Part shown: positions 1 to 64,000 of the stretch, in pieces
Numbering within the stretch: the stretch's first letter is position 1
Layout: each line of letters opens with the position of its first letter
Origin: Rufibacter latericius
GTDB lineage: Bacteria; Bacteroidota; Bacteroidia; Cytophagales; Hymenobacteraceae
Assembly: GCF_003721515.1 (NCBI RefSeq)
Contig: NZ_RJJD01000001.1
Span: forward strand, 682,001 to 746,000
DNA length: 64,000 nucleotides
Reading direction: 5' to 3'
Notes under the pieces: generated by a model
Database searches by the model: none
What the model was told of the DNA's origin: nothing
Seen by the model: the letters and a program-made list of their open reading frames with translations, nothing else
Made by a program: the position numbers and the translations under genes

Positions 1-1610
1 TCCAGGAGCAAGTCTACCAGACCCAGGGCGTTGGCTACGGGTCCGCGCAGGTTGTGGGAGATGATATAGGAGAATTGCTGCAGATCGCTCTTTTGCTTGT
101 AGAGGTCGTTGGCTAGTTGGGCTAACTCCAGTTCAGAGTTCTTCAGGGCGGAGATGTCGGTCTGTACCACCACGAAACGGGCTAATGCATTATTCCCGTC
201 GAAAACCGGGCTTATCTCTACACTGACCCATAAGCCCTCCCCGTCTTTTTTGCGGTTCAACACTTCAAATGACAGGGATTCTCCCTTGTGGAGTTTTTCT
301 TCAATAGGCTTATAGATAGATTGGTCTGCCTTTGGGTGGTGCAGCAACTCTGAGGGCCTTTTCCCGATGGCCTCTTCCAGGTGGTAGCCGTGCAGCCGCG
401 TGAACCCCTCGTTCACCCACTCAATGATTCCGTTTCTGTCAATAATGAGTACCCCATTGTTTGACTTGCTGGCTACCAGTGACAGCTTCTCCAACTCCTG
501 TTGCGCCTGTACCTTGTCGGTGACATCGTCAAAATAGATGGAGAGACCCTCCTCCGAAGGATAGGCTTTTACCTGAAACCATTTCCCGTGGCCTTTTAGA
601 TAGGTGGTAAACGTGACCGTCTTGCCGGTCTCAAACGCCCGATGGTAGTGGATGTAAGAGTCCCCACCTACCTCTTCGGGGAAAAGATCCCAAATATTCA
701 CCCCCAAGTCCTGATTTCCGGAAAAGGGAAGCAGGCGCTGGGCCTCTTTGTTCAAGTACGTGATGGTCCAGTCTCTGCTAATCGTCATAAAGGCATCGGT
801 GATGCTTTCCAGGATAGCATTGAGTTTCTGGGCTTGCCTCTGAATGGTTTCGTGGGCCAGTACCGTTTCCGTGATGTCCTTGCAGATGGTCTGCGCCCCA
901 ATCACCTCTCCGTTCACATACACCGGGTACTTGATGGTGTCAAAAACCCTTCTTTGGTTCTGAATGCACAGTTCAACCGTTCTTCTGACGGTGTGGCCCT
1001 GTAAAACGTCTCGCAAGGCAGCCTCTGCGATAGAAACAAGGTCGGGTGGCATAAAGGAAGAGCCGCTTCGGGAGAGGGCTTCTTCGCTGGTAAGTCCCCA
1101 AAGCTGGCAAAAGCTGTCGTTCACCTCCGTTACCATTCCTTCGTGGTTTTCCAGGAACACCACATCTGGGTTGTTCTGAAAAAGGGCTTTGTACCTTTGC
1201 TCACTTTCTTCTACCCGGCGCCGGCCTACCTGTAGTTCGGTGATATCACGGGCTACGCAGTACAGCAGGCCCTCTTCCTCAGACCAGGCCGCTGACCATA
1301 GAATAGGAACCGTTTTGCCGTTCTTATGGAGAAGCTGGTTCTCAAAATTCCCTTCTTTTAATCCGCTGGAGGCCACCTGAATGGCGCGGTGGGTTCGGTC
1401 CAAGTCCTCGGGGTGCAGCACTTCGGTGAAATGACGCCCTATCAGTTCTTTGCTCTCATACCCCAGCATGTCGGCGCTGGCTTCACTGACATAGGTGTAA
1501 ACCCCGTCAGCGTTCAGGGTGCAGATCATGTCCAGGGAGATCTGCGCCAGTTTCTCCCACTTGATCTCACTTCCCTCGGCCGGACCTACAGGTATCGTCG
1601 TATTGGTCAC
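1..1610 (-). CDS. Multi-PAS sensor histidine kinase, 3' part missing (window edge)
   Basis: The reading frame is open on the minus strand from about 1610 to the window edge, so only the N-terminal ~536 codons are visible. Four PAS-like repeats follow each other (roughly residues 15-120, 145-250, 270-375 and 390-500), with recognisable pieces such as GYESKELIGRHF and GYHLEEAIGKRPSELL. They lead into a HisKA-type H-box, ISHNLRGPVANALGLVDLL, with the phospho-accepting His near residue 519. The ATPase domain lies outside the window. No transmembrane segment is seen, so it is probably a soluble, multi-input PAS kinase. The start is uncertain: GTG at 1610 is the best upstream candidate because no ATG precedes the first PAS domain. 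No response regulator is adjacent on the visible side, so the signal and target cannot be named. Confidence 0.85.
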   Translation of the reverse strand, partial: MTNTTIPVGPAEGSEIKWEKLAQISLDMICTLNADGVYTYVSEASADMLGYESKELIGRHFTEVLHPEDLDRTHRAIQVASSGLKEGNFENQLLHKNGKTVPILWSAAWSEEEGLLYCVARDITELQVGRRRVEESEQRYKALFQNNPDVVFLENHEGMVTEVNDSFCQLWGLTSEEALSRSGSSFMPPDLVSIAEAALRDVLQGHTVRRTVELCIQNQRRVFDTIKYPVYVNGEVIGAQTICKDITETVLAHETIQRQAQKLNAILESITDAFMTISRDWTITYLNKEAQRLLPFSGNQDLGVNIWDLFPEEVGGDSYIHYHRAFETGKTVTFTTYLKGHGKWFQVKAYPSEEGLSIYFDDVTDKVQAQQELEKLSLVASKSNNGVLIIDRNGIIEWVNEGFTRLHGYHLEEAIGKRPSELLHHPKADQSIYKPIEEKLHKGESLSFEVLNRKKDGEGLWVSVEISPVFDGNNALARFVVVQTDISALKNSELELAQLANDLYKQKSDLQQFSYIISHNLRGPVANALGLVDLLL

Positions 1611-1783
1611 GCGTTTCTATCTATCTTAAAAATACCGGAACCCGAACAAACCTGATGGACGGTTATCCCCACTTCTCTTTTCCAGGGGCATAGGAAGCCT
1701 TTCCGGATATAAGATATTTTATATAACTTCTATGAAGACCAAATATACACTTATTGGGGATTTCTCTTGAGCCCGGACGCAGC

Positions 1784-1816
1784 TTTTAGGCGATTTCTAA
1801 GAAAACGCCTCTAAAA
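1784..1816. repeat. Dispersed intergenic quasi-palindrome, copy 1
   Basis: One of the most symmetrical copies: TTTTAGGCG, then a TTTC/GAAAA centre, then CGCCTCTAAAA. It lies 14 bases past the stop codon of the minus-strand gene at 1831-2265. The family is described in the findings. Confidence 0.6.
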
Positions 1817-1830
1817 TGCCTCCGGTTTGT

Positions 1831-2265
1831 TTAGGCGGCTTCTACGGTTTCTTTGGCGTGCACGGTTTTGGATTGGGCAGAGAGCAACCACCTTTCGGCG
1901 GCCAACTGGCTTTCGAAAATGCCAACTTTCACATTCTCTACATCTAGCCGGTGCACGTAGTCAGGGGATAAGTTGCTTTTAGGGGGCTTCACCCAGGCAA
2001 AGTACGCGCAGGTGGTTTTATCTAACTCCAGAAAACCCACGGTGGCGGCCCAGATGGCCGTTGCCTTCCAATGGGAGGTAACATTGGCGTTACTGTTCAG
2101 GATCATGTTGCATTTCTCCTGCTTGAGCATGCTCAGCAGATGTTGGCAGCCATCCATGACGTTTTGTTTGGTGATATCTCCCCACCAATCTACGTGAAGG
2201 ATATCTGTCTCCGTATTCACCCAGATGGTCACGTAAGGCTCTATTAACAAGATGGTTCTCCCCAT
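1831..2265 (-). CDS. Conserved-looking hypothetical protein, 144 aa
   Basis: Soluble protein of 144 residues with no signal peptide or membrane segment. The alternating pattern in the N-terminal half (DILHVDWWGDIT, then a helix around residues 35-50, then CNMILNSNANV) resembles the beta-alpha-beta order of small STAS or SpoIIAA-like domains. That is only a fold-level impression and no family motif is conclusive. The ATG at 2265 is followed by a continuous good frame. The gene is transcribed in the same direction as the histidine kinase, 220 bases upstream of it. Function is unknown; a role as a partner of the kinase is a guess from position only. Confidence 0.6.
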   Translation of the reverse strand: MGRTILLIEPYVTIWVNTETDILHVDWWGDITKQNVMDGCQHLLSMLKQEKCNMILNSNANVTSHWKATAIWAATVGFLELDKTTCAYFAWVKPPKSNLSPDYVHRLDVENVKVGIFESQLAAERWLLSAQSKTVHAKETVEAA

Positions 2266-2404
2266 AGCAGCAATTGGTTAACGTATTATTTTACCTTTAA
2301 AAAATATCATTAAATATAGGCTTAATTATTTCACCCCTCAAAATTTATTTTACGCTTTCTCTTCTCTTCCGGATATTTTTATCTGCCTGGCTTCCTTGCA
2401 CTTA

Positions 2405-2437
2405 TTTTGAAGCTGTTTTCCTGAAAACACCCCTAAA
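2405..2437. repeat. Dispersed intergenic quasi-palindrome, copy 2
   Basis: TTTTGAAGC, GTTTTCCTGAAAAC, CCCTAAAG. This copy is an exception in lying 140 bases upstream of a minus-strand start rather than after a stop codon. Confidence 0.5.
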
Positions 2438-2584
2438 GCATTCCTACAAATAATCTGTTTAAGCTTAAGGTTTCCGGCGAAAAGGGATTTCTGAAAAGGC
2501 TGATGAAAGAGACTCTCTGAAAAAAGGTTTACCGGAAAATGCCGGCGATTCCATGCTTATAGAAAATCTTAAGAAGAGCCCTTC

Positions 2585-2640
2585 TTAACAATTAGATAAC
2601 ATAGCATTAATATTCAGGCAATACCCCCGCTCTACTTTTG
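2585..2640 (+). promoter_or_regulatory. Candidate PhoB-type box and -7 promoter of the phosphate cluster
   Basis: A -7 box TACTTTTG lies at 2633-2640. Upstream, TTAACA (2585), ATAACA (2596) and ATTAAT (2606) recur at 11- and 10-base steps, the spacing of PhoB direct repeats on one face of the helix, covering about -55 to -30. The sequence is seen. Assigning it to PhoB is inference from the downstream genes. Confidence 0.45.
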
Positions 2641-2832
2641 CAGCAGGAAAAGGCAAATGCGTTCGGCTGCCAGACTTACGCTTAGACGCTTTGCCTTTTT
2701 TGGGGACAGAAGGAAACCACCGCTTGACCGCCATGACCACCTGATATCCTCACGCTACTCCTGTTTTCTGACTAAATCCAGGAAAAGTGCCTGTTTTCAC
2801 AAGAAGAACTTTATCTATTTCACTTTTTGCTT

Positions 2833-4104
2833 ATGTTCTCACCCATAAACAAAAAAGTAACAAGGGCTTATTTCAAAAAGATAAGCGCAATTGCTGCTTT
2901 TATTTTCTCTGCTTCTATGGCACAGGCGCAGGTAACGGTCACCTCTGCTCAGGATTCAGTGATTGCGCAACCTAAAAAAACCGAAGCTCCCAAATCGCAC
3001 TGGTATGACAAGATATCGCTGCGGGGCTACGTACAGGTTCGGTATAACCGCCTGCTGGAAACCAGCCCAACCCTCCGGACCGATTATGATAAATCTGTAG
3101 GCGACAAAGGTGGATTCCTGATCAGACGAGCCCGACTGGTGTTCAGCGGAAACGTGCACGAGCGCGTGTACATCTACATTCAGCCAGACCTGGCCTCTAC
3201 GCCTAGCGGAAGCTCAACCATTCATTTCGCCCAACTTCGTGACGCCTACGCAGACGTTTCACTGGACAAAAAGAAGGAATACCGCATTAGAATTGGCCAA
3301 AGCAAAATCCCGTACGGTTTCGAGAACATGCAGTCCAGCCAGAACCGCCTCACCCTGGACCGGAACGATGCCTTGAACAGTGCCTTGCCCAATGAGCGTG
3401 ATTTGGGTGTGATGTTCTACTGGGCACCGGAGCACATCCGGAAAAGATTCAGTGAACTGGCCAACAGCCGCCTCAAAGGCTCCGGTGATTACGGCGTATT
3501 CGGTTTGGGCGTGTACAACGGCCAAACCGCCAACCGGGCAGAAGCCAACAACAACCAGCACGTGGTAGCCCGGGTTTCTTACCCGTTTGCCTTCAAGAAC
3601 GGCCAGATTATAGAACCCGGCCTTCAGGCTTACACTGGTCTGTATACCGTTACTTCTGATCAGTTGAGCAGCGCCGAAGTGAAAGGCGGAGACTTCTCTG
3701 ATCACCGCGTAGCCGCCAGTGTGGTGGTTTATCCGCAGCCCTTCGGGTTCCAGGCGGAGTACAACGTGGGCAAGGGCCCAGAGTTTGATCCCGCTACCTA
3801 CAGCATCCAGACCAAGTCTTTGCAGGGGGGGTACGCCCAGGCCATGTATGCCTTTACCTTAGGAGAGCAGAACTTCATCCCGTTTGTGAAAGCCCAGTTC
3901 TACGAAGGCGGCAAGAAAGCTGAAACAGACGCCCGCTTCAGCAAGGTCTATGAGACTGAGATCGGGGTGGAATGGCAGCCGGTTCCCAACTTTGAACTGG
4001 CCACCCAATATACCATCACCGACCGCACCACCAAAGACGGCAAAAACCTGAACAACCGCCAGCACGGGCAACTCTTACGGGTACAGGCACAACTCAACTT
4101 TTAA
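2833..4104 (+). CDS. Phosphate-selective porin O/P family outer-membrane protein
   Basis: Outer-membrane beta-barrel of 423 residues. An N-terminal signal peptide ends at about MAQA-Q (residue 33). The mature part has the amphipathic alternation of the OprO/OprP family, starting at ISLRGYVQVRYNRL, and ends in a phenylalanine (VQAQLNF), as expected for barrel insertion. It probably admits phosphate or polyphosphate to the periplasm. It stands 28 bases upstream of pstS, consistent with a phosphate-starvation operon. I prefer the ATG at 2833; an in-frame TTG six bases earlier is possible. Family porins are about 400-440 residues long, so this one is complete. Confidence 0.85.
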   Translation: MFSPINKKVTRAYFKKISAIAAFIFSASMAQAQVTVTSAQDSVIAQPKKTEAPKSHWYDKISLRGYVQVRYNRLLETSPTLRTDYDKSVGDKGGFLIRRARLVFSGNVHERVYIYIQPDLASTPSGSSTIHFAQLRDAYADVSLDKKKEYRIRIGQSKIPYGFENMQSSQNRLTLDRNDALNSALPNERDLGVMFYWAPEHIRKRFSELANSRLKGSGDYGVFGLGVYNGQTANRAEANNNQHVVARVSYPFAFKNGQIIEPGLQAYTGLYTVTSDQLSSAEVKGGDFSDHRVAASVVVYPQPFGFQAEYNVGKGPEFDPATYSIQTKSLQGGYAQAMYAFTLGEQNFIPFVKAQFYEGGKKAETDARFSKVYETEIGVEWQPVPNFELATQYTITDRTTKDGKNLNNRQHGQLLRVQAQLNF

Positions 4105-4132
4105 TGCCTTTTGGCGAAAACGACGTAAAAAC

Positions 4133-5035
4133 ATGAAAACCAACACCATGAGATCCATCAAAACCCAGGTAAGCGGCTTATTGGTAGCTACCCTACTGTT
4201 GGGTGCCTGCGGAAAAGGCGGCGATGCCAAAACAGAGAATGTAGAAGCAGATAAATCTACTTCAAGCGCTACTTCCATCACCATCAAAGGAAGTGACACG
4301 GTTCTTCCGTTGGCCCAGCAGGAAGCAGAGAAATTCATGGGTAAAAACGCGGGTGCTTCCATCACCGTAGTGGGCGGCGGAACCGGCGTAGGTCTGTCTG
4401 CCATGCAAGAAGGCACCACTGACATCGCGATGGCTTCCCGCGGACTGAAAACTGAGGAGAAACTGAAACTGAAAGGCGCTAAGAAAGACGTGAAAGAAGC
4501 CCTGATTGCTTATGACGCGCTTTCGGTAATTGTGCACCCCAGCAACAAGGTAAACCAACTCACCCGCGAGCAACTGGAAAGCATCTTCACCGGCAAAATC
4601 ACCAACTGGAAAGAAGTGGGCGGCGCCGATGAGAAAATTGTGGCCTATTCCCGCGAGACTAGCTCCGGAACCTATGAGTTCTTCAAAGAGCACGTGCTGG
4701 ACAAAAAGAACTATGCCAACGGAATCCTCATGATGCCCGCCACTGGTTCCATCGTGCAATCCGTGAGCCAGACTACCGGCGCCATTGGGTACATTGGGTT
4801 GGCGTATGAAACCAAGGAAGTAAAATCCCTGGGTGTGTCGTATGACCAAGGCAAGACCTTTGTGGCCCCAAGCATGGAAACGGCCAAAAACAAGAGCTAC
4901 CCTATCTCCCGTCCGCTTTACTTCTTCTATGACGCCACCTCAGAAGCTAAGGTAAAACCCTTCGTGGACTACGTGCTATCCGCCGAAGGCCAGCAAATGG
5001 TCCAGGAGATTGGCTACATTCCGTTGAGCAAATAA
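4133..5035 (+). CDS. pstS: Phosphate ABC transporter substrate-binding lipoprotein PstS
   Basis: Periplasmic binding protein of 300 residues. It begins with a lipoprotein signal, lipobox LLGAC with the acylated Cys near residue 25, so it is probably membrane-tethered. The PBP-like domain carries phosphate-loop features: IKGSDTVLPLAQQ (about residues 49-61), GGGTGVGL (about 79-86), and SRETSSGTYEFF (about 173-184) with KITNWKEVGG just before it. It delivers phosphate to PstC/PstA. It lies between the porin and pstC with short gaps (28 and 24 bases). An alternative start is the ATG 18 bases downstream, which gives a more usual signal peptide. Confidence 0.93.
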   Translation: MKTNTMRSIKTQVSGLLVATLLLGACGKGGDAKTENVEADKSTSSATSITIKGSDTVLPLAQQEAEKFMGKNAGASITVVGGGTGVGLSAMQEGTTDIAMASRGLKTEEKLKLKGAKKDVKEALIAYDALSVIVHPSNKVNQLTREQLESIFTGKITNWKEVGGADEKIVAYSRETSSGTYEFFKEHVLDKKNYANGILMMPATGSIVQSVSQTTGAIGYIGLAYETKEVKSLGVSYDQGKTFVAPSMETAKNKSYPISRPLYFFYDATSEAKVKPFVDYVLSAEGQQMVQEIGYIPLSK

Positions 5036-5059
5036 TTTTCACTGCTTAGTTACACGACC

Positions 5060-6265
5060 TTGAAACGGTACTTCCACAACCTGGGTGAACGTGTCATTGA
5101 AGGATTGATTCTGATCAGCGGTACGGTGACCAGCATTACCGTACTGCTGATAGTTTTCTTTCTCTTCAAAGAAGGCCTGGGTATTTTCAGCCAGACTCCG
5201 GTAGCGGAAGGGTCCGTGATTTCCGTGCACCCCAATAACCCGGTCAAAGAGCTTTCCGCGGCCGAAGTGAAGGATATCTTTGACCAGAAGATCACCAACT
5301 GGAAAAAGGTGGGGGGAACAAATGCGCCCATCAAGCTTTTTGAGGTAGACGACATCACCGACTATTATACCGAGGAGCAGATTGGGGCCAACTTTGAATA
5401 CCTGCCCCAGCGCATTAATGAACTGGTGATCAAAGACCCCAATATCCTAGCCTTTTTTCCGGAAGAATACCTGGCTCCTGATTTTAAGGGAAAACGGATA
5501 GAATTGGCCAAAATCTCGCTAGGAAGTTTCCTGGGCGGCCGCGAGTGGTACCCTACCATTCAACCGGCAGTGCAGATGGGCGTTCTGTCACTTATCCTGG
5601 GCACACTTTGGGTTAGCTTGGGCGCCATTCTGATTGCCCTTCCCTTGGGTTTGGCAACTGCCATTTACCTGGCCGAGATCGCCAACCCTAAAATCCGAAA
5701 CATTCTAAAACCGGTGATAGAATTGCTCGCGGGTATTCCGTCGGTAGTTTATGGGTTCTTCGGGTTGGTGGTGATTGTGCCTTTGATTCAGGATGTTTTT
5801 GGATTGCCGGTAGGGGAAACAGCCTTGGCTGGTAGCATCATCCTGGGCATTATGGCGCTTCCTACCATTATCTCGGTGTCTGAGGATGCCATGCGCACCA
5901 CGCCGCGGGCCATGAAAGAAGCTAGCCTTGCTTTGGGCGCGAACAAATGGCAAACCATTTACAAAGTCATCATTCCGTACTCCATGTCGGGAATTTCTAC
6001 GGCGGCTATCTTAGGAATGGGTCGCGCCATTGGCGAGACCATGGCCGTGCTGATGGTGACGGGTAACGCCTCGGTGATTCCTCATACGTTTCTGGAACCG
6101 GTACGCACCATTCCGGCCACCATTGCCGCTGAGTTGGGCGAGGCTCCGCAAGGAGGCATCCACTATCAGGCACTCTTCGCGTTGGGCTGTATCCTGTTCC
6201 TGATGACGCTGGCCATTAACCTGACCGTGGATTTTGTATCGGCTAAACGAAAAGAGAACAGATAA
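5060..6265 (+). CDS. pstC: Phosphate ABC transporter permease PstC with an embedded PstS-like segment
   Basis: Inner-membrane permease of 401 residues, much longer than the ~300-320 of enterobacterial PstC. One N-terminal membrane helix (about 15-38) is followed by an extracytoplasmic region of ~130 residues before the conserved permease core (about 170-395). The core holds the EAA-type loop EDAMRTTPRAMKEASLALGA. Residues 56-95 closely resemble PstS residues 134-173, sharing VHP-N, IF, KITNWK and VGG. The start is a TTG at 5060 giving MKRYFHNLGERVIEG; no in-frame ATG exists close by, and the gap to pstS is 24 bases. It works with PstA and PstB to import phosphate. Confidence 0.92.
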   Translation: MKRYFHNLGERVIEGLILISGTVTSITVLLIVFFLFKEGLGIFSQTPVAEGSVISVHPNNPVKELSAAEVKDIFDQKITNWKKVGGTNAPIKLFEVDDITDYYTEEQIGANFEYLPQRINELVIKDPNILAFFPEEYLAPDFKGKRIELAKISLGSFLGGREWYPTIQPAVQMGVLSLILGTLWVSLGAILIALPLGLATAIYLAEIANPKIRNILKPVIELLAGIPSVVYGFFGLVVIVPLIQDVFGLPVGETALAGSIILGIMALPTIISVSEDAMRTTPRAMKEASLALGANKWQTIYKVIIPYSMSGISTAAILGMGRAIGETMAVLMVTGNASVIPHTFLEPVRTIPATIAAELGEAPQGGIHYQALFALGCILFLMTLAINLTVDFVSAKRKENR

Positions 6266-6267
6266 TC

Positions 6268-7152
6268 ATGGCTTTCGGAACTACCTCATCTTCGCATAAA
6301 AGCAAGAAGCTTACCCAAAGCATTGCCTTCTCCGTTTTCCGGCTGCTCAGTTTCTCGGTAGTCGCCATACTGATTGTGATTCTGGGCTTTATCCTCATCC
6401 AGGGCATTTCCGTGATCAGTTGGGAGTTCCTTACCGAAATGCCCCGGGCAGGCATGACCGAGGGCGGGATTCTGCCGGCCATTGTGGGTACGCTCTGTTT
6501 GGTGGTAGGCAGCATGTTGTTTGCGTTTCCCATTGGTATCTTATCGGGTATTTACATCAACGAGTACGCCAAAGACAGCTGGTTTAAGCGGTTCATCAAA
6601 CTTATGACGAATAACCTGGCCGGGGTTCCGTCTATTGTGTTCGGGTTGTTTGGGATGACCTTGTTCGTGAACCAGTTCGGGTTTGGGGACTCTATCCTGG
6701 CGGGTTCGCTTACGCTGGGGCTGCTGGCCTTGCCCGTGGTCATCAGAACCACCGAAGAAGCCCTGAAAGCCATTGATGATTCGTTCCGGATCGGGTCGCT
6801 GGCGCTGGGGGCCACCAAATGGCAGACCACCAGCCGGGTGGTGTTGCCCATGGCGTTCCCCAACATCATCACCGGCTTGATCCTTTCCATCGGAAGGGTG
6901 TCTGGCGAAACGGCTCCCATTTTGTTCACGGTTGCGGCGTATTTCCTGCCCAAGTTGCCCAACAGCATTTTTGACCAGGTTATGGCGTTGCCGTACCATT
7001 TGTACGTAATCTCCACCAGCGGCACCAACATTGAGGCCTCGCGCGCCATGGCCTACGGCACGGCTTTCGTGCTGATCATGATTGTGCTGCTGGCGAACCT
7101 ATTGGCCAACTGGCTGCGCCGATACTTCGGCAAAAAAGTAAAAATGAATTGA
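6268..7152 (+). CDS. pstA: Phosphate ABC transporter permease PstA
   Basis: Second inner-membrane permease subunit, 294 residues, the usual family length. Helices occur at about 25-50 and 70-95, with a conserved core ending near residue 290. The cytoplasmic coupling loop reads EEALKAIDDSFRIGSLALGA, parallel to that of PstC. The ATG lies two bases after the pstC stop, so the two are surely cotranscribed and probably translationally coupled. It lacks the long extracytoplasmic insertion seen in PstC. Confidence 0.94.
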   Translation: MAFGTTSSSHKSKKLTQSIAFSVFRLLSFSVVAILIVILGFILIQGISVISWEFLTEMPRAGMTEGGILPAIVGTLCLVVGSMLFAFPIGILSGIYINEYAKDSWFKRFIKLMTNNLAGVPSIVFGLFGMTLFVNQFGFGDSILAGSLTLGLLALPVVIRTTEEALKAIDDSFRIGSLALGATKWQTTSRVVLPMAFPNIITGLILSIGRVSGETAPILFTVAAYFLPKLPNSIFDQVMALPYHLYVISTSGTNIEASRAMAYGTAFVLIMIVLLANLLANWLRRYFGKKVKMN

Positions 7153-7156
7153 TTCC

Positions 7157-7190
7157 GTTTTTAGCGTAAATTCCAGAAAACAGCCTTAAA
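7157..7190. repeat. Dispersed intergenic quasi-palindrome, copy 3
   Basis: GTTTTTAGCG, TTCCAGAAAA, CAGCCTTAAAG. It starts four bases after the pstA stop and ends 42 bases before pstB. Confidence 0.55.
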
Positions 7191-7232
7191 GCCAGTGGCT
7201 TATTTCTTTCCCGCTGCCTCCTATAGTTTGAT

Positions 7233-7985
7233 ATGAATAGTGTAGAAACCAAAGACGTTCACCTTTATTACGGCGATTTTCATGCGCTCAAAGGAATTAC
7301 CATGGCCATGAAAAAGAACCAGGTAACGGCTTTCATTGGCCCCTCGGGCTGCGGCAAGTCTACGTACCTGCGCTGCTTCAACCGCATGAACGACCTCATT
7401 GACGGCGTGAAGATTGAGGGCGACATCCTCATTGACGGGGTAGACATTTACAAAACCAACATCCAGGTAGATGATCTGCGCAAGCATGTGGGCATGGTGT
7501 TCCAGAAACCGAATCCCTTCCCTAAGTCCATCTTTGAGAACGTAGCCTATGGGTTGCGGGTGAACGGCACCAAAGACAAGCAGTTCATTGAGGAGCGTGT
7601 GGAACGTTCTCTCAAGCAGGCTAACCTCTGGGAAGAGGTGAAGGACAAGCTCAAGAAAAGCGCTTTTGAGCTTTCCGGTGGCCAGCAGCAGCGCCTTTGT
7701 ATTGCCCGGGCGCTGGCCATTGAACCATCGGTGGTGTTGATGGACGAACCTACTTCGGCATTGGACCCGCTGTCTACCGCTAAGACCGAGGAACTCATCC
7801 ATCAGCTCAAGGAGAACTACACCATCGTGATTGTGACGCACAACATGCAGCAGGCCGGTAGGGTAAGCGATTACACGGCGTTCTTCTACCTGGGCGAGTT
7901 GGTGGAGTACGCAAAGACCAAAACCCTGTTCACCAACCCCAAAGACCAGCGCACGCAGAACTATATCACGGGCCGTTTTGGGTGA
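7233..7985 (+). CDS. pstB: Phosphate ABC transporter ATPase PstB
   Basis: Cytoplasmic ATPase of 250 residues. Walker A is GPSGCGKST (about 34-42), the Q-loop region is [17 protein letters not shown], the signature is LSGGQQQR (about 149-156), Walker B is [12 protein letters not shown], and the H-loop is [10 protein letters not shown]. The text [18 protein letters not shown] is diagnostic of PstB among ABC ATPases. It energises PstC/PstA. A gap of 80 bases to pstA, filled partly by a dispersed quasi-palindrome, could allow differential expression from the permeases. Confidence 0.96.
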
Positions 7986-8010
7986 TGGGGAAGAATTAAA
8001 ACCCGAGTAC

Positions 8011-8046
8011 GTTTCAGGGGTATTTTAGGCAAAAGGGCCTTAAAGC
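8011..8046. repeat. Dispersed intergenic quasi-palindrome, copy 4
   Basis: GTTTCAGGGG, TTTTAGGCAAAA, GGCCTTAAAG. It starts 25 bases after the pstB stop and aligns block by block with the copy at 23379. Confidence 0.5.
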
Positions 8047-8116
8047 ACCCACCCGATGCGCATCGGGGAAAACCTTCTTTTCAAGTATCTTCCTTTAGCA
8101 GAACCAGGTTATACCT

Positions 8117-8803
8117 ATGAATCAATTAGACAAAGAACTTCTCCGGATCAAAACCAAAGTAGAGGAGATGTGGGATTTGGTGGACTTCCAGTTGACGGCT
8201 GGACGGGAGGCGCTGCTTACCTCCAATCCGGATTTGGCCAAAAAGGTGATCAAGAGCGGAAAAAAAGTGAACGCCTATGACATCAAGATAGACCGCATGT
8301 GCGAGAACATCTTCGCGCTGTTTAACCCGGTGGCTGTGGATCTGCGTTGGGTGCTGGCCATTCTCAAGATCAATTCCAACTTGGAGCGCATAGGCGACTA
8401 TGCCGAGAGCATCGCCCATATGCTCAAAGAAGCGAACCCGCCCATTGAACCTACTTTATTGGCCGATAGCCGGTTCCTGGAAATGTTCGAAGCGTCGGAA
8501 ACCATGCTCAAAAACGTGCGGATCGCTTTTCTGGAGGAAAACACCGAGCTGGCCCGCCAAGTGATCAAGCAGGACAAACTCCTGAACAAGATCCACGGGA
8601 AAACAGACAAGGTCCTGATGCGGTACTTCCAGACCCATCCAGACAATATTTTCCAAAGCCTGAAAGTGTCGGGGATTATCCGGAAACTGGAACGGATTGG
8701 GGACCATACCACCAACATTGCCGAGGAGATTGTCTTCTACGTAGATGCCAAGGTGGTGAAGCATCAGCAGAAAAAGAAGAAAAACAAAGGCTCAGAGGAT
8801 TAA
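8117..8803 (+). CDS. phoU: Phosphate signalling regulator PhoU
   Basis: Cytoplasmic protein of 228 residues made of two three-helix PhoU repeats. Each repeat holds the metal-binding E-R-I-G-D signature: ERIGDYAESIAHM (about 92-104) and ERIGDHTTNIAEEI (about 195-208). PhoU restrains Pst transport and the PhoR/PhoB response when phosphate is plentiful. The C-terminus is a lysine-rich tail. It is the last gene of the pst cluster; no phoR or phoB lies in the window, so the two-component partner must be elsewhere. Confidence 0.94.
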   Translation: MNQLDKELLRIKTKVEEMWDLVDFQLTAGREALLTSNPDLAKKVIKSGKKVNAYDIKIDRMCENIFALFNPVAVDLRWVLAILKINSNLERIGDYAESIAHMLKEANPPIEPTLLADSRFLEMFEASETMLKNVRIAFLEENTELARQVIKQDKLLNKIHGKTDKVLMRYFQTHPDNIFQSLKVSGIIRKLERIGDHTTNIAEEIVFYVDAKVVKHQQKKKKNKGSED

Positions 8804-8856
8804 GGCCGGGGCAAGCGAAGAGGCTCTGACCGGTATTCTGGTAAGCCAGGGTTTGC

Positions 8857-8890
8857 TTTTAGGCCTCTTTTCTGAAAACAGGCTCTAAAC
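8857..8890. repeat. Dispersed intergenic quasi-palindrome, copy 5
   Basis: TTTTAGGCC, TTTTCTGAAAAC, AGGCTCTAAAC. It starts 53 bases after the phoU stop in the convergent gap before the small minus-strand gene; a highly symmetrical copy. Confidence 0.6.
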
Positions 8891-9024
8891 ATGGTTTTTC
8901 AGGCCCGAAGAGCCAGATGTACTTTTAAGGCTTTGCAGCAGACGGAAGACCCGGGAATGCCTTGTTTTTCTGTATCGATTCGTGCTAAACGAAGCAGATA
9001 AAGGAGAAAACAGGTAGAGGGGTT

Positions 9025-9210
9025 TTAGGCGAGGGAGACCTTTTCCAACACCAAATCAAATCCCAACTGCTGCCGGTAAAGGGCTTTCAAGAACTCCAGC
9101 TTGGCACTGGCAAGTTGGATCATTTGATCCGGCGTGATATATCCCTGGGCTTGCTCATCCAGAAGTGGACTTTGAGGAGTTATATTTTCGATTAAGTTGG
9201 TCAGCTGCAT
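9025..9210 (-). CDS. Small hypothetical protein, 61 aa
   Basis: A short reading frame coding an acidic, largely helical protein (DQMIQLASAKLEFLKALYRQ). I do not recognise it. Support for a real gene is a -7 box TATTTTTG on the minus strand at 9260-9267, which would give a leader of about 45 bases before the ATG at 9210, and amino-acid composition like a normal soluble helical protein. It stands alone between phoU and the divergent hydrolase. Confidence 0.5.
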   Translation of the reverse strand: MQLTNLIENITPQSPLLDEQAQGYITPDQMIQLASAKLEFLKALYRQQLGFDLVLEKVSLA

Positions 9211-9259
9211 CTTGGTATACAGTTTGGGGGTGAATGGGGTAAACGAGATAATAACAATA

Positions 9260-9267
9260 CAAAAATA
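9260..9267 (-). promoter_or_regulatory. -7 promoter box for the 61-aa gene
   Basis: TATTTTTG on the minus strand, matching TAnnTTTG; no clear -33 element. Confidence 0.4.
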
Positions 9268-9400
9268 GAGGCTTATTTTCGCCTATCAGTACCTTTTAGC
9301 CCTACTCCTCTTTGTTCACGGTGAACATGCAGAAAAAACCGATGAATAAGTAAATTACAATTTAGGGTTATAATTCTTGTCTATTTTTCAAATTGTACGT

Positions 9401-9431
9401 TTGCGACCCCTCTTTAATTGCCGTAATTTTG
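9401..9431 (+). promoter_or_regulatory. Promoter of the YheT-like hydrolase gene
   Basis: TTTG with its TTG at 9401-9403, a 20-base spacer, and TAATTTTG at 9424-9431. This is one of the best two-element Bacteroidota-type promoters in the window. Confidence 0.65.
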
Positions 9432-9468
9432 CAGACCTCGGCCACGTATTTTGCTGGGGCTGAACCTT

Positions 9469-10428
9469 ATGCCGCTTCTTTCCTCCCGCTTCCATAAACG
9501 ACCTCGCTACCTTTTCAACGGGCATCTACAGACCATTCTGCCCAGCACCCTGCGTAAACTGCCGCCGGTCACGTATTCGCGGGAAAGGATTGTGACCCCA
9601 GACCAGGACTTTCTGGACCTTGACTGGTCTAAAACCGGGTCTGATACCTTGGTGGTGTTGTCGCATGGGCTGGAAGGTGATACCAACCGGCCGTACATGA
9701 AGGGGATGGTGCGGGCCATGAACCTAGCTGGCTGGGACGCCCTTGCCTGGAACTTCAGGAGCTGCAGCGGCGAGCCCAACCACCTATTGCGGTCTTACCA
9801 CATGGGCGCCGTGGAAGATTTGGATTTGGTGGTGCGCCACGCCTTGAAAATGGGCTATAAAACCCTTTACCTGGTGGGTTTCAGCATGGGCGGCAACCTG
9901 ACCCTCAATTACCTGGCGCAATGGGTAGAAAAAGTGCCGGCGCAGGTTGCCCGGGCAGCGGTGTTCTCAGTGCCCTGCCACATGAAAAGCGCCTGCGTGC
10001 AGTTGGCCAAGCCCGCTAACCGTATTTACATGCGGCGTTTTTTGCGGTCGTTGCACGAGAAGCTGAAAGAAAAAGCCCAACGTTTTGACCTGGACCTCAC
10101 CGACTACGAGAAGATCACCACCTTTGAGCAGTTCGATGACCGCTACACCGCACCTCTCCACGGCTTTGAAAACGCCGCCGACTACTACGAGCGATGCAGT
10201 TCGGTAGCTCATCTTCATCGTATCAAAGTGCCTACGTTGCTGGTGAACGCCCTTAACGATCCCTTTCTCTCCAAGGAGTGTTTTCCCGTGGAACAGGCCC
10301 AGCAGAACCCAAACTTCTACCTGGAGATGCCCAAAGACGGCGGACACGTGGGTTTCACCGAGGATTTCCGGAAAGGCCTTTATTACTCAGAGCGGAGAGC
10401 CGTGGAGTTTCTGCAAGGCAAGCTGTAG
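9469..10428 (+). CDS. Alpha/beta hydrolase of the YheT family
   Basis: Soluble hydrolase of 319 residues. The N-terminus carries the family text FNGHLQTILPSTLRK (about 13-27), followed by the alpha/beta core with VVLSHGLEGD (oxyanion region) and the nucleophile elbow GFSMGGN. A late aspartate in NALNDPFL and a histidine in GGHVGF complete the triad. The substrate of this family is poorly defined; carboxylester hydrolysis is the safe call. I chose the ATG at 9469; a TTG six codons earlier is in frame, and both lie downstream of the promoter at 9401-9431. Confidence 0.85.
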   Translation: MPLLSSRFHKRPRYLFNGHLQTILPSTLRKLPPVTYSRERIVTPDQDFLDLDWSKTGSDTLVVLSHGLEGDTNRPYMKGMVRAMNLAGWDALAWNFRSCSGEPNHLLRSYHMGAVEDLDLVVRHALKMGYKTLYLVGFSMGGNLTLNYLAQWVEKVPAQVARAAVFSVPCHMKSACVQLAKPANRIYMRRFLRSLHEKLKEKAQRFDLDLTDYEKITTFEQFDDRYTAPLHGFENAADYYERCSSVAHLHRIKVPTLLVNALNDPFLSKECFPVEQAQQNPNFYLEMPKDGGHVGFTEDFRKGLYYSERRAVEFLQGKL

Positions 10429-10430
10429 GC

Positions 10431-10466
10431 GTTTCTGGGCCCTTCTTTTGAAATCGGCTTAAAAGC
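10431..10466. repeat. Dispersed intergenic quasi-palindrome, copy 6
   Basis: GTTTCTGGGCCC, TTTTGAAAT, CGGCTTAAAAGC. It begins two bases after the hydrolase stop codon. The rest of the gap to 10727 is AT-rich with no further feature. Confidence 0.5.
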
Positions 10467-10727
10467 TCCAGCTGCGCTTTACTTCATTAAAAAAAATTTT
10501 TACTCCGAAAAAGCGAATAGAAGCACTTGAGGCTCAAAGGCATAGCTTACATGCATTTTTGGGTTGCAATTTTTTGGATACTGTCCTATCATTGCAACCG
10601 TTACCAGTAGGGGTATTCAGGAAGTAAGGTGTCTTTTGAGTACTTCTTAAAAGAGTAGGTTGGAACGAAGGGTTAGGCCGAAACTTATTTTAGAAAGTGG
10701 AATGCTTTAACTTTGAATGATATTGAG

Positions 10728-11411
10728 ATGCGCAGACACAAGACAGCTTTAAAAAACGTAAAGACAACATCTTCCCTTTTCCTTTTAAGTCTGGCCATTT
10801 TCCTAGGCTCCTGCGGAAAGTCAACGCATTCTACCTTCAGTAAACCCAACGAGAAATACCGCTCTGCCCGCGAGATTGCGGAACTGAAAAAGCGGGAACG
10901 CATGGAGCGCCGCCGCTCCGGCTCCTCTGGCAAACCCCTCAAAGAAATCCGGATCTCCAGCAGAGGCAACAAATCGCCGCGTTCCATTCATATCTCCGGC
11001 TCAGGAAACAGAGCATTCCGCCGCGACATTGAGACCGTGATCTCCACCGCCCGTTCCTACACCGGTACCCCTTACCAACTGGGCGGCACCTCCCGCATTG
11101 GCATGGACTGCTCAGGCCTGCTGTGCACCTCTTTCCAGGCCATTGATGTCATGCTCCCACGTACCTCCTCAGAGCAAAGTCTGTTTGGTCCGCCTATCTC
11201 TACCCAGGAGTTACAGGCAGGTGACCTGGTTTTCTTCAGCTCCTCTAAAAGCGAGTACAACATTACGCACGTAGGCATGGTCACCGAGGTGAAGAACCAG
11301 GGTGAAGTCTGGTTTATCCACGCCTCCACCTCTTTGGGGGTAAAAGAAGACAACCTCTATTCTCCTTACTATCATAAAATCTTTGTAAAAGCCGTTCGGC
11401 CGGCCATCTAA
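10728..11411 (+). CDS. NlpC/P60 (C40) family lipoprotein, probable cell-wall endopeptidase
   Basis: Lipoprotein of 227 residues: signal peptide with lipobox LGSC near residue 29, then a basic, serine-rich linker (about 30-105), then the C40 papain-like domain (about 106-225). The catalytic Cys is in GMDCSGLLCTSF and the His in ITHVGMV, with a third polar residue in FIHAST. Such enzymes cleave peptidoglycan stem peptides in the periplasm. I chose the ATG at 10728 because it gives a proper signal peptide; an in-frame TTG lies 15 bases earlier. It is followed by a 395-base gap, so it is probably monocistronic. Confidence 0.88.
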   Translation: MRRHKTALKNVKTTSSLFLLSLAIFLGSCGKSTHSTFSKPNEKYRSAREIAELKKRERMERRRSGSSGKPLKEIRISSRGNKSPRSIHISGSGNRAFRRDIETVISTARSYTGTPYQLGGTSRIGMDCSGLLCTSFQAIDVMLPRTSSEQSLFGPPISTQELQAGDLVFFSSSKSEYNITHVGMVTEVKNQGEVWFIHASTSLGVKEDNLYSPYYHKIFVKAVRPAI

Positions 11412-11613
11412 AGTTATCCTTAGGTTAAATTATTCTTTTTTTCGGAAAGCGGCTCTTTAGGAAAATCGCTAGAAGAACTACGTATTTTTACTAAACCCTC
11501 AAAGAAGGAACGAATAGAATAATTGCTAATTAACAACTTCTAAAAACCGTTAGAAAACCCTTAACTCAAAGGGGCTAACTATATTATTTTCTTGCAGCTA
11601 AGTTTGAATCTGG

Positions 11614-11646
11614 TTGCAAAACAAAAGAATTAAGTCTCTATCTTTG
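11614..11646 (+). promoter_or_regulatory. Upstream promoter of the first Oar-like gene
   Basis: TTG at 11614-11616, a 22-base spacer, and TATCTTTG at 11639-11646. It would give a leader of about 155 bases. Confidence 0.55.
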
Positions 11647-11781
11647 CGCCGTCAATTCACTGACCGCCAATAAAATGTTTTCCTCCCATAGGAATTTTGC
11701 ATTTTCTTCCCTTCTAAATTCTGTTGACATTCTTAATGTTAACTTAACAGTAGTCTCACCTACTTTTCTTTTTACCAATTC

Positions 11782-11789
11782 TATTTTTG
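11782..11789 (+). promoter_or_regulatory. Downstream promoter of the first Oar-like gene
   Basis: TATTTTTG, 17 bases before the ATG at 11807, giving a very short leader. It argues against any start upstream of 11807. Confidence 0.5.
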
Positions 11790-11806
11790 CACAAAAAAAA
11801 CCCTTT

Positions 11807-14800
11807 ATGAAAAACCTGATTACCCGATTGATGCTCATCGTGGTGATGTGTTTGCCTATGCACCTTAGTTGGGGCCAGGGCGCAACCACTGCCTCAATGA
11901 ACGGTGTAATTACTGACGCAACTGGAGCTGGCCTGGCCGGTGCAACCATTGTGGCGGTACACACACCTTCTAATACCCAGTATGCAGCCAGTGCTGACGC
12001 AAATGGTCGCTACAACTTACAAAACATGCGGGTTGGTGGTCCTTATACCCTTACCTCTACCTACGTAGGGTACCAAGATCAAAAAAGAGAGAACGTGTTC
12101 TTGTCTCTTGGTCAAAACCTGAAAGTAGATTTCAATTTGTCTCAGAGTGCCGTTGGCCTTAGCGAAGTACAGGTAGTGTCTGACCGTGGCGCAGTGATCA
12201 ATGCTGACCGCACGGGTGCCTCAACAAGTGTTTCACGGGAGCAAATCCAAAATCTTCCTACCCTAAACCGTGGCTTATCTGATTTCACAAGACTAACCCC
12301 ACAAGCCTCTTCTTCTGGCGGAGGAACTTCATTGGGCGGAGCTAACAACCGGTACAACAACATCACCATTGATGGTGCTGTTAACAATGACGTATTTGGT
12401 TTAGCCTCTAATGGTGCACCAGGCGGACAGGCTGGTACGCAACCTATCTCCTTAGATGCTATTGACCAGATCCAAATTGTACTTGCTCCTTATGATGTGA
12501 AGTTCGGTAACTTTACCGGTGGCGGTATCAATGCTGTTACCCGTTCTGGTACTAACAACCTTGAAGGTTCTATCTATGGCTTTGGACGTAACCAAAGCAC
12601 TGTTGGTAATGACCCAACCACTGAAATCAAGACAGCAGACTTCAAGGATTATCAAACTGGCTTCAGAATTGGTGGTCCGGTTATCAAGGACAAGTTGTTC
12701 TTCTTCTTGAATGGTGAAATCACACGTCGGAGCGAGCCATTGATCAACGGTTTAGGAACTGCTGGATCTCGGGTGCCAACTGATAGTGTGCAACAGATGT
12801 ACAACTTCCTTCAGACCCAATACGGTTATAATGCAGGTACTTTTGGCAATATTGATCGTAAAACGGAAAGCAATAAGTTATTTGCCCGTTTAGACTGGAA
12901 TATAACAGACCGTCATCAATTAACGCTTCGTCATAACTTTGTAGACGCTTTTGATGATAACATCACCCGTAGTCTTTCTGCCTTCCGTTTTGGCAATAAT
13001 GCTTACGTTTTCAATAGTGTTACCAACAGTACTGTTGCAGAGCTACGTAGCCGTTTCTCAGAAAATCTTTCTAACAGCTTAATTGTTGGTTATTCAAGAA
13101 TTAGAGATAACCGTGATGTACTTGGTCAACTCTTCCCTCAGGTAAGAATCAACTATAGCAATGGCGGTACAGGTACAGTAGATGCTGGTACAGAAAGAAG
13201 TTCTATCTACAATGAGCTGGATCAGGATATCTTTGAATTCACTGACAACCTTACTATATTTAGTGGTCGCCATACCTTCACGGTAGGTACGCACAATGAA
13301 TTCTTCCACTTCCGTAACCTGTTCATCAACAACGCAGCGGGTTATTACCAATTCCCAAGCTTCAAACGCTTTTTTGACCAAGGCTTACCAACAAGATTGC
13401 AAGCCACTTACTCAGCAGACACTAACAACCCACAACCGTCTGCAGAATTTGATGCAATGCAATTAGGTTTCTATGCGCAAGATGAGTTCTCTATCACAGA
13501 TAACTTCAGATTGACAGCTGGTATTCGTTTAGACATTCCGGTAATGCCAGACACCCCGCTTCGGAACGAAAAGGTGGAGACTACTTTTGCCAACACTCAA
13601 TACAGTGACTTACGGACAGATCAAACCCCAAGTGGCCAATTATTATGGGCTCCTAGAGTAGGCTTCAACTGGGATGTATTTGGTGACAAAACGTTTCAAT
13701 TAAGAGGTGGTACTGGTATCTTTACAGGACGTGTTCCATTTGTTTGGTTGTCAAACCAATTCACCAACAATGGTATCACCTTTAATAACATTGACTCATC
13801 TAGACCAACTAGATTCGAGCCAAACCCTAACAACCAAGCCTCTGTAGCTGGTGCTTCCACTGCCTCTGAAATCAACCTTGTGACTTCAGATTTCAAAATC
13901 CCACAAACCTTCCGTACCAACTTAGCAGCTGATTACACTCTTCCTTTTGGTATAGTTGCAACCGTTGAAGGTATTTACTCCAAGACCCTGAATGATATTG
14001 TTTACAAGAACATAAACTTGGTAGCCCCATCTGGCAACTTAGAAGGAGCTGATAAAAGACCAATTTACCCTTCAGTTAGACAATTGAACACGGCTTTCAC
14101 AAACGTAATTCTGCTTGACAATGCCAACAAAGGATATTCTTATAGCTTAACTGGTCAACTGCAGAAGAACTTTGATAATGGTTTGAACACTATGGTTGCT
14201 TACACCTACGGAAAGTCTAAAGACTTGAACAGCGGTTCTAGCAGCACTGCAGTATCAAACTGGCAGTTTAACCAGATAGCTTGGGATCCTAATAACCCAG
14301 AATTATCTTACTCCCGCTCAGATGTACGTCATCGCATTATTGCAACCGGTGGTTATACAGTGAAATACTTGGATCATTTCGGAACTTCAATCTCCCTGTT
14401 CTATGAAGGTCAGTCAGGATTACCTTTCACCTACCTGTACAGAAATGACTTGAACGGTGATGGTCAAAATGGTAACGACTTGATGTATGTACCAAGAGAC
14501 AGAAGTGAGATGCCTAACATGAGTGAGCAGCAGTGGAATGATCTGAACTCTTACATTGAAGGAGATACCTATCTTAGCAAACGTAGAGGTCAATACACAG
14601 AGCGTAACGGTGCCCGTATGCCATGGACACACCAAGTAGATTTGCGTCTTGCACAAGACCTCTACTTCAACGCTGCTGGCAAGAGCAATACCCTGCAACT
14701 TACTTTTGATATTTTCAACGTTGGAAACTTGGTTAACAATGATTGGGGACGTCAGTATTCAATCACTAACAGCGCGGTAGAACTAGTTTCTGCAACCCGT

Positions 14801-14911
14801 AATGGAAGTGGTGCTTCTTACACGTTCAGCAAGCCTGCTGGAAAGGTATGGGGCGAAACCTTCTCATCAAGATGGCAAGGACAAGTTGGTCTGCGTTACA
14901 TCTTCCAATAA
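11807..14911 (+). CDS. Oar-like TonB-dependent outer-membrane protein, copy 1
   Basis: Outer-membrane protein of 1034 residues. A signal peptide ends near SWG-QGATTASM (about residue 22). A carboxypeptidase-like regulatory domain follows (about 26-110, text GATIVAVHTPSNTQY), then a TonB plug (about 125-240, with RYNNITIDGAVNNDVFG) and a large beta-barrel ending GQVGLRYIFQ. The family resembles Myxococcus Oar and putative nutrient or peptide transporters; the ligand is unknown. It is closely related along its whole length to the gene at 15499. Its codons favour CGT, GGT and AAC as in atpD, pointing to strong expression. Two promoter candidates precede it and a perfect hairpin terminator follows at once. 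Confidence 0.9.
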   Translation: MKNLITRLMLIVVMCLPMHLSWGQGATTASMNGVITDATGAGLAGATIVAVHTPSNTQYAASADANGRYNLQNMRVGGPYTLTSTYVGYQDQKRENVFLSLGQNLKVDFNLSQSAVGLSEVQVVSDRGAVINADRTGASTSVSREQIQNLPTLNRGLSDFTRLTPQASSSGGGTSLGGANNRYNNITIDGAVNNDVFGLASNGAPGGQAGTQPISLDAIDQIQIVLAPYDVKFGNFTGGGINAVTRSGTNNLEGSIYGFGRNQSTVGNDPTTEIKTADFKDYQTGFRIGGPVIKDKLFFFLNGEITRRSEPLINGLGTAGSRVPTDSVQQMYNFLQTQYGYNAGTFGNIDRKTESNKLFARLDWNITDRHQLTLRHNFVDAFDDNITRSLSAFRFGNNAYVFNSVTNSTVAELRSRFSENLSNSLIVGYSRIRDNRDVLGQLFPQVRINYSNGGTGTVDAGTERSSIYNELDQDIFEFTDNLTIFSGRHTFTVGTHNEFFHFRNLFINNAAGYYQFPSFKRFFDQGLPTRLQATYSADTNNPQPSAEFDAMQLGFYAQDEFSITDNFRLTAGIRLDIPVMPDTPLRNEKVETTFANTQYSDLRTDQTPSGQLLWAPRVGFNWDVFGDKTFQLRGGTGIFTGRVPFVWLSNQFTNNGITFNNIDSSRPTRFEPNPNNQASVAGASTASEINLVTSDFKIPQTFRTNLAADYTLPFGIVATVEGIYSKTLNDIVYKNINLVAPSGNLEGADKRPIYPSVRQLNTAFTNVILLDNANKGYSYSLTGQLQKNFDNGLNTMVAYTYGKSKDLNSGSSSTAVSNWQFNQIAWDPNNPELSYSRSDVRHRIIATGGYTVKYLDHFGTSISLFYEGQSGLPFTYLYRNDLNGDGQNGNDLMYVPRDRSEMPNMSEQQWNDLNSYIEGDTYLSKRRGQYTERNGARMPWTHQVDLRLAQDLYFNAAGKSNTLQLTFDIFNVGNLVNNDWGRQYSITNSAVELVSATRNGSGASYTFSKPAGKVWGETFSSRWQGQVGLRYIFQ

Positions 14912-14930
14912 GCAATCAACTTAACCTTAT

Positions 14931-14963
14931 AAAAAAAGGCGAACCTATGGTTCGCCTTTTTTT
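14931..14963 (+). terminator. Intrinsic terminator after Oar-like copy 1
   Basis: Perfect 15-base-pair stem AAAAAAAGGCGAACC / GGTTCGCCTTTTTTT around a TAT loop, ending in a T run. Confidence 0.9.
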
Positions 14964-14994
14964 ATGCCCGTTTTTCTAAAAACCCCTCTAAAAC
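14961..14994. repeat. Dispersed intergenic quasi-palindrome, copy 7
   Basis: TTTATGCCC, GTTTTTCTAAAAAC, CCCTCTAAAAC. It follows directly on the terminator of Oar-like copy 1. Confidence 0.5.
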
Positions 14995-15090
14995 AGAATA
15001 ACCGAAAGTTGCCTTAACACTCGATTATTCCTGTGCACTGCCAGGGCACCAAAGTCCGGCACCCCTTTGGCCTTATCTTCGTTTCCCCGC

Positions 15091-15128
15091 CTCAGCGAGC
15101 CAGACAGAACCCTGCCTGGCTCGCTGAG
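15091..15128. repeat. Strong 13-bp inverted repeat in the Oar-like intergenic gap
   Basis: CTCAGCGAGCCAG at 15091-15103 and its exact complement at 15116-15128, loop of 12 bases, followed by TTTTTG. It could be a second terminator, the 3' end of a small RNA, or a repeat remnant. Confidence 0.6.
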
Positions 15129-15498
15129 TTTTTGCCCCGTTTTCTGGAAAGGGATCTTAAAACAAGAAGGCATTTCAATTTTAATAGCCTGCACAGATTA
15201 CCTGTTCCCGGTTCGCTTTCCATCCCGAGTTCATCTACCCGAAATAAGTTTTAGGCAGATATCAACCTGTCTTGTTTGCCGCCGTAAAGGAAACCAGCTA
15301 ACTCAATGATTATCTATCAGTTAGTATTTAAAATATTCTATATAAGCGGCACCTCCATCCGGCAGTCCTTGCTGGTCGCCTCCCAGGTTACAGACGGAGG
15401 AGTACTTCTGACTTAAGCGCTAGAGCTACCTCTTTTCAACTGCTACTCCCCTTTTCGCTTTTGAGTTCCTCAGCAGTATTGACCAAACAACCCCTTCT

Positions 15499-18400
15499 AT
15501 GAAAAAATTATCTACTCTCCTACTCCTCATCCTTCTTCTGTGTCTTTCTACCTCTCTCAGTTGGGGTCAGGGTGCTACAACAGCCTCCATGACGGGTGAG
15601 ATCACGGATGCCGGAGGTGTAGGGTTGCCCGGGGCCACTATTGTGGCCGTGCATACGCCTTCTAATACCCAATATGCCGCGAGCGCCAATGAAAACGGCC
15701 GGTTTAACCTACAGAACATGCGCGTGGGAGGTCCTTACACCATTACGGCCACTTACATTGGCTACCAGGACCAGCGCCGCGAAAACGTGTTCCTGTCCTT
15801 GGGGCAAACTCTTCGGTTAGACATAAACCTTGCCGCCAGTGCCGTAGGATTGAGTGAGGTGCAAGTGGTTTCTGAGCGGGGCGCGGTGATCAACGCAGAC
15901 CGCACCGGAGCCGCCACTAACGTATCGAGGGAGCAGATTGAACGCCTCCCTACCCTCAACCGCTCGTTACAGGACTTCACCCGGCTTACGCCACAGGCTT
16001 CGGGTAACTCTTTGGGTGGAGCCAACAACCGGTACAACAACATCACCATTGACGGAGCCGTGAACAATGACGTGTTCGGGATTGGTAGCACGGGTACTCC
16101 GGGCGGTCAGGCCGGTACGCAGCCTATTTCTCTGGATGCCATTGACCAGATTCAGGTGGTGCTGGCCCCGTATGACGTTAAATTCGGGAACTTCACCGGG
16201 GGCGGAATCAATGCCGTAACCCGCTCGGGCACCAACAACTGGGAAGGCTCTGCCTACGCCTTTGGGAGGAACGAGAAAACAGTAGGCGAGGACCCTGTGA
16301 CGGAGCAGGAAACCGCCGAGTTTAAGGATTACCAAACTGGTTTCAGGGTGGGTGGCCCGATTTTCAAGGACAAGTTGTTCTTCTTTCTGAACGGCGAGAT
16401 TACCCGCCGCACCGAGCCCCTATTGTTTAACCTGGGAGATCCTGGCAACATTGTTCCCGCCGAGGATGTGCGGAGAATCGCCGATACGCTCCGCATCCGG
16501 TATGGGTATGATCCCGGCACCCTGGGCCCTATCAACCGCCTCACCGAGAGTAACAAGCTTTTTGGCCGACTGGACTGGAACATCACCGACCGGCACCAAT
16601 TGACGTTGCGCCATAACTTCGTGGATGCCTTTGACGAAAACATCACCCGTACCAACACCACGTTCCGCTTCGGGGGGAATGCCTACCGGTTCAACAGTAA
16701 GACCAACAGCACCGTGGCCGAGCTTAGGAGCCGTTTTTCTGAAAGTCTCTCCAACAGCCTGATTGTGGGCTATTCCAGAATCAGGGAAGAACGGGATACG
16801 CCCGGCGGTCTATTTCCGCAGGTAACCATTCGGTTTGCCGGAAGCGGCAGCAATACCATCACGGCTGGTACTGAGCGCAGTTCGGCTTTCAATGAGCTGG
16901 ACCAGGACATCTTTGAGTTCACCGACAACCTGACCATTTTCCGGGGTCGCCACACCATCACCCTGGGTACCCACAACGAGTTCTTCGATTTCCGGAACCT
17001 GTTCATCAACAACTACAACGGCTATTACCAGTTTAACAGTGCCGAGGATTTTTACGCCGGCCGGCCGTTCCAGATTGAGCAGACCTATTCGGCCAGCGCC
17101 AACAATCCAACCCCGGCCGCTGAGTTCAACGCCATGCAGTTAGGATTCTATGTCCAGGATGAAATGGATGTGCTGCCTAACTTGCGGGTAACGTTGGGGC
17201 TGCGCGTGGATGTCCCCATCATCCCTGATGAACCGGCCCGTAACCTGGGCGTGGAAACCGCTTTCGAGAACTATCCGGCGTACACTAACCTGAGAACTGA
17301 CGTGACTCCAAGCGGACAGGTACTTTGGGCTCCCCGGCTTGGCTTCAACTGGGATGTGCGCGGCGACAAAACCATTCAGGTGCGCGGCGGTACCGGTATC
17401 TTCACGGGCAGGGTGCCGTTTGTGTGGCTCTCCAATCAGTTTGTGAACAACGGAATCACGTTCAACTCGCTGCAACTGCGCAACCAGACCGCGCCAAACC
17501 AATTCATCACCAACATAGACCAGATCAGGACCTTAGGAGCAGCCAGCAGTTCCACGGAGATCAACCTGATCACCGATGACTTTAAAATTCCGCAGACTTT
17601 CCGGACGAACCTGGCCGTGGACTTCACACTTCCCTTGGGCATCATCGCCACGTTGGAAGGGATCTATTCCAAAACCATGAACGACATCGTGTACCGAGAC
17701 ATCAACCTGTTAGACCCCACCGGTAACCTGACAGGACCTGACCAGCGGCCGCTCTATTCGTCGGGCCGGGTTTCCTCAGCGTTCACGAACGTGATTCTGC
17801 TGGATAACACCAACCGGGGCTATACCTATACCATCACCGGGCAGCTGCAGAAGAACTTCAACAACGGCATCAACACCATGGTGGCGTACACCTACGGAAG
17901 GTCAGAGGACGTGAACAGCGGCACCAGCAGCACGGCCCGCTCTAACTGGCAGTTCAACCAGGTGTACTGGAACCCCAATGACCCTGAGCTTTCTTTCTCC
18001 CGGTTTGACATCCGTCACCGCGTGATTGCCTCAGGGGGATACTCCATCAAGTGGCTGAACAACTTCGCAACATCGGTTTCATTGTTCTACGAAGGTCAAT
18101 CGGGTTTGCCCTTCACGTACCTGTATGCGGGCGATGTGAACAATGACGGCAGCAACGCAAACGACCTGCTCTATGTGCCCCGTACCTTTGAGGAAAGCGG
18201 CCTGATTGACCTTACCTCTAGCGGCGTGGTCACTCGCACCGCGGCGCAACAATGGACCGACCTGAATGCCTACATTGAGAATGACGATTACCTGAAGAGC
18301 CGACGGGGCCAATACGCGGAAAGACATGGAGCCCGCACCCCCTGGACCCATCGCGTGGACTTACGATTGGCTCAGGACATATTCCATAATTTCGGAGGTA

Positions 18401-18636
18401 AAAACCACACCCTACAACTCACCTTTGACGTTTTCAACATAGGCAACCTGTTCAACGCCGATTGGGGCCGCAATTACTCCGTCAATAACTCGGCAGTGGA
18501 ACTAGTCCGCTTCCAACGGCGGGACGAGAACAACCGTCCTTTGTTCACGTTCTCCAATCCTTCCACCTCCGTCTGGACCACCACTTTCTCTTCCAGATGG
18601 CAGGGACAAGCCGGAATACGCTACATTTTCCAGTAA
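15499..18636 (+). CDS. Oar-like TonB-dependent outer-membrane protein, copy 2
   Basis: Paralogue of the gene at 11807, 1045 residues, with the same order: signal peptide ending near SWG-QGATTASM, regulatory carboxypeptidase-like domain, plug with RYNNITIDGAVNNDVFG, barrel ending GQAGIRYIFQ. Differences are concentrated in presumed extracellular loops, including an insertion near residues 895-912 (FEESGLIDLTSSGV). Its codon use is GC-richer and ordinary, unlike copy 1. The pair probably arose by tandem duplication, the copies then diverging in ligand loops and expression level. A terminator follows directly. Confidence 0.9.
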   Translation: MKKLSTLLLLILLLCLSTSLSWGQGATTASMTGEITDAGGVGLPGATIVAVHTPSNTQYAASANENGRFNLQNMRVGGPYTITATYIGYQDQRRENVFLSLGQTLRLDINLAASAVGLSEVQVVSERGAVINADRTGAATNVSREQIERLPTLNRSLQDFTRLTPQASGNSLGGANNRYNNITIDGAVNNDVFGIGSTGTPGGQAGTQPISLDAIDQIQVVLAPYDVKFGNFTGGGINAVTRSGTNNWEGSAYAFGRNEKTVGEDPVTEQETAEFKDYQTGFRVGGPIFKDKLFFFLNGEITRRTEPLLFNLGDPGNIVPAEDVRRIADTLRIRYGYDPGTLGPINRLTESNKLFGRLDWNITDRHQLTLRHNFVDAFDENITRTNTTFRFGGNAYRFNSKTNSTVAELRSRFSESLSNSLIVGYSRIREERDTPGGLFPQVTIRFAGSGSNTITAGTERSSAFNELDQDIFEFTDNLTIFRGRHTITLGTHNEFFDFRNLFINNYNGYYQFNSAEDFYAGRPFQIEQTYSASANNPTPAAEFNAMQLGFYVQDEMDVLPNLRVTLGLRVDVPIIPDEPARNLGVETAFENYPAYTNLRTDVTPSGQVLWAPRLGFNWDVRGDKTIQVRGGTGIFTGRVPFVWLSNQFVNNGITFNSLQLRNQTAPNQFITNIDQIRTLGAASSSTEINLITDDFKIPQTFRTNLAVDFTLPLGIIATLEGIYSKTMNDIVYRDINLLDPTGNLTGPDQRPLYSSGRVSSAFTNVILLDNTNRGYTYTITGQLQKNFNNGINTMVAYTYGRSEDVNSGTSSTARSNWQFNQVYWNPNDPELSFSRFDIRHRVIASGGYSIKWLNNFATSVSLFYEGQSGLPFTYLYAGDVNNDGSNANDLLYVPRTFEESGLIDLTSSGVVTRTAAQQWTDLNAYIENDDYLKSRRGQYAERHGARTPWTHRVDLRLAQDIFHNFGGKNHTLQLTFDVFNIGNLFNADWGRNYSVNNSAVELVRFQRRDENNRPLFTFSNPSTSVWTTTFSSRWQGQAGIRYIFQ

Positions 18637-18639
18637 GCA

Positions 18640-18674
18640 TTTTAAGGGTACTTTTCAGAAAAGAGGGCGAAAAC
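18640..18674. repeat. Dispersed intergenic quasi-palindrome, copy 8
   Basis: TTTTAAGGGTA, CTTTTCAGAAAAG, AGGGCGAAAAC. It starts three bases after the stop of Oar-like copy 2, and its right half forms the left arm of the terminator at 18659-18692. Confidence 0.5.
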
Positions 18675-18692
18675 AGGTTTTCGCCCTCTTTT
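18659..18692 (+). terminator. Intrinsic terminator after Oar-like copy 2
   Basis: Perfect 15-base-pair stem AAAAGAGGGCGAAAA / TTTTCGCCCTCTTTT with a CAGG loop. Confidence 0.85.
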
Positions 18693-18837
18693 CTGAAAAC
18701 AATTTTTACAAGAAAATCATCTACCTATTTTCCAAGGAAGTCAAATTAAATCAACTACTTATCCCAGAAAACCACCTTGGCTATCTGTTTTGGGAGAAAG
18801 GAGAAATGATGCAAGAAGCAGAAAAGCCGCAAAAAGA

Positions 18838-18869
18838 TTTTGTAGTTACCAGAAAGGCTATTACTTTTG
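18838..18869 (+). promoter_or_regulatory. Promoter of tRNA-Ala
   Basis: TTTTG at 18838-18842, a 19-base spacer, and TACTTTTG at 18862-18869, twelve bases before the mature tRNA 5' end. Confidence 0.65.
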
Positions 18870-18881
18870 TAGCATCAAAAC

Positions 18882-18955
<74 letters not shown>

Positions 18956-18961
18956 CTCGTT

Positions 18962-18998
18962 AAAACGGCACTTACTTCTCAGTAAGTGCCGTTTTTTT
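18962..18998 (+). terminator. Terminator after tRNA-Ala
   Basis: AAAACGGCACTTAC / GTAAGTGCCGTTTT stem followed by a run of eight T. Confidence 0.92.
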
Positions 18999-19126
18999 TG
19001 CCCAAAATTCAACTATCAACTGCTGGGGTGGTTTCCTTTTTTACCAAAGCGTTATCAAACAAAAATTGGGTTTTCCACTTATTCTAAGTAAATAAAGGTA
19101 AAACCAACTTGAGGTAAAACAGCGCT

Positions 19127-20269
19127 ATGTTACTCACTGGCTACGCGGTATTGATCACTTTTGCGTGGGTTATTGTCAGCTTTTACTTACTGATTTATGG
19201 CCGTAGAGTGAAGTACCTGAAAAACATTTCACCAAATTCTGGTTTGCTTTTGCCACCGATTGCCATTATAGTGGCTGTGAAAGATGAGGAGGTGGAATTG
19301 GAGCAGGCGCTGTCCAGCATCTGCCAGGTTGATTACCCCAAAGCCAGCATCCTGGTCATCAACGATCGGTCTACAGACCGTACTCCGCAGATCCTGGAGA
19401 AAATGGTGCGGGAGAACCCGGCTATATCGGTGGTAACGGTGCAGGAGTTGCCACCAGGATGGCTGGGGAAAAACTATGCCTTGTACCAAGGATACCTGGC
19501 CACTTCTGAAGAATGGATGCTGTTCACCGATGCCGATGTGATGTATAACCGGCAAGCCTTGAAAAAAGCGATGCAGTACGTAGAAGCCAATCGCTTAGAC
19601 CACCTGACGGCCATGCCCGAAATCACCTCTCCGTCAGGGTTGTTCAAAAGCGTGATGAGCACGTTTGCCATCATGCTGGAACTTCGGCAGAGGCCGTGGG
19701 ATGTTCGCAACCCCAAGTCAAATGCTTCCATTGGCATTGGCGCTTTCAACCTGGTGAACCGAACCGCATACGAACAGGCCGGAACCCACCAGGCCTTCTC
19801 GCTTCGGCCAGATGATGACCTGAAACTGGGTGAGCGAATAAAGGCAGCGGGACTCCGGCAGGACGTAGTGTACGGCGAAAAGGAAATCTCCCTGAAATGG
19901 TATACCAGCCTCCATGAGTTTGTGCGGGGCCTGATGAAAAACACGTTTTCGGTTACAAACTACCACCTCCCCACGGCCGTGGGCATGGCCGTGGCTACGC
20001 TTCTGGTCTTTGTGCTTCCTCTCCCCCTGCTCCTGCTAACAGGACCTACGGAGCAGTTGTTGGCCTTGGCGCTGCTTGTCTCCCAGTTTCTTCTCATGCA
20101 CTCTAAAAGCGGAATTCAGGGTAAAGGATGGCATGCCTTGATGATTCCGTTTGCCGGCGCGGTAATAGTCTATATCTTGATCGCATCGGCCGTTAAGACC
20201 ATCCGACAGGGCGGCATCTATTGGCGCGACAGCTTCTACCCCCTGGAGGAACTCAAAAAGCAACGGTAA
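19127..20269 (+). CDS. Membrane-associated family 2 glycosyltransferase
   Basis: Protein of 380 residues with an N-terminal membrane helix (about 2-23), a GT-A catalytic domain (about 45-275) and three to four C-terminal helices (about 285-360). The first nucleotide-binding Asp is in VINDRSTDRT, the metal-binding D-A-D is in FTDADVMY, and a later acidic motif is RPDDDLKLG. The architecture resembles GT2 enzymes acting on lipid acceptors such as carotenoid or hopanoid glycosyltransferases. The acceptor cannot be deduced. No pathway genes adjoin it; the two downstream genes are small membrane proteins. Confidence 0.85.
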   Translation: MLLTGYAVLITFAWVIVSFYLLIYGRRVKYLKNISPNSGLLLPPIAIIVAVKDEEVELEQALSSICQVDYPKASILVINDRSTDRTPQILEKMVRENPAISVVTVQELPPGWLGKNYALYQGYLATSEEWMLFTDADVMYNRQALKKAMQYVEANRLDHLTAMPEITSPSGLFKSVMSTFAIMLELRQRPWDVRNPKSNASIGIGAFNLVNRTAYEQAGTHQAFSLRPDDDLKLGERIKAAGLRQDVVYGEKEISLKWYTSLHEFVRGLMKNTFSVTNYHLPTAVGMAVATLLVFVLPLPLLLLTGPTEQLLALALLVSQFLLMHSKSGIQGKGWHALMIPFAGAVIVYILIASAVKTIRQGGIYWRDSFYPLEELKKQR

Positions 20270-20315
20270 GGAAATAAGGTGTGGTTGATGCTGCCGGCAA
20301 AGGGGATTGAAGGAT

Positions 20316-20349
20316 GGTTCTTTTTACCGCTGTTTTCGTCAAAAGAACC
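20316..20349. repeat. Inverted repeat upstream of the small basic protein gene
   Basis: GGTTCTTTT at 20316-20324 and AAAAGAACC at 20341-20349, separated by 16 bases. It resembles fragments of dispersed repeats seen near 57330 (CCAAAAGAATC). Confidence 0.45.
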
Positions 20350-20442
20350 CGGAAACAGAGGATACGTAAAAAATGGCAGAAAAGGGACAGCAAGCGCCCC
20401 CTCCCCAAAATTCACCACTCAGGTTCTATTCAGCGAAAGACC

Positions 20443-20739
20443 ATGGCCAAGAAAAAGAAAAAAGGCAAGAAGCACCAGACCTTTTACAAAGCCGTAAAGC
20501 CCTTTATTAAAGACAACCGGGTAGTGCTGGCGCTGCTGGGAGCAGTGGGTGCGGGCGTGGCTTTGGCATCGGCCTTGGGCCTAGACCGGGCCGGAAACCT
20601 GGTTGACGGCATTACGGCCGCAGTAAAACACTTGGCCCATCATACCCCTGCTCAGGAAAAGAAACCGAAGAAGCCTAAAAAGGACCGTCTGCCCAAACAA
20701 AAGGACCCTGACAAACCTATTGCCATAGAAGCTACTTAA
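20443..20739 (+). CDS. Small basic membrane protein, tandem paralogue 1
   Basis: Protein of 98 residues: lysine-rich N-terminus (MAKKKKKGKKHQ), one small-residue-rich membrane helix (ALLGAVGAGVALASALGL, about 31-48), the stretch LDRAGNLVDGITAAVKHL, and a Lys/Pro-rich tail. I do not recognise a family. It shares its layout and the phrase LLGA-GAG-A-A-LG-DR with the next gene, so the two are paralogues. The ATG at 20443 begins the Lys-rich segment; upstream in-frame sequence overlaps an inverted repeat and is unlikely to be translated. A nucleic-acid or anionic-membrane interaction is only a guess from charge. Confidence 0.7.
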   Translation: MAKKKKKGKKHQTFYKAVKPFIKDNRVVLALLGAVGAGVALASALGLDRAGNLVDGITAAVKHLAHHTPAQEKKPKKPKKDRLPKQKDPDKPIAIEAT

Positions 20740-20935
20740 GGACTACAACTTACCCCTCTTTTGTCTATTTCCATAGAAGGAAAGAGGTCACCTATAGTCC
20801 AACTTTCAGGATAAATTTTTCATCCGGAAGAACTTAAAGGCAAGTTAGGCGTAGGTTCTTACTGAGAGGTAAACCACATTTTATACCAGTATTTACCGAG
20901 ACACCTAGATCTACTAATCTTTAAAAGCAACAGCA

Positions 20936-21205
20936 ATGGGAAAGAACAAGAGCAAGAAAAACAAAGAGACCAAAGTCAAAAAGGATAAGTCATTACTCAG
21001 CGGAGTGAAATCCTTGACAAAAAATAAAAAGGTATTGTACTCTCTTTTAGGAGCAGCGGGTGCCGGGATAGCAATTGCTGCCTTAGGCAAAGACAGAAGA
21101 CGCTCACTGACTGACACAGTAACCAGCTCAGTAAAGGGATTAGGCAGTAGCTTTTCGGGCTCCAAATCAGATATAACCTCTGGCAATTCCTCAAACCAAG
21201 GGTAA
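20936..21205 (+). CDS. Small basic membrane protein, tandem paralogue 2
   Basis: Protein of 89 residues with the same plan as its upstream neighbour: basic N-terminus (MGKNKSKKNKETKVKKDK), the phrase LTKNKKVLYSLLGAAGAGIA, a glycine-zipper helix (about 37-53), then LGKDRRRSLTDTVTSSVKGL and a Ser/Gly-rich tail. Function is unknown. It is separated from paralogue 1 by 196 bases and is more AT-rich, with a large bidirectional terminator downstream. Confidence 0.7.
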   Translation: MGKNKSKKNKETKVKKDKSLLSGVKSLTKNKKVLYSLLGAAGAGIAIAALGKDRRRSLTDTVTSSVKGLGSSFSGSKSDITSGNSSNQG

Positions 21206-21338
21206 CCTTCAGATAGGGACTGATAGCTGAACCCTATTTGCTTCACCCTACCCCAACTAAGAACTTTGAGAAGAGAATAAGCTTGATTTTCAAAAAGCCT
21301 TTTCCTCTTTTTGATTTAGGGCTTGTTTAAGCAAAAGA

Positions 21339-21390
21339 CCCCAAAAACAAAGCCGCTCCTGTATCTTCAGGGGCGGCTTTGTTTTTGGGG
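21339..21390. terminator. Bidirectional terminator between the small-protein gene and cysK
   Basis: A perfect 18-base-pair stem, CCCCAAAAACAAAGCCGC at 21339-21356 with its complement at 21373-21390, plus a nested CCTG/CAGG. It has A and T tracts on both sides, fitting the convergent arrangement. Confidence 0.9.
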
Positions 21391-21400
21391 CAAGCAGTTC

Positions 21401-22315
21401 TTAAACGAACAGGCCTTCTACTGATAGGTAACGTTCGCCGGTGTCATAGCAGAAGGTAAGAATACGGGCACCCGGCTCTACCTCGGCAATCTTCTGAGCT
21501 ACGGCTGCCAGGGAACCTCCGGAGGAAACCCCAATAAAGATTCCTTCCTCTCTGGCGGCTCTGCGAGAATACTCAAAAGCGTCTTTGGGATCTACCTGAA
21601 TCACCCCGTCCAGCACAGACATGTCCATGATCTTGGGGATGAAGCCGGCGCCAACGCCTTGGATAGGGTGCGGCCCAGGGGCACCGCCGCTCAACACGGG
21701 AGACAGGGTGGGTTCTACGGCAAATACCTTTAGGTTAGGGAATTTCTCTTTCAGAACTCTTCCTACGCCGGTGATGTGGCCGCCGGTTCCTACCCCGGTG
21801 ATCAGGTAATCAAAACCTTCGGGGAAGTCGCGCAGAACCTCTTGGGCGGTGGTTTCTATGTGGATGCGGGTGTTGGCTTCGTTATCGAACTGCATAGGAA
21901 TCCAGGCGTTCTCGTTCTGGGAGGCCAGCTCGTTGGCCCGCTCAATGGCGCCTTTCATGCCTTTCTCGCGCGGAGTCAGTTCCAGGTGGGCTCCGTAGGC
22001 GGCCATCAGGCGGCGGCGCTCAATGGACATAGACTCCGGCATCACCAAGGTTAATTCATAGCCTTTCACGGCGGCTACCATGGCCAGCCCCACGCCGGTA
22101 TTGCCTGAGGTGGGCTCAATGATATGACTATGGGGTTTCAACAGACCACGTTGCTCAGCGTCTTCAATCATGGACAAAGCAATCCGGTCTTTGATGCTTC
22201 CGCCGGGGTTTGCCCGCTCCAGTTTCATCCAGACTTGGGCATCGGGGCCGTAAATTTTGTTGATGCGCACTGTTGGGGTATCCCCGATGGTCTGTAAGAT
22301 GTTTTCTGCTTTCAT
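21401..22315 (-). CDS. cysK: Cysteine synthase (O-acetylserine sulfhydrylase)
   Basis: PLP enzyme of 304 residues making L-cysteine from O-acetylserine and sulfide. The PLP lysine is in [12 protein letters not shown] (about 35-46), the substrate loop in [10 protein letters not shown] (about 69-78), and the phosphate-binding glycines in [13 protein letters not shown]. Length and motifs are those of the CysK/CysM family. It lies 104 bases downstream of cysE on the same strand, but has its own -7 box (22378-22385), so it may be transcribed both with cysE and alone. Confidence 0.93.
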
Positions 22316-22377
22316 GTCGTAAGGTTTACGTTAGAATGAGTACCAGCTTGGAGCAACTGACCTGCTGCGGCTTGGTA

Positions 22378-22385
22378 CAAATGTA
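22378..22385 (-). promoter_or_regulatory. -7 promoter box of cysK
   Basis: TACATTTG on the minus strand, about 65 bases before the cysK ATG. Confidence 0.45.
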
Positions 22386-22418
22386 AAATTATTTAACTAA
22401 TCCCATAACGGATTTAGA

Positions 22419-23252
22419 TTAAATTGAGAAATCCAGGATATCCTCCGGAGCCTCGGACCGGCTGACCTTGATTTGGGCGCGGTGATAAAGGCGCGAATAG
22501 GCAGGTACGCTTTCGGTGAGCCATACGTTACCCCCAATGATGCTGTGCGCGCCAATGACCGTGTTGCCTCCCAGAATGGTAGCTCCGGCGTAGATAATAA
22601 CGTTGTCTTCCAACGTGGGATGACGTTTGAGATCGGTCATGTATTTTGCTACGCTCAATGCGCCCAAGGTCACCCCCTGGTACAGTTTCACATTCTTCCC
22701 GATGACGGTGGTCTCGCCCACCACCAGGCCGGTACCGTGGTCAATGCAGAACGGAAAATCGATCTGGGCACCGGGGTGGATGTCTATGCCGGTTCGGCTG
22801 TGAGCGTACTCGGTTAGAATGCGCGGCAGCAACGGAACACCTTCTTTGTACAGCAGATTGGCGATCCGGTAAACGGCAATGCCATAGAACCCGGGGTAAG
22901 AACGCATCACTTCCTCAATGTGCCTGGCCGCAGGATCTTCCTGTAAAATGAAATGGGCATCGGCGATCAGCCGCTCGTGCAGGTGGGGCAATTGAGCCAT
23001 GAAACGGTCTACCGTCTCGGCGGCAGAGAACGTCCCGATGTGCTGCACCCCTTCCAGCAACGATTCCAATTCCTGCTCCAGAAACGTAGCCTCCTGCTCC
23101 AGGGCCTCCACGTTTTTAAAAGGCTGTTCAGTCAGCGGCGGGAAGAGCATCTCCAGCAACCTGTTCAGAAACTGGCACAGAAGGTTGGTGGGTATCCTGA
23201 ACTGGTTCTGCTGGTGCAGCGTCCAGAGCCGTTGTAAAAATAAGTCTTCCAT
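22419..23252 (-). CDS. cysE: Serine O-acetyltransferase (CysE/EpsC type)
   Basis: Enzyme of 277 residues that acetylates serine for cysteine synthesis. A helical N-terminal region (about 1-130) precedes the left-handed beta-helix with hexapeptide repeats (about 155-255). The active-site text CIDHGTGLVVGETTVIG contains the catalytic His, and LYQGVTLG is also typical. The long N-terminal part matches the EpsC-like branch common in Bacteroidota. Its product feeds CysK, coded just downstream. Confidence 0.92.
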   Translation of the reverse strand: MEDLFLQRLWTLHQQNQFRIPTNLLCQFLNRLLEMLFPPLTEQPFKNVEALEQEATFLEQELESLLEGVQHIGTFSAAETVDRFMAQLPHLHERLIADAHFILQEDPAARHIEEVMRSYPGFYGIAVYRIANLLYKEGVPLLPRILTEYAHSRTGIDIHPGAQIDFPFCIDHGTGLVVGETTVIGKNVKLYQGVTLGALSVAKYMTDLKRHPTLEDNVIIYAGATILGGNTVIGAHSIIGGNVWLTESVPAYSRLYHRAQIKVSRSEAPEDILDFSI

Positions 23253-23314
23253 AAAAGTACCCTACGGATTTATACTCCTGAAGGAAATAAAAACTATATC
23301 TGTTTCAAAGGCCA

Positions 23315-23322
23315 CAAAGGTA
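23315..23322 (-). promoter_or_regulatory. -7 promoter box of cysE
   Basis: TACCTTTG on the minus strand, leader about 57 bases. Confidence 0.5.
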
Positions 23323-23347
23323 AAACCACCTGGCGGCAGATAGGTTG

Positions 23348-23355
23348 TACCTTTG
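23348..23355 (+). promoter_or_regulatory. Possible -7 box for the ABC exporter gene
   Basis: TACCTTTG on the plus strand in the divergent gap; leader about 170 bases to the ATG at 23527. Confidence 0.35.
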
Positions 23356-23378
23356 GTTACCTGAAGTATAGTGTTCCT

Positions 23379-23413
23379 GTTTCAAGGGTGTTTTCTGGAA
23401 AACAGGCCTAAAA
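23379..23413. repeat. Dispersed intergenic quasi-palindrome, copy 9
   Basis: GTTTCAAGGG, TTTTCTGGAAAAC, AGGCCTAAAA. It lies in a divergent gap, one of the few copies with no stop codon nearby. Confidence 0.55.
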
Positions 23414-23526
23414 TTTTCAGTACCAAAAACACTATCCTTTTTCTCTTTACGAGAGAAGGACGTAATCATGCAGCACGTTTTCACAAAAACCGCGTAAGTA
23501 AAAGGCTTTTCAGTAAATCACCAGCT

Positions 23527-25380
23527 ATGGCATTTTGGGATAATCTATTCGGTAAGAAAAAGAGACGGGAAGGGCAACCGCAATTGTCCGTGAAGGAACG
23601 GGTCAGTGCCCTGAAACACCTGCCGCCGTTCCTGAAAATGGTCTGGAAAACCAACCCGCGCATGGCGTTCATCAACGTGGTGCTTCGTTTGTGCCGGGCA
23701 GCCGTACCGCTGGCCATGCTGTACGTGGGTCAGCTCATTATTGACGAGGTGGTGCGCCTCACCCAAACCAACGACAAACTGCTGGGCAATCTGCTCACCT
23801 TGGTGGCGCTTGAATTTGGGTTAGCGGTTCTGTCTGATTTCCTTAACCGGGGCATTGCTTTAATAGATGGTTTACTGGGCGATTTGTTTGCAAACCAGTC
23901 ATCGGTGAAACTCATGGAACACGCCGCCGAGCTGGACCTGGATCAGTTCGAAGACTCGGCCTTCTATGACAAACTGGAACGCGCCCGCCGCCAAACCCTG
24001 AGCCGCACCATCCTCATGAGCCAGGTGTTGGGCCAGATGCAGGACATCCTGACCATGATTTTCCTGGCCGCCGGACTTATCGCCTTCTACCCTTGGCTTC
24101 TATTGTTGCTACTGGTAGCTGTACTACCCGCTTTCCTGGGCGAGTCGCATTTCAACGAACGCAGCTACTCACTAGTCCACGGCTGGACTCCTGAGCGCCG
24201 CGAGTTGGATTACCTCCGGCAAACCGGCGCCAGCGATGACACCGCCAAAGAAGTAAAAATCTTCGGGCTGTCTGGTTTTCTGGTAGACCGCTTCCGCACG
24301 CTTTCGAATCAGTTTTACAAAGACAACGAAAAACTAGCCATCCGGAGGGCTGGTTGGGGCAGCGTCTTTGCTGCTTTAGGTAGTGCCGGGTACTACGGCG
24401 CCTACGTCTACCTGCTCATGCAAACCGTGCAAGGGCAGGTTTCCCTGGGGCAACTCACGTTTCTCTCCGGCTCGTTCATGCGCTTGCGCGGATTATTGGA
24501 ATCAGTCCTCAACCGGTTCACCAGCGTAGCCGAGGGCGCCTTGTACCTCCAGGATTTCTTCGACTTCTTCGAGCTGCAACCCCGCATCCGGCGATTGGCT
24601 TCGGCCCCACCTTTTCCGCGGCCCATTAAGCACGGCTTCACCTTTGAGAACGTAGGTTTCCAGTACCGTAACTCAGAGAAATGGGCGCTCCGTCACCTCA
24701 ACTTTACTCTGCACGCCGGCGAGAAACTGGCCCTGGTAGGCGAAAACGGCGCCGGAAAAACTACCATGGTCAAACTCCTCTCCCGCCTCTATGACCCCAC
24801 CGAGGGACGAATTTTGTTGGACGGCATTGACCTGCGCGAGTATGACCCCGCTGATTTGCGACGTGAAATTGGAGTCATTTTCCAGGACTTCGTGCGGTTC
24901 CAGATGAGCGCGGGCACCAACATCGCCATTGGGCGGATTGAGGAGAAGGAAAACCAGCCGCGCATCCAAACCTCGGCACAGCAAAGCCTGGCAGATACCG
25001 TCATTGCCAAACTTCCCGAAGGCTATGACCAGGTTATCGGCCGGCGGTTCAACAAAGGCGTGGATTTATCTGGCGGTGAGTGGCAGAAAATAGCGTTGGG
25101 AAGAGCCTACATGCGCGACGCCCAACTCCTGATTCTGGACGAGCCTACCGCCGCCTTGGATGCCCGCGCCGAGCACGAAGTCTTCCAACGTTTCGCAGAG
25201 CTGACCCAAGGCAAAACCGCCGTCCTCATCTCCCACCGCTTCTCCACCGTCCGCATGGCCGACCGGATCCTTGTTATCGAGAACGGCCAATTTGTAGAGA
25301 TGGGCTCCCACGAAGAACTCATCGCCAAAGGCACCCGCTATGCGGAGTTGTTCAGGTTGCAGGCTAAGGGATATCTGTAA
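23527..25380 (+). CDS. ABC exporter, fused permease and ATPase
   Basis: Half-transporter of 617 residues: a six-helix exporter domain (about 45-340) and a nucleotide-binding domain (about 365-605). Walker A is GENGAGKTT, the Q-loop VIFQDF, the signature DLSGGEWQK, Walker B LLILDEPTAALD and the H-loop ISHRFST. The GEW signature and domain order resemble lipid or peptide exporters of the MsbA/lantibiotic type; the cargo is unknown. I take the ATG at 23527 (MAFWDNLFGKKKR); the open frame runs 52 codons further upstream but overlaps a dispersed repeat and has poor coding character. Monocistronic. Confidence 0.9.
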   Translation: MAFWDNLFGKKKRREGQPQLSVKERVSALKHLPPFLKMVWKTNPRMAFINVVLRLCRAAVPLAMLYVGQLIIDEVVRLTQTNDKLLGNLLTLVALEFGLAVLSDFLNRGIALIDGLLGDLFANQSSVKLMEHAAELDLDQFEDSAFYDKLERARRQTLSRTILMSQVLGQMQDILTMIFLAAGLIAFYPWLLLLLLVAVLPAFLGESHFNERSYSLVHGWTPERRELDYLRQTGASDDTAKEVKIFGLSGFLVDRFRTLSNQFYKDNEKLAIRRAGWGSVFAALGSAGYYGAYVYLLMQTVQGQVSLGQLTFLSGSFMRLRGLLESVLNRFTSVAEGALYLQDFFDFFELQPRIRRLASAPPFPRPIKHGFTFENVGFQYRNSEKWALRHLNFTLHAGEKLALVGENGAGKTTMVKLLSRLYDPTEGRILLDGIDLREYDPADLRREIGVIFQDFVRFQMSAGTNIAIGRIEEKENQPRIQTSAQQSLADTVIAKLPEGYDQVIGRRFNKGVDLSGGEWQKIALGRAYMRDAQLLILDEPTAALDARAEHEVFQRFAELTQGKTAVLISHRFSTVRMADRILVIENGQFVEMGSHEELIAKGTRYAELFRLQAKGYL

Positions 25381-25479
25381 AGGGAGAGTGGTAGATGGAG
25401 AGTTTTAGAACTTGCGCAATGATTCAACTTGACGGCGCAAAAGTTACTGCTAGGCTTTTCTAACCGTCTCCACAAGACA

Positions 25480-25953
25480 TTATTTTTTTCTCTTTTTCAA
25501 TTCAAATTCACCAATCACTTGGCTGAGTTTTTTTGAATCTTCTGATGTCATCATCTTGGTTTGTTCAGCAACACCAATCATATCAGTTACATATTCATAT
25601 TCAATTCGGCCTTTGATTTTATCTCTTTGCAGTATCTTCTCCAGTTTGTTTTCTCTTTTGAAGTCTAAACCTGCCTCATTCAACTTTTTCCAAAAGAACT
25701 CTACAGTTAGCCCAGTTCCCTCCTGAAAATAGGTAAATACATCATTGATTTTATACTTCAAAGAAGCTAGACTTTTAAACTGTGGCTCAGGATTGAGTGT
25801 CCGTTCTTTCCATTCTTTATAGCAAGAAATGGTATGCTCTACATGATGTTTCTCCCAAAGTTCTGGAACATGATTCTTGAATGCTTCTATCGCAATATCA
25901 ATTGCTTTTCCCAGCTTTTCTGCCTCCTCTGTATAGGCTCTTCTCTTTTTCAT
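25480..25953 (-). CDS. Orphan hypothetical protein, 157 aa, AT-rich
   Basis: Soluble, highly charged, mostly helical protein (MKKRRAYTEEAEKLGKAI, later FFWKKLNEAGLDFKREN) ending in ELKKRKK. No recognised family. Its sequence is distinctly more AT-rich than the genes around it, and it lies beside low-complexity intergenic sequence, which would fit recent acquisition. It could be an accessory or defence-related protein but nothing shows this. Confidence 0.6.
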   Translation of the reverse strand: MKKRRAYTEEAEKLGKAIDIAIEAFKNHVPELWEKHHVEHTISCYKEWKERTLNPEPQFKSLASLKYKINDVFTYFQEGTGLTVEFFWKKLNEAGLDFKRENKLEKILQRDKIKGRIEYEYVTDMIGVAEQTKMMTSEDSKKLSQVIGEFELKKRKK

Positions 25954-26017
25954 TTATAATTAACTTCCGCTATTAAAACAGAAACTGCTTCGTTTCTCAA
26001 AAACAACCCTGAAACGA

Positions 26018-27235
26018 TTAAGCTTCTACCCTCTTCTGAAACTTGCCTAACATCACGAAAAGGAACGCTACAAAGCACAAGGCAGCAGCACCCCAGAACA
26101 CGTAAGGAATAGCGCCAATCTCATTTCCGTAAATCCAGCCAGAGGCGAAGGCGCCAATGCCAATCCCAGCCTCCAGGGCGATGTACACAGTAGCCATAGC
26201 GCGGCCGCGACGTTCCGGGTGGCTCAGGTCGATGGCCCAAGCGTAGAGCGTGGGCGAGTTCATCCCCGTCCCGAAACCGTACAAAACCGCCGCTCCCAGG
26301 AACATGGCTTTGGTTTCTGCCAAGCCCAATACCATCATGGACAACGCCATCAAAAAGGTGGAAATACGCAGGACAGGAACCCGGCCGAAGCGGTCTGAGG
26401 CGCGGCCTGCCAGGAAACGCACGCCAATGGAAGAAACGGTGTAGAACGTAAAGAACAGTCCTTTGTTCTGGATGCCCAGGTGCTCGCTAAAATCTGGAGT
26501 CACGGTGAGCACCGCGCCGTAGCAGAACAGCGTGAGCAACATCACTATAAAGGTGGGCATCACCCGAGGTTCAAAAATTTCATCCCTCCGGATGCGCAGC
26601 AAGCCCAATTTAAATTTCTGCGGATTGGGGAGTGTTTCCTTCAGATTCACCAGCACCAGGATGGAAAGCAATGCCATGCCGGAGGAAGAATAGAAGAGTG
26701 CATTTAAAGAGAAATACCGGCTGAACTCTCCTCCAATAGCGGGGCCGGCAGCCAAACCCAAACTTCCGGCCAACCCGAAAATACCAATAGCAGCGCCTCT
26801 CCGCTCCAGCGGCACAATATCGGCGATGTAGGCCGCTTCGCCTGTGGGCGTGAAACCAGTGGAAAAGCCGTGGATGAGCCGTAGTAGCAGAAACGCGAAA
26901 ACGGTGGTGAGCAGCGGGTACAACAGGCTACACAAGATGCAGACCGCAACCCCAAAGTACATGACCGGCAAGCGACCCACGGTGTCGGTAAGCTTTCCGC
27001 TGAATGGGCGCGAGAGCCCGGCCGTGAGGGTGAACAATCCGATGATGTAGCCTTTGTAATCAGCCCCTCCGAGGTGTGTCAGGAAGTTAGGCAGCTCCGG
27101 AATAATCATGTTGAAACTGGCCGAAAAGAGGAACGAGCTCAGGCACAGCATCCAGAAACGGAACGAGTAAGTGGTGTTGTTGGGGGCAGCGGAAATCATA
27201 ACGGGCGCAAAGGTCTGCATTTTTAAACAATCCAT
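26018..27235 (-). CDS. Major facilitator superfamily transporter
   Basis: Inner-membrane transporter of 405 residues with about twelve helices. The MFS loop-2 motif appears as GLSRPFSGKLTDTVGRLPVM (about 66-85) and its C-terminal counterpart as GVRFLAGRASDRFGRVPVLR. It resembles DHA1-type drug or metabolite efflux proteins; the substrate is unknown. The start is chosen at the ATG 27235, preceded by GGGGGAG about eight bases upstream; a second ATG at 27220 is possible. It is divergent from the HEAT-cyclophilin gene. A degenerate quasi-palindrome copy (25990-26016) abuts its stop codon. Confidence 0.85.
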   Translation of the reverse strand: MDCLKMQTFAPVMISAAPNNTTYSFRFWMLCLSSFLFSASFNMIIPELPNFLTHLGGADYKGYIIGLFTLTAGLSRPFSGKLTDTVGRLPVMYFGVAVCILCSLLYPLLTTVFAFLLLRLIHGFSTGFTPTGEAAYIADIVPLERRGAAIGIFGLAGSLGLAAGPAIGGEFSRYFSLNALFYSSSGMALLSILVLVNLKETLPNPQKFKLGLLRIRRDEIFEPRVMPTFIVMLLTLFCYGAVLTVTPDFSEHLGIQNKGLFFTFYTVSSIGVRFLAGRASDRFGRVPVLRISTFLMALSMMVLGLAETKAMFLGAAVLYGFGTGMNSPTLYAWAIDLSHPERRGRAMATVYIALEAGIGIGAFASGWIYGNEIGAIPYVFWGAAALCFVAFLFVMLGKFQKRVEA

Positions 27236-27355
27236 TTTGCGTTTCTCCCCCAATTTCAGGAAAGCAGGGCAAAAACTGAAATACCGTTACGCCCGGTTTA
27301 ACGCTTTGCCGAAGACTCAGGACAGTTTTGTATCTTCCGTGCTCAAGTGCTCTTT

Positions 27356-29299
27356 ATGAAAAAACAACTCAGAAACGCCGCTGCCTTGCTTCTACTGGCC
27401 GTCGCCTGCCGACAACCTGCCCAGAACAGCGCCACCAATGGCGTAAATAAATTCAGCGATGCGACCCTACGCAAAATCTACACGCTTCAGGACGAACGTA
27501 AAACCCAGGACCTGTTGGCTTTTCTGGAACGGCCCGAGACTATGTACAGACGGGAAGCAGCTTTGGCCTTCGGATCAGTGCAGGACAGCACGGCAATTCC
27601 GGCGTTAATGCCTTTGCTGCAAGACCCTGAAGCGGAGGTCCGGAAAGCCACGGCGTATGCGTTAGGGCAAATCGGGAATGTAGCGGCGGAGCCGGCCTTG
27701 ATGGAAGCCTACCAAAAAGAGCAGCATGTACCCACGCGAGCCGAGATCCTGGAAGCCTGGGGTAAATGTGCGACGCAAAATGGTTTGGACATGATCTCCA
27801 GGTACACGGCCCAAACCGAGATGCAGGCGGCGCAAGCCTGGGCCATTTACCGGGCCGGTCAGCGGAAACTCAACTACGCGGGCGCTCTTACCAAAGCCGC
27901 GGCGCTTCTAACCTCCACCCAGGAGGAAGCCCGATTAGGGGCTTCTCACTTTCTGGGCCGTACCGCCAAATTAGACCCCACCCCTGCTAAAGTGGAGTTG
28001 TTCAAGGTGGTGCAACAAGACCCAAGTGCGAACGTGCGCATGGCGGCGGCGCTTGCCCTTAGTAAAATGGCCGATACCGTGGGAATAGCTCAGGTAGTAA
28101 ACGGAATCTTCCGGAAGGAACCCGATTATCGTGTGCGTATCAACGCCATGCGGGCTTTGCACCAGTTGCCGTACACCGCCGTGCAAGCCACTGCCTGGAA
28201 TGCCCTGTCAGACAAACATCCGCACGTGGCCCTCAGCGCCGCTGAGTACCTGACTGCCAAAGCGCCAGCCACAGAATCTTCGCGTTTACTGGAAGCGGCA
28301 AACAAGCAAAAGGATTGGCGTGTGCGTGCGACTTTGTTTGGGGCCGCCCTGGCCTCAGCTCCGGTGGCGCAAAAGCAAACCGTGGGAAAACAAATTCAAC
28401 AGCGGTTTGCCTCGGCGAAGAACCCATATGAAAAGGCGGCGCTGCTCACCGCTTTGAGCAAGGAGCAGACAAACTACGCCTTTATTGAACAGCAGACGTT
28501 TCAGGCTTCGCACCCAGCCATCAGCACTTCGGGGATAGAAGCCTTGGCAGCCATTAGGGGACAAAAGAACTTTGACGCCTCGGCGGCTCCTGTTTTCAAT
28601 CAGATTTTCCAAAAAGCAGTCCAATCTGGCGATGTGGCCATGGTGGGCATCGCCGCGGGCGCCATCCGGAATCCTGACCTGAAGATGAAGGACGCCTACG
28701 CCGACCGTACTTTCCTGACCCAGGCCCGCGACAAACTCACCCTACCCCGCGACATTGAAACGTACCTGGAACTGCAGAAAACCCTGGATTACCTGGAAGG
28801 AAAGACATCGGCTCCTACGCCTGCCACTCCGTTCAGCCATCCTATCAACTGGGCTACGGTAAACAAGCTGCAGAAAAACCAAAAGGTTCGTCTGAAGACC
28901 TCCAAAGGCGAGATCGTTTTTGAACTGCTGGTGGAAGACGCGCCCGGCTCCGTGGCAAACTTTGTGGAGTTACTGGAGCAAGGATTTTACAACGGCAAAA
29001 ACTACCACCGCGTGGTGCCCAACTTCGTGGCGCAGGGCGGCTGTCCGCGCGGCGACGGCTGGGGCTCCACCGACTACGCCATCCGCTCAGAGTTCGCTGA
29101 TTTGAATTACCTGGAAGGCTACGTAGGAATGGCCAGCGCAGGCAAAGACACCGAAAGCTGCCAATGGTTCATCACCCACTCCCCCACCCCGCACCTGGAC
29201 GGCAAGTACACCATCTTCGCCCGCGTAGTGAAGGGCATGGATGTGGTGCACCAATTGAACATTGGGGATAGGATTGAGAAGGTAGATTTGGTGAGGTAG
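27356..29299 (+). CDS. Lipoprotein with HEAT repeats and a cyclophilin-type prolyl isomerase domain
   Basis: Protein of 647 residues. A lipobox AVAC with Cys at residue 18 ends the signal peptide. HEAT/PBS-type helical repeats fill about residues 45-480, for example DPEAEVRKATAYALGQIGN. A cyclophilin domain follows (about 505-645) and keeps the catalytic Arg and neighbours in YHRVVPNFVAQGG and the FITHSPTPHLDGKY strand. It probably catalyses proline isomerisation on envelope proteins, with the HEAT array as scaffold. Where human CypA has Trp121 this protein has His, so cyclosporin binding would be weak. The ATG at 27356 gives a proper lipoprotein signal; an in-frame GTG lies nine bases earlier. 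Confidence 0.9.
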   Translation: MKKQLRNAAALLLLAVACRQPAQNSATNGVNKFSDATLRKIYTLQDERKTQDLLAFLERPETMYRREAALAFGSVQDSTAIPALMPLLQDPEAEVRKATAYALGQIGNVAAEPALMEAYQKEQHVPTRAEILEAWGKCATQNGLDMISRYTAQTEMQAAQAWAIYRAGQRKLNYAGALTKAAALLTSTQEEARLGASHFLGRTAKLDPTPAKVELFKVVQQDPSANVRMAAALALSKMADTVGIAQVVNGIFRKEPDYRVRINAMRALHQLPYTAVQATAWNALSDKHPHVALSAAEYLTAKAPATESSRLLEAANKQKDWRVRATLFGAALASAPVAQKQTVGKQIQQRFASAKNPYEKAALLTALSKEQTNYAFIEQQTFQASHPAISTSGIEALAAIRGQKNFDASAAPVFNQIFQKAVQSGDVAMVGIAAGAIRNPDLKMKDAYADRTFLTQARDKLTLPRDIETYLELQKTLDYLEGKTSAPTPATPFSHPINWATVNKLQKNQKVRLKTSKGEIVFELLVEDAPGSVANFVELLEQGFYNGKNYHRVVPNFVAQGGCPRGDGWGSTDYAIRSEFADLNYLEGYVGMASAGKDTESCQWFITHSPTPHLDGKYTIFARVVKGMDVVHQLNIGDRIEKVDLVR

Positions 29300-29416
29300 T
29301 AGTCTGTTTCAAGTGTCAAGTAGCAAGACTTTGTCTCTTCTTTGTCATTCTGAAGGAATCTTGGGATAATTTAGAAAAGCAGATATACTACAACTCCAAT
29401 TAGTTTGTCATCAAAA

Positions 29417-29923
29417 ATGCCACTACCTTATTTAATAGATATAAATACTTCAAATAAGATAGCTAAAAAACTATCTTTCTTCACCTTGGGGACTGCAGTT
29501 ATAGGCTCTTGCCTACTCTATTATATTGAACCTTTTATACTACTTACAACAAAGAGCTTACATGAAAACATAGTTTGGAATTACCTTTTCTGGTTCTTTT
29601 TTGCATTAGGTATCCTTGCTTTGATTCCAATGGGAATAAAACAAAATCTAAGTGGTTCCCTTTTTATCTATGATAATTACATCGAAGTCAGAGCTAAAGC
29701 CTACCATAATAAAATATCCTTCACCCATCTAAAAAGGATTTCATTTATTGTCCCAGCTTTTTTCTTAAAGCCCTATTTGATTGAATTCATGTATTCAGAT
29801 TCTCAGTACTTACGGATTAGGCCCAAGTCAAAAGAAGAGTTTTATGAGATGATAGATCATCTTTATAGGGTAACCCCAGAAAAACTTGAAAAATATTTTA
29901 GCCCAATAGAGTCTGAAGGATAA
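29417..29923 (+). CDS. Orphan membrane protein, 168 aa, AT-rich
   Basis: Two membrane helices (about 24-45 and 59-80) followed by a cytoplasmic domain of ~85 residues with a PH-like strand pattern (GSLFIYDNYIEVRAKAYHNK) and a C-terminal helix. No family recognised with confidence; bacterial PH-like membrane proteins have a similar plan. The gene is AT-rich compared with its neighbours and is preceded by the phrase TTTGTCATTCTGAAGGAATC at about 29340, which resembles dispersed extragenic repeats of Bacteroidota. ATG at 29417 chosen over a TTG twelve bases earlier. Confidence 0.6.
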   Translation: MPLPYLIDINTSNKIAKKLSFFTLGTAVIGSCLLYYIEPFILLTTKSLHENIVWNYLFWFFFALGILALIPMGIKQNLSGSLFIYDNYIEVRAKAYHNKISFTHLKRISFIVPAFFLKPYLIEFMYSDSQYLRIRPKSKEEFYEMIDHLYRVTPEKLEKYFSPIESEG

Positions 29924-29970
29924 ATTAAAAATTCTAAAATCAGACAAATACAAGAGCCTTCCTTTTATAC

Positions 29971-30003
29971 TTTACCCCTGTTTTCTGAAAAACAGCCCCA
30001 AAA
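29971..30003. repeat. Dispersed intergenic quasi-palindrome, copy 10
   Basis: TTTACCCCTG, TTTTCTGAAAAAC, AGCCCCAAAA. It ends four bases from the rsmG stop codon (minus strand) in a convergent gap. Confidence 0.55.
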
Positions 30004-30007
30004 TGAT

Positions 30008-30649
30008 TTACGCAGTCGGATGCAGCGGCACGTACACCACTTTCTTCGTCTCAAAGAACTCTTCCTGGAAATAGCTGCTCAAGTCAAACACCTCGTGTAT
30101 CAATCCAGACTCCGCTAGTTCTTCAGTTAAGTCGCCGCCTTTGAGGTAGTACAGTCCTTGGTTGGGCACTGATTCCTTTTTGTAGCTGAACTGAATCCAC
30201 TGGTAAAAGGTAGCCAATCTCGCTACGGCCCGGCTGACAATGAAGTCATACTTTTCATGCACCTGCTCAGCGCGGGTGTGGGTGGCTTTCACGTTGTGGA
30301 GGCGTAATTCCTGGGCAATCTCCTGCACCACATGAATCTTTTTGCCAATGGAGTCTACCAGGTGAAACTTCACCTCGGGGAACAGAATGGCCAAAGGCAA
30401 ACCTGGTAAGCCGCCGCCGGTTCCTACGTCCATCACCGAAGTTCCTGCCGGAAACTGCACCACTTTGGCAATGCCTAAAGAATGCAGCAGATGGTTCACC
30501 ATCAGATTATCCATGTCCTTGCGGGAAATCACGTTGATTTTGGAATTCCACTCGACATACAGCTCCGCAAGCCGCGCAAACTGCTGCTGTTGCTCTTGGG
30601 TGAGGCCGGGGAAGTAGTGAAGTAAGATATCGGTGGAGGTTGGGTTCAT
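30008..30649 (-). CDS. rsmG: 16S rRNA (guanine-527-N7)-methyltransferase RsmG
   Basis: SAM-dependent methyltransferase of 213 residues that modifies G527 of 16S rRNA. Family features are VEWNSKINVISRKDMDNL (about 31-48), the SAM-binding loop VMDVGTGGGLPGLPLAI (about 68-84), FHLVDSIGKK, and VSRAVARL. Length is normal. It stands alone on its strand; a 352-base gap with a repeat element separates it from the upstream sigma factor gene. Confidence 0.95.
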   Translation of the reverse strand: MNPTSTDILLHYFPGLTQEQQQQFARLAELYVEWNSKINVISRKDMDNLMVNHLLHSLGIAKVVQFPAGTSVMDVGTGGGLPGLPLAILFPEVKFHLVDSIGKKIHVVQEIAQELRLHNVKATHTRAEQVHEKYDFIVSRAVARLATFYQWIQFSYKKESVPNQGLYYLKGGDLTEELAESGLIHEVFDLSSYFQEEFFETKKVVYVPLHPTA

Positions 30650-30768
30650 AGGCTCAAAGATACTAAACGGAGTTCTGATTCCTGAGTTTGTCAGAGTGCT
30701 GCAGCACTCGTGTTCTTTTTTAAGCTTGTTTTTATAAAAAGGGCTAAAAAGCGTCCATGTTGTACATG

Positions 30769-30886
30769 CCGCAAGTTTGAGCGCAGCGGTAACTTGTGGC
30801 TTTTCTTAACAGCCAGTTTGTAACTGGCGCCAGTTGAAAACTGGCAAAAAGGCACCCACAAGTTACCGCTGTGCTCAAACTTGCGG
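30769..30886. repeat. Cloverleaf-like extragenic repeat, element A
   Basis: Two 31-base arms (30769-30799 and 30856-30886) are complementary except for one mismatch. Inside lie two adjoining perfect hairpins of 17 bases, GCCAGTT-TGT-AACTGGC (30812-30828) and GCCAGTT-GAA-AACTGGC (30829-30845). Folded, this is a long stem topped by two short arms. It looks like a non-autonomous palindromic repeat (REP or MITE type). Confidence 0.75.
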
Positions 30887-30937
30887 GATTTAACTTTTGT
30901 GTTTACAACCCACTTTCAGCAAAACAGCCTATAAACA

Positions 30938-30966
30938 CAGAAAGCAGCCACATGGGCTGCTTTCTG
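30938..30966 (-). terminator. Hairpin downstream of the sigma factor gene
   Basis: A perfect 12-base-pair stem CAGAAAGCAGCC / GGCTGCTTTCTG with a five-base loop, 36 bases past the stop. The following T tract on the minus strand is weak. Confidence 0.55.
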
Positions 30967-31001
30967 CTAACATTTCAATTTAAAATCTTAAACGCTTGAT
31001 C

Positions 31002-31610
31002 CTAGATCAGGTGCTTTTTGTTTTTCACCATGTCATAGAGCAACTCGCGGGCGCGGTGCAGTTGGGCCTTTACGGTTCCAAGCGGGGCGCTGAGTTCAGT
31101 GGCGATTTCCTCGTAAGAGAGTTCATCAAAATAACGAAGGGTAACCAGGCGCTGGTACTTATCGGGCAGTTTGCTCACGATGTACTGCATGATCTCAATC
31201 TTCTGGTTTTTAATGGCGCTCTCCTGCGGGTTCAGGTTGTTGTCTTTGAAATCAATGGTGATCTCGTCGCCGTTGTCGATCTTGATGGCTGAGTCAATGC
31301 TCATGGTCTTGATCTTGTTCTTCCGGATGAAGTCAATACAGTTGTTGGTGGCAATTCGGAACAGCCAGGTACTGAAGGCGTACTCCGGGTTGAATTTGTG
31401 CAGGTTGCGGAAGGCTTTCGCGAAAGCTTCAATGGTGAGGTCCTCCGCATCATCTGCGTTGCGCACCATCTTAAGAACCACGTGGTAAACCGGCTTTTTG
31501 TAGATCTGCATCAGCTCGGCGTAGGCCTTCTCATCTCCGTCTTCTACAGCTGACTGGATCAGTTTAAAATCGTGTTTCGCTTTCGCGGAGAATTGTTTAT
31601 TTACTTCCAT
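31002..31610 (-). CDS. ECF-type RNA polymerase sigma factor
   Basis: Sigma-70 family protein of 202 residues lacking regions 1 and 3. Region 2 spans about 25-95 (ADDAEDLTIEAFAKAFRNL, then FSTWLFRIATNNCIDFIRK). Region 4 spans about 145-197 (LPDKYQRLVTLRYFDELSYEE and APLGTVKAQLHRAREL). No anti-sigma factor lies beside it. Its ATG overlaps the last ten bases of the upstream glycosyltransferase gene, indicating translational coupling. It may be a lineage-conserved Bacteroidota ECF sigma, but I cannot say which regulon it serves. Confidence 0.92.
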   Translation of the reverse strand: MEVNKQFSAKAKHDFKLIQSAVEDGDEKAYAELMQIYKKPVYHVVLKMVRNADDAEDLTIEAFAKAFRNLHKFNPEYAFSTWLFRIATNNCIDFIRKNKIKTMSIDSAIKIDNGDEITIDFKDNNLNPQESAIKNQKIEIMQYIVSKLPDKYQRLVTLRYFDELSYEEIATELSAPLGTVKAQLHRARELLYDMVKNKKHLI

Positions 31611-32761
31611 CTTACCTTTTTAGTCGTTAAAACAGAGATCCCGATCCCTATATAATTGAGGTAATACCCCAGTTCCAGTGCGGGTAACAGCCACCAGGCT
31701 AAGGGTTCTCTCAAGCGGCGCGCCACCGGCAAATAAGTACCGTAGAGTGCGGCATACCTCACCCCAATAATGAGGCCAACCCAAAGCAGTTGATACTGTA
31801 AACCTAAAAGAACAGGTGATATTACATAAAATAGCCCATTTGACAAGACAAAAAGTCCGAGTCTGAACTGATCCTTCTTCTGGTACTGCCGCCCTGCCGC
31901 CAAATGCCTTCGTTTCTGGCGCCACCAGTCGCGCCACCGGGTTTCCGGGGTGCTGCTTGTCTGGGCGCCTTGGTCAATGACAATCTGGACGGCAGAGTTC
32001 TTGGCAGCTTCCTGCACAAATAAATCATCGTCCCCTCCCAAGGACCTGATGTGGGAGGAAAAGCCTTTGTTTCGTAAGAACGTTGACTTGGTATACGCTA
32101 GATTCCTACCCACTCCCATGTACGCTTGCCCCTGCTTGGCAAACGACAGATACTGCATAGCAGTTAAGAAGGTTTCAAACCGGATCAAATGATTCAAAAA
32201 TCCGTATATCTGCATATACGGAGAAACGCCTAATACGATGTCTTTTCCGTCTAAAAACCCGTTGGCCATTTGTTGCGCCCACTGGTTAGAGAGGGGCCGG
32301 CAGTCGGCATCGGTGAGCAGTAAGTGCTCATGCTGAGCAGCTTTTATCCCTAAGAAAAGCGCATATTTTTTAGGACTCATCAGGGGCGGAGTTTCCTCCA
32401 CCCGCAGGAGCCGCACGTGCGGGTGCTCCATTTCATATTCCTTCACCAACACATGAGATCCGTCCCAGGAGCGATCGTCTATCACTATAATTTCTAACGC
32501 CTGCGGATACTGTTGTTGTATTAAAAGGGGCAGTAATTCCTGCAGATTCTCTACTTCATTGTGCGCTGCCACCAAAATAGACAAGGGCGGCAAGGCCGAT
32601 GGATTGATTTCCTGCTGCTCTTTATGGAAGGCGAGCGGCAGGAAATAGTAGAATTCATACAACACCTGCACCAGCACACAGGCGATCAGGAGGTAGAACA
32701 GAGCGGAAGAAAGGTAAAATATAAAGTCCAAGGCGATGAAAACTGAATCCAAAAATAGCAT
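31601..32761 (-). CDS. Membrane family 2 glycosyltransferase, coupled to the sigma factor gene
   Basis: Protein of 386 residues: N-terminal helix (about 8-35), GT-A domain (about 55-285), and two to three C-terminal helices. IVIDDRSWDGS and LTDADCRPL supply the nucleotide and metal aspartates, GGDDDLFVQ the catalytic acidic motif, and RWRDWWRQKRRH resembles the Q-x-x-R-W acceptor region of processive GT2 enzymes. The start is the ATG at 32761 (MLFLDSVFIALDF); further upstream frame overlaps the tgt promoter. Its stop overlaps the start of the ECF sigma gene by ten bases. Confidence 0.85.
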   Translation of the reverse strand: MLFLDSVFIALDFIFYLSSALFYLLIACVLVQVLYEFYYFLPLAFHKEQQEINPSALPPLSILVAAHNEVENLQELLPLLIQQQYPQALEIIVIDDRSWDGSHVLVKEYEMEHPHVRLLRVEETPPLMSPKKYALFLGIKAAQHEHLLLTDADCRPLSNQWAQQMANGFLDGKDIVLGVSPYMQIYGFLNHLIRFETFLTAMQYLSFAKQGQAYMGVGRNLAYTKSTFLRNKGFSSHIRSLGGDDDLFVQEAAKNSAVQIVIDQGAQTSSTPETRWRDWWRQKRRHLAAGRQYQKKDQFRLGLFVLSNGLFYVISPVLLGLQYQLLWVGLIIGVRYAALYGTYLPVARRLREPLAWWLLPALELGYYLNYIGIGISVLTTKKVRWK

Positions 32762-32812
32762 AAATAGTTGGGAGAGGCATGCTTGCGGGGCGGCAGAACA
32801 AAAGGTTGTTTG

Positions 32813-32820
32813 TATCTTTG
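32813..32820 (+). promoter_or_regulatory. -7 promoter box of tgt
   Basis: TATCTTTG, giving a leader of about 78 bases. Confidence 0.5.
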
Positions 32821-32901
32821 CCGTTTGGAGAAGCGGAGGTTTCTGAAAGCCCCCGGTGTTCATCTTTAAAGAAGGCTTCTCCAGCACTTTACCCGTAGTC
32901 C

Positions 32902-34032
32902 ATGACCTTTGATTTAGTAGCGAAAGATCCCGCTTCCAAAGCCCGTGCCGGTGAATTGACCACTGCCCACGGAACCATACAAACTCCTATTTTCATGCCG
33001 GTGGGCACCGCCGGTACCGTAAAAGCCGTGCACCAGCGCGAGCTGAAAGAAGACGTAAAGGCCCAGATCATCCTGGGTAACACTTATCACCTGTACCTGC
33101 GCCCGGGTCTGGGCGTGCTGGAGAAAGCCGGCGGACTGCACAAATTCAACGGCTGGGACTTCCCTATTTTGACTGACAGCGGCGGATACCAGGTGTTCTC
33201 GCTTTCGGGCACCCGCAAGATCATTGAAGACGGCGTGAAGTTCCGGTCGCACATTGACGGTTCCTCGCACCTGTTCACGCCCGAGAACGTGATGGACACG
33301 CAGCGCACCATCGGCGCTGATATCATCATGGCCTTTGATGAGTGCACGCCCTACCCCTGCGACTACAACTACGCCCGTAACTCTATGGAGCGCACGCACC
33401 GCTGGCTACAACGCTGTATTGACCGCTTTGACTCTACCGAGGGCAAGTACGGATACGAGCAAACGCTTTTCCCTATTGTACAGGGCAGCACCTACAAAGA
33501 CCTGCGCATCCAGAGTGCGGAGACCATCGCTTCCAAAAACCGGCCCGGAAACGCCATTGGTGGATTGTCGGTGGGCGAGCCCGCTGAGATGATGTACGAG
33601 ATGACCGAACTGGTCTGCGATATACTGCCCAGTGACAAACCGCGTTACCTCATGGGCGTGGGCACCCCTGCTAACATCCTGGAAAACATCGCCCTGGGCG
33701 TAGATATGTTTGATTGTGTGTTGCCAACCCGCAACGCCAGAAACGGCATGCTGTTCACTACCCAAGGCATCATCAATATCAGGAATGAGCGCTGGAAAGA
33801 AGACTTCTCTCCTATTGATGCGGAACTGGGTGGCTACGTGAGCACGTTTTACTCCAAGGCGTACCTACGCCACCTCATGCACGCCACCGAGATGCTGGGT
33901 GCCCAGATTGCCAGCGTGCACAACATCACCTTTTACCTGTGGCTGGTGGGCCAAGCACGTGAGCAGATCGTTGCGGGCACCTTCCGAACCTGGAAGGATG
34001 AGATGGTGAAGAAATTGATGACCAGATTGTAA
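32902..34032 (+). CDS. tgt: tRNA-guanine transglycosylase (zinc ligand cysteines absent)
   Basis: Enzyme of 376 residues exchanging guanine-34 for the queuosine precursor in His, Asp, Asn and Tyr tRNAs. Core motifs are present: TDSGGYQVFSL (substrate Asp region), GGLSVGEP, GVDMFDCVLPTRNARNG with the nucleophilic Asp. The C-terminal C-x-C-x2-C zinc site of the family is missing: the aligned stretch reads DAELGGYVSTFYSKAYLRHL, with Leu309, Gly311 and Ser314 where cysteines are expected. The fourth ligand position (His340 in SVHNI) remains. It is followed after ten bases by an LptF/G permease gene, so the two are cotranscribed. Confidence 0.93.
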   Translation: MTFDLVAKDPASKARAGELTTAHGTIQTPIFMPVGTAGTVKAVHQRELKEDVKAQIILGNTYHLYLRPGLGVLEKAGGLHKFNGWDFPILTDSGGYQVFSLSGTRKIIEDGVKFRSHIDGSSHLFTPENVMDTQRTIGADIIMAFDECTPYPCDYNYARNSMERTHRWLQRCIDRFDSTEGKYGYEQTLFPIVQGSTYKDLRIQSAETIASKNRPGNAIGGLSVGEPAEMMYEMTELVCDILPSDKPRYLMGVGTPANILENIALGVDMFDCVLPTRNARNGMLFTTQGIINIRNERWKEDFSPIDAELGGYVSTFYSKAYLRHLMHATEMLGAQIASVHNITFYLWLVGQAREQIVAGTFRTWKDEMVKKLMTRL

Positions 34033-34042
34033 AACATACAAG

Positions 34043-35125
34043 GTGAAACTGAAGCTATTAGATAACTATATCCTCAAGAAGTTCCTGACCACGTTTGTGT
34101 TCGTGGTGATCATCCTAATTGCGGTGATCTGCGTGATTGACTTCGTGGAGAAGAATGACGACTTCATTCAGCATAACCTCTCCGTGAAGATCATTCTGGT
34201 GGATTACTACATGAACATGATCCCGCACTACATCAACATGCTGAGTCCCATCACGGTCTTTATTGCCACCGTGTTTGTGACGGCCAAGTTGGCGTCGCAC
34301 ACTGAAATTGTGGCCATTCTTAGCAGCGGGGTTTCCTTTAAGCGGATGCTGGTGCCCTACATCATCGGGTCGGTGGTTATCGGGATTTTCATCTTCTTTT
34401 TCGCGTCGTACGTGATTCCTACGGCCAACAAAACGCGGGTGGCTTTTGAGATCAAGTACGTGAAGAACCCTTACACTTTTGAGGGCCGCAACGTGCACTT
34501 CCGCATCGGGCCAGATTCTTACGCGTACCTGGAGAGCTATAACAACCACGCCAATGTGGGCTACAAGTTCACTCTGGAAACTATCCGGAAGCAGGAGTTG
34601 ATCAGAAAGCTTTCCTCCGAATCCATCCGCTGGGACAGCACCAAACAGAAGTGGCACATGGATGCCTACACCCTGCGCACCTTCAACGGCGACAAAGAAA
34701 CCGTGGTACAGGGCGGCGCCATTGATACTACCTTGAACCTGCTACCTAAGGACTTCGCCAGTACCTACCGCCTCAAAGAAACCCTAACCAACGCCGAACT
34801 GAACAAGCTCATTGACGAGAAACTCCTGCGTGGTGCTACCGACGTGGAAATGTACATGACCGAGAAATACGAGCGCATGAGCTATCCATTTGCCATCACG
34901 GTACTCACCATTATTGGGGTTATCCTCAGTTCCCGGAAGGTGCGCGGCGGCGTGGGTCTGCAGATTGCCTTGGGCTTTGTGCTGGCGTTCGTTTTTATCA
35001 TCTTCGTGATGATGAGCCGAAGCTTGGCCTCCGTGGGTGGTATTCCGCCTCAGTTGGCTGCTTTTGTTCCGTTATTTGTATTCAGTATTATCGGGATTGT
35101 CTTGTACCGAACCGTTCCCCGGTAA
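34043..35125 (+). CDS. LptF/LptG (YjgP/YjgQ) family lipopolysaccharide transport permease
   Basis: Inner-membrane protein of 360 residues with three N-terminal helices (about 10-32, 58-80, 98-122), a periplasmic beta-rich domain (about 125-265) and three C-terminal helices (about 275-355). The N-terminus LLDNYILKKFLTTFVFVV is typical. It forms the LPS extractor with LptB and a partner permease. The start is GTG at 34043, ten bases after tgt; the MKLKLLDNY beginning fits the family. Which of LptF or LptG it is cannot be fixed here. Confidence 0.9.
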   Translation: MKLKLLDNYILKKFLTTFVFVVIILIAVICVIDFVEKNDDFIQHNLSVKIILVDYYMNMIPHYINMLSPITVFIATVFVTAKLASHTEIVAILSSGVSFKRMLVPYIIGSVVIGIFIFFFASYVIPTANKTRVAFEIKYVKNPYTFEGRNVHFRIGPDSYAYLESYNNHANVGYKFTLETIRKQELIRKLSSESIRWDSTKQKWHMDAYTLRTFNGDKETVVQGGAIDTTLNLLPKDFASTYRLKETLTNAELNKLIDEKLLRGATDVEMYMTEKYERMSYPFAITVLTIIGVILSSRKVRGGVGLQIALGFVLAFVFIIFVMMSRSLASVGGIPPQLAAFVPLFVFSIIGIVLYRTVPR

Positions 35126-35299
35126 TTGCTGGTTGTGGTTGGCCCAGACGCTCGCAGGACCTCCGGACGCTGCGAGGTCTTTTGAGCAGGCGGTACCAGG
35201 AACCTCTTTTCTAATCAAGAAAGTGATGAAAAGCCCGCAACCCGTCGTCCTTCATTATGGGATTCTTGCTCGTAGAATAAGCTAAAACCAGTAACTACT

Positions 35300-35335
35300 G
35301 TTTTAAGGCCTTTTTACAGAAAACACCCTTGAAAC
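35300..35335. repeat. Dispersed intergenic quasi-palindrome, copy 11
   Basis: GTTTTAAGGCC, TTTTTACAGAAAAC, ACCCTTGAAAC. It precedes the low-complexity stretch CTTAATTCATCATTCTTAA in the 250-base gap after the LptF/G gene. Confidence 0.5.
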
Positions 35336-35378
35336 ACCCCTGCCATTCTTAATTCATCATTCTTAATTCCTAATTCTC

Positions 35379-36302
35379 TTGCAAACCCCTCGGCTCAAAG
35401 ACTTCCTGGAACTTCACTTCATCATTATACTTTGGGGTTTTACGGCCATTTTAGGGAAATTCATTTCTATTCCGGCAGTGGAGCTAGTGTTTTATCGGAC
35501 TATTCTTGCGGCAGTGGCGTTGGCAGTGGTCATCAAGCTGCGGAAAGAATCATTCAGGATTGGTCGGCGCAACATTGCTAAAATCCTGAGTGTGGGGTTT
35601 CTGATTGCCGCGCACTGGATTCTGTTTTTCGCCTCGGCGCGAGTTTCTTCGGTGTCTATCTGTTTGGCGGGCATGGCAACGGCCAGCCTTTGGACGTCTA
35701 TTTTAGAGCCGATTTTCACAAACAAGAAGATAAAGCCTCATGAAGTGGCGCTCGCCTTGCTCATTATTGTGGGCCTATACGTCATCTTCCGGTTTGAATT
35801 TGACCATGCGGTGGGGATCGCCATGGCCGTGGGCTCGGCGTTTCTGGCCTCCTGTTTCACCATCATCAACAGCAAACTCACCAAACAACACGCCGCCACT
35901 ACCATCACTTGCTACGAGATGGCCGGTGCCTGGGTCGCCACTTGCCTATTCCTACCGTTTTACCGCGAGTGGATGACCGACACTGGTGAACTTCAGTTAT
36001 CGCTCACGTGGCTGGATGTGTTCAGCATTGGCATGCTGGGTTTGGCTTGCACCGTGTACGCGTACACAGCGGCCGTGCGGCTCATGCAGAAATTCAGTGC
36101 CTATACCATGAACCTTACCGTGAACCTGGAGCCGGTGTATGGCATCTTATTAGCGTGGTTTATTTTCAAGGAAGGCGAGCAGATGTCGGCGGGATTTTAT
36201 TATGGGGCGGCTATTATCCTGTTCAGTGTGTTTCTGCACCCTATTCTGGAAAGTGTCATCAATCGGCGGCAGCGCAAATTAAAGGACGCCCTGCCAAACT
36301 GA
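35379..36302 (+). CDS. EamA (DMT) family membrane transporter
   Basis: Ten-helix inner-membrane protein of 307 residues built of two EamA repeats (about 10-135 and 150-295). It begins FIIILWGFTAILGK and has the late motif NLEPVYGILLAWFIFKE typical of the family. Likely an exporter of small metabolites; the substrate is unknown. The start is TTG at 35379; no better ATG exists before the first helix. Its last 24 bases overlap tail-to-tail with ispE on the other strand. Confidence 0.87.
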   Translation: MQTPRLKDFLELHFIIILWGFTAILGKFISIPAVELVFYRTILAAVALAVVIKLRKESFRIGRRNIAKILSVGFLIAAHWILFFASARVSSVSICLAGMATASLWTSILEPIFTNKKIKPHEVALALLIIVGLYVIFRFEFDHAVGIAMAVGSAFLASCFTIINSKLTKQHAATTITCYEMAGAWVATCLFLPFYREWMTDTGELQLSLTWLDVFSIGMLGLACTVYAYTAAVRLMQKFSAYTMNLTVNLEPVYGILLAWFIFKEGEQMSAGFYYGAAIILFSVFLHPILESVINRRQRKLKDALPN

Positions 36303-37094
36303 GTACTCCTTCGGGAAAGGCAACGGCCCTGCTGGTGGCGTCTGGAACAGCCCATACATGGTAGACCCTGAACCCGACATTGACGCGTACTCAGCGCCCA
36401 TTTCGTACAATTGCGTTTTCAGGTCTGCTAGCACCTGGTATTTAGGGAAAAGACTTACTTCGAAATCGTTCACTACTTCCTCTTTCCAACTGGCAATATC
36501 TTGGCTTAACAGCGTTTTGAGGTCTTTTTCGGGAAAACGGGGCGAAACTCCGGCGTATGCTTCGGCGGTATTGATGGCTAAATTCGGGTACACCAGGAGC
36601 AGGTGCCAGCCGGTTAAATCAAGCGGAATGGGCTCAAACACATCGCCTTTTTCTATGGTCAATACAGGTTGGTTTCTGATGAAGAACGCGCAGTCGCTGC
36701 CTAATTGACGCGCGTAGTTTTCCAGTGCAGCTTCTGTCAAATTCAGCTTGAACTGTTGGTTCAGAATCTTGAGGGTGAAGGCCGCATCGGCGGAGCCGCC
36801 GCCTAAGCCTGCTCCCATGGGAATGACTTTGTGCAGGTGCATCTTGATGGCAGGCAGATTAAAATCCTTTCGCAGGAGCTCGTAGGCTTTCCAGCAAAGG
36901 TTGGCGGTGGGGTCGCCGGGCACCGGAAGTCCCGAGAGGGTGAAGGAAGCCTCGCCGTTTGAAGCTGGAAGAATCTCCAGGGCATCGGTCCAGCCTATGG
37001 GGTAAAAGCAGGATACCAGGTTATGGAACCCATCGGGGCGTTTCTCTACCAGTTGCAGACCAAGGTTTATCTTCGCGTTCGGGAATTGAATCAT
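36279..37094 (-). CDS. ispE: 4-diphosphocytidyl-2-C-methyl-D-erythritol kinase IspE
   Basis: GHMP kinase of 271 residues acting in the non-mevalonate isoprenoid pathway. The N-terminal NAKINLGLQLVEKRPDGFHN is diagnostic, the ATP loop is PMGAGLGGGSADAAF (about 92-106), and the C-terminal glycine motif is SMSGSGSTMYGLF. Length is normal. It is convergent and overlapping with the EamA gene, so the two transcripts are complementary at their 3' ends. Confidence 0.94.
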   Translation of the reverse strand: MIQFPNAKINLGLQLVEKRPDGFHNLVSCFYPIGWTDALEILPASNGEASFTLSGLPVPGDPTANLCWKAYELLRKDFNLPAIKMHLHKVIPMGAGLGGGSADAAFTLKILNQQFKLNLTEAALENYARQLGSDCAFFIRNQPVLTIEKGDVFEPIPLDLTGWHLLLVYPNLAINTAEAYAGVSPRFPEKDLKTLLSQDIASWKEEVVNDFEVSLFPKYQVLADLKTQLYEMGAEYASMSGSGSTMYGLFQTPPAGPLPFPKEYSVWQGVL

Positions 37095-37187
37095 GGGTGC
37101 AAGTTACTAGTGATTGGTAATTAGTTGTTAGTGTTTAGTACCCATGGATCAGGCAATAGCCATACAAACGCTAACTTTTGTATCTTC

Positions 37188-37225
37188 CGTTTTGAACCTG
37201 TTTTTAGGAAATCAGGCTCAAAACG
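37188..37225. repeat. Dispersed intergenic quasi-palindrome, copy 12
   Basis: CGTTTTGAACCTG, TTTTTAGGAAAT, CAGGCTCAAAACG. Probably the most perfect palindrome of the set. It lies in the divergent gap between ispE and the sugar-transferase cassette. Confidence 0.65.
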
Positions 37226-37319
37226 TCTTCCTTGAAAAGCTATCAATTCTTAATCACTTTATTGCCTGATTTGTCCACCTATTGGCACATCAGCACATTT
37301 AAAAATTAGTACATTACCC

Positions 37320-37940
37320 ATGTATCTGCCGTACGGAAAACGTTTGCTTGACCTACTCCTGGCCGGAGGCGCACTGTTGCTCTTGTGGCCCGTGATGGTG
37401 CTGGTAGCGGTGGCGCTTTGGATAGGCTTCAACGGGAAAGTTTTGTTCCGGCAGCAACGCCCCGGTCTGCACGGAAAGCCGTTCTGGTTCTACAAATTCG
37501 TGACCATGACCGAGGCACGCGATTTGCACGGCCAACTCCTGCCAGATGCGCAACGATTGACACCTTTAGGGAAATTCATCCGCAAAACGTCTTTAGACGA
37601 ACTACCTCAGCTATTGAACGTGTTACAGGGTCAGATGAGCATGGTAGGTCCTCGGCCGCTGCTCATGGACTACCTTCCGCTGTACTCGCCGGAGCAGGCG
37701 CGGCGGCACGAGGTGAAGCCCGGCATCACGGGTTGGGCGCAGGTGAACGGCCGGAACCTTCTGGCCTGGGAAGAGAAATTCGGGTATGACGTATGGTACG
37801 TAGAGCATGTGTCTCTGCGGGTTGATTTGCTGGTTTTGGGGCGAACCCTGAAACACCTGTTAAAACCCGAAGGCATTTCGGCCCCGGGCACGGCCACCAT
37901 GGAGCGCTTTACCGGCTCCTCCAAAACCTCTTCCCCATGA
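37320..37940 (+). CDS. Phosphoglycosyl transferase, PglC/WbaP-like sugar transferase
   Basis: Monotopic membrane enzyme of 206 residues that loads a sugar-phosphate onto undecaprenyl phosphate to start glycan assembly. The N-terminal re-entrant helix is about 10-33. Family motifs are FRQQRPGLHGKPFWFYKF, the catalytic Asp-Glu in KTSLDELPQLLNV, MVGPRP, and PGITGWAQVNGRN. Being short and without WbaP's extra helices, it is PglC-like. Its stop overlaps the next start by four bases (ATGA), so it is tightly coupled to the acetyltransferase and aminotransferase genes. Confidence 0.9.
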   Translation: MYLPYGKRLLDLLLAGGALLLLWPVMVLVAVALWIGFNGKVLFRQQRPGLHGKPFWFYKFVTMTEARDLHGQLLPDAQRLTPLGKFIRKTSLDELPQLLNVLQGQMSMVGPRPLLMDYLPLYSPEQARRHEVKPGITGWAQVNGRNLLAWEEKFGYDVWYVEHVSLRVDLLVLGRTLKHLLKPEGISAPGTATMERFTGSSKTSSP

Positions 37941-38596
37941 ACAATGAAATCAAAAGAATAGCCATTGTAGGCGCCGGCGGATTAGGCCGGGAGGTGCTCA
38001 TGCTCCTCCACCAGATCAACCACGTCACTCCCAGATGGAAAATGATCGGGTTTTATGACGATGCCTCTCCAGCTGAGCCTACTATCTGTGGTTTTCCGTA
38101 CCTGGGCACCGTGGACGAACTGAACGATGTAGACAGCCCCATGAACGTGGTGATTGCCATCGGGAACTGTCCCGCTAAAACCGATGTGGCTGACCGGTTA
38201 ATCAGTCCAATGTTGCATTTCCCGGTGCTCATTCATCCATCGGTTCATGTATATCCTGAGCAGAAAATCCATCTGGGAGAGGGCACCATTATCTGTCAAA
38301 ACTGTATTCTCACCACCAACGTCACGCTAGGCCGGCACGTATTGCTGAACCTCGCCTGCACCATCGGGCATGACACGGAGATAGGGGATTTCTGCTCCCT
38401 GATGCCGCAGGTAGCGGTGAGCGGCGGCGTTTGCCTGGGCATGGGTGTGTACGGCGGCACCAACAGCACCATCTTACAAAACATAGAAGTGGGGGCTTTC
38501 ACGACCATTGGCGCGGGAGCGGTGGTCACCAAAGAGCTTCCTTGTTACTGCACCGCGGTGGGGGTTCCGGCCCAGATCATTAAACAAACGGCATGA
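37937..38596 (+). CDS. Sugar O/N-acyltransferase, PglD-like
   Basis: Protein of 219 residues with an N-terminal Rossmann-like domain (IAIVGAGGLGREVLMLL, about 8-24) and a C-terminal left-handed beta-helix of hexapeptide repeats (about 105-215; text GEGTIICQNCILTTNVTLG). The catalytic His is probably in CTIGHDTEIGD. PglD relatives acetylate a UDP-4-amino-sugar made by PglE. Gene order PGT, acetyltransferase, aminotransferase supports making a di-N-acetylated bacillosamine-like sugar. Confidence 0.87.
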   Translation: MNNEIKRIAIVGAGGLGREVLMLLHQINHVTPRWKMIGFYDDASPAEPTICGFPYLGTVDELNDVDSPMNVVIAIGNCPAKTDVADRLISPMLHFPVLIHPSVHVYPEQKIHLGEGTIICQNCILTTNVTLGRHVLLNLACTIGHDTEIGDFCSLMPQVAVSGGVCLGMGVYGGTNSTILQNIEVGAFTTIGAGAVVTKELPCYCTAVGVPAQIIKQTA

Positions 38597-39729
38597 GTCA
38601 ACCAGACGATTTTATTTACCTCTCGCCCCCGCACATGGGCGGAAGGGAACAACAGTATGTGCAACAAGCCTTTGACCAGAACTGGATTACCACAGCCGGT
38701 GCCAATGTGAACGGCTTTGAACAGGAACTGGCAAATCATATAGGAGTAACTTCCGCGGCCGCCTTGTCCTCAGGCACCGCTGCTTTGCATTTGGCTCTGC
38801 TGGCTTTGGGTGTAGGTCCCGGGGATGAAGTTTTCTGCTCCACATTCACCTTTGTGGCCAGTACCAACCCCATCCGCTACGTAGGTGCTACCCCCGTTTT
38901 GATCGACAGCGAACCCGTTACCTGGAACCTCTGCCCTAAAGCCTTGGAGGAAGCTTTACAGAACCGTCAAAAGAAAGGCAAACTTCCCAAGGCATTGGTC
39001 TTGGTGCACCTTTACGGGATGCCCTCCCGCATGCAGGAAATTCAGGAACTCACCCAACACTACGGTGTGCCGATTATTGAAGATGCTGCCGAAGCCTTGG
39101 GCTCAAAGTATAAGGAACGGTTTTTGGGCACTTTCGGGAAAGCGGGCATTTTTTCGTTTAACGGAAATAAAATCATCACCACCTCAGGCGGCGGGGCATT
39201 GGTCTCAGATGATTCTAAGTTGGTGGAAAAAACCCGTTGGTTAGCTATGCAAGCCAAAGATGATTTGCCTTACTATCATCACACCTCTATGGGCTATAAC
39301 TACCGCATGAGCAATATCTCAGCGGGTATTGGACGCGGCCAACTGGAAGTGCTGGAAGAGCGGGTTCAGCAAAAAAGAAGGGTGTTTGAAACTTACATAC
39401 AGCTTTTGCAGGACGTGGAAGAACTGGAATGGCACCAGGAACCCGAAGGATTTTTTTCCAACCGTTGGCTCAGCTGTTTCACTATCCAGAAAGGAAGTTC
39501 TGTAACTCCCGAGGCACTTCGGCTGCAGTTATTGGCGGCGAACATTGAGAGCCGTCCGCTTTGGTACCCCATGCATTTGCAGCCTTTGTACAGCGGGTGT
39601 GATTATTTTGGCGAGCGTGTGAGTGATGACCTTTTCGCCCGGGGCTTATGCCTACCTTCTGGTTCAAACTTATCTATATCAGACCAGAAATACGTGACAA
39701 CTGTAATCAAAAAAGCGTTTAGTGGCTGA
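38593..39729 (+). CDS. DegT/DnrJ/EryC1/StrS sugar aminotransferase, PglE-like
   Basis: PLP enzyme of 378 residues. The N-terminal text YLSPPHMGGREQQYVQQAF, the PLP lysine in FSFNGNKIITTSGGGAL (about 189-205), and EDAAEALGSKY mark the family. PglE homologues aminate a UDP-4-keto-6-deoxy sugar. It overlaps the acetyltransferase by four bases. The 4,6-dehydratase that would complete the pathway (PglF type) is not in the window. The stop codon lies inside a copy of the dispersed quasi-palindrome. Confidence 0.9.
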   Translation: MSQPDDFIYLSPPHMGGREQQYVQQAFDQNWITTAGANVNGFEQELANHIGVTSAAALSSGTAALHLALLALGVGPGDEVFCSTFTFVASTNPIRYVGATPVLIDSEPVTWNLCPKALEEALQNRQKKGKLPKALVLVHLYGMPSRMQEIQELTQHYGVPIIEDAAEALGSKYKERFLGTFGKAGIFSFNGNKIITTSGGGALVSDDSKLVEKTRWLAMQAKDDLPYYHHTSMGYNYRMSNISAGIGRGQLEVLEERVQQKRRVFETYIQLLQDVEELEWHQEPEGFFSNRWLSCFTIQKGSSVTPEALRLQLLAANIESRPLWYPMHLQPLYSGCDYFGERVSDDLFARGLCLPSGSNLSISDQKYVTTVIKKAFSG

Positions 39730-39752
39730 TTTCAGGAAATTGGCTCTGAAAC
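39721..39752. repeat. Dispersed intergenic quasi-palindrome, copy 13
   Basis: AGTGGCTGA, TTTCAGGAAAT, TGGCTCTGAAAC. It overlaps the stop codon of the aminotransferase. A second degenerate copy at 39841-39872 sits behind a duplicated CTAGCTGCTTTCTT. Confidence 0.45.
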
Positions 39753-39873
39753 AAACATGGGTAATTCAACATTGAGCAACCACAAGGGATTACCCCTACT
39801 CCTACCTTTTTTGCCTATAGGTGTTTTCTAGCTGCTTTCTTCTAGCTGCTTTCTTCAAAACTGGCCTAAAGCA

Positions 39874-39909
39874 GAAAATCCTGCCCTGCCGAGGCAGAAC
39901 AGGATTTTC
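39874..39909. terminator. Bidirectional terminator between the sugar cassette and rplY
   Basis: GAAAATCCTG / CAGGATTTTC outer stem with a nested CTGCC/GGCAG hairpin in the convergent gap. Confidence 0.8.
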
Positions 39910-39931
39910 AAAGACTTCAGGAAGCCAAAGA

Positions 39932-40516
39932 CTATTTCTTGCCTTTTTTCTCCTCGGTCTGAGCGCTTTTCAGAGCTCTTGGGATGGTTACCGTAGCCAC
40001 TGGTGAAAGTGGGTTGGTCAGGATAGTGTAGTTCTCAGGAGTGATTTTGTTCACTTTGATAGACTTACCTAATTCCAATTCAGAGATGTCAACCGCGATT
40101 GAATCTGGCAGGTTAGCTGGAAGAGCTTTCACGCGCAGTTTACGCAGTTTAGTAACCAATTTACCACCGGCCATAACTCCTGGAGAAGTACCAGTGAAAC
40201 GTACCGGCACATCAACTTTCACTTCCTTCTCGTCTTGCAGTAACAGGAAGTCCACGTGCAGCAACATTTCGTTTACTGGGTGGAACTGCAGGTCTTGCAT
40301 GATGGCTTTGTAGTGCGTGCCTTCCACGTTCAAATCAACCTGGTAAACCTCTGGAGAGTAAACCAAGTCACGGAACAGGATAGCTGGAGAAGAGAAGTGA
40401 ACCTGCTCTGCACCGCCGTACAACACACATGGAACTTGAGCTTCCTCACGAAGCGCTTTGGCTTCGGATTTACCGAGATTTGCTCTTTTAAACCCTATAA
40501 TCTCTAAGCTTTGCAT
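39932..40516 (-). CDS. rplY: 50S ribosomal protein L25/Ctc
   Basis: 5S rRNA-binding ribosomal protein of 194 residues, the long Ctc form: L25 beta-barrel (about 1-90) with RANLGKSEAKALREEAQVPC, then the C-terminal TL5-type domain (about 95-180) with DVPVRFTGTSPGVMAGGKL. The tail is rich in Lys and Glu. It lies 51 bases downstream of prs on the same strand, the pairing seen in many Bacteroidota genomes. Confidence 0.95.
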   Translation of the reverse strand: MQSLEIIGFKRANLGKSEAKALREEAQVPCVLYGGAEQVHFSSPAILFRDLVYSPEVYQVDLNVEGTHYKAIMQDLQFHPVNEMLLHVDFLLLQDEKEVKVDVPVRFTGTSPGVMAGGKLVTKLRKLRVKALPANLPDSIAVDISELELGKSIKVNKITPENYTILTNPLSPVATVTIPRALKSAQTEEKKGKK

Positions 40517-40567
40517 AAAAATGAATATAAATAAAAATAAAAAAACTACTCTATGATTCGGTCTCCT

Positions 40568-41500
40568 CTAGATAAACAGAGAAGAGATTGAATCGTGGGT
40601 TACTACGTTGCTGATAGCGCGGGCAAAAAGATCAGAGAAGGTGAGCACTTTGATCTTGGAGCTTTGGCGGCTCAGCGGAATGGTGTCTGAAATCACCAGT
40701 TCCTCCAGCACGGAGTTCTCAATACGGTCAATGGCCGGACCAGACAACACCCCGTGAGTAGCAATGGCCCGTACGCTTTTCGCGCCTTTGTCACGCAACA
40801 ACTCCGCGGCTTTGGTAATGGTTCCAGCGGTGTCAACCAAGTCATCTACCAATACCACGTCCATTCCGTCCACATCCCCAATCACCTGCATAGAGGCGAT
40901 CTCGTTGGCGCGTTTCCGGTGTTTGTCGCAGACTACCATCTCTACCCCAAAAACCTTCGCGAAGCTTCTGGTTCTTACCACTCCCCCAACGTCTGGCGAA
41001 GCGAAGATCAGATCTTGCCCAAGATTCAGGCTTCTCAGATAAGGCACGAAAATCGCCGAGCCATCCAGGTGATCCACCGGAATATCAAAGAAACCCTGGA
41101 TCTGACCGGCGTGTAAATCGCAGGTCATTAAGCGGTCAGCACCTACGCACTGGATGGCGTTGGCCATCACCTTGGCCCCAATGGAAACACGCGGTTTGTC
41201 TTTTCTGTCCTGGCGGGCGTAGCCGTAGTACGGCATCACCACAATCACTTTATGCGCAGATGCCCGTTTGGCGGCGTCTACCAGCAGCATCAACTCAAAC
41301 AGGTTGTCTGCCGGCGGAAAAGTGGACTGAATTAAAAACACCTCACAACCACGCACTGACTCATTGAAGTGAACCGAGGTCTCTCCGTCTGAGAAATGCT
41401 GTACCGTCAGGTCACCGAGGGGCAAGCCGTACGCATCAGCCACTTTTTCAGCGAAATATCTTGAGGCGGTGCCTGAGAAAATCTTAACCGTAGGATTCAT
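40568..41500 (-). CDS. prs: Ribose-phosphate pyrophosphokinase
   Basis: PRPP synthetase of 310 residues. The start is ATG 41500 (MNPTVKIFSGTASRY), fixed by the promoter at 41528-41558, which overlaps any longer frame. Motifs: FSDGETSVHFNESVRG, PYYGYARQDRK (ATP), CDLHAGQIQGFF (divalent cation), and the PRPP loop VLVDDLVDTAGTITKA (about 215-230). It supplies PRPP for nucleotide, His and Trp synthesis and is probably cotranscribed with rplY. Confidence 0.95.
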   Translation of the reverse strand: MNPTVKIFSGTASRYFAEKVADAYGLPLGDLTVQHFSDGETSVHFNESVRGCEVFLIQSTFPPADNLFELMLLVDAAKRASAHKVIVVMPYYGYARQDRKDKPRVSIGAKVMANAIQCVGADRLMTCDLHAGQIQGFFDIPVDHLDGSAIFVPYLRSLNLGQDLIFASPDVGGVVRTRSFAKVFGVEMVVCDKHRKRANEIASMQVIGDVDGMDVVLVDDLVDTAGTITKAAELLRDKGAKSVRAIATHGVLSGPAIDRIENSVLEELVISDTIPLSRQSSKIKVLTFSDLFARAISNVVTHDSISSLFI

Positions 41501-41527
41501 GGGAGAAGAGGTTGCCGAATGAAGTCG

Positions 41528-41558
41528 CAAAAATACTTCTAATTTTGGTAGGCTCAAA
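41528..41558 (-). promoter_or_regulatory. Promoter of prs
   Basis: On the minus strand: TTTG with its TTG at 41557-41555, a 19-base spacer, and TATTTTTG at 41535-41528, with a leader of about 22 bases. Confidence 0.65.
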
Positions 41559-41721
41559 CCAAGTTAGTAAAAATAAAAAGTACTTTTTCAGGAACCTGCT
41601 AGTAGAATTACTGAAAATGCCCCTCCTGCCTCTTTCATCAAACTCTTTCAGGATCACCTACTTACCTTATTGCGTGGTCTGCACCCTATTCTCAACCTGA
41701 AACCACACGCTTGAAAAGCAA

Positions 41722-41755
41722 AAAACCTCTGTCTCTTTGCAGAAACAGAGGTTTT
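41722..41755 (-). terminator. Terminator of tRNA-Gln
   Basis: An AAAACCTCTGT / ACAGAGGTTTT stem ending in a T run on the minus strand, directly after the tRNA. Confidence 0.85.
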
Positions 41756-41758
41756 AAG

Positions 41759-41831
41759 TTGTCCGACCAGGTTTCGAACCTGGACTCTTCTGAACCAAAA
41801 TCAGACGTGTTGCCAGTTACACCATCGGACA
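41759..41831 (-). tRNA. tRNA-Gln (anticodon TTG)
   Basis: A 73-base cloverleaf on the minus strand. Acceptor TGTCCGA pairs with TCGGACA, the anticodon stem TCTGA/TCAGA holds the loop TTTTGGT with anticodon TTG, and the T arm is CCAGGTTCGAAACCTGG; the discriminator is A. CCA is not encoded. It reads CAA (and CAG by wobble). It has its own promoter and terminator. Confidence 0.96.
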
Positions 41832-41868
41832 ATCTCCGCTGACAACCTGTTGTTGTCGTTTGGTGTTG

Positions 41869-41898
41869 CAAAGGTAGAAAAGAATTTATTCACCGCAA
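41869..41898 (-). promoter_or_regulatory. Promoter of tRNA-Gln
   Basis: On the minus strand: TATTG with its TTG at 41898-41896, a 19-base spacer, and TACCTTTG at 41876-41869. Confidence 0.7.
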
Positions 41899-41926
41899 TA
41901 CACCCAGCGAAAATTTTTCAAAAAAT

Positions 41927-44146
41927 TTATTCCATAATCCGCTCCAGCGCGGTGTCATAGCTGTTTTTGATCACCTGGATGGCATGGAATACCTCGCCGT
42001 CAATCTCGCAATAGCGGTCTGTCACGGCACCAATTTTTTTGAAAGTCAGGCCGTTACCGGCTATAGAATTCTCAAATGCCTCTTGTTTTTCGGGCGAAAC
42101 ACTTACCACCACGCGGCCCTGGCTCTCGCCAAACAAATACGCGTCTTTCCGGAAAGTTGAATCGGTAGAGATAGAGAAACCCAGCTCATTGGGCATGGCA
42201 GACTCCAACAAAGTGATATACAACCCACCATCAGCGCAGTCGTGAGCCGACTGGATCAACCTTTCTTCAATCAACGATTTCACCGTTTTCTGTACCAGCA
42301 ATTCCTTCTCCATATCAAAAGCCGGAGCCGGAGACAATTTCACGCCATGGAAAGAATATAAGTATTCACTGGAAGCGATGTCGTTTTGCGGGTCACCTAA
42401 TAAATAGATAGCGTCGCCCTCCTGCTGGAAAGCCAGCGTCATGGTGTTGGTTTTGTCTTCTACAATACCCAGCATGCCTATGGTGGGCGTTGGGAACACC
42501 GGACCTTCATCTGAAGATTGGTTGTAGAAACTCACGTTACCGCCGGTCACCGGCGTCCCGAAAGCCTCGCACGCTTTGCCCATTCCTTTGATGGCACCCA
42601 CAAATTGCCAGTACACTTCCGGCACGTACGGGTTCCCGAAGTTCAAGCAGTTGGTGATGGCCACGGGTTCGCCACCGGCGCACACGATGTTACGGGCGGC
42701 TTCGGCCACGGCAATGGCGGTTCCTTGCTCAGGATCGGCGTTCACGTAGCGGCTGTTACAGTCAACGGTAATGGCAATGGCCTTGTCAGAACCTTTCACC
42801 TTCACAATGCCGGCATCGGCTGGGCGGTTGGTGGTCAAGGTCGCGGTGCCAATCATGGAATCATACTGCTTGTACACCCAACGCTTTGACGCGATGTTAG
42901 GGTGCGTGGCCAGGAACTCGGCTACCTCTTTATAGTTGGTGGGTTCTTGAACAGAGTCGATGGTGAATTTCTGAGCCTCGGCAAAGTAAGCGGGTTCACG
43001 GTATTCGCGGTGATATACCGGGGCGCCACCGCCTAATACCAGGTCCTCGGCAGGCACATCGGCTACCAGTTCGCCTTTCACGTAATAGCGCAGGCGCTTG
43101 GTGTCGGTTACTTTGCCAATCTGGGCGCAGGACATGTCCCACTTGTCGCAGATTTGATGGATGAGGTCCTCAGAACCTTTTTCCATCACCACCAGCATGC
43201 GCTCCTGGCTTTCAGAAAGAAGGATTTCGAAAGGCTGCATATTGGCTTGGCGCATCGGAACTTTCTCCAGCCAGATTTCCATGCCGCTTTCGCCTTTGGC
43301 GCTCATTTCAGAAGTAGAGCAGGTGATACCAGCGGCACCCATGTCCTGCATTCCTACCACCTTGTTTGTGGCCAGAATCTCCAAAGTAGCCTCTAAAAGC
43401 AATTTTTCCTGGAACGGGTCACCCACCTGAACGGATGGCAAGTCGTTCACGGAGTCTTCGGTGATGTCTTTAGACGCGAAAGCCGCGCCGTGAATACCGT
43501 CTTTACCAGTGGCCGAGCCGATGATGAACACCGGGTTTCCGACCCCGTGCGAGGTGGCGCTGGCAGTTTTACCTACTTCCACAATACCCGCCGAGAAAGC
43601 GTTTACCAACGGGTTCACGTTGTAGCAATCATCAAAGAACAGCTCGCCGCCCACGGTTGGGATCCCGAAGGCGTTGCCGTAATCACCGATTCCTTTTACC
43701 ACACCTCTTAAAAGGCGCTTGGTTTTATCTGAGTTCGGGTTCCCGAAACGCAGGGAGTTCAGCTGCGCGATAGGCCGGGCACCCATCGTGAAGATATCAC
43801 GGTTGATTCCGCCCACACCGGTGGCCGCACCCTGGTAAGGCTCCAGCGCCGAGGGGTGGTTATGCGACTCTATTTTAAAAGAGCAAGCCAAACCGCCGCC
43901 AATGTCTACCAGACCGGCATTCTCCTCGCCTGCTTTCGCCAACATACGGGGCGAATCTTTGGGAAGGGTTTTAAGCCAAACAATGGAGTTTTTGTAAGAA
44001 CAGTGCTCAGACCACATCACCGAGAAGATACTCAGTTCTGTGAAATTAGGCGTGCGGCCCAGGATTTCTTTGATGCGATCAAATTCTTCAGGCAGGAGGC
44101 CCAATTTCTGGGCGGTATCTACAGTAGTCAGGGTCTGGGTTTCCAA
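41927..44146 (-). CDS. purL: Phosphoribosylformylglycinamidine synthase II (small PurL)
   Basis: Purine biosynthesis enzyme of 739 residues turning FGAR into FGAM. It is the small PurL form that works with separate PurS and PurQ. Motifs: MWSEHCSYKNS (about 46-56), GGGLACSFKIESHNHPSALE (metal and ATP), FGIPTVGGELFF, GMQDMGAAGITCS and SAHDCADGG. I set the start at TTG 44146 (METQTLTTVDTAQ): the -7 box at 44174-44181 lies over the first codons of the longer frame, so a start at 44176 would precede transcription. The genes for PurQ and PurS are not in the window. Confidence 0.94.
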   Translation of the reverse strand: METQTLTTVDTAQKLGLLPEEFDRIKEILGRTPNFTELSIFSVMWSEHCSYKNSIVWLKTLPKDSPRMLAKAGEENAGLVDIGGGLACSFKIESHNHPSALEPYQGAATGVGGINRDIFTMGARPIAQLNSLRFGNPNSDKTKRLLRGVVKGIGDYGNAFGIPTVGGELFFDDCYNVNPLVNAFSAGIVEVGKTASATSHGVGNPVFIIGSATGKDGIHGAAFASKDITEDSVNDLPSVQVGDPFQEKLLLEATLEILATNKVVGMQDMGAAGITCSTSEMSAKGESGMEIWLEKVPMRQANMQPFEILLSESQERMLVVMEKGSEDLIHQICDKWDMSCAQIGKVTDTKRLRYYVKGELVADVPAEDLVLGGGAPVYHREYREPAYFAEAQKFTIDSVQEPTNYKEVAEFLATHPNIASKRWVYKQYDSMIGTATLTTNRPADAGIVKVKGSDKAIAITVDCNSRYVNADPEQGTAIAVAEAARNIVCAGGEPVAITNCLNFGNPYVPEVYWQFVGAIKGMGKACEAFGTPVTGGNVSFYNQSSDEGPVFPTPTIGMLGIVEDKTNTMTLAFQQEGDAIYLLGDPQNDIASSEYLYSFHGVKLSPAPAFDMEKELLVQKTVKSLIEERLIQSAHDCADGGLYITLLESAMPNELGFSISTDSTFRKDAYLFGESQGRVVVSVSPEKQEAFENSIAGNGLTFKKIGAVTDRYCEIDGEVFHAIQVIKNSYDTALERIME

Positions 44147-44173
44147 GACGGATATTGGTTTGGTAAGACAGGG

Positions 44174-44181
44174 CAAAAATA
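44174..44181 (-). promoter_or_regulatory. -7 promoter box of purL
   Basis: TATTTTTG on the minus strand, about 28 bases before TTG 44146. Confidence 0.55.
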
Positions 44182-44220
44182 AAGATTTCTTTTAGAAGCC
44201 ACTGCCCTCTTTTCAGATCA

Positions 44221-44255
44221 TTTTGGGCCCGCTTTCTAGAAAACAGCTCTAAAAC
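44221..44255. repeat. Dispersed intergenic quasi-palindrome, copy 14
   Basis: TTTTGGGCCCG, CTTTCTAGAAAAC, AGCTCTAAAAC. Located in a divergent gap. Confidence 0.5.
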
Positions 44256-44317
44256 GAAGAGTACCCGTTTCTATTTCCTGCACCACGACCTTCAGAAGGA
44301 CCTCCATGGTTCCCGGG

Positions 44318-44353
44318 CTTTAGGGCAGATTTTCTAAAAAAAGCCCTAAAACG
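44318..44353. repeat. Dispersed intergenic quasi-palindrome, copy 15
   Basis: CTTTAGGGCAGA, TTTTCTAAAA, AAAGCCCTAAAACG. The second copy in the same divergent gap, 62 bases from copy 14. Confidence 0.55.
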
Positions 44354-44456
44354 GGCGCAGGCAGACATTTGCACCTTTCTTCACGGCACAGAGGCAGAAT
44401 GGTATTTCCTGCCAAAACTTTTTCAAGACTTCTATGGAAATGAGGGAAGAATGCCC

Positions 44457-44464
44457 TATTTTTG
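44457..44464 (+). promoter_or_regulatory. -7 promoter box of atpD
   Basis: TATTTTTG followed by CAG, with a leader of about 43 bases to the ATG at 44513. Confidence 0.6.
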
Positions 44465-44503
44465 CAGCCTGATTGAGAACTGTATCTATCTAAATAATTA
44501 TAA

Positions 44504-46018
<1,515 letters not shown>

Positions 46019-46026
46019 TATTCATT

Positions 46027-46103
46027 AGTTCTGAGTCTTGAGTTCTGGGTCCTGAGTCTGTGCAAGATTTTGACTCAGAACTCAAGACTCAAGACTCAGA
46101 ACT
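46027..46103. repeat. Long imperfect hairpin between atpD and atpC
   Basis: Arms of 32 bases, 46027-46058 and 46072-46103, match at 28 positions. They are built from the low-complexity words CTGAGTC and TTGAGT and their complements. The right arm ends eight bases before the atpC ATG. Confidence 0.75.
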
Positions 46104-46111
46104 CCTAAGAA

Positions 46112-46360
46112 ATGTATTTAGAAATCATCACCCCAGATAGAAGAGTATTTGAAGGCGACGTGACCTCGGTTAAGTTTCCGGGCATCAACGGTGGGTTTGA
46201 AGTGTTGAACAACCACGCAGCCCTTATCAGTGCCCTGGCTAACGGACCTTTACGCATCACGCCTGCCACCGGTACTCAAGTGGTGTTCCAGATTGACGGG
46301 GGAGTTGTGGAGGTATTGGACAACAAGATCATTGTCCTGGCCGAAGCCGTAACCGCCTAA
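46112..46360 (+). CDS. atpC: ATP synthase F1 subunit epsilon, short form
   Basis: Protein of 82 residues covering only the N-terminal beta-sandwich (MYLEIITPDRRVFEGDV, later FEVLNNHAALISAL and VFQIDGGVVEVLDNKI). The C-terminal helical hairpin that makes up the rest of the ~135-residue enterobacterial protein, and which inhibits ATP hydrolysis, is absent. The frame ends cleanly with a terminator behind it, so this is a natural short form rather than a frameshift. It forms part of the central rotor stalk. Confidence 0.93.
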   Translation: MYLEIITPDRRVFEGDVTSVKFPGINGGFEVLNNHAALISALANGPLRITPATGTQVVFQIDGGVVEVLDNKIIVLAEAVTA

Positions 46361-46378
46361 GATTTCCTGTTTTCATTT

Positions 46379-46414
46379 AAAAGCCCGCCCTTCTCTCATA
46401 GGAGGCGGGCTTTT
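46379..46414 (+). terminator. Terminator of the atpD-atpC unit
   Basis: AAAAGCCCGCC / GGCGGGCTTTT stem with a 14-base loop, T-rich after the stem. Confidence 0.88.
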
Positions 46415-46416
46415 GC

Positions 46417-46451
46417 TTTTACGGCTCTTTTCAGGAAAACAGGCCTTAAAC
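46417..46451. repeat. Dispersed intergenic quasi-palindrome, copy 16
   Basis: TTTTACGGCTC, TTTTCAGGAAAAC, AGGCCTTAAAC. It follows directly behind the atpC terminator. Confidence 0.55.
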
Positions 46452-46487
46452 AGATTCCTGGAATTTACACTTTCTGCTTACCTTTAG

Positions 46488-46577
46488 GATTGTTGATTGT
46501 CCATTGTTGATTGTTTTTAACCGAAGAACCAATCACCTAGGGACCAACAATCAGCAATTAACAACCAACAATTAATC
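46488..46577. repeat. Low-complexity inverted repeat before the PLP-enzyme gene
   Basis: GATTGTTGATTG words at 46488-46515 face CAATTAACAACCAACAATTA at 46554-46573. The same style of word-based palindrome occurs between atpD and atpC but with a different word. Confidence 0.5.
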
Positions 46578-46588
46578 AAATCAGCTCC

Positions 46589-47716
46589 GTGTCCATTTCG
46601 CCTAAGATCACCCCCATCTATCAAACCTCTGTTTTCACCTTTGATGACCTTAATGCCCTGGAAGCTTATTTTCAGGAGCCGGGCCAGCATTACATGTACA
46701 CCCGCTACGGCAACCCCAACTCAGAGGAACTTGCGCAGGAAGTAAACAAACTAGAGCGGGGAGCAGGGGCGGTGGCAACTTCATCTGGCATGTCAGCGAT
46801 CTTGACGGCGGTGCTGGTACACGCGCAGGCCGGCGACCATGTGCTTTGCGCCGAGGAAATCTACGGAGGCTCTTCTTCCCTACTCTCCAATGAGCTTTCC
46901 CGCTTGGGAATAGAGGTGACCTACGTACCGACGAATGATATCTACTCACTGGAAGGTTACGTGCGCGACAACACCAAACTGTTCCTGGCCGAAACCATCA
47001 GTAATCCTATGATGATGGTGATGAACCTGGCGCAACTCGCGCAGGAGTGCCAAAGCAAAAACATCAAACTGGTGGTGGACAATACCTTCGCCTCGCCTAT
47101 TCTCACGCGTCCACTGGAACTAGGCGCGGATATGGTCATCCACAGCGTGACCAAATACCTCTCGGGCCACAGTGACGTGACGGCAGGCGTAGTCATTTCC
47201 AAAAATGAGGCAGACGCTGCCCGCGCGGGGCAGATCATGCGGACTTGGGGCTTGAACCTGAGTCCGTTTGAGAGCTGGTTGGGAGCCCGCGGCCTGAAAA
47301 CCCTGAAACTGCGCATGCGCCAGCATTCCACCAATGGCCAGGCCATCGCCGAGTTCCTGGAACAACACCCCAAAGTGCAGGCGGTTTTCTATCCCGGCCT
47401 AGCCGATCATCCGCAGCATACCATCGCTGAAAAGCAGGGGAACGGCCTTTTCGGGGGCATGCTGTCTTTCAGGATCGCTGATGATACCGAAGCTGTAAAT
47501 CGGTTCATGAAAGCCCTTTCGCACATTCCGTTTGCACCTTCGCTGGCCGGGGTTACTACGTCTATCTCGTACCCGTTGGGCACCTCGCACCGCGGTCTTA
47601 CCCAGGAACAGCAGGAGAAAATGGGCATTAGCGTGGGCCTGATCCGTTTGTCAGTGGGCATTGAGGAGGCCGAAGACCTGATTGCAGACCTGGGTCAAGC
47701 ACTGGAAGCTATTTAG
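46589..47716 (+). CDS. Cys/Met-metabolism PLP enzyme (cystathionine gamma-synthase/lyase family)
   Basis: Enzyme of 375 residues of the trans-sulfuration fold-type I family. Motifs: YTRYGNPNSEELAQEV, the cofactor stacking region AVATSSGMSAI, and the PLP lysine in HSVTKYLSGHSDVTAG (about 187-202), with a C-terminal LIRLSVGIEEAEDLIADL. It may be cystathionine gamma-synthase, gamma-lyase or O-acylhomoserine sulfhydrylase; the sequence alone does not decide. The start is GTG 46589 (MSISPKITPIYQTSVF); no ATG lies nearby. It is monocistronic, with pth 68 bases on having its own promoter. Confidence 0.88.
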   Translation: MSISPKITPIYQTSVFTFDDLNALEAYFQEPGQHYMYTRYGNPNSEELAQEVNKLERGAGAVATSSGMSAILTAVLVHAQAGDHVLCAEEIYGGSSSLLSNELSRLGIEVTYVPTNDIYSLEGYVRDNTKLFLAETISNPMMMVMNLAQLAQECQSKNIKLVVDNTFASPILTRPLELGADMVIHSVTKYLSGHSDVTAGVVISKNEADAARAGQIMRTWGLNLSPFESWLGARGLKTLKLRMRQHSTNGQAIAEFLEQHPKVQAVFYPGLADHPQHTIAEKQGNGLFGGMLSFRIADDTEAVNRFMKALSHIPFAPSLAGVTTSISYPLGTSHRGLTQEQQEKMGISVGLIRLSVGIEEAEDLIADLGQALEAI

Positions 47717-47726
47717 GCAATCCCCG

Positions 47727-47761
47727 GTTCAGGGATGTTTTCCAAAAATTAGCCCCAAAAC
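47727..47761. repeat. Dispersed intergenic quasi-palindrome, copy 17
   Basis: GTTCAGGGATG, TTTTCCAAAAAT, TAGCCCCAAAAC. It starts ten bases after the PLP-enzyme stop codon. Confidence 0.45.
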
Positions 47762-47772
47762 CTCCAAGCCCT

Positions 47773-47780
47773 TACCTTTG
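47773..47780 (+). promoter_or_regulatory. -7 promoter box of pth
   Basis: TACCTTTG ends only four bases before the ATG at 47785, so that ATG would be at or near the transcript 5' end. Confidence 0.55.
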
Positions 47781-47784
47781 CAGG

Positions 47785-48417
47785 ATGTTTACACGTTTAG
47801 TCAACTGGTTTGGCGCGAAGAAGCCTTCATTGCCATCAGATGACATCCCAACCGATATGAAATATTTACTTGTGGGCCTTGGCAACATAGGTCCTGAATA
47901 CGCAGATACGCGGCACAACATCGGGTTTATGGTGTTGGATTACCTGGCTAAAAAGCATGAGGTTTCTTTTGACACCGGCCGCCATTCCTTCGTGACCGAG
48001 TTCAAGACCAAGGGCAAGCATTTCACCCTGGTAAAACCTACCACCTACATGAACCTGAGCGGAAAGGCTGTGGCCCATTGGCTGAGCGTTCTGAAGATCC
48101 CGGCGCAGCAGATGCTGGTCATCACCGATGACCTGGCTCTCCCGTTCGGGAAACTTCGCATGCGGGCCAAGGGCAGCGCCGGCGGGCACAACGGCCTCAA
48201 ACACATTGAAGAAACCTTGGGCAACAACGAGTACCCGCGCCTTCGGTTTGGGGTAGATTCGCAGTTCTCCAAAGGTCGGCAGGTAGATTATGTGCTGAGC
48301 CCATTCTCTGAGGACGAGAAGATTGACTTACAGACCTACATTGAGAAAGCCGCCGAGATGAGCCTCTCCTTCGGGACAATCGGGCTGGAGCGCACCATGA
48401 ACTTCTTCAATAAATAA
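47785..48417 (+). CDS. pth: Peptidyl-tRNA hydrolase
   Basis: Enzyme releasing peptides from prematurely dropped peptidyl-tRNA. The family core begins MKYLLVGLGNIGPEYADTRH, with the catalytic His in TRHNIGF, followed by TYMNLSGKAV and KGSAGGHNGLKH. The long frame has 210 residues and a 24-residue extension (MFTRLVNWFGAKKPSL) not usual in the family. The promoter makes the first ATG effectively leaderless, whereas the core ATG at 47857 would have a leader of about 70 bases. I list the long form but both starts are plausible. Confidence 0.92.
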   Translation: MFTRLVNWFGAKKPSLPSDDIPTDMKYLLVGLGNIGPEYADTRHNIGFMVLDYLAKKHEVSFDTGRHSFVTEFKTKGKHFTLVKPTTYMNLSGKAVAHWLSVLKIPAQQMLVITDDLALPFGKLRMRAKGSAGGHNGLKHIEETLGNNEYPRLRFGVDSQFSKGRQVDYVLSPFSEDEKIDLQTYIEKAAEMSLSFGTIGLERTMNFFNK

Positions 48418-48439
48418 CCGCGGTTAAAGCAGCAAAACG

Positions 48440-48489
48440 GATCGGCGTTTTGGGGTGGGTTTTCTGAAATCCGCCCCAAAACGCCGATC
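48440..48489 (+). terminator. Terminator of pth, formed by an expanded quasi-palindrome copy
   Basis: A perfect 16-base-pair stem GATCGGCGTTTTGGGG / CCCCAAAACGCCGATC. Its core (48447-48483) is itself a copy of the dispersed quasi-palindrome with centre TTTTCTGAAA. Confidence 0.75.
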
Positions 48490-48660
48490 TCCTTTTCTAG
48501 CACAGAAAGTTAGTTTCAGTCAGTCCGCCGGGGTATAGATTTGACGATAATGGCAGCTTGTTTTACGCTCTTAGACACCCTTCTGAAACTTCCTCTGGCG
48601 GGCGCAGGATTGGCTTTTTTCATTTTGCATACGCGCATTATTCTTATTAAAGGTTGGCTT

Positions 48661-48688
48661 TTGGATTAGCCGCATTTGTCTACTTTTG
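48661..48688 (+). promoter_or_regulatory. Promoter of MFS paralogue 1
   Basis: TTG at 48661-48663, a 17-base spacer, and TACTTTTG at 48681-48688. Similar words (CTACTTTTATGCCGC) precede MFS paralogue 2 at about 50002. Confidence 0.6.
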
Positions 48689-48705
48689 TGCCGCATCATC
48701 AGCCC

Positions 48706-49932
48706 ATGGCCCAACTTCTCTCTCTTTACCGTAATGCCTTCCAGGGTCTCTCCCGTGAGGCCTGGCTTCTGGCCTTTGTCATGTTCATCAAACGCAGCGG
48801 AGCCATGGTGGTGCCGTTCCTGAGCGTGTACCTCACTGAGTCGCTGGGCTTCAGCTTGCCGCAGGTGGGTGTCCTGATGAGTCTCTTCGGGTTGGGGGCT
48901 ACAGTGGGCAATCTGCTGGGGGGCTGGCTCACTGACCGGTGGGGCTATGTCAAAGTGCAGCTGCTGAGTTTCTTTTTGGGCGGCTCCTGGTTTCTGGCCA
49001 TGATTTGGGTGCAGCGGTTCGAGTTGCTAGCCGGGGGCCTGTTCCTGCTGAGCGCCTTAACCGAGAGCCTGTATCCGGCCAATTCTGCCGCGGTGAGTTC
49101 CTTTTCCTCACCGGAGAGCGTGACGCGGGCCTTTTCCCTGAACCGGATGGCCATGAACCTGGGCTTCTCCATCGGTCCGGCCATAGGTGGTCTGTTGGCC
49201 ATGGTATCCTATCAGTTTCTCTTTCTAGCCGATGGGCTCACCTGCTTTGCGGCCGGTGCCGTTTTCTTCCTCTTTTTCCGGAACGGGCCCAAAAACGCAT
49301 TGCCCGATGCACCTCCAAACCACCCTTCTGAACCTGAAAACTCCTTCTCCAACGTTCGATCATCTGCTTACCGAGACCCCCTTTTTCTGGTTTTCGCGTT
49401 TCTGAGTTGCTGTTATTTAGTGGCGTTTTCCCAGTTATTCACCACCATGCCGCTGTACTGGCACCAGGTGCACCATTTGTCTAAGTTTGAGATAGGTGCC
49501 TTGCTGGCCTTTGACGGATTACTGGTGGTATCCCTGGAGATGGTCATCGTCTACTGGCTGGGCAAGGTGCAAGGCTTGTGGAAAATGATTGTGGTCGGAT
49601 TGTTTCTGCTGGCCTTGGCCCTCCTGGCGCTTACCCTAGCCCAAGGTTTTCTCATATTGGTGGTTTCAGTGATTTTTTGGAGCCTCTCTGAGATACTGGT
49701 GTTGCCCTTCCTGAGCACCCTCACCGCCCAACGTGCCGGCTCACAGAACCTGGGATCTTACATGGGGCTGTACACGCTCTCCTACTCGGTGGCGTATATC
49801 GTTGGTCCGTTGGTGGGCACCAATACCATTGACCAGTTCGGGTTTGACACGCTGTGGTGGGGATGCAGCGCCTTGTGCATACTCGCCGCGGGCGGATTGT
49901 ACCTGGTGGTGCGCCGCCTTCAGGCTTCCTGA
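48706..49932 (+). CDS. MFS transporter, tandem paralogue 1
   Basis: Twelve-helix inner-membrane transporter of 408 residues. The family-specific text RSGAMVVPFLSVYLTESLGF (about 27-46) is followed by the loop-2 motif GGWLTDRWGYVKVQ (about 79-92). A hydrophilic central loop (about 195-225) separates the halves. The substrate is unknown; DHA1-type efflux is likely. The ATG at 48706 is chosen because the promoter at 48661-48688 lies over the longer frame. It is a clear paralogue of the gene at 50027, 94 bases further on. Confidence 0.87.
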   Translation: MAQLLSLYRNAFQGLSREAWLLAFVMFIKRSGAMVVPFLSVYLTESLGFSLPQVGVLMSLFGLGATVGNLLGGWLTDRWGYVKVQLLSFFLGGSWFLAMIWVQRFELLAGGLFLLSALTESLYPANSAAVSSFSSPESVTRAFSLNRMAMNLGFSIGPAIGGLLAMVSYQFLFLADGLTCFAAGAVFFLFFRNGPKNALPDAPPNHPSEPENSFSNVRSSAYRDPLFLVFAFLSCCYLVAFSQLFTTMPLYWHQVHHLSKFEIGALLAFDGLLVVSLEMVIVYWLGKVQGLWKMIVVGLFLLALALLALTLAQGFLILVVSVIFWSLSEILVLPFLSTLTAQRAGSQNLGSYMGLYTLSYSVAYIVGPLVGTNTIDQFGFDTLWWGCSALCILAAGGLYLVVRRLQAS

Positions 49933-50026
49933 CCGAGGATGTTAAGGAAGGCTCCTTCCTTGTAGCTCTGCCGGGGTATTACCGGTATTGGAGACAATTC
50001 TCTACTTTTATGCCGCCCAGCTTTAC

Positions 50027-51241
50027 ATGAAACGAATTCTATCCCTTTACGCCAACGCTTTCGGGGGCCTCTCCCGCGAGGCCTGGCTTCTGGCGGTCAT
50101 CATGTTCATCAACCGGAGCGGGGCCATGGTGGTGCCGTTCCTGAGCGTGTACCTCACCGAGGCTCTGGGTTTCACCCTGCAACAAGTGGGGGTGCTGTTG
50201 AGTCTGTTTGGGGTGGGCTCTATGTGCGGTACCTTCCTGGGCGGATGGCTCACCGATAAGGTTGGTCATTTCAAGGTGCAGTTCTTCAGCCTGATGCTGG
50301 GCGGCGCTTGGTTTTTTGTCATGCTCTGGCTGCAGGAGTTCCACCTTTTTGCGGGAGGCATTTTTCTGCTCAGCCTCTTCACCGAATGCCTGCGTCCGGC
50401 CAATGCGTCCTCGGTGAGTTCCTATGCCCGGCCCGAGAACGTAACCCGCGCTTTCTCCCTGAACCGCATGGCTATTAACCTGGGCTTTTCCATCGGGCCG
50501 GCCCTAGGCGGCGTGCTGGCCACGGTCTCGTACCAGTGGCTTTTCATGGCCGATGGGATTACCTGCCTGAGCGCGGGCGTTCTATTCTTCTTTTATTTCC
50601 GGCACAGACAGGGTCACGCCCCCAGGTCTTCATCGCCCGAAGGCGAAACCCAACCTGCACAAACTACCCGTTCTCCTTACCGCGACGGGCTCTTCTTGCT
50701 GTTCACCTTGCTGTGCTGCTGTTTTGCGGTGGCTTTCTTCCAGTTCTTCTCCACCATGCCGCTGTATTACCGAAAAGTGTACCAACTTTCTGAGTTGCAG
50801 ATTGGCGGTTTGCTGGCGTTCAATGGGCTGCTGGTATTTCTGCTGGAGATGATCATCGTGTACCTCATCGGGGATAAGCATGCGCTCTGGAAGATGATTG
50901 TGGCGGGCCTCCTGATGCTGGCTTTGGCGTTTGTGCTGCTCAATGTGGCTCAGGGATTTATAGTGCTGGCGTTGTCGGTGCTGCTCATGAGCCTTTCCGA
51001 GATATTCGCGATGCCGTTTATGAGTACTCTTACTGTGCAACGTTCGGGCCCGCAGAACCGAGGCTCCTATATGGGTCTCTACAGCCTTTCCTACTCCGCG
51101 GCGCACATCATCGGGCCCTTCGTGGGCACCAGCACCATCGCCCGTTTCGGGTTTGACACGTTGTGGTGGGGTGCCAGCGGGCTATGCGTGGTGGCAGCCA
51201 TCGGCTTTTATCTGGTGGTAAGGCGTTTGCAGGCGGCGTAA
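50027..51241 (+). CDS. MFS transporter, tandem paralogue 2
   Basis: Protein of 404 residues that matches its upstream neighbour along the whole length (SREAWLLA, then RSGAMVVPFLSVYLTEALGF and GGWLTDKVGHFKVQ, ending LVVRRLQAA against LVVRRLQAS). The central loop differs. The promoter-proximal region is also related to that of paralogue 1, so the duplicated unit included regulatory DNA. ATG 50027 chosen by analogy with paralogue 1. Confidence 0.87.
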   Translation: MKRILSLYANAFGGLSREAWLLAVIMFINRSGAMVVPFLSVYLTEALGFTLQQVGVLLSLFGVGSMCGTFLGGWLTDKVGHFKVQFFSLMLGGAWFFVMLWLQEFHLFAGGIFLLSLFTECLRPANASSVSSYARPENVTRAFSLNRMAINLGFSIGPALGGVLATVSYQWLFMADGITCLSAGVLFFFYFRHRQGHAPRSSSPEGETQPAQTTRSPYRDGLFLLFTLLCCCFAVAFFQFFSTMPLYYRKVYQLSELQIGGLLAFNGLLVFLLEMIIVYLIGDKHALWKMIVAGLLMLALAFVLLNVAQGFIVLALSVLLMSLSEIFAMPFMSTLTVQRSGPQNRGSYMGLYSLSYSAAHIIGPFVGTSTIARFGFDTLWWGASGLCVVAAIGFYLVVRRLQAA

Positions 51242-51258
51242 AACCAACGGCGATTTCT

Positions 51259-51294
51259 GTTTTCCTGCCTTCTTCCGGAAATTGGCCTTAAAAC
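51259..51294. repeat. Dispersed intergenic quasi-palindrome, copy 18
   Basis: GTTTTCCTGCC, TTCTTCCGGAAAT, TGGCCTTAAAAC. It starts 17 bases after the MFS stop; a further half copy lies at about 51335-51355. Confidence 0.5.
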
Positions 51295-51360
51295 AAGAAA
51301 GCCTTTTCTGGTTCTTGATCTTTTTTGGCATCTTTCCTGAAATCTTCGTTAAAACGACCT

Positions 51361-52530
51361 ATGAAAACTCTGACCTCCCTCCTGCTGGGGCTAAGCATAA
51401 TCCTGGCCGCCTGTACTTCCGTTAAGCAAAAAGCAACTCAGAAAGATATGATGGTCTACATTGGTACATATGCCAAACCAGATGCCGAGAGCATTTTCGC
51501 TTATAATTTAAATGAGGAGACAGGCGCCTTGACCCGGTCCTTTGCCGTGAAAGCGGGCGAGAATCCTTCTTTTCTTACCCTGGATGCCGACCGAAAGCAC
51601 CTGTACGCGGTAAACGAAACCACCGAGTTTGAAGGCCAGAAAAGCGGGGCGGTCAGCGCCTTCGCCATTGATCAGAAAACCGGTAACCTGACCTTTTTGA
51701 ACCGCCAACCGTCGCTGGGTGGCGCTCCCTGCTACATCAGCCTGGACCACAAAAACAAGGTGGCCTTGGTAGCCAATTACGTGGGCGGGAACATTTCTAC
51801 CTTCCTGCTGCAAGAAGATGGACGGTTAGGTTCTTCCTCAGACATGGAGCAACACCAAGGAAAAGGACCTCGGCCGCAGCAAGACGCGGCGCACGCCCAC
51901 TGCATTCTGCCCGATCCTGAGAACAACTTCGCCTTGGCGGTAGATTTAGGCATTGACCAGATCATCAGCTATAGACTAAATAAATCTGATGGCAAGTTGG
52001 AGCGGCAGTCTGTGTTTACAGCCAAGTCTGGGGCGGGGCCGCGGCACCTCACGTTCCATCCCAAGAACAAGCGGTTCGCGTACGTGATCAATGAACTGAA
52101 CTCTACCCTCACTACCTTCACCTACAACCCAGACAACGGCACCCTGACCGAGGTTGAAACCGTTCCTACCCTTCCTGTCGGCTATACCGGGGAAAACGCC
52201 TGCGCCGATATCCACGTCTCCGCCGATGGTAAGTTTCTTTATGGTTCTAACCGCGGCCATAACAGCATTGTGGTTTTCTCTATAAACCAGGACACAAACA
52301 AACTCACGCTGGTGCAGCACATGGCCACCCAAGTCAACTGGCCGCGTAATTTCACTTTCAGCCCTTCAGGCAGAACCATGCTGGTGGCTAACCAAAAATC
52401 CAATAGCATTACCACGTATAAAGTAGATGCGCAAACCGGCAAGCTGACCTATACCGGCAACTCGGCCGCGGTGCCTTCGCCGGTGTATGTGCAGGTGGTG
52501 CCTGCCTTCCCTGAAACCCCAAAGCCGTAA
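51361..52530 (+). CDS. Lactonase-family lipoprotein (6-phosphogluconolactonase-like beta-propeller)
   Basis: Protein of 389 residues: lipoprotein signal with lipobox LAAC (Cys about residue 18) and then a seven-bladed propeller of the YbhE/Pgl lactonase family. Blade text recurs, for example YIGTYAKPDAESIFAYNLNE, GAGPRHLTFHPKNKRFAYVI and PRNFTFSPSGRTMLVANQ. Cytosolic relatives hydrolyse 6-phosphogluconolactone; a lipid-anchored envelope form probably acts on another lactone or sugar. It is followed after four bases by an oxidoreductase gene, so the two form an operon. Confidence 0.85.
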   Translation: MKTLTSLLLGLSIILAACTSVKQKATQKDMMVYIGTYAKPDAESIFAYNLNEETGALTRSFAVKAGENPSFLTLDADRKHLYAVNETTEFEGQKSGAVSAFAIDQKTGNLTFLNRQPSLGGAPCYISLDHKNKVALVANYVGGNISTFLLQEDGRLGSSSDMEQHQGKGPRPQQDAAHAHCILPDPENNFALAVDLGIDQIISYRLNKSDGKLERQSVFTAKSGAGPRHLTFHPKNKRFAYVINELNSTLTTFTYNPDNGTLTEVETVPTLPVGYTGENACADIHVSADGKFLYGSNRGHNSIVVFSINQDTNKLTLVQHMATQVNWPRNFTFSPSGRTMLVANQKSNSITTYKVDAQTGKLTYTGNSAAVPSPVYVQVVPAFPETPKP

Positions 52531-52534
52531 AGCC

Positions 52535-53509
52535 ATGAAAGCAGTGGTGATTTCCCAACCCGGAGCACCCGAGGTGCTGCAGATCCAGGAACGCGATAAG
52601 CCTATTCCGGCTCCGCACCAGGTGTTGGTACGGGTGCACGCCGCTGGTATCAACCGCCCCGATGTGGCCCAGCGCAAAGGCCATTATCCGCCGCCGGCCG
52701 GAGCCCCGGTGGATGTTCCGGGCCTGGAAATCGCGGGCATCATAGAAACCTGTGGGGAGCGAGTGAAGCACCGGAAACCCGGAGAGGCTGTCTGTGCCTT
52801 GCTGCCCGGGGGTGGCTACGCCGAATATGCGGTAGTTGATGCTCACCATTGTCTGCCTTTGCCCCGGGGCTGGAGCTTTGAAGAAGCCGCCTCCCTGCCT
52901 GAAACCGTGTTCACCGTCTGGCACAATGTTTTCCAACGCGGAAAGCTTCAACCCCGGGAAACCCTGTTGGTACACGGCGGAAGCAGCGGCATCGGGATTA
53001 CGGCCATCCAGTTGGCAAAGGCCTGGGGTGCCAAGGTCTTCGCGACGGCAGGCAGCGAGGAAAAATGCCGGGCCTGCGAAGCCCTAGGTGCCGACCGCTG
53101 CATCAACTACAAAACCGAAGATTTTGAGGAAGAACTGAAAGCCCAGGGCGTAAACGTGATTCTGGACATGGTAGGCGGCGATTACATCCCCAAAAACCTG
53201 AACCTGCTCCACCCAGACGGCCGCTTGGTGTTCATCAATGCCATGCATGGTGCCCAGGGCCAGTTCGATGTCCGTCAGGTGATGCAAAAAAGGCTCACTA
53301 TTACCGGCAGCACCCTACGCCCCCGTGATGCAGATTTCAAAGCCTCCCTCACCGCCGACATAGAAAAGCACGTCTGGCCCTTGCTGGAAGCGGGAAAATT
53401 CAAGGCTGTCTTATACAAGAGGTTTGACCTAACCGAGGCTGCCCAGGCCCATGCACTGATGGAAAGCAGCGAACACATCGGGAAGATTGTACTCAAGGTT
53501 CGGGAGTAG
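52535..53509 (+). CDS. NAD(P)H quinone oxidoreductase, MDR superfamily
   Basis: Enzyme of 324 residues of the zinc-independent quinone oxidoreductase branch. GroES-like domain (about 1-120, VHAAGINRPDVAQRKGHYPP), then the Rossmann cofactor domain with VHGGSSGIGITAIQLAKAWG (about 144-163). The catalytic zinc cysteine of alcohol dehydrogenases is absent. It reduces quinones or enones with NADPH. ATG 52535 begins four bases after the lactonase stop, which sets the start. Confidence 0.9.
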   Translation: MKAVVISQPGAPEVLQIQERDKPIPAPHQVLVRVHAAGINRPDVAQRKGHYPPPAGAPVDVPGLEIAGIIETCGERVKHRKPGEAVCALLPGGGYAEYAVVDAHHCLPLPRGWSFEEAASLPETVFTVWHNVFQRGKLQPRETLLVHGGSSGIGITAIQLAKAWGAKVFATAGSEEKCRACEALGADRCINYKTEDFEEELKAQGVNVILDMVGGDYIPKNLNLLHPDGRLVFINAMHGAQGQFDVRQVMQKRLTITGSTLRPRDADFKASLTADIEKHVWPLLEAGKFKAVLYKRFDLTEAAQAHALMESSEHIGKIVLKVRE

Positions 53510-53961
53510 AAGAGAACCCACGGTAAACTTGGGAGTAAAAGAAAAGGGAAGTTTCCTGTTTATAGCCTCTTTCCAGAAAACAGCCTTAAAAGTGGCTGTT
53601 CGCTTGGTTTTACTAGCATCTTCCTTGATTTTCTACCGGCATCTCTCTCCCTGTTTTGTTAGTCTGCATGAATATCGGAATCCTTACGTTCGGTCCTAAC
53701 ATCAAAAATCATTACCCATCGAACTTTGCTTTTCTGGCGTCTCTGCCATCCCAAAGATAACCGGATACCTACGTCTACCCAGACCAATTAAGATAGCAAG
53801 GCCACCTGAAAGGCCAAGCGCAGGTATTATGAAACAGGTCTATATGGAAGAACCAAAAGTAGACCTGATTCCTGCTACCATTTTTATACTTTTCTTATAC
53901 TGCAGCAATAACTTCTTTCTCATATATTCGCAAGCATATATATACAACATCACCATTCGCA
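53510..53961. other. Gap before the TonB C-terminal protein gene
   Basis: 452 bases. A quasi-palindrome copy (53558-53592) is at the left. The rest is AT-rich without a convincing gene; TATATTCG at about 53926 is a one-mismatch -7 box for the following gene. Confidence 0.55.
53558..53592. repeat. Dispersed intergenic quasi-palindrome, copy 19
   Basis: GTTTATAGCC, TTTCCAGAAAAC, AGCCTTAAAAG. It starts 48 bases after the oxidoreductase stop codon. Confidence 0.5.
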
Positions 53962-54837
53962 ATGCGCGTTCTATTTTTCTTCCTGTTCAGCTTTCTTTCT
54001 TTAACTGCCTTCTCACAAGAAGTTAAATACTTTTCAAAAAGCTTTCAAACCCGTCGTACCGTAAAGACCGACTTTGAAAGGCACTACTTCTTAGAGGGAA
54101 ATAAAATGCGGGTAGAAGATTATGAAAGCAATACGCTGAAGCAGAAAAGCTTTATAACCGGCACTGACTCTTTAGACGAAGCCGATGCCTATTTATGGTA
54201 TGTCAAAGTCCAAGCCGATTATTTGGTAGAGCCTTATTTCAGCAACCTAAAGGCCAAGGTGCATACCTTCACGAATGCTGGACAACCCTCTTCTGACATT
54301 ATTGCCAATGACACGCGCGTGGTTTACGCACAATTGTGGAATAGTGCCAACAAACCATATTTGGTCAAAGGCACAGGCAACAGCAGTTACTGGAACAAAG
54401 ACAGCACAGAAAATTCACACTACTTCTATAAAGATTCCCTGCTGGTTTCTGCCTTCACGTACCGGCCGGCTCAGAAAGATTCCATCTTCATTAAGCTGGA
54501 TAAAATGGCCGAGCCCAAGAATGGCTTAACTGCCTTTAGGAAGAAACTGGCCTCCTCTATCCCCTATCCAGAGGATGAACTCCGTTCTGACATAGAAGCC
54601 ACCATTTACATACAGTTTACGATAGATGATGAAGGCCACTTGAGAGACTTTGTGGCTCTAAACAACAGCTCATACAACGGTTTCAATAAAGCAGTCCTTC
54701 AAAAACTGGAAGCTTCAGCTGCCTGGAACCCTGCCTTGGTAAAGGGTAGACCAGTAAAATCCAGGTACGTAATACCCGTGACCTTCCAGATAATGGACGA
54801 GCCCGCAAGACCTGCAAAGAAAAAGCTCCGCTGGTAA
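53962..54837 (+). CDS. Secreted protein with a TonB-like C-terminal domain
   Basis: Protein of 291 residues with a cleavable signal peptide (MRVLFFFLFSFLSLTAFS-Q). The N-terminal part (about 25-190) resembles Bacteroidota periplasmic proteins with antitoxin-like WD/MORN-type strands but is not assigned. The C-terminal part (about 198-283) fits the TonB_C fold: IEATIYIQFTIDDEGHLRDF and SAAWNPALVKGRPVKSRYVI. Without a membrane anchor it is not a classical TonB. It may bind TonB-dependent receptors or the cell wall. The terminator overlaps its stop codon. Confidence 0.75.
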   Translation: MRVLFFFLFSFLSLTAFSQEVKYFSKSFQTRRTVKTDFERHYFLEGNKMRVEDYESNTLKQKSFITGTDSLDEADAYLWYVKVQADYLVEPYFSNLKAKVHTFTNAGQPSSDIIANDTRVVYAQLWNSANKPYLVKGTGNSSYWNKDSTENSHYFYKDSLLVSAFTYRPAQKDSIFIKLDKMAEPKNGLTAFRKKLASSIPYPEDELRSDIEATIYIQFTIDDEGHLRDFVALNNSSYNGFNKAVLQKLEASAAWNPALVKGRPVKSRYVIPVTFQIMDEPARPAKKKLRW

Positions 54838-54854
54838 ATCCAGACGGAGCTTTT
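54821..54854 (+). terminator. Terminator overlapping the stop codon of the TonB_C gene
   Basis: AAAAGCTCCG-CTGG / CCAG-A-CGGAGCTTTT. The coding TAA (54835-54837) lies in the loop. Confidence 0.82.
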
Positions 54855-54867
54855 CTACTTGATTCCT

Positions 54868-54904
54868 GTTTCTGGCTTCTTTCTAAGGAAATAGTCCAAA
54901 AACG
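54868..54904. repeat. Dispersed intergenic quasi-palindrome, copy 20
   Basis: GTTTCTGGCTT, CTTTCTAAGGAAAT, AGTCCAAAAACG. It ends 14 bases from the metG stop codon (minus strand). Confidence 0.45.
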
Positions 54905-54918
54905 ACGGGTACATTCAG

Positions 54919-56964
54919 TTAACTAACTCCGCCGCCGTTCACGATCATTTTGGACGGTTGCATGAATGCCAGGGAGCCATCGGCGTTCTCGGCCATCAGG
55001 AGCATGCCCTGGCTCACGATGCCTTTGATCTCGCGCGGCGCCAAATTCACCAGCACAGACACTTGTTGCCCGATGATTTCCTCAGGGTTGAAGTGCTCCG
55101 CGATGCCGCTCACGATGGTGCGCTGGTCCAAGCCGGTGTCTACTTTAAGCTTCAGGAGTTTCTTGGTTTTGGCTACTTTCTCAGCCTCCAGAATAGTCCC
55201 TATCCTGATATCGATCTTAGAGAAATCGTCAAAGGTGATATCCTCTTTAGCGGGCGCGGCAACGGCGTTGGCCAATTCGTTTTCCTTTTTGGTATCCAGC
55301 AGTTTCTGCACTTGCGCCTCAATCACGGCGTCTTCAATCTTCTCGAACAGCAGCGCGGCTTCCCCGATGGTGTGTCCTGGTTGCAGTAGATCTGCAGAAC
55401 CCGCCTCGTCCCATTTGCCGGGAGCGTAGTTCAACATGTTGCCGAGCTTATTGGCCGTTTCCGGTAAAAACGGCTCAGACAGGATAGCCAGACTAGCCGA
55501 GATCTGCAACGCGATGTTCAGGATGGTTTCTACGCGCACAGCACCGGTTTTGATCAGTTTCCAGGGCTCGGTATCTGCCAGGTACTTGTTACCCAAACGG
55601 GCCAGGTTCATGAGTTCGCCCAAAGCTTCCTTGAAACGGTACAGTTCCAAAGACACAGCGATCTTCTCAGGAAAATCAGCCAGTTGGGCCAGCACTTCCT
55701 CATCGAAAGGCGTCAACTCGCCGCGTTGCGGAACTGCTCCGTTGTAGTATTTGTGCGTGAGTACCACCGCCCGGTTGATGAAGTTCCCAAAGACCGCGAG
55801 CAGCTCGTTGTTGTTCCGGGCCTGGTAGTCTTTCCAGGTGAAGTCGTTGTCTTTGGTCTCCGGGGCATTGGCGCAGAGCACGTAGCGCAGTACATCGGCT
55901 TTGCCGGGCAAGTCTTGCATGTACTCGTGCAGCCACACGGCCCAGTTGCGAGAGGTGGAGATTTTGTTGCCTTCCAGGTTCAGGAACTCGTTGGCCGGCA
56001 CGTTATCGGGCAGTACATAGTCTCCGTGGGCCTTGAGCATGGCCGGGAAGATGATGCAGTGGAATACAATGTTATCTTTCCCGATGAAGTGCACCAATTT
56101 GGAATCTTTGTCTTTCCAGTAGGTTTCCCAGTCTGGCGTAAGATCTTTGGTAGCCGAGATATAACCAATTGGCGCATCGAACCACACGTAGAGCACTTTT
56201 CCTTCGGCGCCTTCTACGGGTACCGGCACGCCCCAGTCCAGGTCACGGGTTACGGCACGCGGTTGCAAGCCTTGATCGATCCAGCTTTTGCACTGGCCGT
56301 ACACGTTCGTTTTCCAGTCGTTTTTGTGTCCGTCTACAATCCACTCGCGCAGCCAGGCCTCGTACTGATCCAGGGGCAAATACCAGTGCTTGGTCTCGCG
56401 CAACACCGGTGGCTCGCCGCTCAAGGTACTTTTCGGGTTGATCAAATCCGTGGCGTTCAAAGACGTGCCACAGCTTTCGCACTGGTCACCGTAGGCGTTC
56501 TCGTTTCCGCACTTGGGGCAAGTGCCCACAATGTAACGGTCGGCTAGGAACTGCTGGGCTTTCTCATCGAAGTACTGCTGGGTGGTCTGCTCGATGAACT
56601 TGCCTTCGTCATACAGTTTCCGGAAGAACCCGGAGGCGATCTCGGCGTGCGTCTTGGACGAGGTGCGGGAATAGATATCAAAGGAGATATTGAAATCGGC
56701 GAAGGAGCTTTTGATCAGTTCGTGGTACTTGTCCACGGCCTGCTGCGGCGTGATGCCTTCTTTCTTCGCTCTAATAGTAATAGGAACGCCATGTTCATCT
56801 GACCCGCAGACAAACTTTACATCGCGGCCGCGGGAGCGCAGGTAGCGTGCGTAAATATCAGCGGGGATGTAGACGCCGGCCAAATGCCCGATGTGTACGG
56901 GACCGTTGGCGTAGGGCAACGCCGCGGTGATGGTATATCGTTGGGGATAGGTTGTCTCAGCCAT
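54919..56964 (-). CDS. metG: Methionyl-tRNA synthetase
   Basis: Class I synthetase of 681 residues. HIGH motif [14 protein letters not shown] (about 15-28), zinc knuckle CPKC then CESCG (about 138-157), a KMSKS-type loop reading NKISTSRNW (about 335-343), and a C-terminal EMAP-like tRNA-binding domain (about 575-680; [15 protein letters not shown]). The start is ATG 56964 ([10 protein letters not shown]), placed just after the -7 box at 56983-56990. Complete and of usual length for the dimeric MetRS form. Confidence 0.96.
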
Positions 56965-56982
56965 GTTCTTTCTTTGAAAAGG

Positions 56983-56990
56983 CAAATATA
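56983..56990 (-). promoter_or_regulatory. -7 promoter box of metG
   Basis: TATATTTG on the minus strand, leader about 15-20 bases. Confidence 0.55.
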
Positions 56991-57563
56991 GTGAATTTGC
57001 AGGGAGGTTTTTTCTTCGGTTGTTTGGTCAAAAATGGGCTTTCACCAGAGGTGTTTCTTTTCTCAGAACGGTCTTTGGTGGAGGTGTCTGCGGATATCTA
57101 AGCTAACAAACAAGACAACCTCTATTCCGTTTCCGCGTCCTTTTCTGGAATACGCTTATTAAATGTGAATTCTCCCTTTGAAGGGGCGAAGCAAATGACT
57201 TCTTCTGCTGAGCCTTATAACTACAGGGTTGATTCCAGTCTTTACTTCCTACTTTCTTACCTACTAACTCCTTGGCTGCAGCCGCATCCTGCTGGGGTTT
57301 GTCAGGTTGATCCTTGATGCTCAACCTAACCAAAAGAATCAAGAAGAAAGGAAACTCGCTGACGCTCAGACAGTCTTTTCTTCACTTGAGGGTACCACCC
57401 GGCTAAGGCTATCTTTTTCATAGTAGACGCGGGCCACTGCTGTATGAGAAGTTCTTCCGTGCGACAAGCCGGTGCTCGGCCCCCTGTAGGCCTTCGCCCC
57501 GACCTGCCGCAGTTGGGCTGTTTTCTTTTCCTTGTTTTCCTTTCTCTTTCCTCTATTATGGTT

Positions 57564-57637
57564 CAAGTCTGCGACTTGGACCCAAAAAGACCTGCAGTTT
57601 GTAACTGCAGTGAGGCGAGAGCCTCAAATGGGTCCAA
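57564..57637. repeat. Cloverleaf-like extragenic repeat, element B
   Basis: Hairpin CAAGTC-TGC-GACTTG (57564-57578) leads into a perfect outer stem TTGGACCCA (57576-57584) / TGGGTCCAA (57629-57637). Inside are CTGCAGTT-TGT-AACTGCAG (57592-57610) and GAGGC-GAGA-GCCTC (57612-57625). The core CAGTT-TGT-AACTG is identical to that of element A at 30769-30886. Confidence 0.7.
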
Positions 57638-57742
57638 CAGTTTCTATACCTTTCTGACACATTCTAGGAATCCCCTCCTTAGAGGGGTTGGGGTGGGTCT
57701 GCCGGCAAAAAGCAATAATTGAGCAAGACCCCACCACTAAAA

Positions 57743-57781
57743 CAAAACGCCGCGACCTCTTTAAGAAGGCGCGGCGTTTTG
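57743..57781 (-). terminator. Terminator of the small lipoprotein unit
   Basis: A perfect 12-base-pair stem CAAAACGCCGCG / CGCGGCGTTTTG, followed by TTTTA on the minus strand. Confidence 0.82.
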
Positions 57782-57811
57782 GGGTTGTTTTCAGAAAAAC
57801 GGCCTTAAACG
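57776..57811. repeat. Dispersed intergenic quasi-palindrome, copy 21
   Basis: GTTTTGGGGTTG, TTTTCAGAAAAAC, GGCCTTAAACG. It lies between the stop codon of the lipoprotein gene (57821) and its terminator, sharing six bases with the stem. Confidence 0.55.
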
Positions 57812-57820
57812 GCTTTTATA

Positions 57821-58198
57821 CTAATTGCCGGTAGTGGTACCAATGGCGGGTGGCATGGGTGGGCGCCGGATGGTGTCTGGCGCTACCGGCTGTCGGCCCG
57901 GTAAGATTTTCTGGCTTCGTACCGCCGGGGTCTGATTGCCGGGTGAGTTGGGGTTGCGGTCCTCTATGTTCTTTTTCTGGTTCACCTGGCTCGCCTGGTT
58001 GTTCAGGTCGCGCGTGGTGGGCGTAGTCCGGTAAGTGCGTGCCGGTTCTGCGGCTGCCGGTGGCGGGTTTTCCCTGGACGAGGTACAACCAATGACCAGA
58101 ATCCCCCATAAAGCGCACAGCACCAACCCAGACGTTTTCCGTCCCTTTTTCCAAAAACTCCTCCTAAACGTCTGCATGGGCGTAAGCTTATCGGGCAT
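57821..58198 (-). CDS. Small proline-rich lipoprotein, unknown function
   Basis: Protein of 125 residues. A basic N-terminus and hydrophobic stretch (GLVLCALWGILVIGC) end in a lipobox Cys near residue 38. The mature part is low-complexity, rich in Pro, Thr, Asn and Arg, and predicted disordered. No family recognised. Its ATG overlaps the stop region of the upstream gene by eleven bases, indicating translational coupling. An internal ATG (MQTFRRSF, about residue 8) is an alternative start. Confidence 0.6.
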   Translation of the reverse strand: MPDKLTPMQTFRRSFWKKGRKTSGLVLCALWGILVIGCTSSRENPPPAAAEPARTYRTTPTTRDLNNQASQVNQKKNIEDRNPNSPGNQTPAVRSQKILPGRQPVAPDTIRRPPMPPAIGTTTGN

Positions 58199-58493
58199 TG
58201 CTTTGACTTAAATCCTCATCATCCAGCTCCTGTATAGCTTTGTAGCCCACAGGAGTCAACCGCAGCCCGGCCGGATCTGGCGTAGCATAGCCTTGGTTCC
58301 GGAGGTGTTCTTCGGCCCGCTTCTGCACATCCTGGTAGTGGAGTTTTTCATCCTCCTGGTGCAGGAAAGGGTAAATTTCAGTCCATTCTAATACTTCTTC
58401 GGCTTGGGTGCCCTTGGCTTTGAAGGCTTTTAAAATAAGGTAGCCGGTGTTCTCAATATTCTCGCTGTTGGAGCTAAGGTTCTCTAAATCCAT
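58188..58493 (-). CDS. Small hypothetical protein, possibly winged-helix
   Basis: Soluble acidic protein of 101 residues (ATG 58493, MDLENLSSNSENIENTGYLI). The helix-strand layout, with KRAEEHLRNQGYATPD and GLRLTPVGYKAIQEL at the C-terminus, resembles a wing and recognition segment of a small winged-helix domain, but no family is certain. It overlaps the lipoprotein gene by eleven bases and lies 65 bases after the stop of the upstream DUF3050 gene, all on the minus strand. Confidence 0.6.
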   Translation of the reverse strand: MDLENLSSNSENIENTGYLILKAFKAKGTQAEEVLEWTEIYPFLHQEDEKLHYQDVQKRAEEHLRNQGYATPDPAGLRLTPVGYKAIQELDDEDLSQSNAR

Positions 58494-58558
58494 AGTCTTG
58501 CGTGTTAAGGTCTGTGCTCTTACAGTACGACAACCCGCTTGCAAAGGATTTGAGCAGC

Positions 58559-59455
58559 CTAGAAACGCTGGATGCTGGCCAGGATACCATCCCACAGGTG
58601 CAGGCGCATCTTCTGGCAGGCCACGGCCACATCACGGCATTCTTCCCACTTGTGCTTGTCATCGCCGCACAGCTCGGCTACCATGCGCATGGCCAAGGGT
58701 GAGTGCACTTCGTCGTCTAATTGAATGTGGCGGTCCATGTAGAACTGGAAGGTGTCAAGGGTACCCGGGTAACGGCGGTTCAGGTCACCGATGAGGCAGC
58801 GGAACATATCCGGAATCACGTCCTCGCGCCCGAAGGTGAAGGCCGCGGCAATGCGGTGGGCTTGTCCGCTCTGGATGATCTGGAAGGTGTGTTCTACAAA
58901 GTCGTGGGTGTTGCCCGGCACTGGCAGGTTCTCCAGTTGCGCAAACACAGATTTGCCTTGGTGCAAGCCTGCCATAAACTCATGGATGAGGCGGGTATCG
59001 GCACCGCATTCTTCCATGGCCCGCACATAGAGTTCAAAGTGGCTGATGGGGTTGCCTTCGGGGTCTACATCGGTTTCCTCTTCCAGCACAATCTCATTGA
59101 TGAGACGGCGGTTAGAAGGGTTTCCGTGCGGAGTCCAGGGCACGTCTACGCAAGTCAGGTGACGCTGCAGGCTCTTCAGCAGGCTCATGAAATCCCAAAC
59201 GGCAAAGATATGGTGCTCCATGAACGTGCGCAGGTCGGCCAGGTCATAGATTTGCTCGTAGAGCGGGTGTTGCATCAGAGCGGCGCGGTGGGGGCGCAAC
59301 TCTTGCTGAAGCCAATTTAGCTTTTCCTGGTAAATAGGCTGAAGCGATGCTGAATATCCGGTTTTTTCCAAGAAGACAGGCATAAGTAGGGGGTATAGGT
59401 TAAGGTATAGATTCTTTTCTGACCGCGGGTGAGCTGCTGTGTCGGTCCCAAACAT
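58559..59455 (-). CDS. DUF3050 protein, haem-oxygenase-like fold
   Basis: All-helical protein of 298 residues. The DUF3050 features are LRPHRAALMQHPLYEQIYDL (about 53-72), EHHIFAVWDFMSLLKSL, EEETDVDPEGNPISHFELY and DRHIQLDDEVHSPLA. The conserved His, Glu and Asp placements suit a metal centre like those of haem-oxygenase-like di-iron oxidases. That enzymatic role is inference. ATG 59455 has a purine-rich GGAGAAGGA before it, but the family-like part begins at MPVFLEKTGYS (ATG 59383), which may be the true start. Confidence 0.8.
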   Translation of the reverse strand: MFGTDTAAHPRSEKNLYLNLYPLLMPVFLEKTGYSASLQPIYQEKLNWLQQELRPHRAALMQHPLYEQIYDLADLRTFMEHHIFAVWDFMSLLKSLQRHLTCVDVPWTPHGNPSNRRLINEIVLEEETDVDPEGNPISHFELYVRAMEECGADTRLIHEFMAGLHQGKSVFAQLENLPVPGNTHDFVEHTFQIIQSGQAHRIAAAFTFGREDVIPDMFRCLIGDLNRRYPGTLDTFQFYMDRHIQLDDEVHSPLAMRMVAELCGDDKHKWEECRDVAVACQKMRLHLWDGILASIQRF

Positions 59456-59918
59456 TCCTTCTCCTCAAGACACAGATTTGGCTAAGTAAAGATAAGCTTG
59501 GAACCCGAAATACGAAATAAACGCACGTTCGTTTTGACATTATTTTATCTAAAATAGCACAAAATTAACCAAATGCTTTCCGCCAAGATCTTCCTCCTAC
59601 TAAATGGCTTTTAAGTGGCCTGTGAAGGTTTTTTAGATTGATTCAGGCTTTACCAGACCCACCAAGTTTTTTCTTTGGCTGGGGATTCTTTTGCCGTTTG
59701 CTTGGGCCTTTGGTTGTGTTGGGCGAGCTGTTTCATTAAAGGGGCAGCCTGTGCAGGTTTCCGCCTGGTGAAGCCGTTCTCAGGAACTTAGTGGGGCGTA
59801 GGGCTGTTCTCACCCACAAGCAAATACCCGTAAGTAATTGGGCAAAAGGGCTTTTTCATAAAAAATATAGAAAAGCCTAAGAAAAACCCTACCTTTGCGG
59901 GCTGAAAACAACCTCTGA
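59456..59918. other. Divergent gap before typA
   Basis: 463 bases holding the typA promoter near its right end; otherwise AT-rich on the left and featureless. Confidence 0.6.
59890..59897 (+). promoter_or_regulatory. -7 promoter box of typA
   Basis: TACCTTTG followed by CGGG, leader about 16-20 bases. Confidence 0.6.
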
Positions 59919-61718
59919 ATGCAAAGTATCCGCAACATCGCGATTATTGCCCACGTGGACCACGGTAAGACCACGCTGGTAGACAAGATCATCCACGCCT
60001 CAAAGATTTTTGACGCACACCAACAGTTCGACGACCTGATCCTGGACAACAATGACCTGGAGCGGGAGCGCGGCATCACCATCGTTTCCAAAAACGTATC
60101 GGTGCGGTACAAAGATGTGAAAATCAACATCATTGATACCCCTGGTCACGCCGACTTTGGAGGCGAGGTAGAGCGCGTTTTGAAAATGGCCGACGGTGTT
60201 CTTCTGCTGGTAGATGCCTTTGAAGGCCCTATGCCACAGACCCGTTTCGTGCTTGGGAAAGCTATCTCTCTGGGCTTGAAGCCGATTGTGGTAGTAAACA
60301 AAGTAGACAAAGAAAACTGCCGTCCGGACGAAGTACACGAAATGGTATTCGACCTTATGTTCAACCTGGACGCCAGCGAAGATCAATTGGATTTCGTGAC
60401 CTTGTACGGTTCCAGCAAGCACGGCTGGATGAGCACCGACTGGCAGAAACCAACCGATAACATCATCCCTCTTTTAGAGGCCATCATTGACGTAATCCCT
60501 CCGGCTCCTTCAGAAGAAGGCACGCCGCAGATGCAGATTACCTCTTTGGACTACTCTTCTTTCGTGGGCCGTATCGCCATTGGACGCGTGAAGCGCGGCA
60601 CTTTGAAAGAAGGCGCCAACATGAGCCTTTGCAAGCGTGACGGTTCTATCAAGAAAGTAAAAATCAAAGAACTTCAGGTATTTGAAGGCTTAGGCAAAGT
60701 GAAAGTGGAGTCTGTATCTGCCGGCGAGATTTGCGCCGTAACGGGTATTGAAGGCTTTGACATTGGCGATACCTTAGCTGATTTCGAGAACCCAGAGCCA
60801 TTGGAGCGCATCTCTATTGATGAGCCTACCATGAACATGCTCTTCACTATCAACAACTCTCCTTTCTTCGGGAAAGAAGGTAAGTTTGTAACCTCCCGTC
60901 ACCTGCGTGACCGTCTGTACAAAGAGACCGAGAAAAACCTGGCTCTGCGCGTAGACGAGACCGACAAAGAAGACACCTTCCTGGTGTACGGACGCGGTAT
61001 CCTTCACTTGTCTGTACTGATTGAAACCATGCGCCGCGAAGGCTATGAGTTACAGGTTGGTCAGCCACAGGTGATCTTCAAGGAAGTAGACGGCCAGAAA
61101 ATGGAGCCAATGGAGCACCTGGTAGTGGACGTTCCTGAGGAGTCTGCCGGTAAGGTGATTGAATTGGTAACCCAGCGTAAAGGTGACCTTTTGATCATGG
61201 AACCGAAAGGCGATCTGCAGCATTTGGAGTTCAACATCCCAGCCCGTGGTTTGATTGGTCTGCGTAACAACGTCTTGACCGCTACTGCCGGTGAAGCCAT
61301 CATGAACCACCGTTTCATCAGCTACGAGCCATTCAAAGGCCCTATCCCGGGCCGTATCAACGGTTCTTTGATCGCCATGGAGAATGGTCCAGGAACGGCT
61401 TACTCTATTGATAAACTGCAAGACCGCGGTGTGTTCTTTGTGGAGCCAGGCGAAGAAGTGTACATGGGCATGGTAATCGGCGAGCACTCTCGTCAGAATG
61501 ACCTGACCGTGAACATCCAGAAAGGTAAGCAGCTGACCAACATGCGTGCTTCTGGTTCTGACAACAACGTGAAGATTGTTCCTAAGAAACAATTCTCCCT
61601 GGAAGAAGCCATGGAATACATCCAGAAAGATGAGCTTTTGGAGGTAACGCCTAAGAGCATCAGAATGCGTAAAATTTACCTGGACGAGAACGAGCGCAAG
61701 CGCTACGGAAACAACTAA
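59919..61718 (+). CDS. typA: Ribosome-associated GTPase TypA/BipA
   Basis: Translational GTPase of 599 residues. G1 is AHVDHGKTTLVDKI (about 10-23), the switch region RGITIVSKNV, G3 DTPGHADFGGE (about 73-83), and G4 NKVDKENCRPDE. Domains II, III, V and the BipA-specific C-terminal domain follow, ending with RMRKIYLDENERKRYG. It binds 70S ribosomes and matters for ribosome assembly and stress growth. Codon bias suggests high expression. Own promoter and terminator. Confidence 0.97.
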   Translation: MQSIRNIAIIAHVDHGKTTLVDKIIHASKIFDAHQQFDDLILDNNDLERERGITIVSKNVSVRYKDVKINIIDTPGHADFGGEVERVLKMADGVLLLVDAFEGPMPQTRFVLGKAISLGLKPIVVVNKVDKENCRPDEVHEMVFDLMFNLDASEDQLDFVTLYGSSKHGWMSTDWQKPTDNIIPLLEAIIDVIPPAPSEEGTPQMQITSLDYSSFVGRIAIGRVKRGTLKEGANMSLCKRDGSIKKVKIKELQVFEGLGKVKVESVSAGEICAVTGIEGFDIGDTLADFENPEPLERISIDEPTMNMLFTINNSPFFGKEGKFVTSRHLRDRLYKETEKNLALRVDETDKEDTFLVYGRGILHLSVLIETMRREGYELQVGQPQVIFKEVDGQKMEPMEHLVVDVPEESAGKVIELVTQRKGDLLIMEPKGDLQHLEFNIPARGLIGLRNNVLTATAGEAIMNHRFISYEPFKGPIPGRINGSLIAMENGPGTAYSIDKLQDRGVFFVEPGEEVYMGMVIGEHSRQNDLTVNIQKGKQLTNMRASGSDNNVKIVPKKQFSLEEAMEYIQKDELLEVTPKSIRMRKIYLDENERKRYGNN

Positions 61719-61739
61719 GGCGTAGCATTTCTCTTTATA

Positions 61740-61775
61740 AAAAAGGCCTTACTGCTTCGGTGGTAAGGCCTTTTT
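61740..61775 (+). terminator. Terminator of typA
   Basis: AAAAAGGCCTTAC / GTAAGGCCTTTTT stem with a ten-base loop. Confidence 0.9.
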
Positions 61776-61812
61776 GTTTTAGGGCTTCTTTTCGGGAAAA
61801 GAGCTAAAAAGC
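61776..61812. repeat. Dispersed intergenic quasi-palindrome, copy 22
   Basis: GTTTTAGGGCTTC, TTTTCGGGAAAAG, AGCTAAAAAGC. It abuts the typA terminator. Confidence 0.55.
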
Positions 61813-61991
61813 GCTACCCGGTGGGTGGCCCTTATTTAGTTTCATTCAAGCAGAAGAAGATTGTCCTGAAGGCAACTGGTAAGAGAATTTTCTTCGTATG
61901 TGGGAAGGGGATCATCTATGAAGGAACGCCGTGTGCTTTCACTTGCCTAAGCCTCACGCATGCTTCAATAAACGAGGAGATTACTGCTTCC

Positions 61992-62753
61992 ATGGAACAG
62001 CCATCAGAATTTCAGAGCCTGTTAGAAGAGAGTTCAAGATCAGCCTGGCAGTTGTATGTGCCCCATATTTCTGTTGACTGCGTGGTATTTGGTTTCCATG
62101 AGGCGTCTCTCAAGGTGTTGCTCCTGAAAATGAAAGACCAGGAGTTGTGGGGATTGCCCGGAGGCTACATGAAAATAGAGGAGGAACTGAGGGAGGCCGC
62201 CGTCCGCATTCTGGAGGAGCGCACCGGGGCCCACAATATCTTTTTACAGCAATTCGGGGTGTTCTCAGACCTTAACCGCTCAGAAGGTTTCTTCCAGGAT
62301 TTCCCGGATACCCTCTGGATGAAGCAGCGTTTTATCTCAGTTGGGTTCTACGCGCTGGTAGATTACACCAAGGTGCAGCCCCAAGCCGATAACCTTTCCA
62401 GCACCTGCGCCTGGCAGGACATAAACCGCCTCCCCGAGTTGATGATGGACCACCGTCAGATCTTTGACGAAGCCCTTTTGACCCTGAGACGGCAACTCAA
62501 CTACAAACCCATCGGGTACAACCTCTTGCCCGAGGAGTTCACCATGCCCGAGCTTCAAAAACTCTACGAGCTGATTCTGGGCAAAAAGCTTAACCGCGGC
62601 AACTTCTACCGGAAAATGGTGGGGTACGATATCTTGGAGAAACTGGACGAACCCAGAAAAAGCGGCGGCGCGTACAAGGCTCCAAACCTATACAAATTCC
62701 ATGTGGAGAGATACCAAACGGCTTTACAGAATGGGTTCAAAGAAGGCTGGTAA
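61992..62753 (+). CDS. Nudix-related transcriptional regulator (NrtR/AraR-like)
   Basis: Protein of 253 residues with an N-terminal Nudix fold (about 25-165) and a C-terminal winged-helix domain (about 175-245; FTMPELQKLYELILGKKLNR, NFYRKMVGYDI, YKFHVERYQ). The Nudix box is degenerate: GGYMKIEEELREAAVRILEE has Ile and Arg in the R-E-U-x-E-E positions where catalytic Glu are needed, so hydrolysis is unlikely and ligand sensing more likely. Bacteroidota relatives control sugar or NAD genes. No target operon is adjacent. ATG 61992 chosen; the open frame upstream is not coding-like. Confidence 0.83.
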   Translation: MEQPSEFQSLLEESSRSAWQLYVPHISVDCVVFGFHEASLKVLLLKMKDQELWGLPGGYMKIEEELREAAVRILEERTGAHNIFLQQFGVFSDLNRSEGFFQDFPDTLWMKQRFISVGFYALVDYTKVQPQADNLSSTCAWQDINRLPELMMDHRQIFDEALLTLRRQLNYKPIGYNLLPEEFTMPELQKLYELILGKKLNRGNFYRKMVGYDILEKLDEPRKSGGAYKAPNLYKFHVERYQTALQNGFKEGW

Positions 62754-63092
62754 AACTCAGTTCTGTCACAAGCGAATTTTTCACTTTCTCTGTCTTTTAT
62801 CCCCAACTAACTGCCTCTCATTGCGGCGGGCTGGATGAATATATTCTGGTCCGGATTCCTAAAAAACAGTTCTTTTCAGGAAAACAGGCATTAAACAGGC
62901 TCCTTCTCTCTTCTTCCTCCCTCCTAATTCCTCCACCTAGGTTCGTAGCTAACTCCTGTTTCTGATTTCGATGGCCATAGGGGTGTCACGGCAGTTACCT
63001 GTCTTAGAGAGCAGCCATGGTTCAACAAACACCCGGCTTGCTTCCTTCAAGGCGCAAATACTGTCTATCACTCACCCTATATCCCTACATGT
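62754..63092. other. Gap before the OmpA-family-like gene
   Basis: 339 bases with a degenerate quasi-palindrome (about 62860-62896) and low-complexity CTTCCTCCCTCCTAATTCC. No gene or clear promoter seen. Confidence 0.55.
62860..62896. repeat. Dispersed intergenic quasi-palindrome, copy 23
   Basis: CTAAAAAACAGTTC, TTTTCAGGAAAAC, AGGCATTAAAC; the left part is degenerate. Confidence 0.4.
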
Positions 63093-64000
63093 ATGAATTC
63101 TAAACTTTCTTTTCTCTGTGGAGCCTTCGTTTTTTCGCTCCTCACGGTGCCTGCCCATGCCCAGTTCAACATCGGCGACAAGCTCAAAAGCAAAGTCAAC
63201 GAGAAGATTGATGCCAAGATCAACAAAACAGCCGACCAGGTAACCAGCGGCAAAAAAGCATCTGCCACGAGCACAAAAGAAAGCGAAGAAGGAGCATCGG
63301 AAGAAACCACCGGTAACGGAGCGGCTGCCACCCCAGAGGCAAACACAAAAGTCTGGACCAAATATGATTTCGTGCCCGGCGACAAAGTGCTGTTCGCAGA
63401 CAATCTGAAAGGCGAGGAAAACGGCGAGTTCCCTTCGCGGTGGGACCTGAAAAACGGCAATGCCGAGGTCGCTTCTTTTGGCGGGACCGATGTCATCAAC
63501 CTGGTAAGCAACGGCACCGCCATCAGCCCGCTGATGAAGACCGAGAACTGGTTACCCGAAACCTTCACCGTGGAGATGGACGTCTACTTTGACTCTGACA
63601 ACCCCAACCTGAACTATGAAATCTATTTCCTGAGCGATTTAAACAAATACAACGAGGCCACCCACGGCATGTTCTGGGACCCGATTATCATTTCGCCGGA
63701 AGGGGTTCATTTCAAGAATTTCGGTTCTAATTCTGCCGAGCTGCAGGCCGCCGGTACCAAAAAACAGTGGCGCCACGTGTCCATCGCCTTCAACAAACGC
63801 AGCATGAAAGTCTACTTGGATCAGCACCGCCTCATCAACATCCCTAACGTCACCGGCAAACCGGTCAACCTGAAGATAAAGGCAGACCGCCGGATAGAGG
63901 GGAATGCCATGGTGAAAAACGTGTTCATCGCCGAGGGCGGCAAAAAACTGTATGACCAGATCCTGGCCAACGGAAAAATTGTGACCTACGGCGTGAAATT
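63093..64000 (+). CDS. Envelope protein, N-terminal part of an OmpA-family-like protein (cut by window edge)
   Basis: The frame is open to the window end (302 codons seen). A signal peptide (MNSKLSFLCGAFVFSLLTVPAHA-Q) is followed by a basic, helical, low-complexity segment (about 25-90) and then a beta-rich domain (about 95-290; KVLFADNLKGEENGEFPSRW, then NYEIYFLSDLNKYNEATHG) with a lectin/glucanase-like strand pattern. The last visible residues (LYDQILANGKIVTYGVK) resemble the linker that precedes OmpA peptidoglycan-binding domains in Bacteroidota proteins, so an OmpA domain is expected beyond the window. This last point is inference. Confidence 0.75.
   Translation, partial: MNSKLSFLCGAFVFSLLTVPAHAQFNIGDKLKSKVNEKIDAKINKTADQVTSGKKASATSTKESEEGASEETTGNGAAATPEANTKVWTKYDFVPGDKVLFADNLKGEENGEFPSRWDLKNGNAEVASFGGTDVINLVSNGTAISPLMKTENWLPETFTVEMDVYFDSDNPNLNYEIYFLSDLNKYNEATHGMFWDPIIISPEGVHFKNFGSNSAELQAAGTKKQWRHVSIAFNKRSMKVYLDQHRLINIPNVTGKPVNLKIKADRRIEGNAMVKNVFIAEGGKKLYDQILANGKIVTYGVK

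Follow-up and report, generated by a model that had tools for sequence, protein, structure and literature searches.

An inverted two-hairpin repeat of Rufibacter latericius, probably a REP doublet of Hymenobacteraceae RAYTs

RAYTs and their repeats

REP-associated tyrosine transposases (RAYTs) are a leading example of domesticated bacterial transposases, and the biochemistry considered here covers only groups whose REPs carry a GTAG tag. The RAYT enzymes of E. coli and S. maltophilia cut between C and T (PMC8266576). RAYTs with REP doublets are a known kind (PMC2817692, PMC3116915). In the REPINs and BIMEs of Pseudomonas and E. coli, two inverted palindromic units, each a single hairpin of 20-40 nt, form one long hairpin between genes; these repeats occur in hundreds of copies, are paired with a RAYT, show compensatory changes and diverge together with it (PMC3116915, PMC2817692). 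Untagged repeats are known from the Bacteroidetes, where those of RAYT subclass 2.6 (Bertels group 5) have been published as 'atypical' and reported without GT[AG]G (PMC6006769). The main text of that paper gives no anatomy for them, and no published anatomy was found in the open-access literature, a search outside which lies the paper's supplement, where some of the repeats are listed.

Two further systems are close. In TIRtrons or TIRYTs, long inverted repeats, some of which are double palindromes, enclose a RAYT-like gene, and copies are dispersed; the examples in the parts of PMC3733652 considered here come from other phyla and have unrelated sequences. In IS200/IS605 elements (IS608, ISDra2), subterminal hairpins are recognised by a Y1 HuH transposase, with the cleavage site outside the hairpin.

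The repeat described here is of a kind already known from these accounts. It shares with REPINs and BIMEs the inverted intergenic units, the RAYT pairing, the compensatory changes and the co-divergence, but differs in its unit of about 60 nt with two hairpins, in its lack of GT[AG]G and in its copy number of about a dozen. Like IS200/IS605 ends it has hairpins with a putative cleavage site outside them; unlike those ends it has two hairpins per end, and there is no sign of a unit transposing with its gene.

A folded element built from two inverted units

The window, the whole 64-kb stretch of R. latericius DNA analysed, has as its longest inverted repeat a 118-base element at 30769-30886. It sits in a 352-base gene-free gap (30650-31001) between two minus-strand genes, one for an ECF sigma factor and one presumed to be rsmG-like. 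The arms (30769-30799 and 30856-30886) form a 31-bp stem in which one pair is not Watson-Crick, and the head consists of two abutting hairpins with identical stems (Table 1). Folded as DNA, the element reaches -53 kcal/mol against a shuffled mean of -18.3 (sd 2.75; z -12.6), and none of 200 shuffles was as stable. A first-pass annotation of the sequence had described a 31-bp stem with one mismatch, carrying two adjoining 7-bp hairpins, in a gap without genes, and in these respects it was accurate.

Table 1. Features of the element and its neighbours in the window
Feature	Position	Strand	Basis
AT dinucleotide next to left hairpin foot, candidate cleavage dinucleotide	30766..30767	+	[C/A]T conservation; putative role by analogy to cleavage between C and T (PMC8266576)
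Left arm hairpin: foot GCCG/TGGC (with G.T wobble), stem CAAGTT/AACTTG, bulged loop TGAGCGCAGCGGT	30768..30800	+	foot-pair covariation and conserved wobble, 134 non-redundant units
Spacer, left arm hairpin to left inner hairpin	30801..30811	.	sequence
Left inner hairpin GCCAGTT-TGT-AACTGGC	30812..30828	+	fold; 7-bp inner hairpin in 189/206 units
Right inner hairpin GCCAGTT-GAA-AACTGGC, abutting the left one without linker	30829..30845	-	sequence, fold, linker comparison
Spacer, right inner hairpin to right arm hairpin	30846..30854	.	sequence
Right arm hairpin, repeating the left arm in inverted orientation; foot, read in the hairpin's own direction, CCCG/TGGG	30855..30887	-	sequence, comparison of halves
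AT dinucleotide next to right hairpin foot	30888..30889	-	sequence
ECF sigma factor gene, neighbour upstream of the element, not part of it	31002..31610	-	99-100% protein identity across genus; synteny anchor
rsmG-like 16S rRNA methyltransferase gene (presumed), neighbour downstream, not part of it	30008..30649	-	synteny anchor

Comparison with related copies changes how this architecture is to be read. The building block is a unit of about 60 nt made of two hairpins, an arm and an inner one, which occurs twice, inverted, in each full element. Across 206 units the order is constant: [C/A]T, a 4-bp foot, the stem CAAGTT/AACTTG, a bulged loop with a small apical stem, a spacer of about 10 nt and a 7-bp hairpin. 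The 7-bp hairpin is found in nearly all of them, against 9-19 in shuffles, with the proviso that inner-hairpin pairing figures are biased, the units having been selected for that hairpin, whereas the foot figures are unbiased. From the arm core to the start of the inner hairpin the distance is 13-15 nt in 178 of 189 units.

Foot variants (GCCG/TGGC, ACCG/TGGT, ACTT/GAGT, CCCG/TGGG and GGTT/GACC) arise through paired changes. Foot position 4 is Watson-Crick in 117 of the 134 non-redundant units, against a shuffled mean of 43.7, and in the same units pairing just outside the foot is at chance level. The innermost foot pair, by contrast, is G.T or T.G in 122/134 and Watson-Crick in just 9/134, a fixed wobble reminiscent of the bulge that E. 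coli REPs need (PMC8266576). The family consensus moves the hairpin feet of the window copy to 30768 and 30887, with an AT dinucleotide beyond each. [C/A]T stands next to the foot in 191/206 units (background 0.179), and information drops to background a few bases beyond it, which marks the end of the element. GT[AG]G, the tag of canonical REPs, was found 5' of the hairpin foot in none of the 206 units. One candidate for a hidden guide, the stem GTGG present in 117/206 units, was discarded, because it forms part of the foot pairing and compensatory changes put GAG or GAC in its place. The base at -6 (preceding the T) is weakly linked to the inner-hairpin loop base (association z 8.4), and this may reflect subfamily structure.

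The two halves of an element need not match. Among 64 full elements, those whose feet differ between halves keep both of their own hairpins in 34 of 39 cases at foot position 2 and 40 of 48 at foot position 4. Since the halves often differ and each nevertheless mostly keeps its own pairs, it is the two-hairpin unit, and not the long stem, that is conserved. The first-pass annotation had taken the long stem as the structure, a view that must be given up: in most full elements the halves are unequal while the hairpins within each half stay paired, and the 31-bp stem is thereby rejected as the functional unit. The same observation weighs against a DDE-transposase MITE, in which long terminal inverted repeats would be accompanied by target-site duplications. 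An inverted-repeat architecture of 118-150 nt between genes is what such a MITE would present, but the ends here are separate hairpins, different in sequence in most elements and internally paired all the same; information is at background a few bases beyond the foot; and the associated gene encodes an HuH-Y1 protein. We give a MITE origin hardly any credence.

Dispersed copies, linker forms and orthologous loci

The R. latericius genome (5.67 Mb, 23 contigs) holds about 8 complete and 4 partial copies between genes, with differing flanks. Besides the window copy, the complete ones start at C16:130763, at C17:380616, 381458, 381652, 389911 and 391338 (diverged), and at C13:202633. Matches occur in 26 of 59 genomes searched (this one and relatives), mostly in the same genus and also in further genera of the same family. 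The compared genomes include R. hautae (G003), R. glacialis (G015), R. sediminis (G010), R. psychrotolerans (G002) and Rufibacter sp. SYSU D00344 (G014), and outside the genus Sabulibacter ruber (G011), Adhaeribacter rhizoryzae (G031) and Pontibacter arcticus (G034); among those compared, the RsmG of the window genome is closest to that of R. hautae (97%). An exact arm-core pattern, run against 84,980 species, matched 65 stretches, nearly all in Rufibacter, Sabulibacter, Pontibacter, Adhaeribacter and Botryobacter, and also in Dawidia and some MAGs. The repeat family occurs throughout the Hymenobacteraceae. The element is multicopy and conserved in relatives, with the varied flanks that the first-pass annotation had proposed looking for. 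Canonical REPs exceed 100 copies per genome, and the dozen or so places occupied here are few for a REP family, which is a point against reading the element as a RAYT repeat.

The gap between the two inner hairpins takes discrete values: 27 nt in 21 elements, 0 nt in 14, 30 nt in seven and seldom anything else. The window copy belongs to the 0-nt class, and its cloverleaf look arises because, without the linker, the two inner hairpins fold separately. The name 'cloverleaf-like', given in the first pass, therefore suits the short form and not most relatives, which have a 27-nt linker; the double-hairpin head, then called unusual, does consist of two abutting hairpins, but is a by-product of the missing linker. 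In this genome the gap is 0 nt in every complete copy measured; sister species show 27-28 nt in their orthologues of the window and C13 loci (L001, L002, L003, L005 and L006 compared with L044, L088, L092, L095, L096, L117, L119, L125 and L127). At C13 the short copy adjoins a decayed long copy without its left arm. Parallel loss, conversion or replacement are possible sources of the 0-nt forms.

Several copies lie at common positions across related species, so many of them are old and vertically inherited. A search for empty sites at three loci gave no clean filled/empty pair; at least two of the copies there occupied positions that other species share, and between species the intergenic sequence has diverged too far for a junction to be placed to the base. 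Nor was any transposition event observed. At the place orthologous to the window locus, the 27-nt form is present in R. psychrotolerans, R. hautae, R. sediminis, S. ruber and strain SYSU D00344. Elsewhere that place holds a decayed copy (G001), one half (G008), a collapsed palindrome (G009), or either nothing or other palindromes.

Persistence at this locus in several relatives, between two same-strand genes and with strong hairpins that show compensatory changes, is also what a conserved structured RNA of the sigma factor-rsmG region (a 3' UTR element, terminator or small RNA) would produce. That reading is very unlikely. The two-hairpin unit recurs at many unrelated loci and beside RAYT genes, and its compensatory changes track a DNA transposase clade, not one RNA locus. 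At the rsmG-sigma locus itself, other species of the genus have a degraded, halved or collapsed form of it or none, while the sigma protein remains 99-100% identical. No Rfam family matches at gathering score (best 30.6 bits against 55); just two sub-threshold plant miRNA models match, as any long hairpin may. Further, the sigma gene appears to have its own terminator, a separate hairpin at about 30939-30966 that is kept in orthologues. With dispersed copies and no Rfam match at gathering score, a conserved RNA was rejected.

Other palindromes populate the same regions. Across L087-L109 the rsmG-sigma gap ranges from 154 to 675 bases between conserved flanking genes and contains many unrelated palindromes that vary by species, for example GTACGGACAGGTCGCGACCTGTCCGTAC in R. 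glacialis. A second, commoner palindromic repeat in the window, around CTGTTTTCNNGAAAACAG, has 14 matches with up to three mismatches (0.57 expected), for example at 2413-2430, 23388-23405, 29978-29995, 46425-46442 and 62870-62887; it often has longer GGCC/TTTAAAC arms and is found in intergenic gaps of relatives too. A 32-base inverted repeat of AGTTCTGAGTCTTGAGT-type units lies at 46027-46103, and similar GAGTTCTGAGTC runs occur upstream of rsmG in relatives.

Association with RAYT genes and its meaning

The genome carries a single PF01797 gene, a RAYT, at C17:380803, and no further related RAYT gene was found in it. Copies of the repeat flank this gene: upstream lies one complete copy (27 nt), and downstream a lone arm with two complete copies. 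R. glacialis and R. hautae carry intact orthologues of the gene, of 183 and 182 aa; the intact orthologues P0001 and P0002 score 93.3 and 96.3 bits with the curated NCBIfam REP_Tyr_transpos model, whose cut-off is 80. Both HuH histidines are present in 71/71 aligned sequences and the catalytic tyrosine in 69/71. The first-pass annotation had suggested a non-autonomous palindromic element mobilised in trans by a RAYT or an IS200-type transposase. The RAYT link is supported by the dispersed copies and by the RAYT that they flank; mobilisation in trans would follow by analogy. With the NCBIfam IS200 model the Rufibacter-type protein scores 26.7 bits, below the cut-off of 55.

In its features this protein agrees with subclass 2.6 as set out in the main text of PMC6006769: it is from the Bacteroidetes, has 183 residues against 179 and an HuH-Y distance of 83 against 82, carries the WQ (W124-Q125), YIH[QN]NP (here YIHQNP) and SS (here YSSA) motifs, and is flanked by structures that lack GT[AG]G and have copies elsewhere in the genome. 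A small departure is the HuH motif, SHVH in the Rufibacter-type clade against NH[LIV]H. A further mark of the subclass is an insertion of 21 residues between alphaC and beta4. To that account, which gives no repeat anatomy in its main text, the present data add the two-hairpin unit, the G.T wobble, the [C/A]T at the foot and the discrete linker lengths.

Repeat and RAYT diverge together. Of 70 RAYT loci examined, 60 have an inverted repeat common to both sides of the gene that is better than those of ten shuffles. With repeat type, in six labels, mapped on a tree of 69 RAYTs from relatives, 9 changes were required against a shuffled mean of 38.5, and none of 200 shuffles was as low. RAYTs with the window's repeat type next to them fall in a single region of the tree (13 of the 14 rows in a grouping with weak support, together with the outlier L275), and other clades carry other palindromes (GCGTAGAGTTAGCG..., TGGCGCGAG..., TGGCGCGGAAG... 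and GAGTCTGGAGACTC). In a sister clade (L061, L063, L064, L065, L270 and L271) the RAYT gene lies between two units, 39-46 nt and 38-59 nt away. This placing of one unit 38-59 nt from each gene end resembles TIRtrons in the account of PMC3733652, whereas in the main clade the gene's neighbours are complete doublets.

We therefore hold, with considerable confidence, that the element is a non-autonomous, REPIN-like REP doublet of a Hymenobacteraceae RAYT of subclass 2.6 (group 5). The full element presents two opposed units of about 60 nt. The RAYT is a single-strand nuclease of the HuH type with a single catalytic tyrosine, and it would most likely recognise the unit as folded single-stranded DNA, cut at the [C/A]T beside the foot and rejoin the ends, and elements could thereby be copied or exchanged in trans. 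The conservation of [C/A]T is only suggestive of a RAYT cleavage site; that site and the strand used are predicted by analogy with the characterised enzymes, and the mobility of the family is likewise presumed.

Not every genome fits this pairing. Several, such as G008, R. sediminis and S. ruber, hold copies without a RAYT of the matching clade, a point against the RAYT reading. In R. latericius an in-frame TAG interrupts the gene where P0001 has residue 97, between the HuH (60-62) and the tyrosine (145), as seen in one assembly; the parts on either side are 76-85% identical to the orthologues. As this is the only related gene found in the genome, the repeat family here is probably without a working enzyme, and its copies, that of the window included, are probably static relics now, in a family presumably inactive in this strain. 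About 3.4 kb from the RAYT on the same contig lies a gene (L045:9719-13042, minus strand) for a 1107-aa reverse transcriptase with a C-terminal nitrilase domain, whose best PADLOC match is RT_UG5-nitrilase (DRT) at 784 bits.

The broken RAYT, the copies in genomes without a matching one, the low copy number and the positions common to several species would suit ancestral REP-like repeats kept for a host role, such as binding gyrase, IHF or a nucleoid protein or protecting mRNA ends, with the RAYT link historical. This we regard as unlikely: the positions are not universal, copies decay, shrink or are absent in sister species, and a host role leaves the co-divergence of repeat type and RAYT clade unexplained.

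Returning to the RAYT-linked doublet, we speculate that the site recognised by group 5 RAYTs is single-stranded and composite, made of two hairpins, that their cut at [C/A]T is chosen without the GT[AG]G guide used by biochemically studied RAYTs, that the sister clade is near the autonomous ancestor, and that the 118- and 147-nt doublets are internally deleted derivatives; the link between the -6 base and the loop may represent a different guide. This extension is tentative, and we lean against it as it stands.

A Bacteroidetes RAYT repeat known earlier just as 'atypical' is now resolved, from 206 units, into kept hairpins, an element end and fixed outside bases. Site choice without GTAG thereby becomes directly testable with an oligonucleotide of about 66 nt and a protein of 183 residues, and the Rufibacter set offers a natural case of RAYT decay with leftover repeats.
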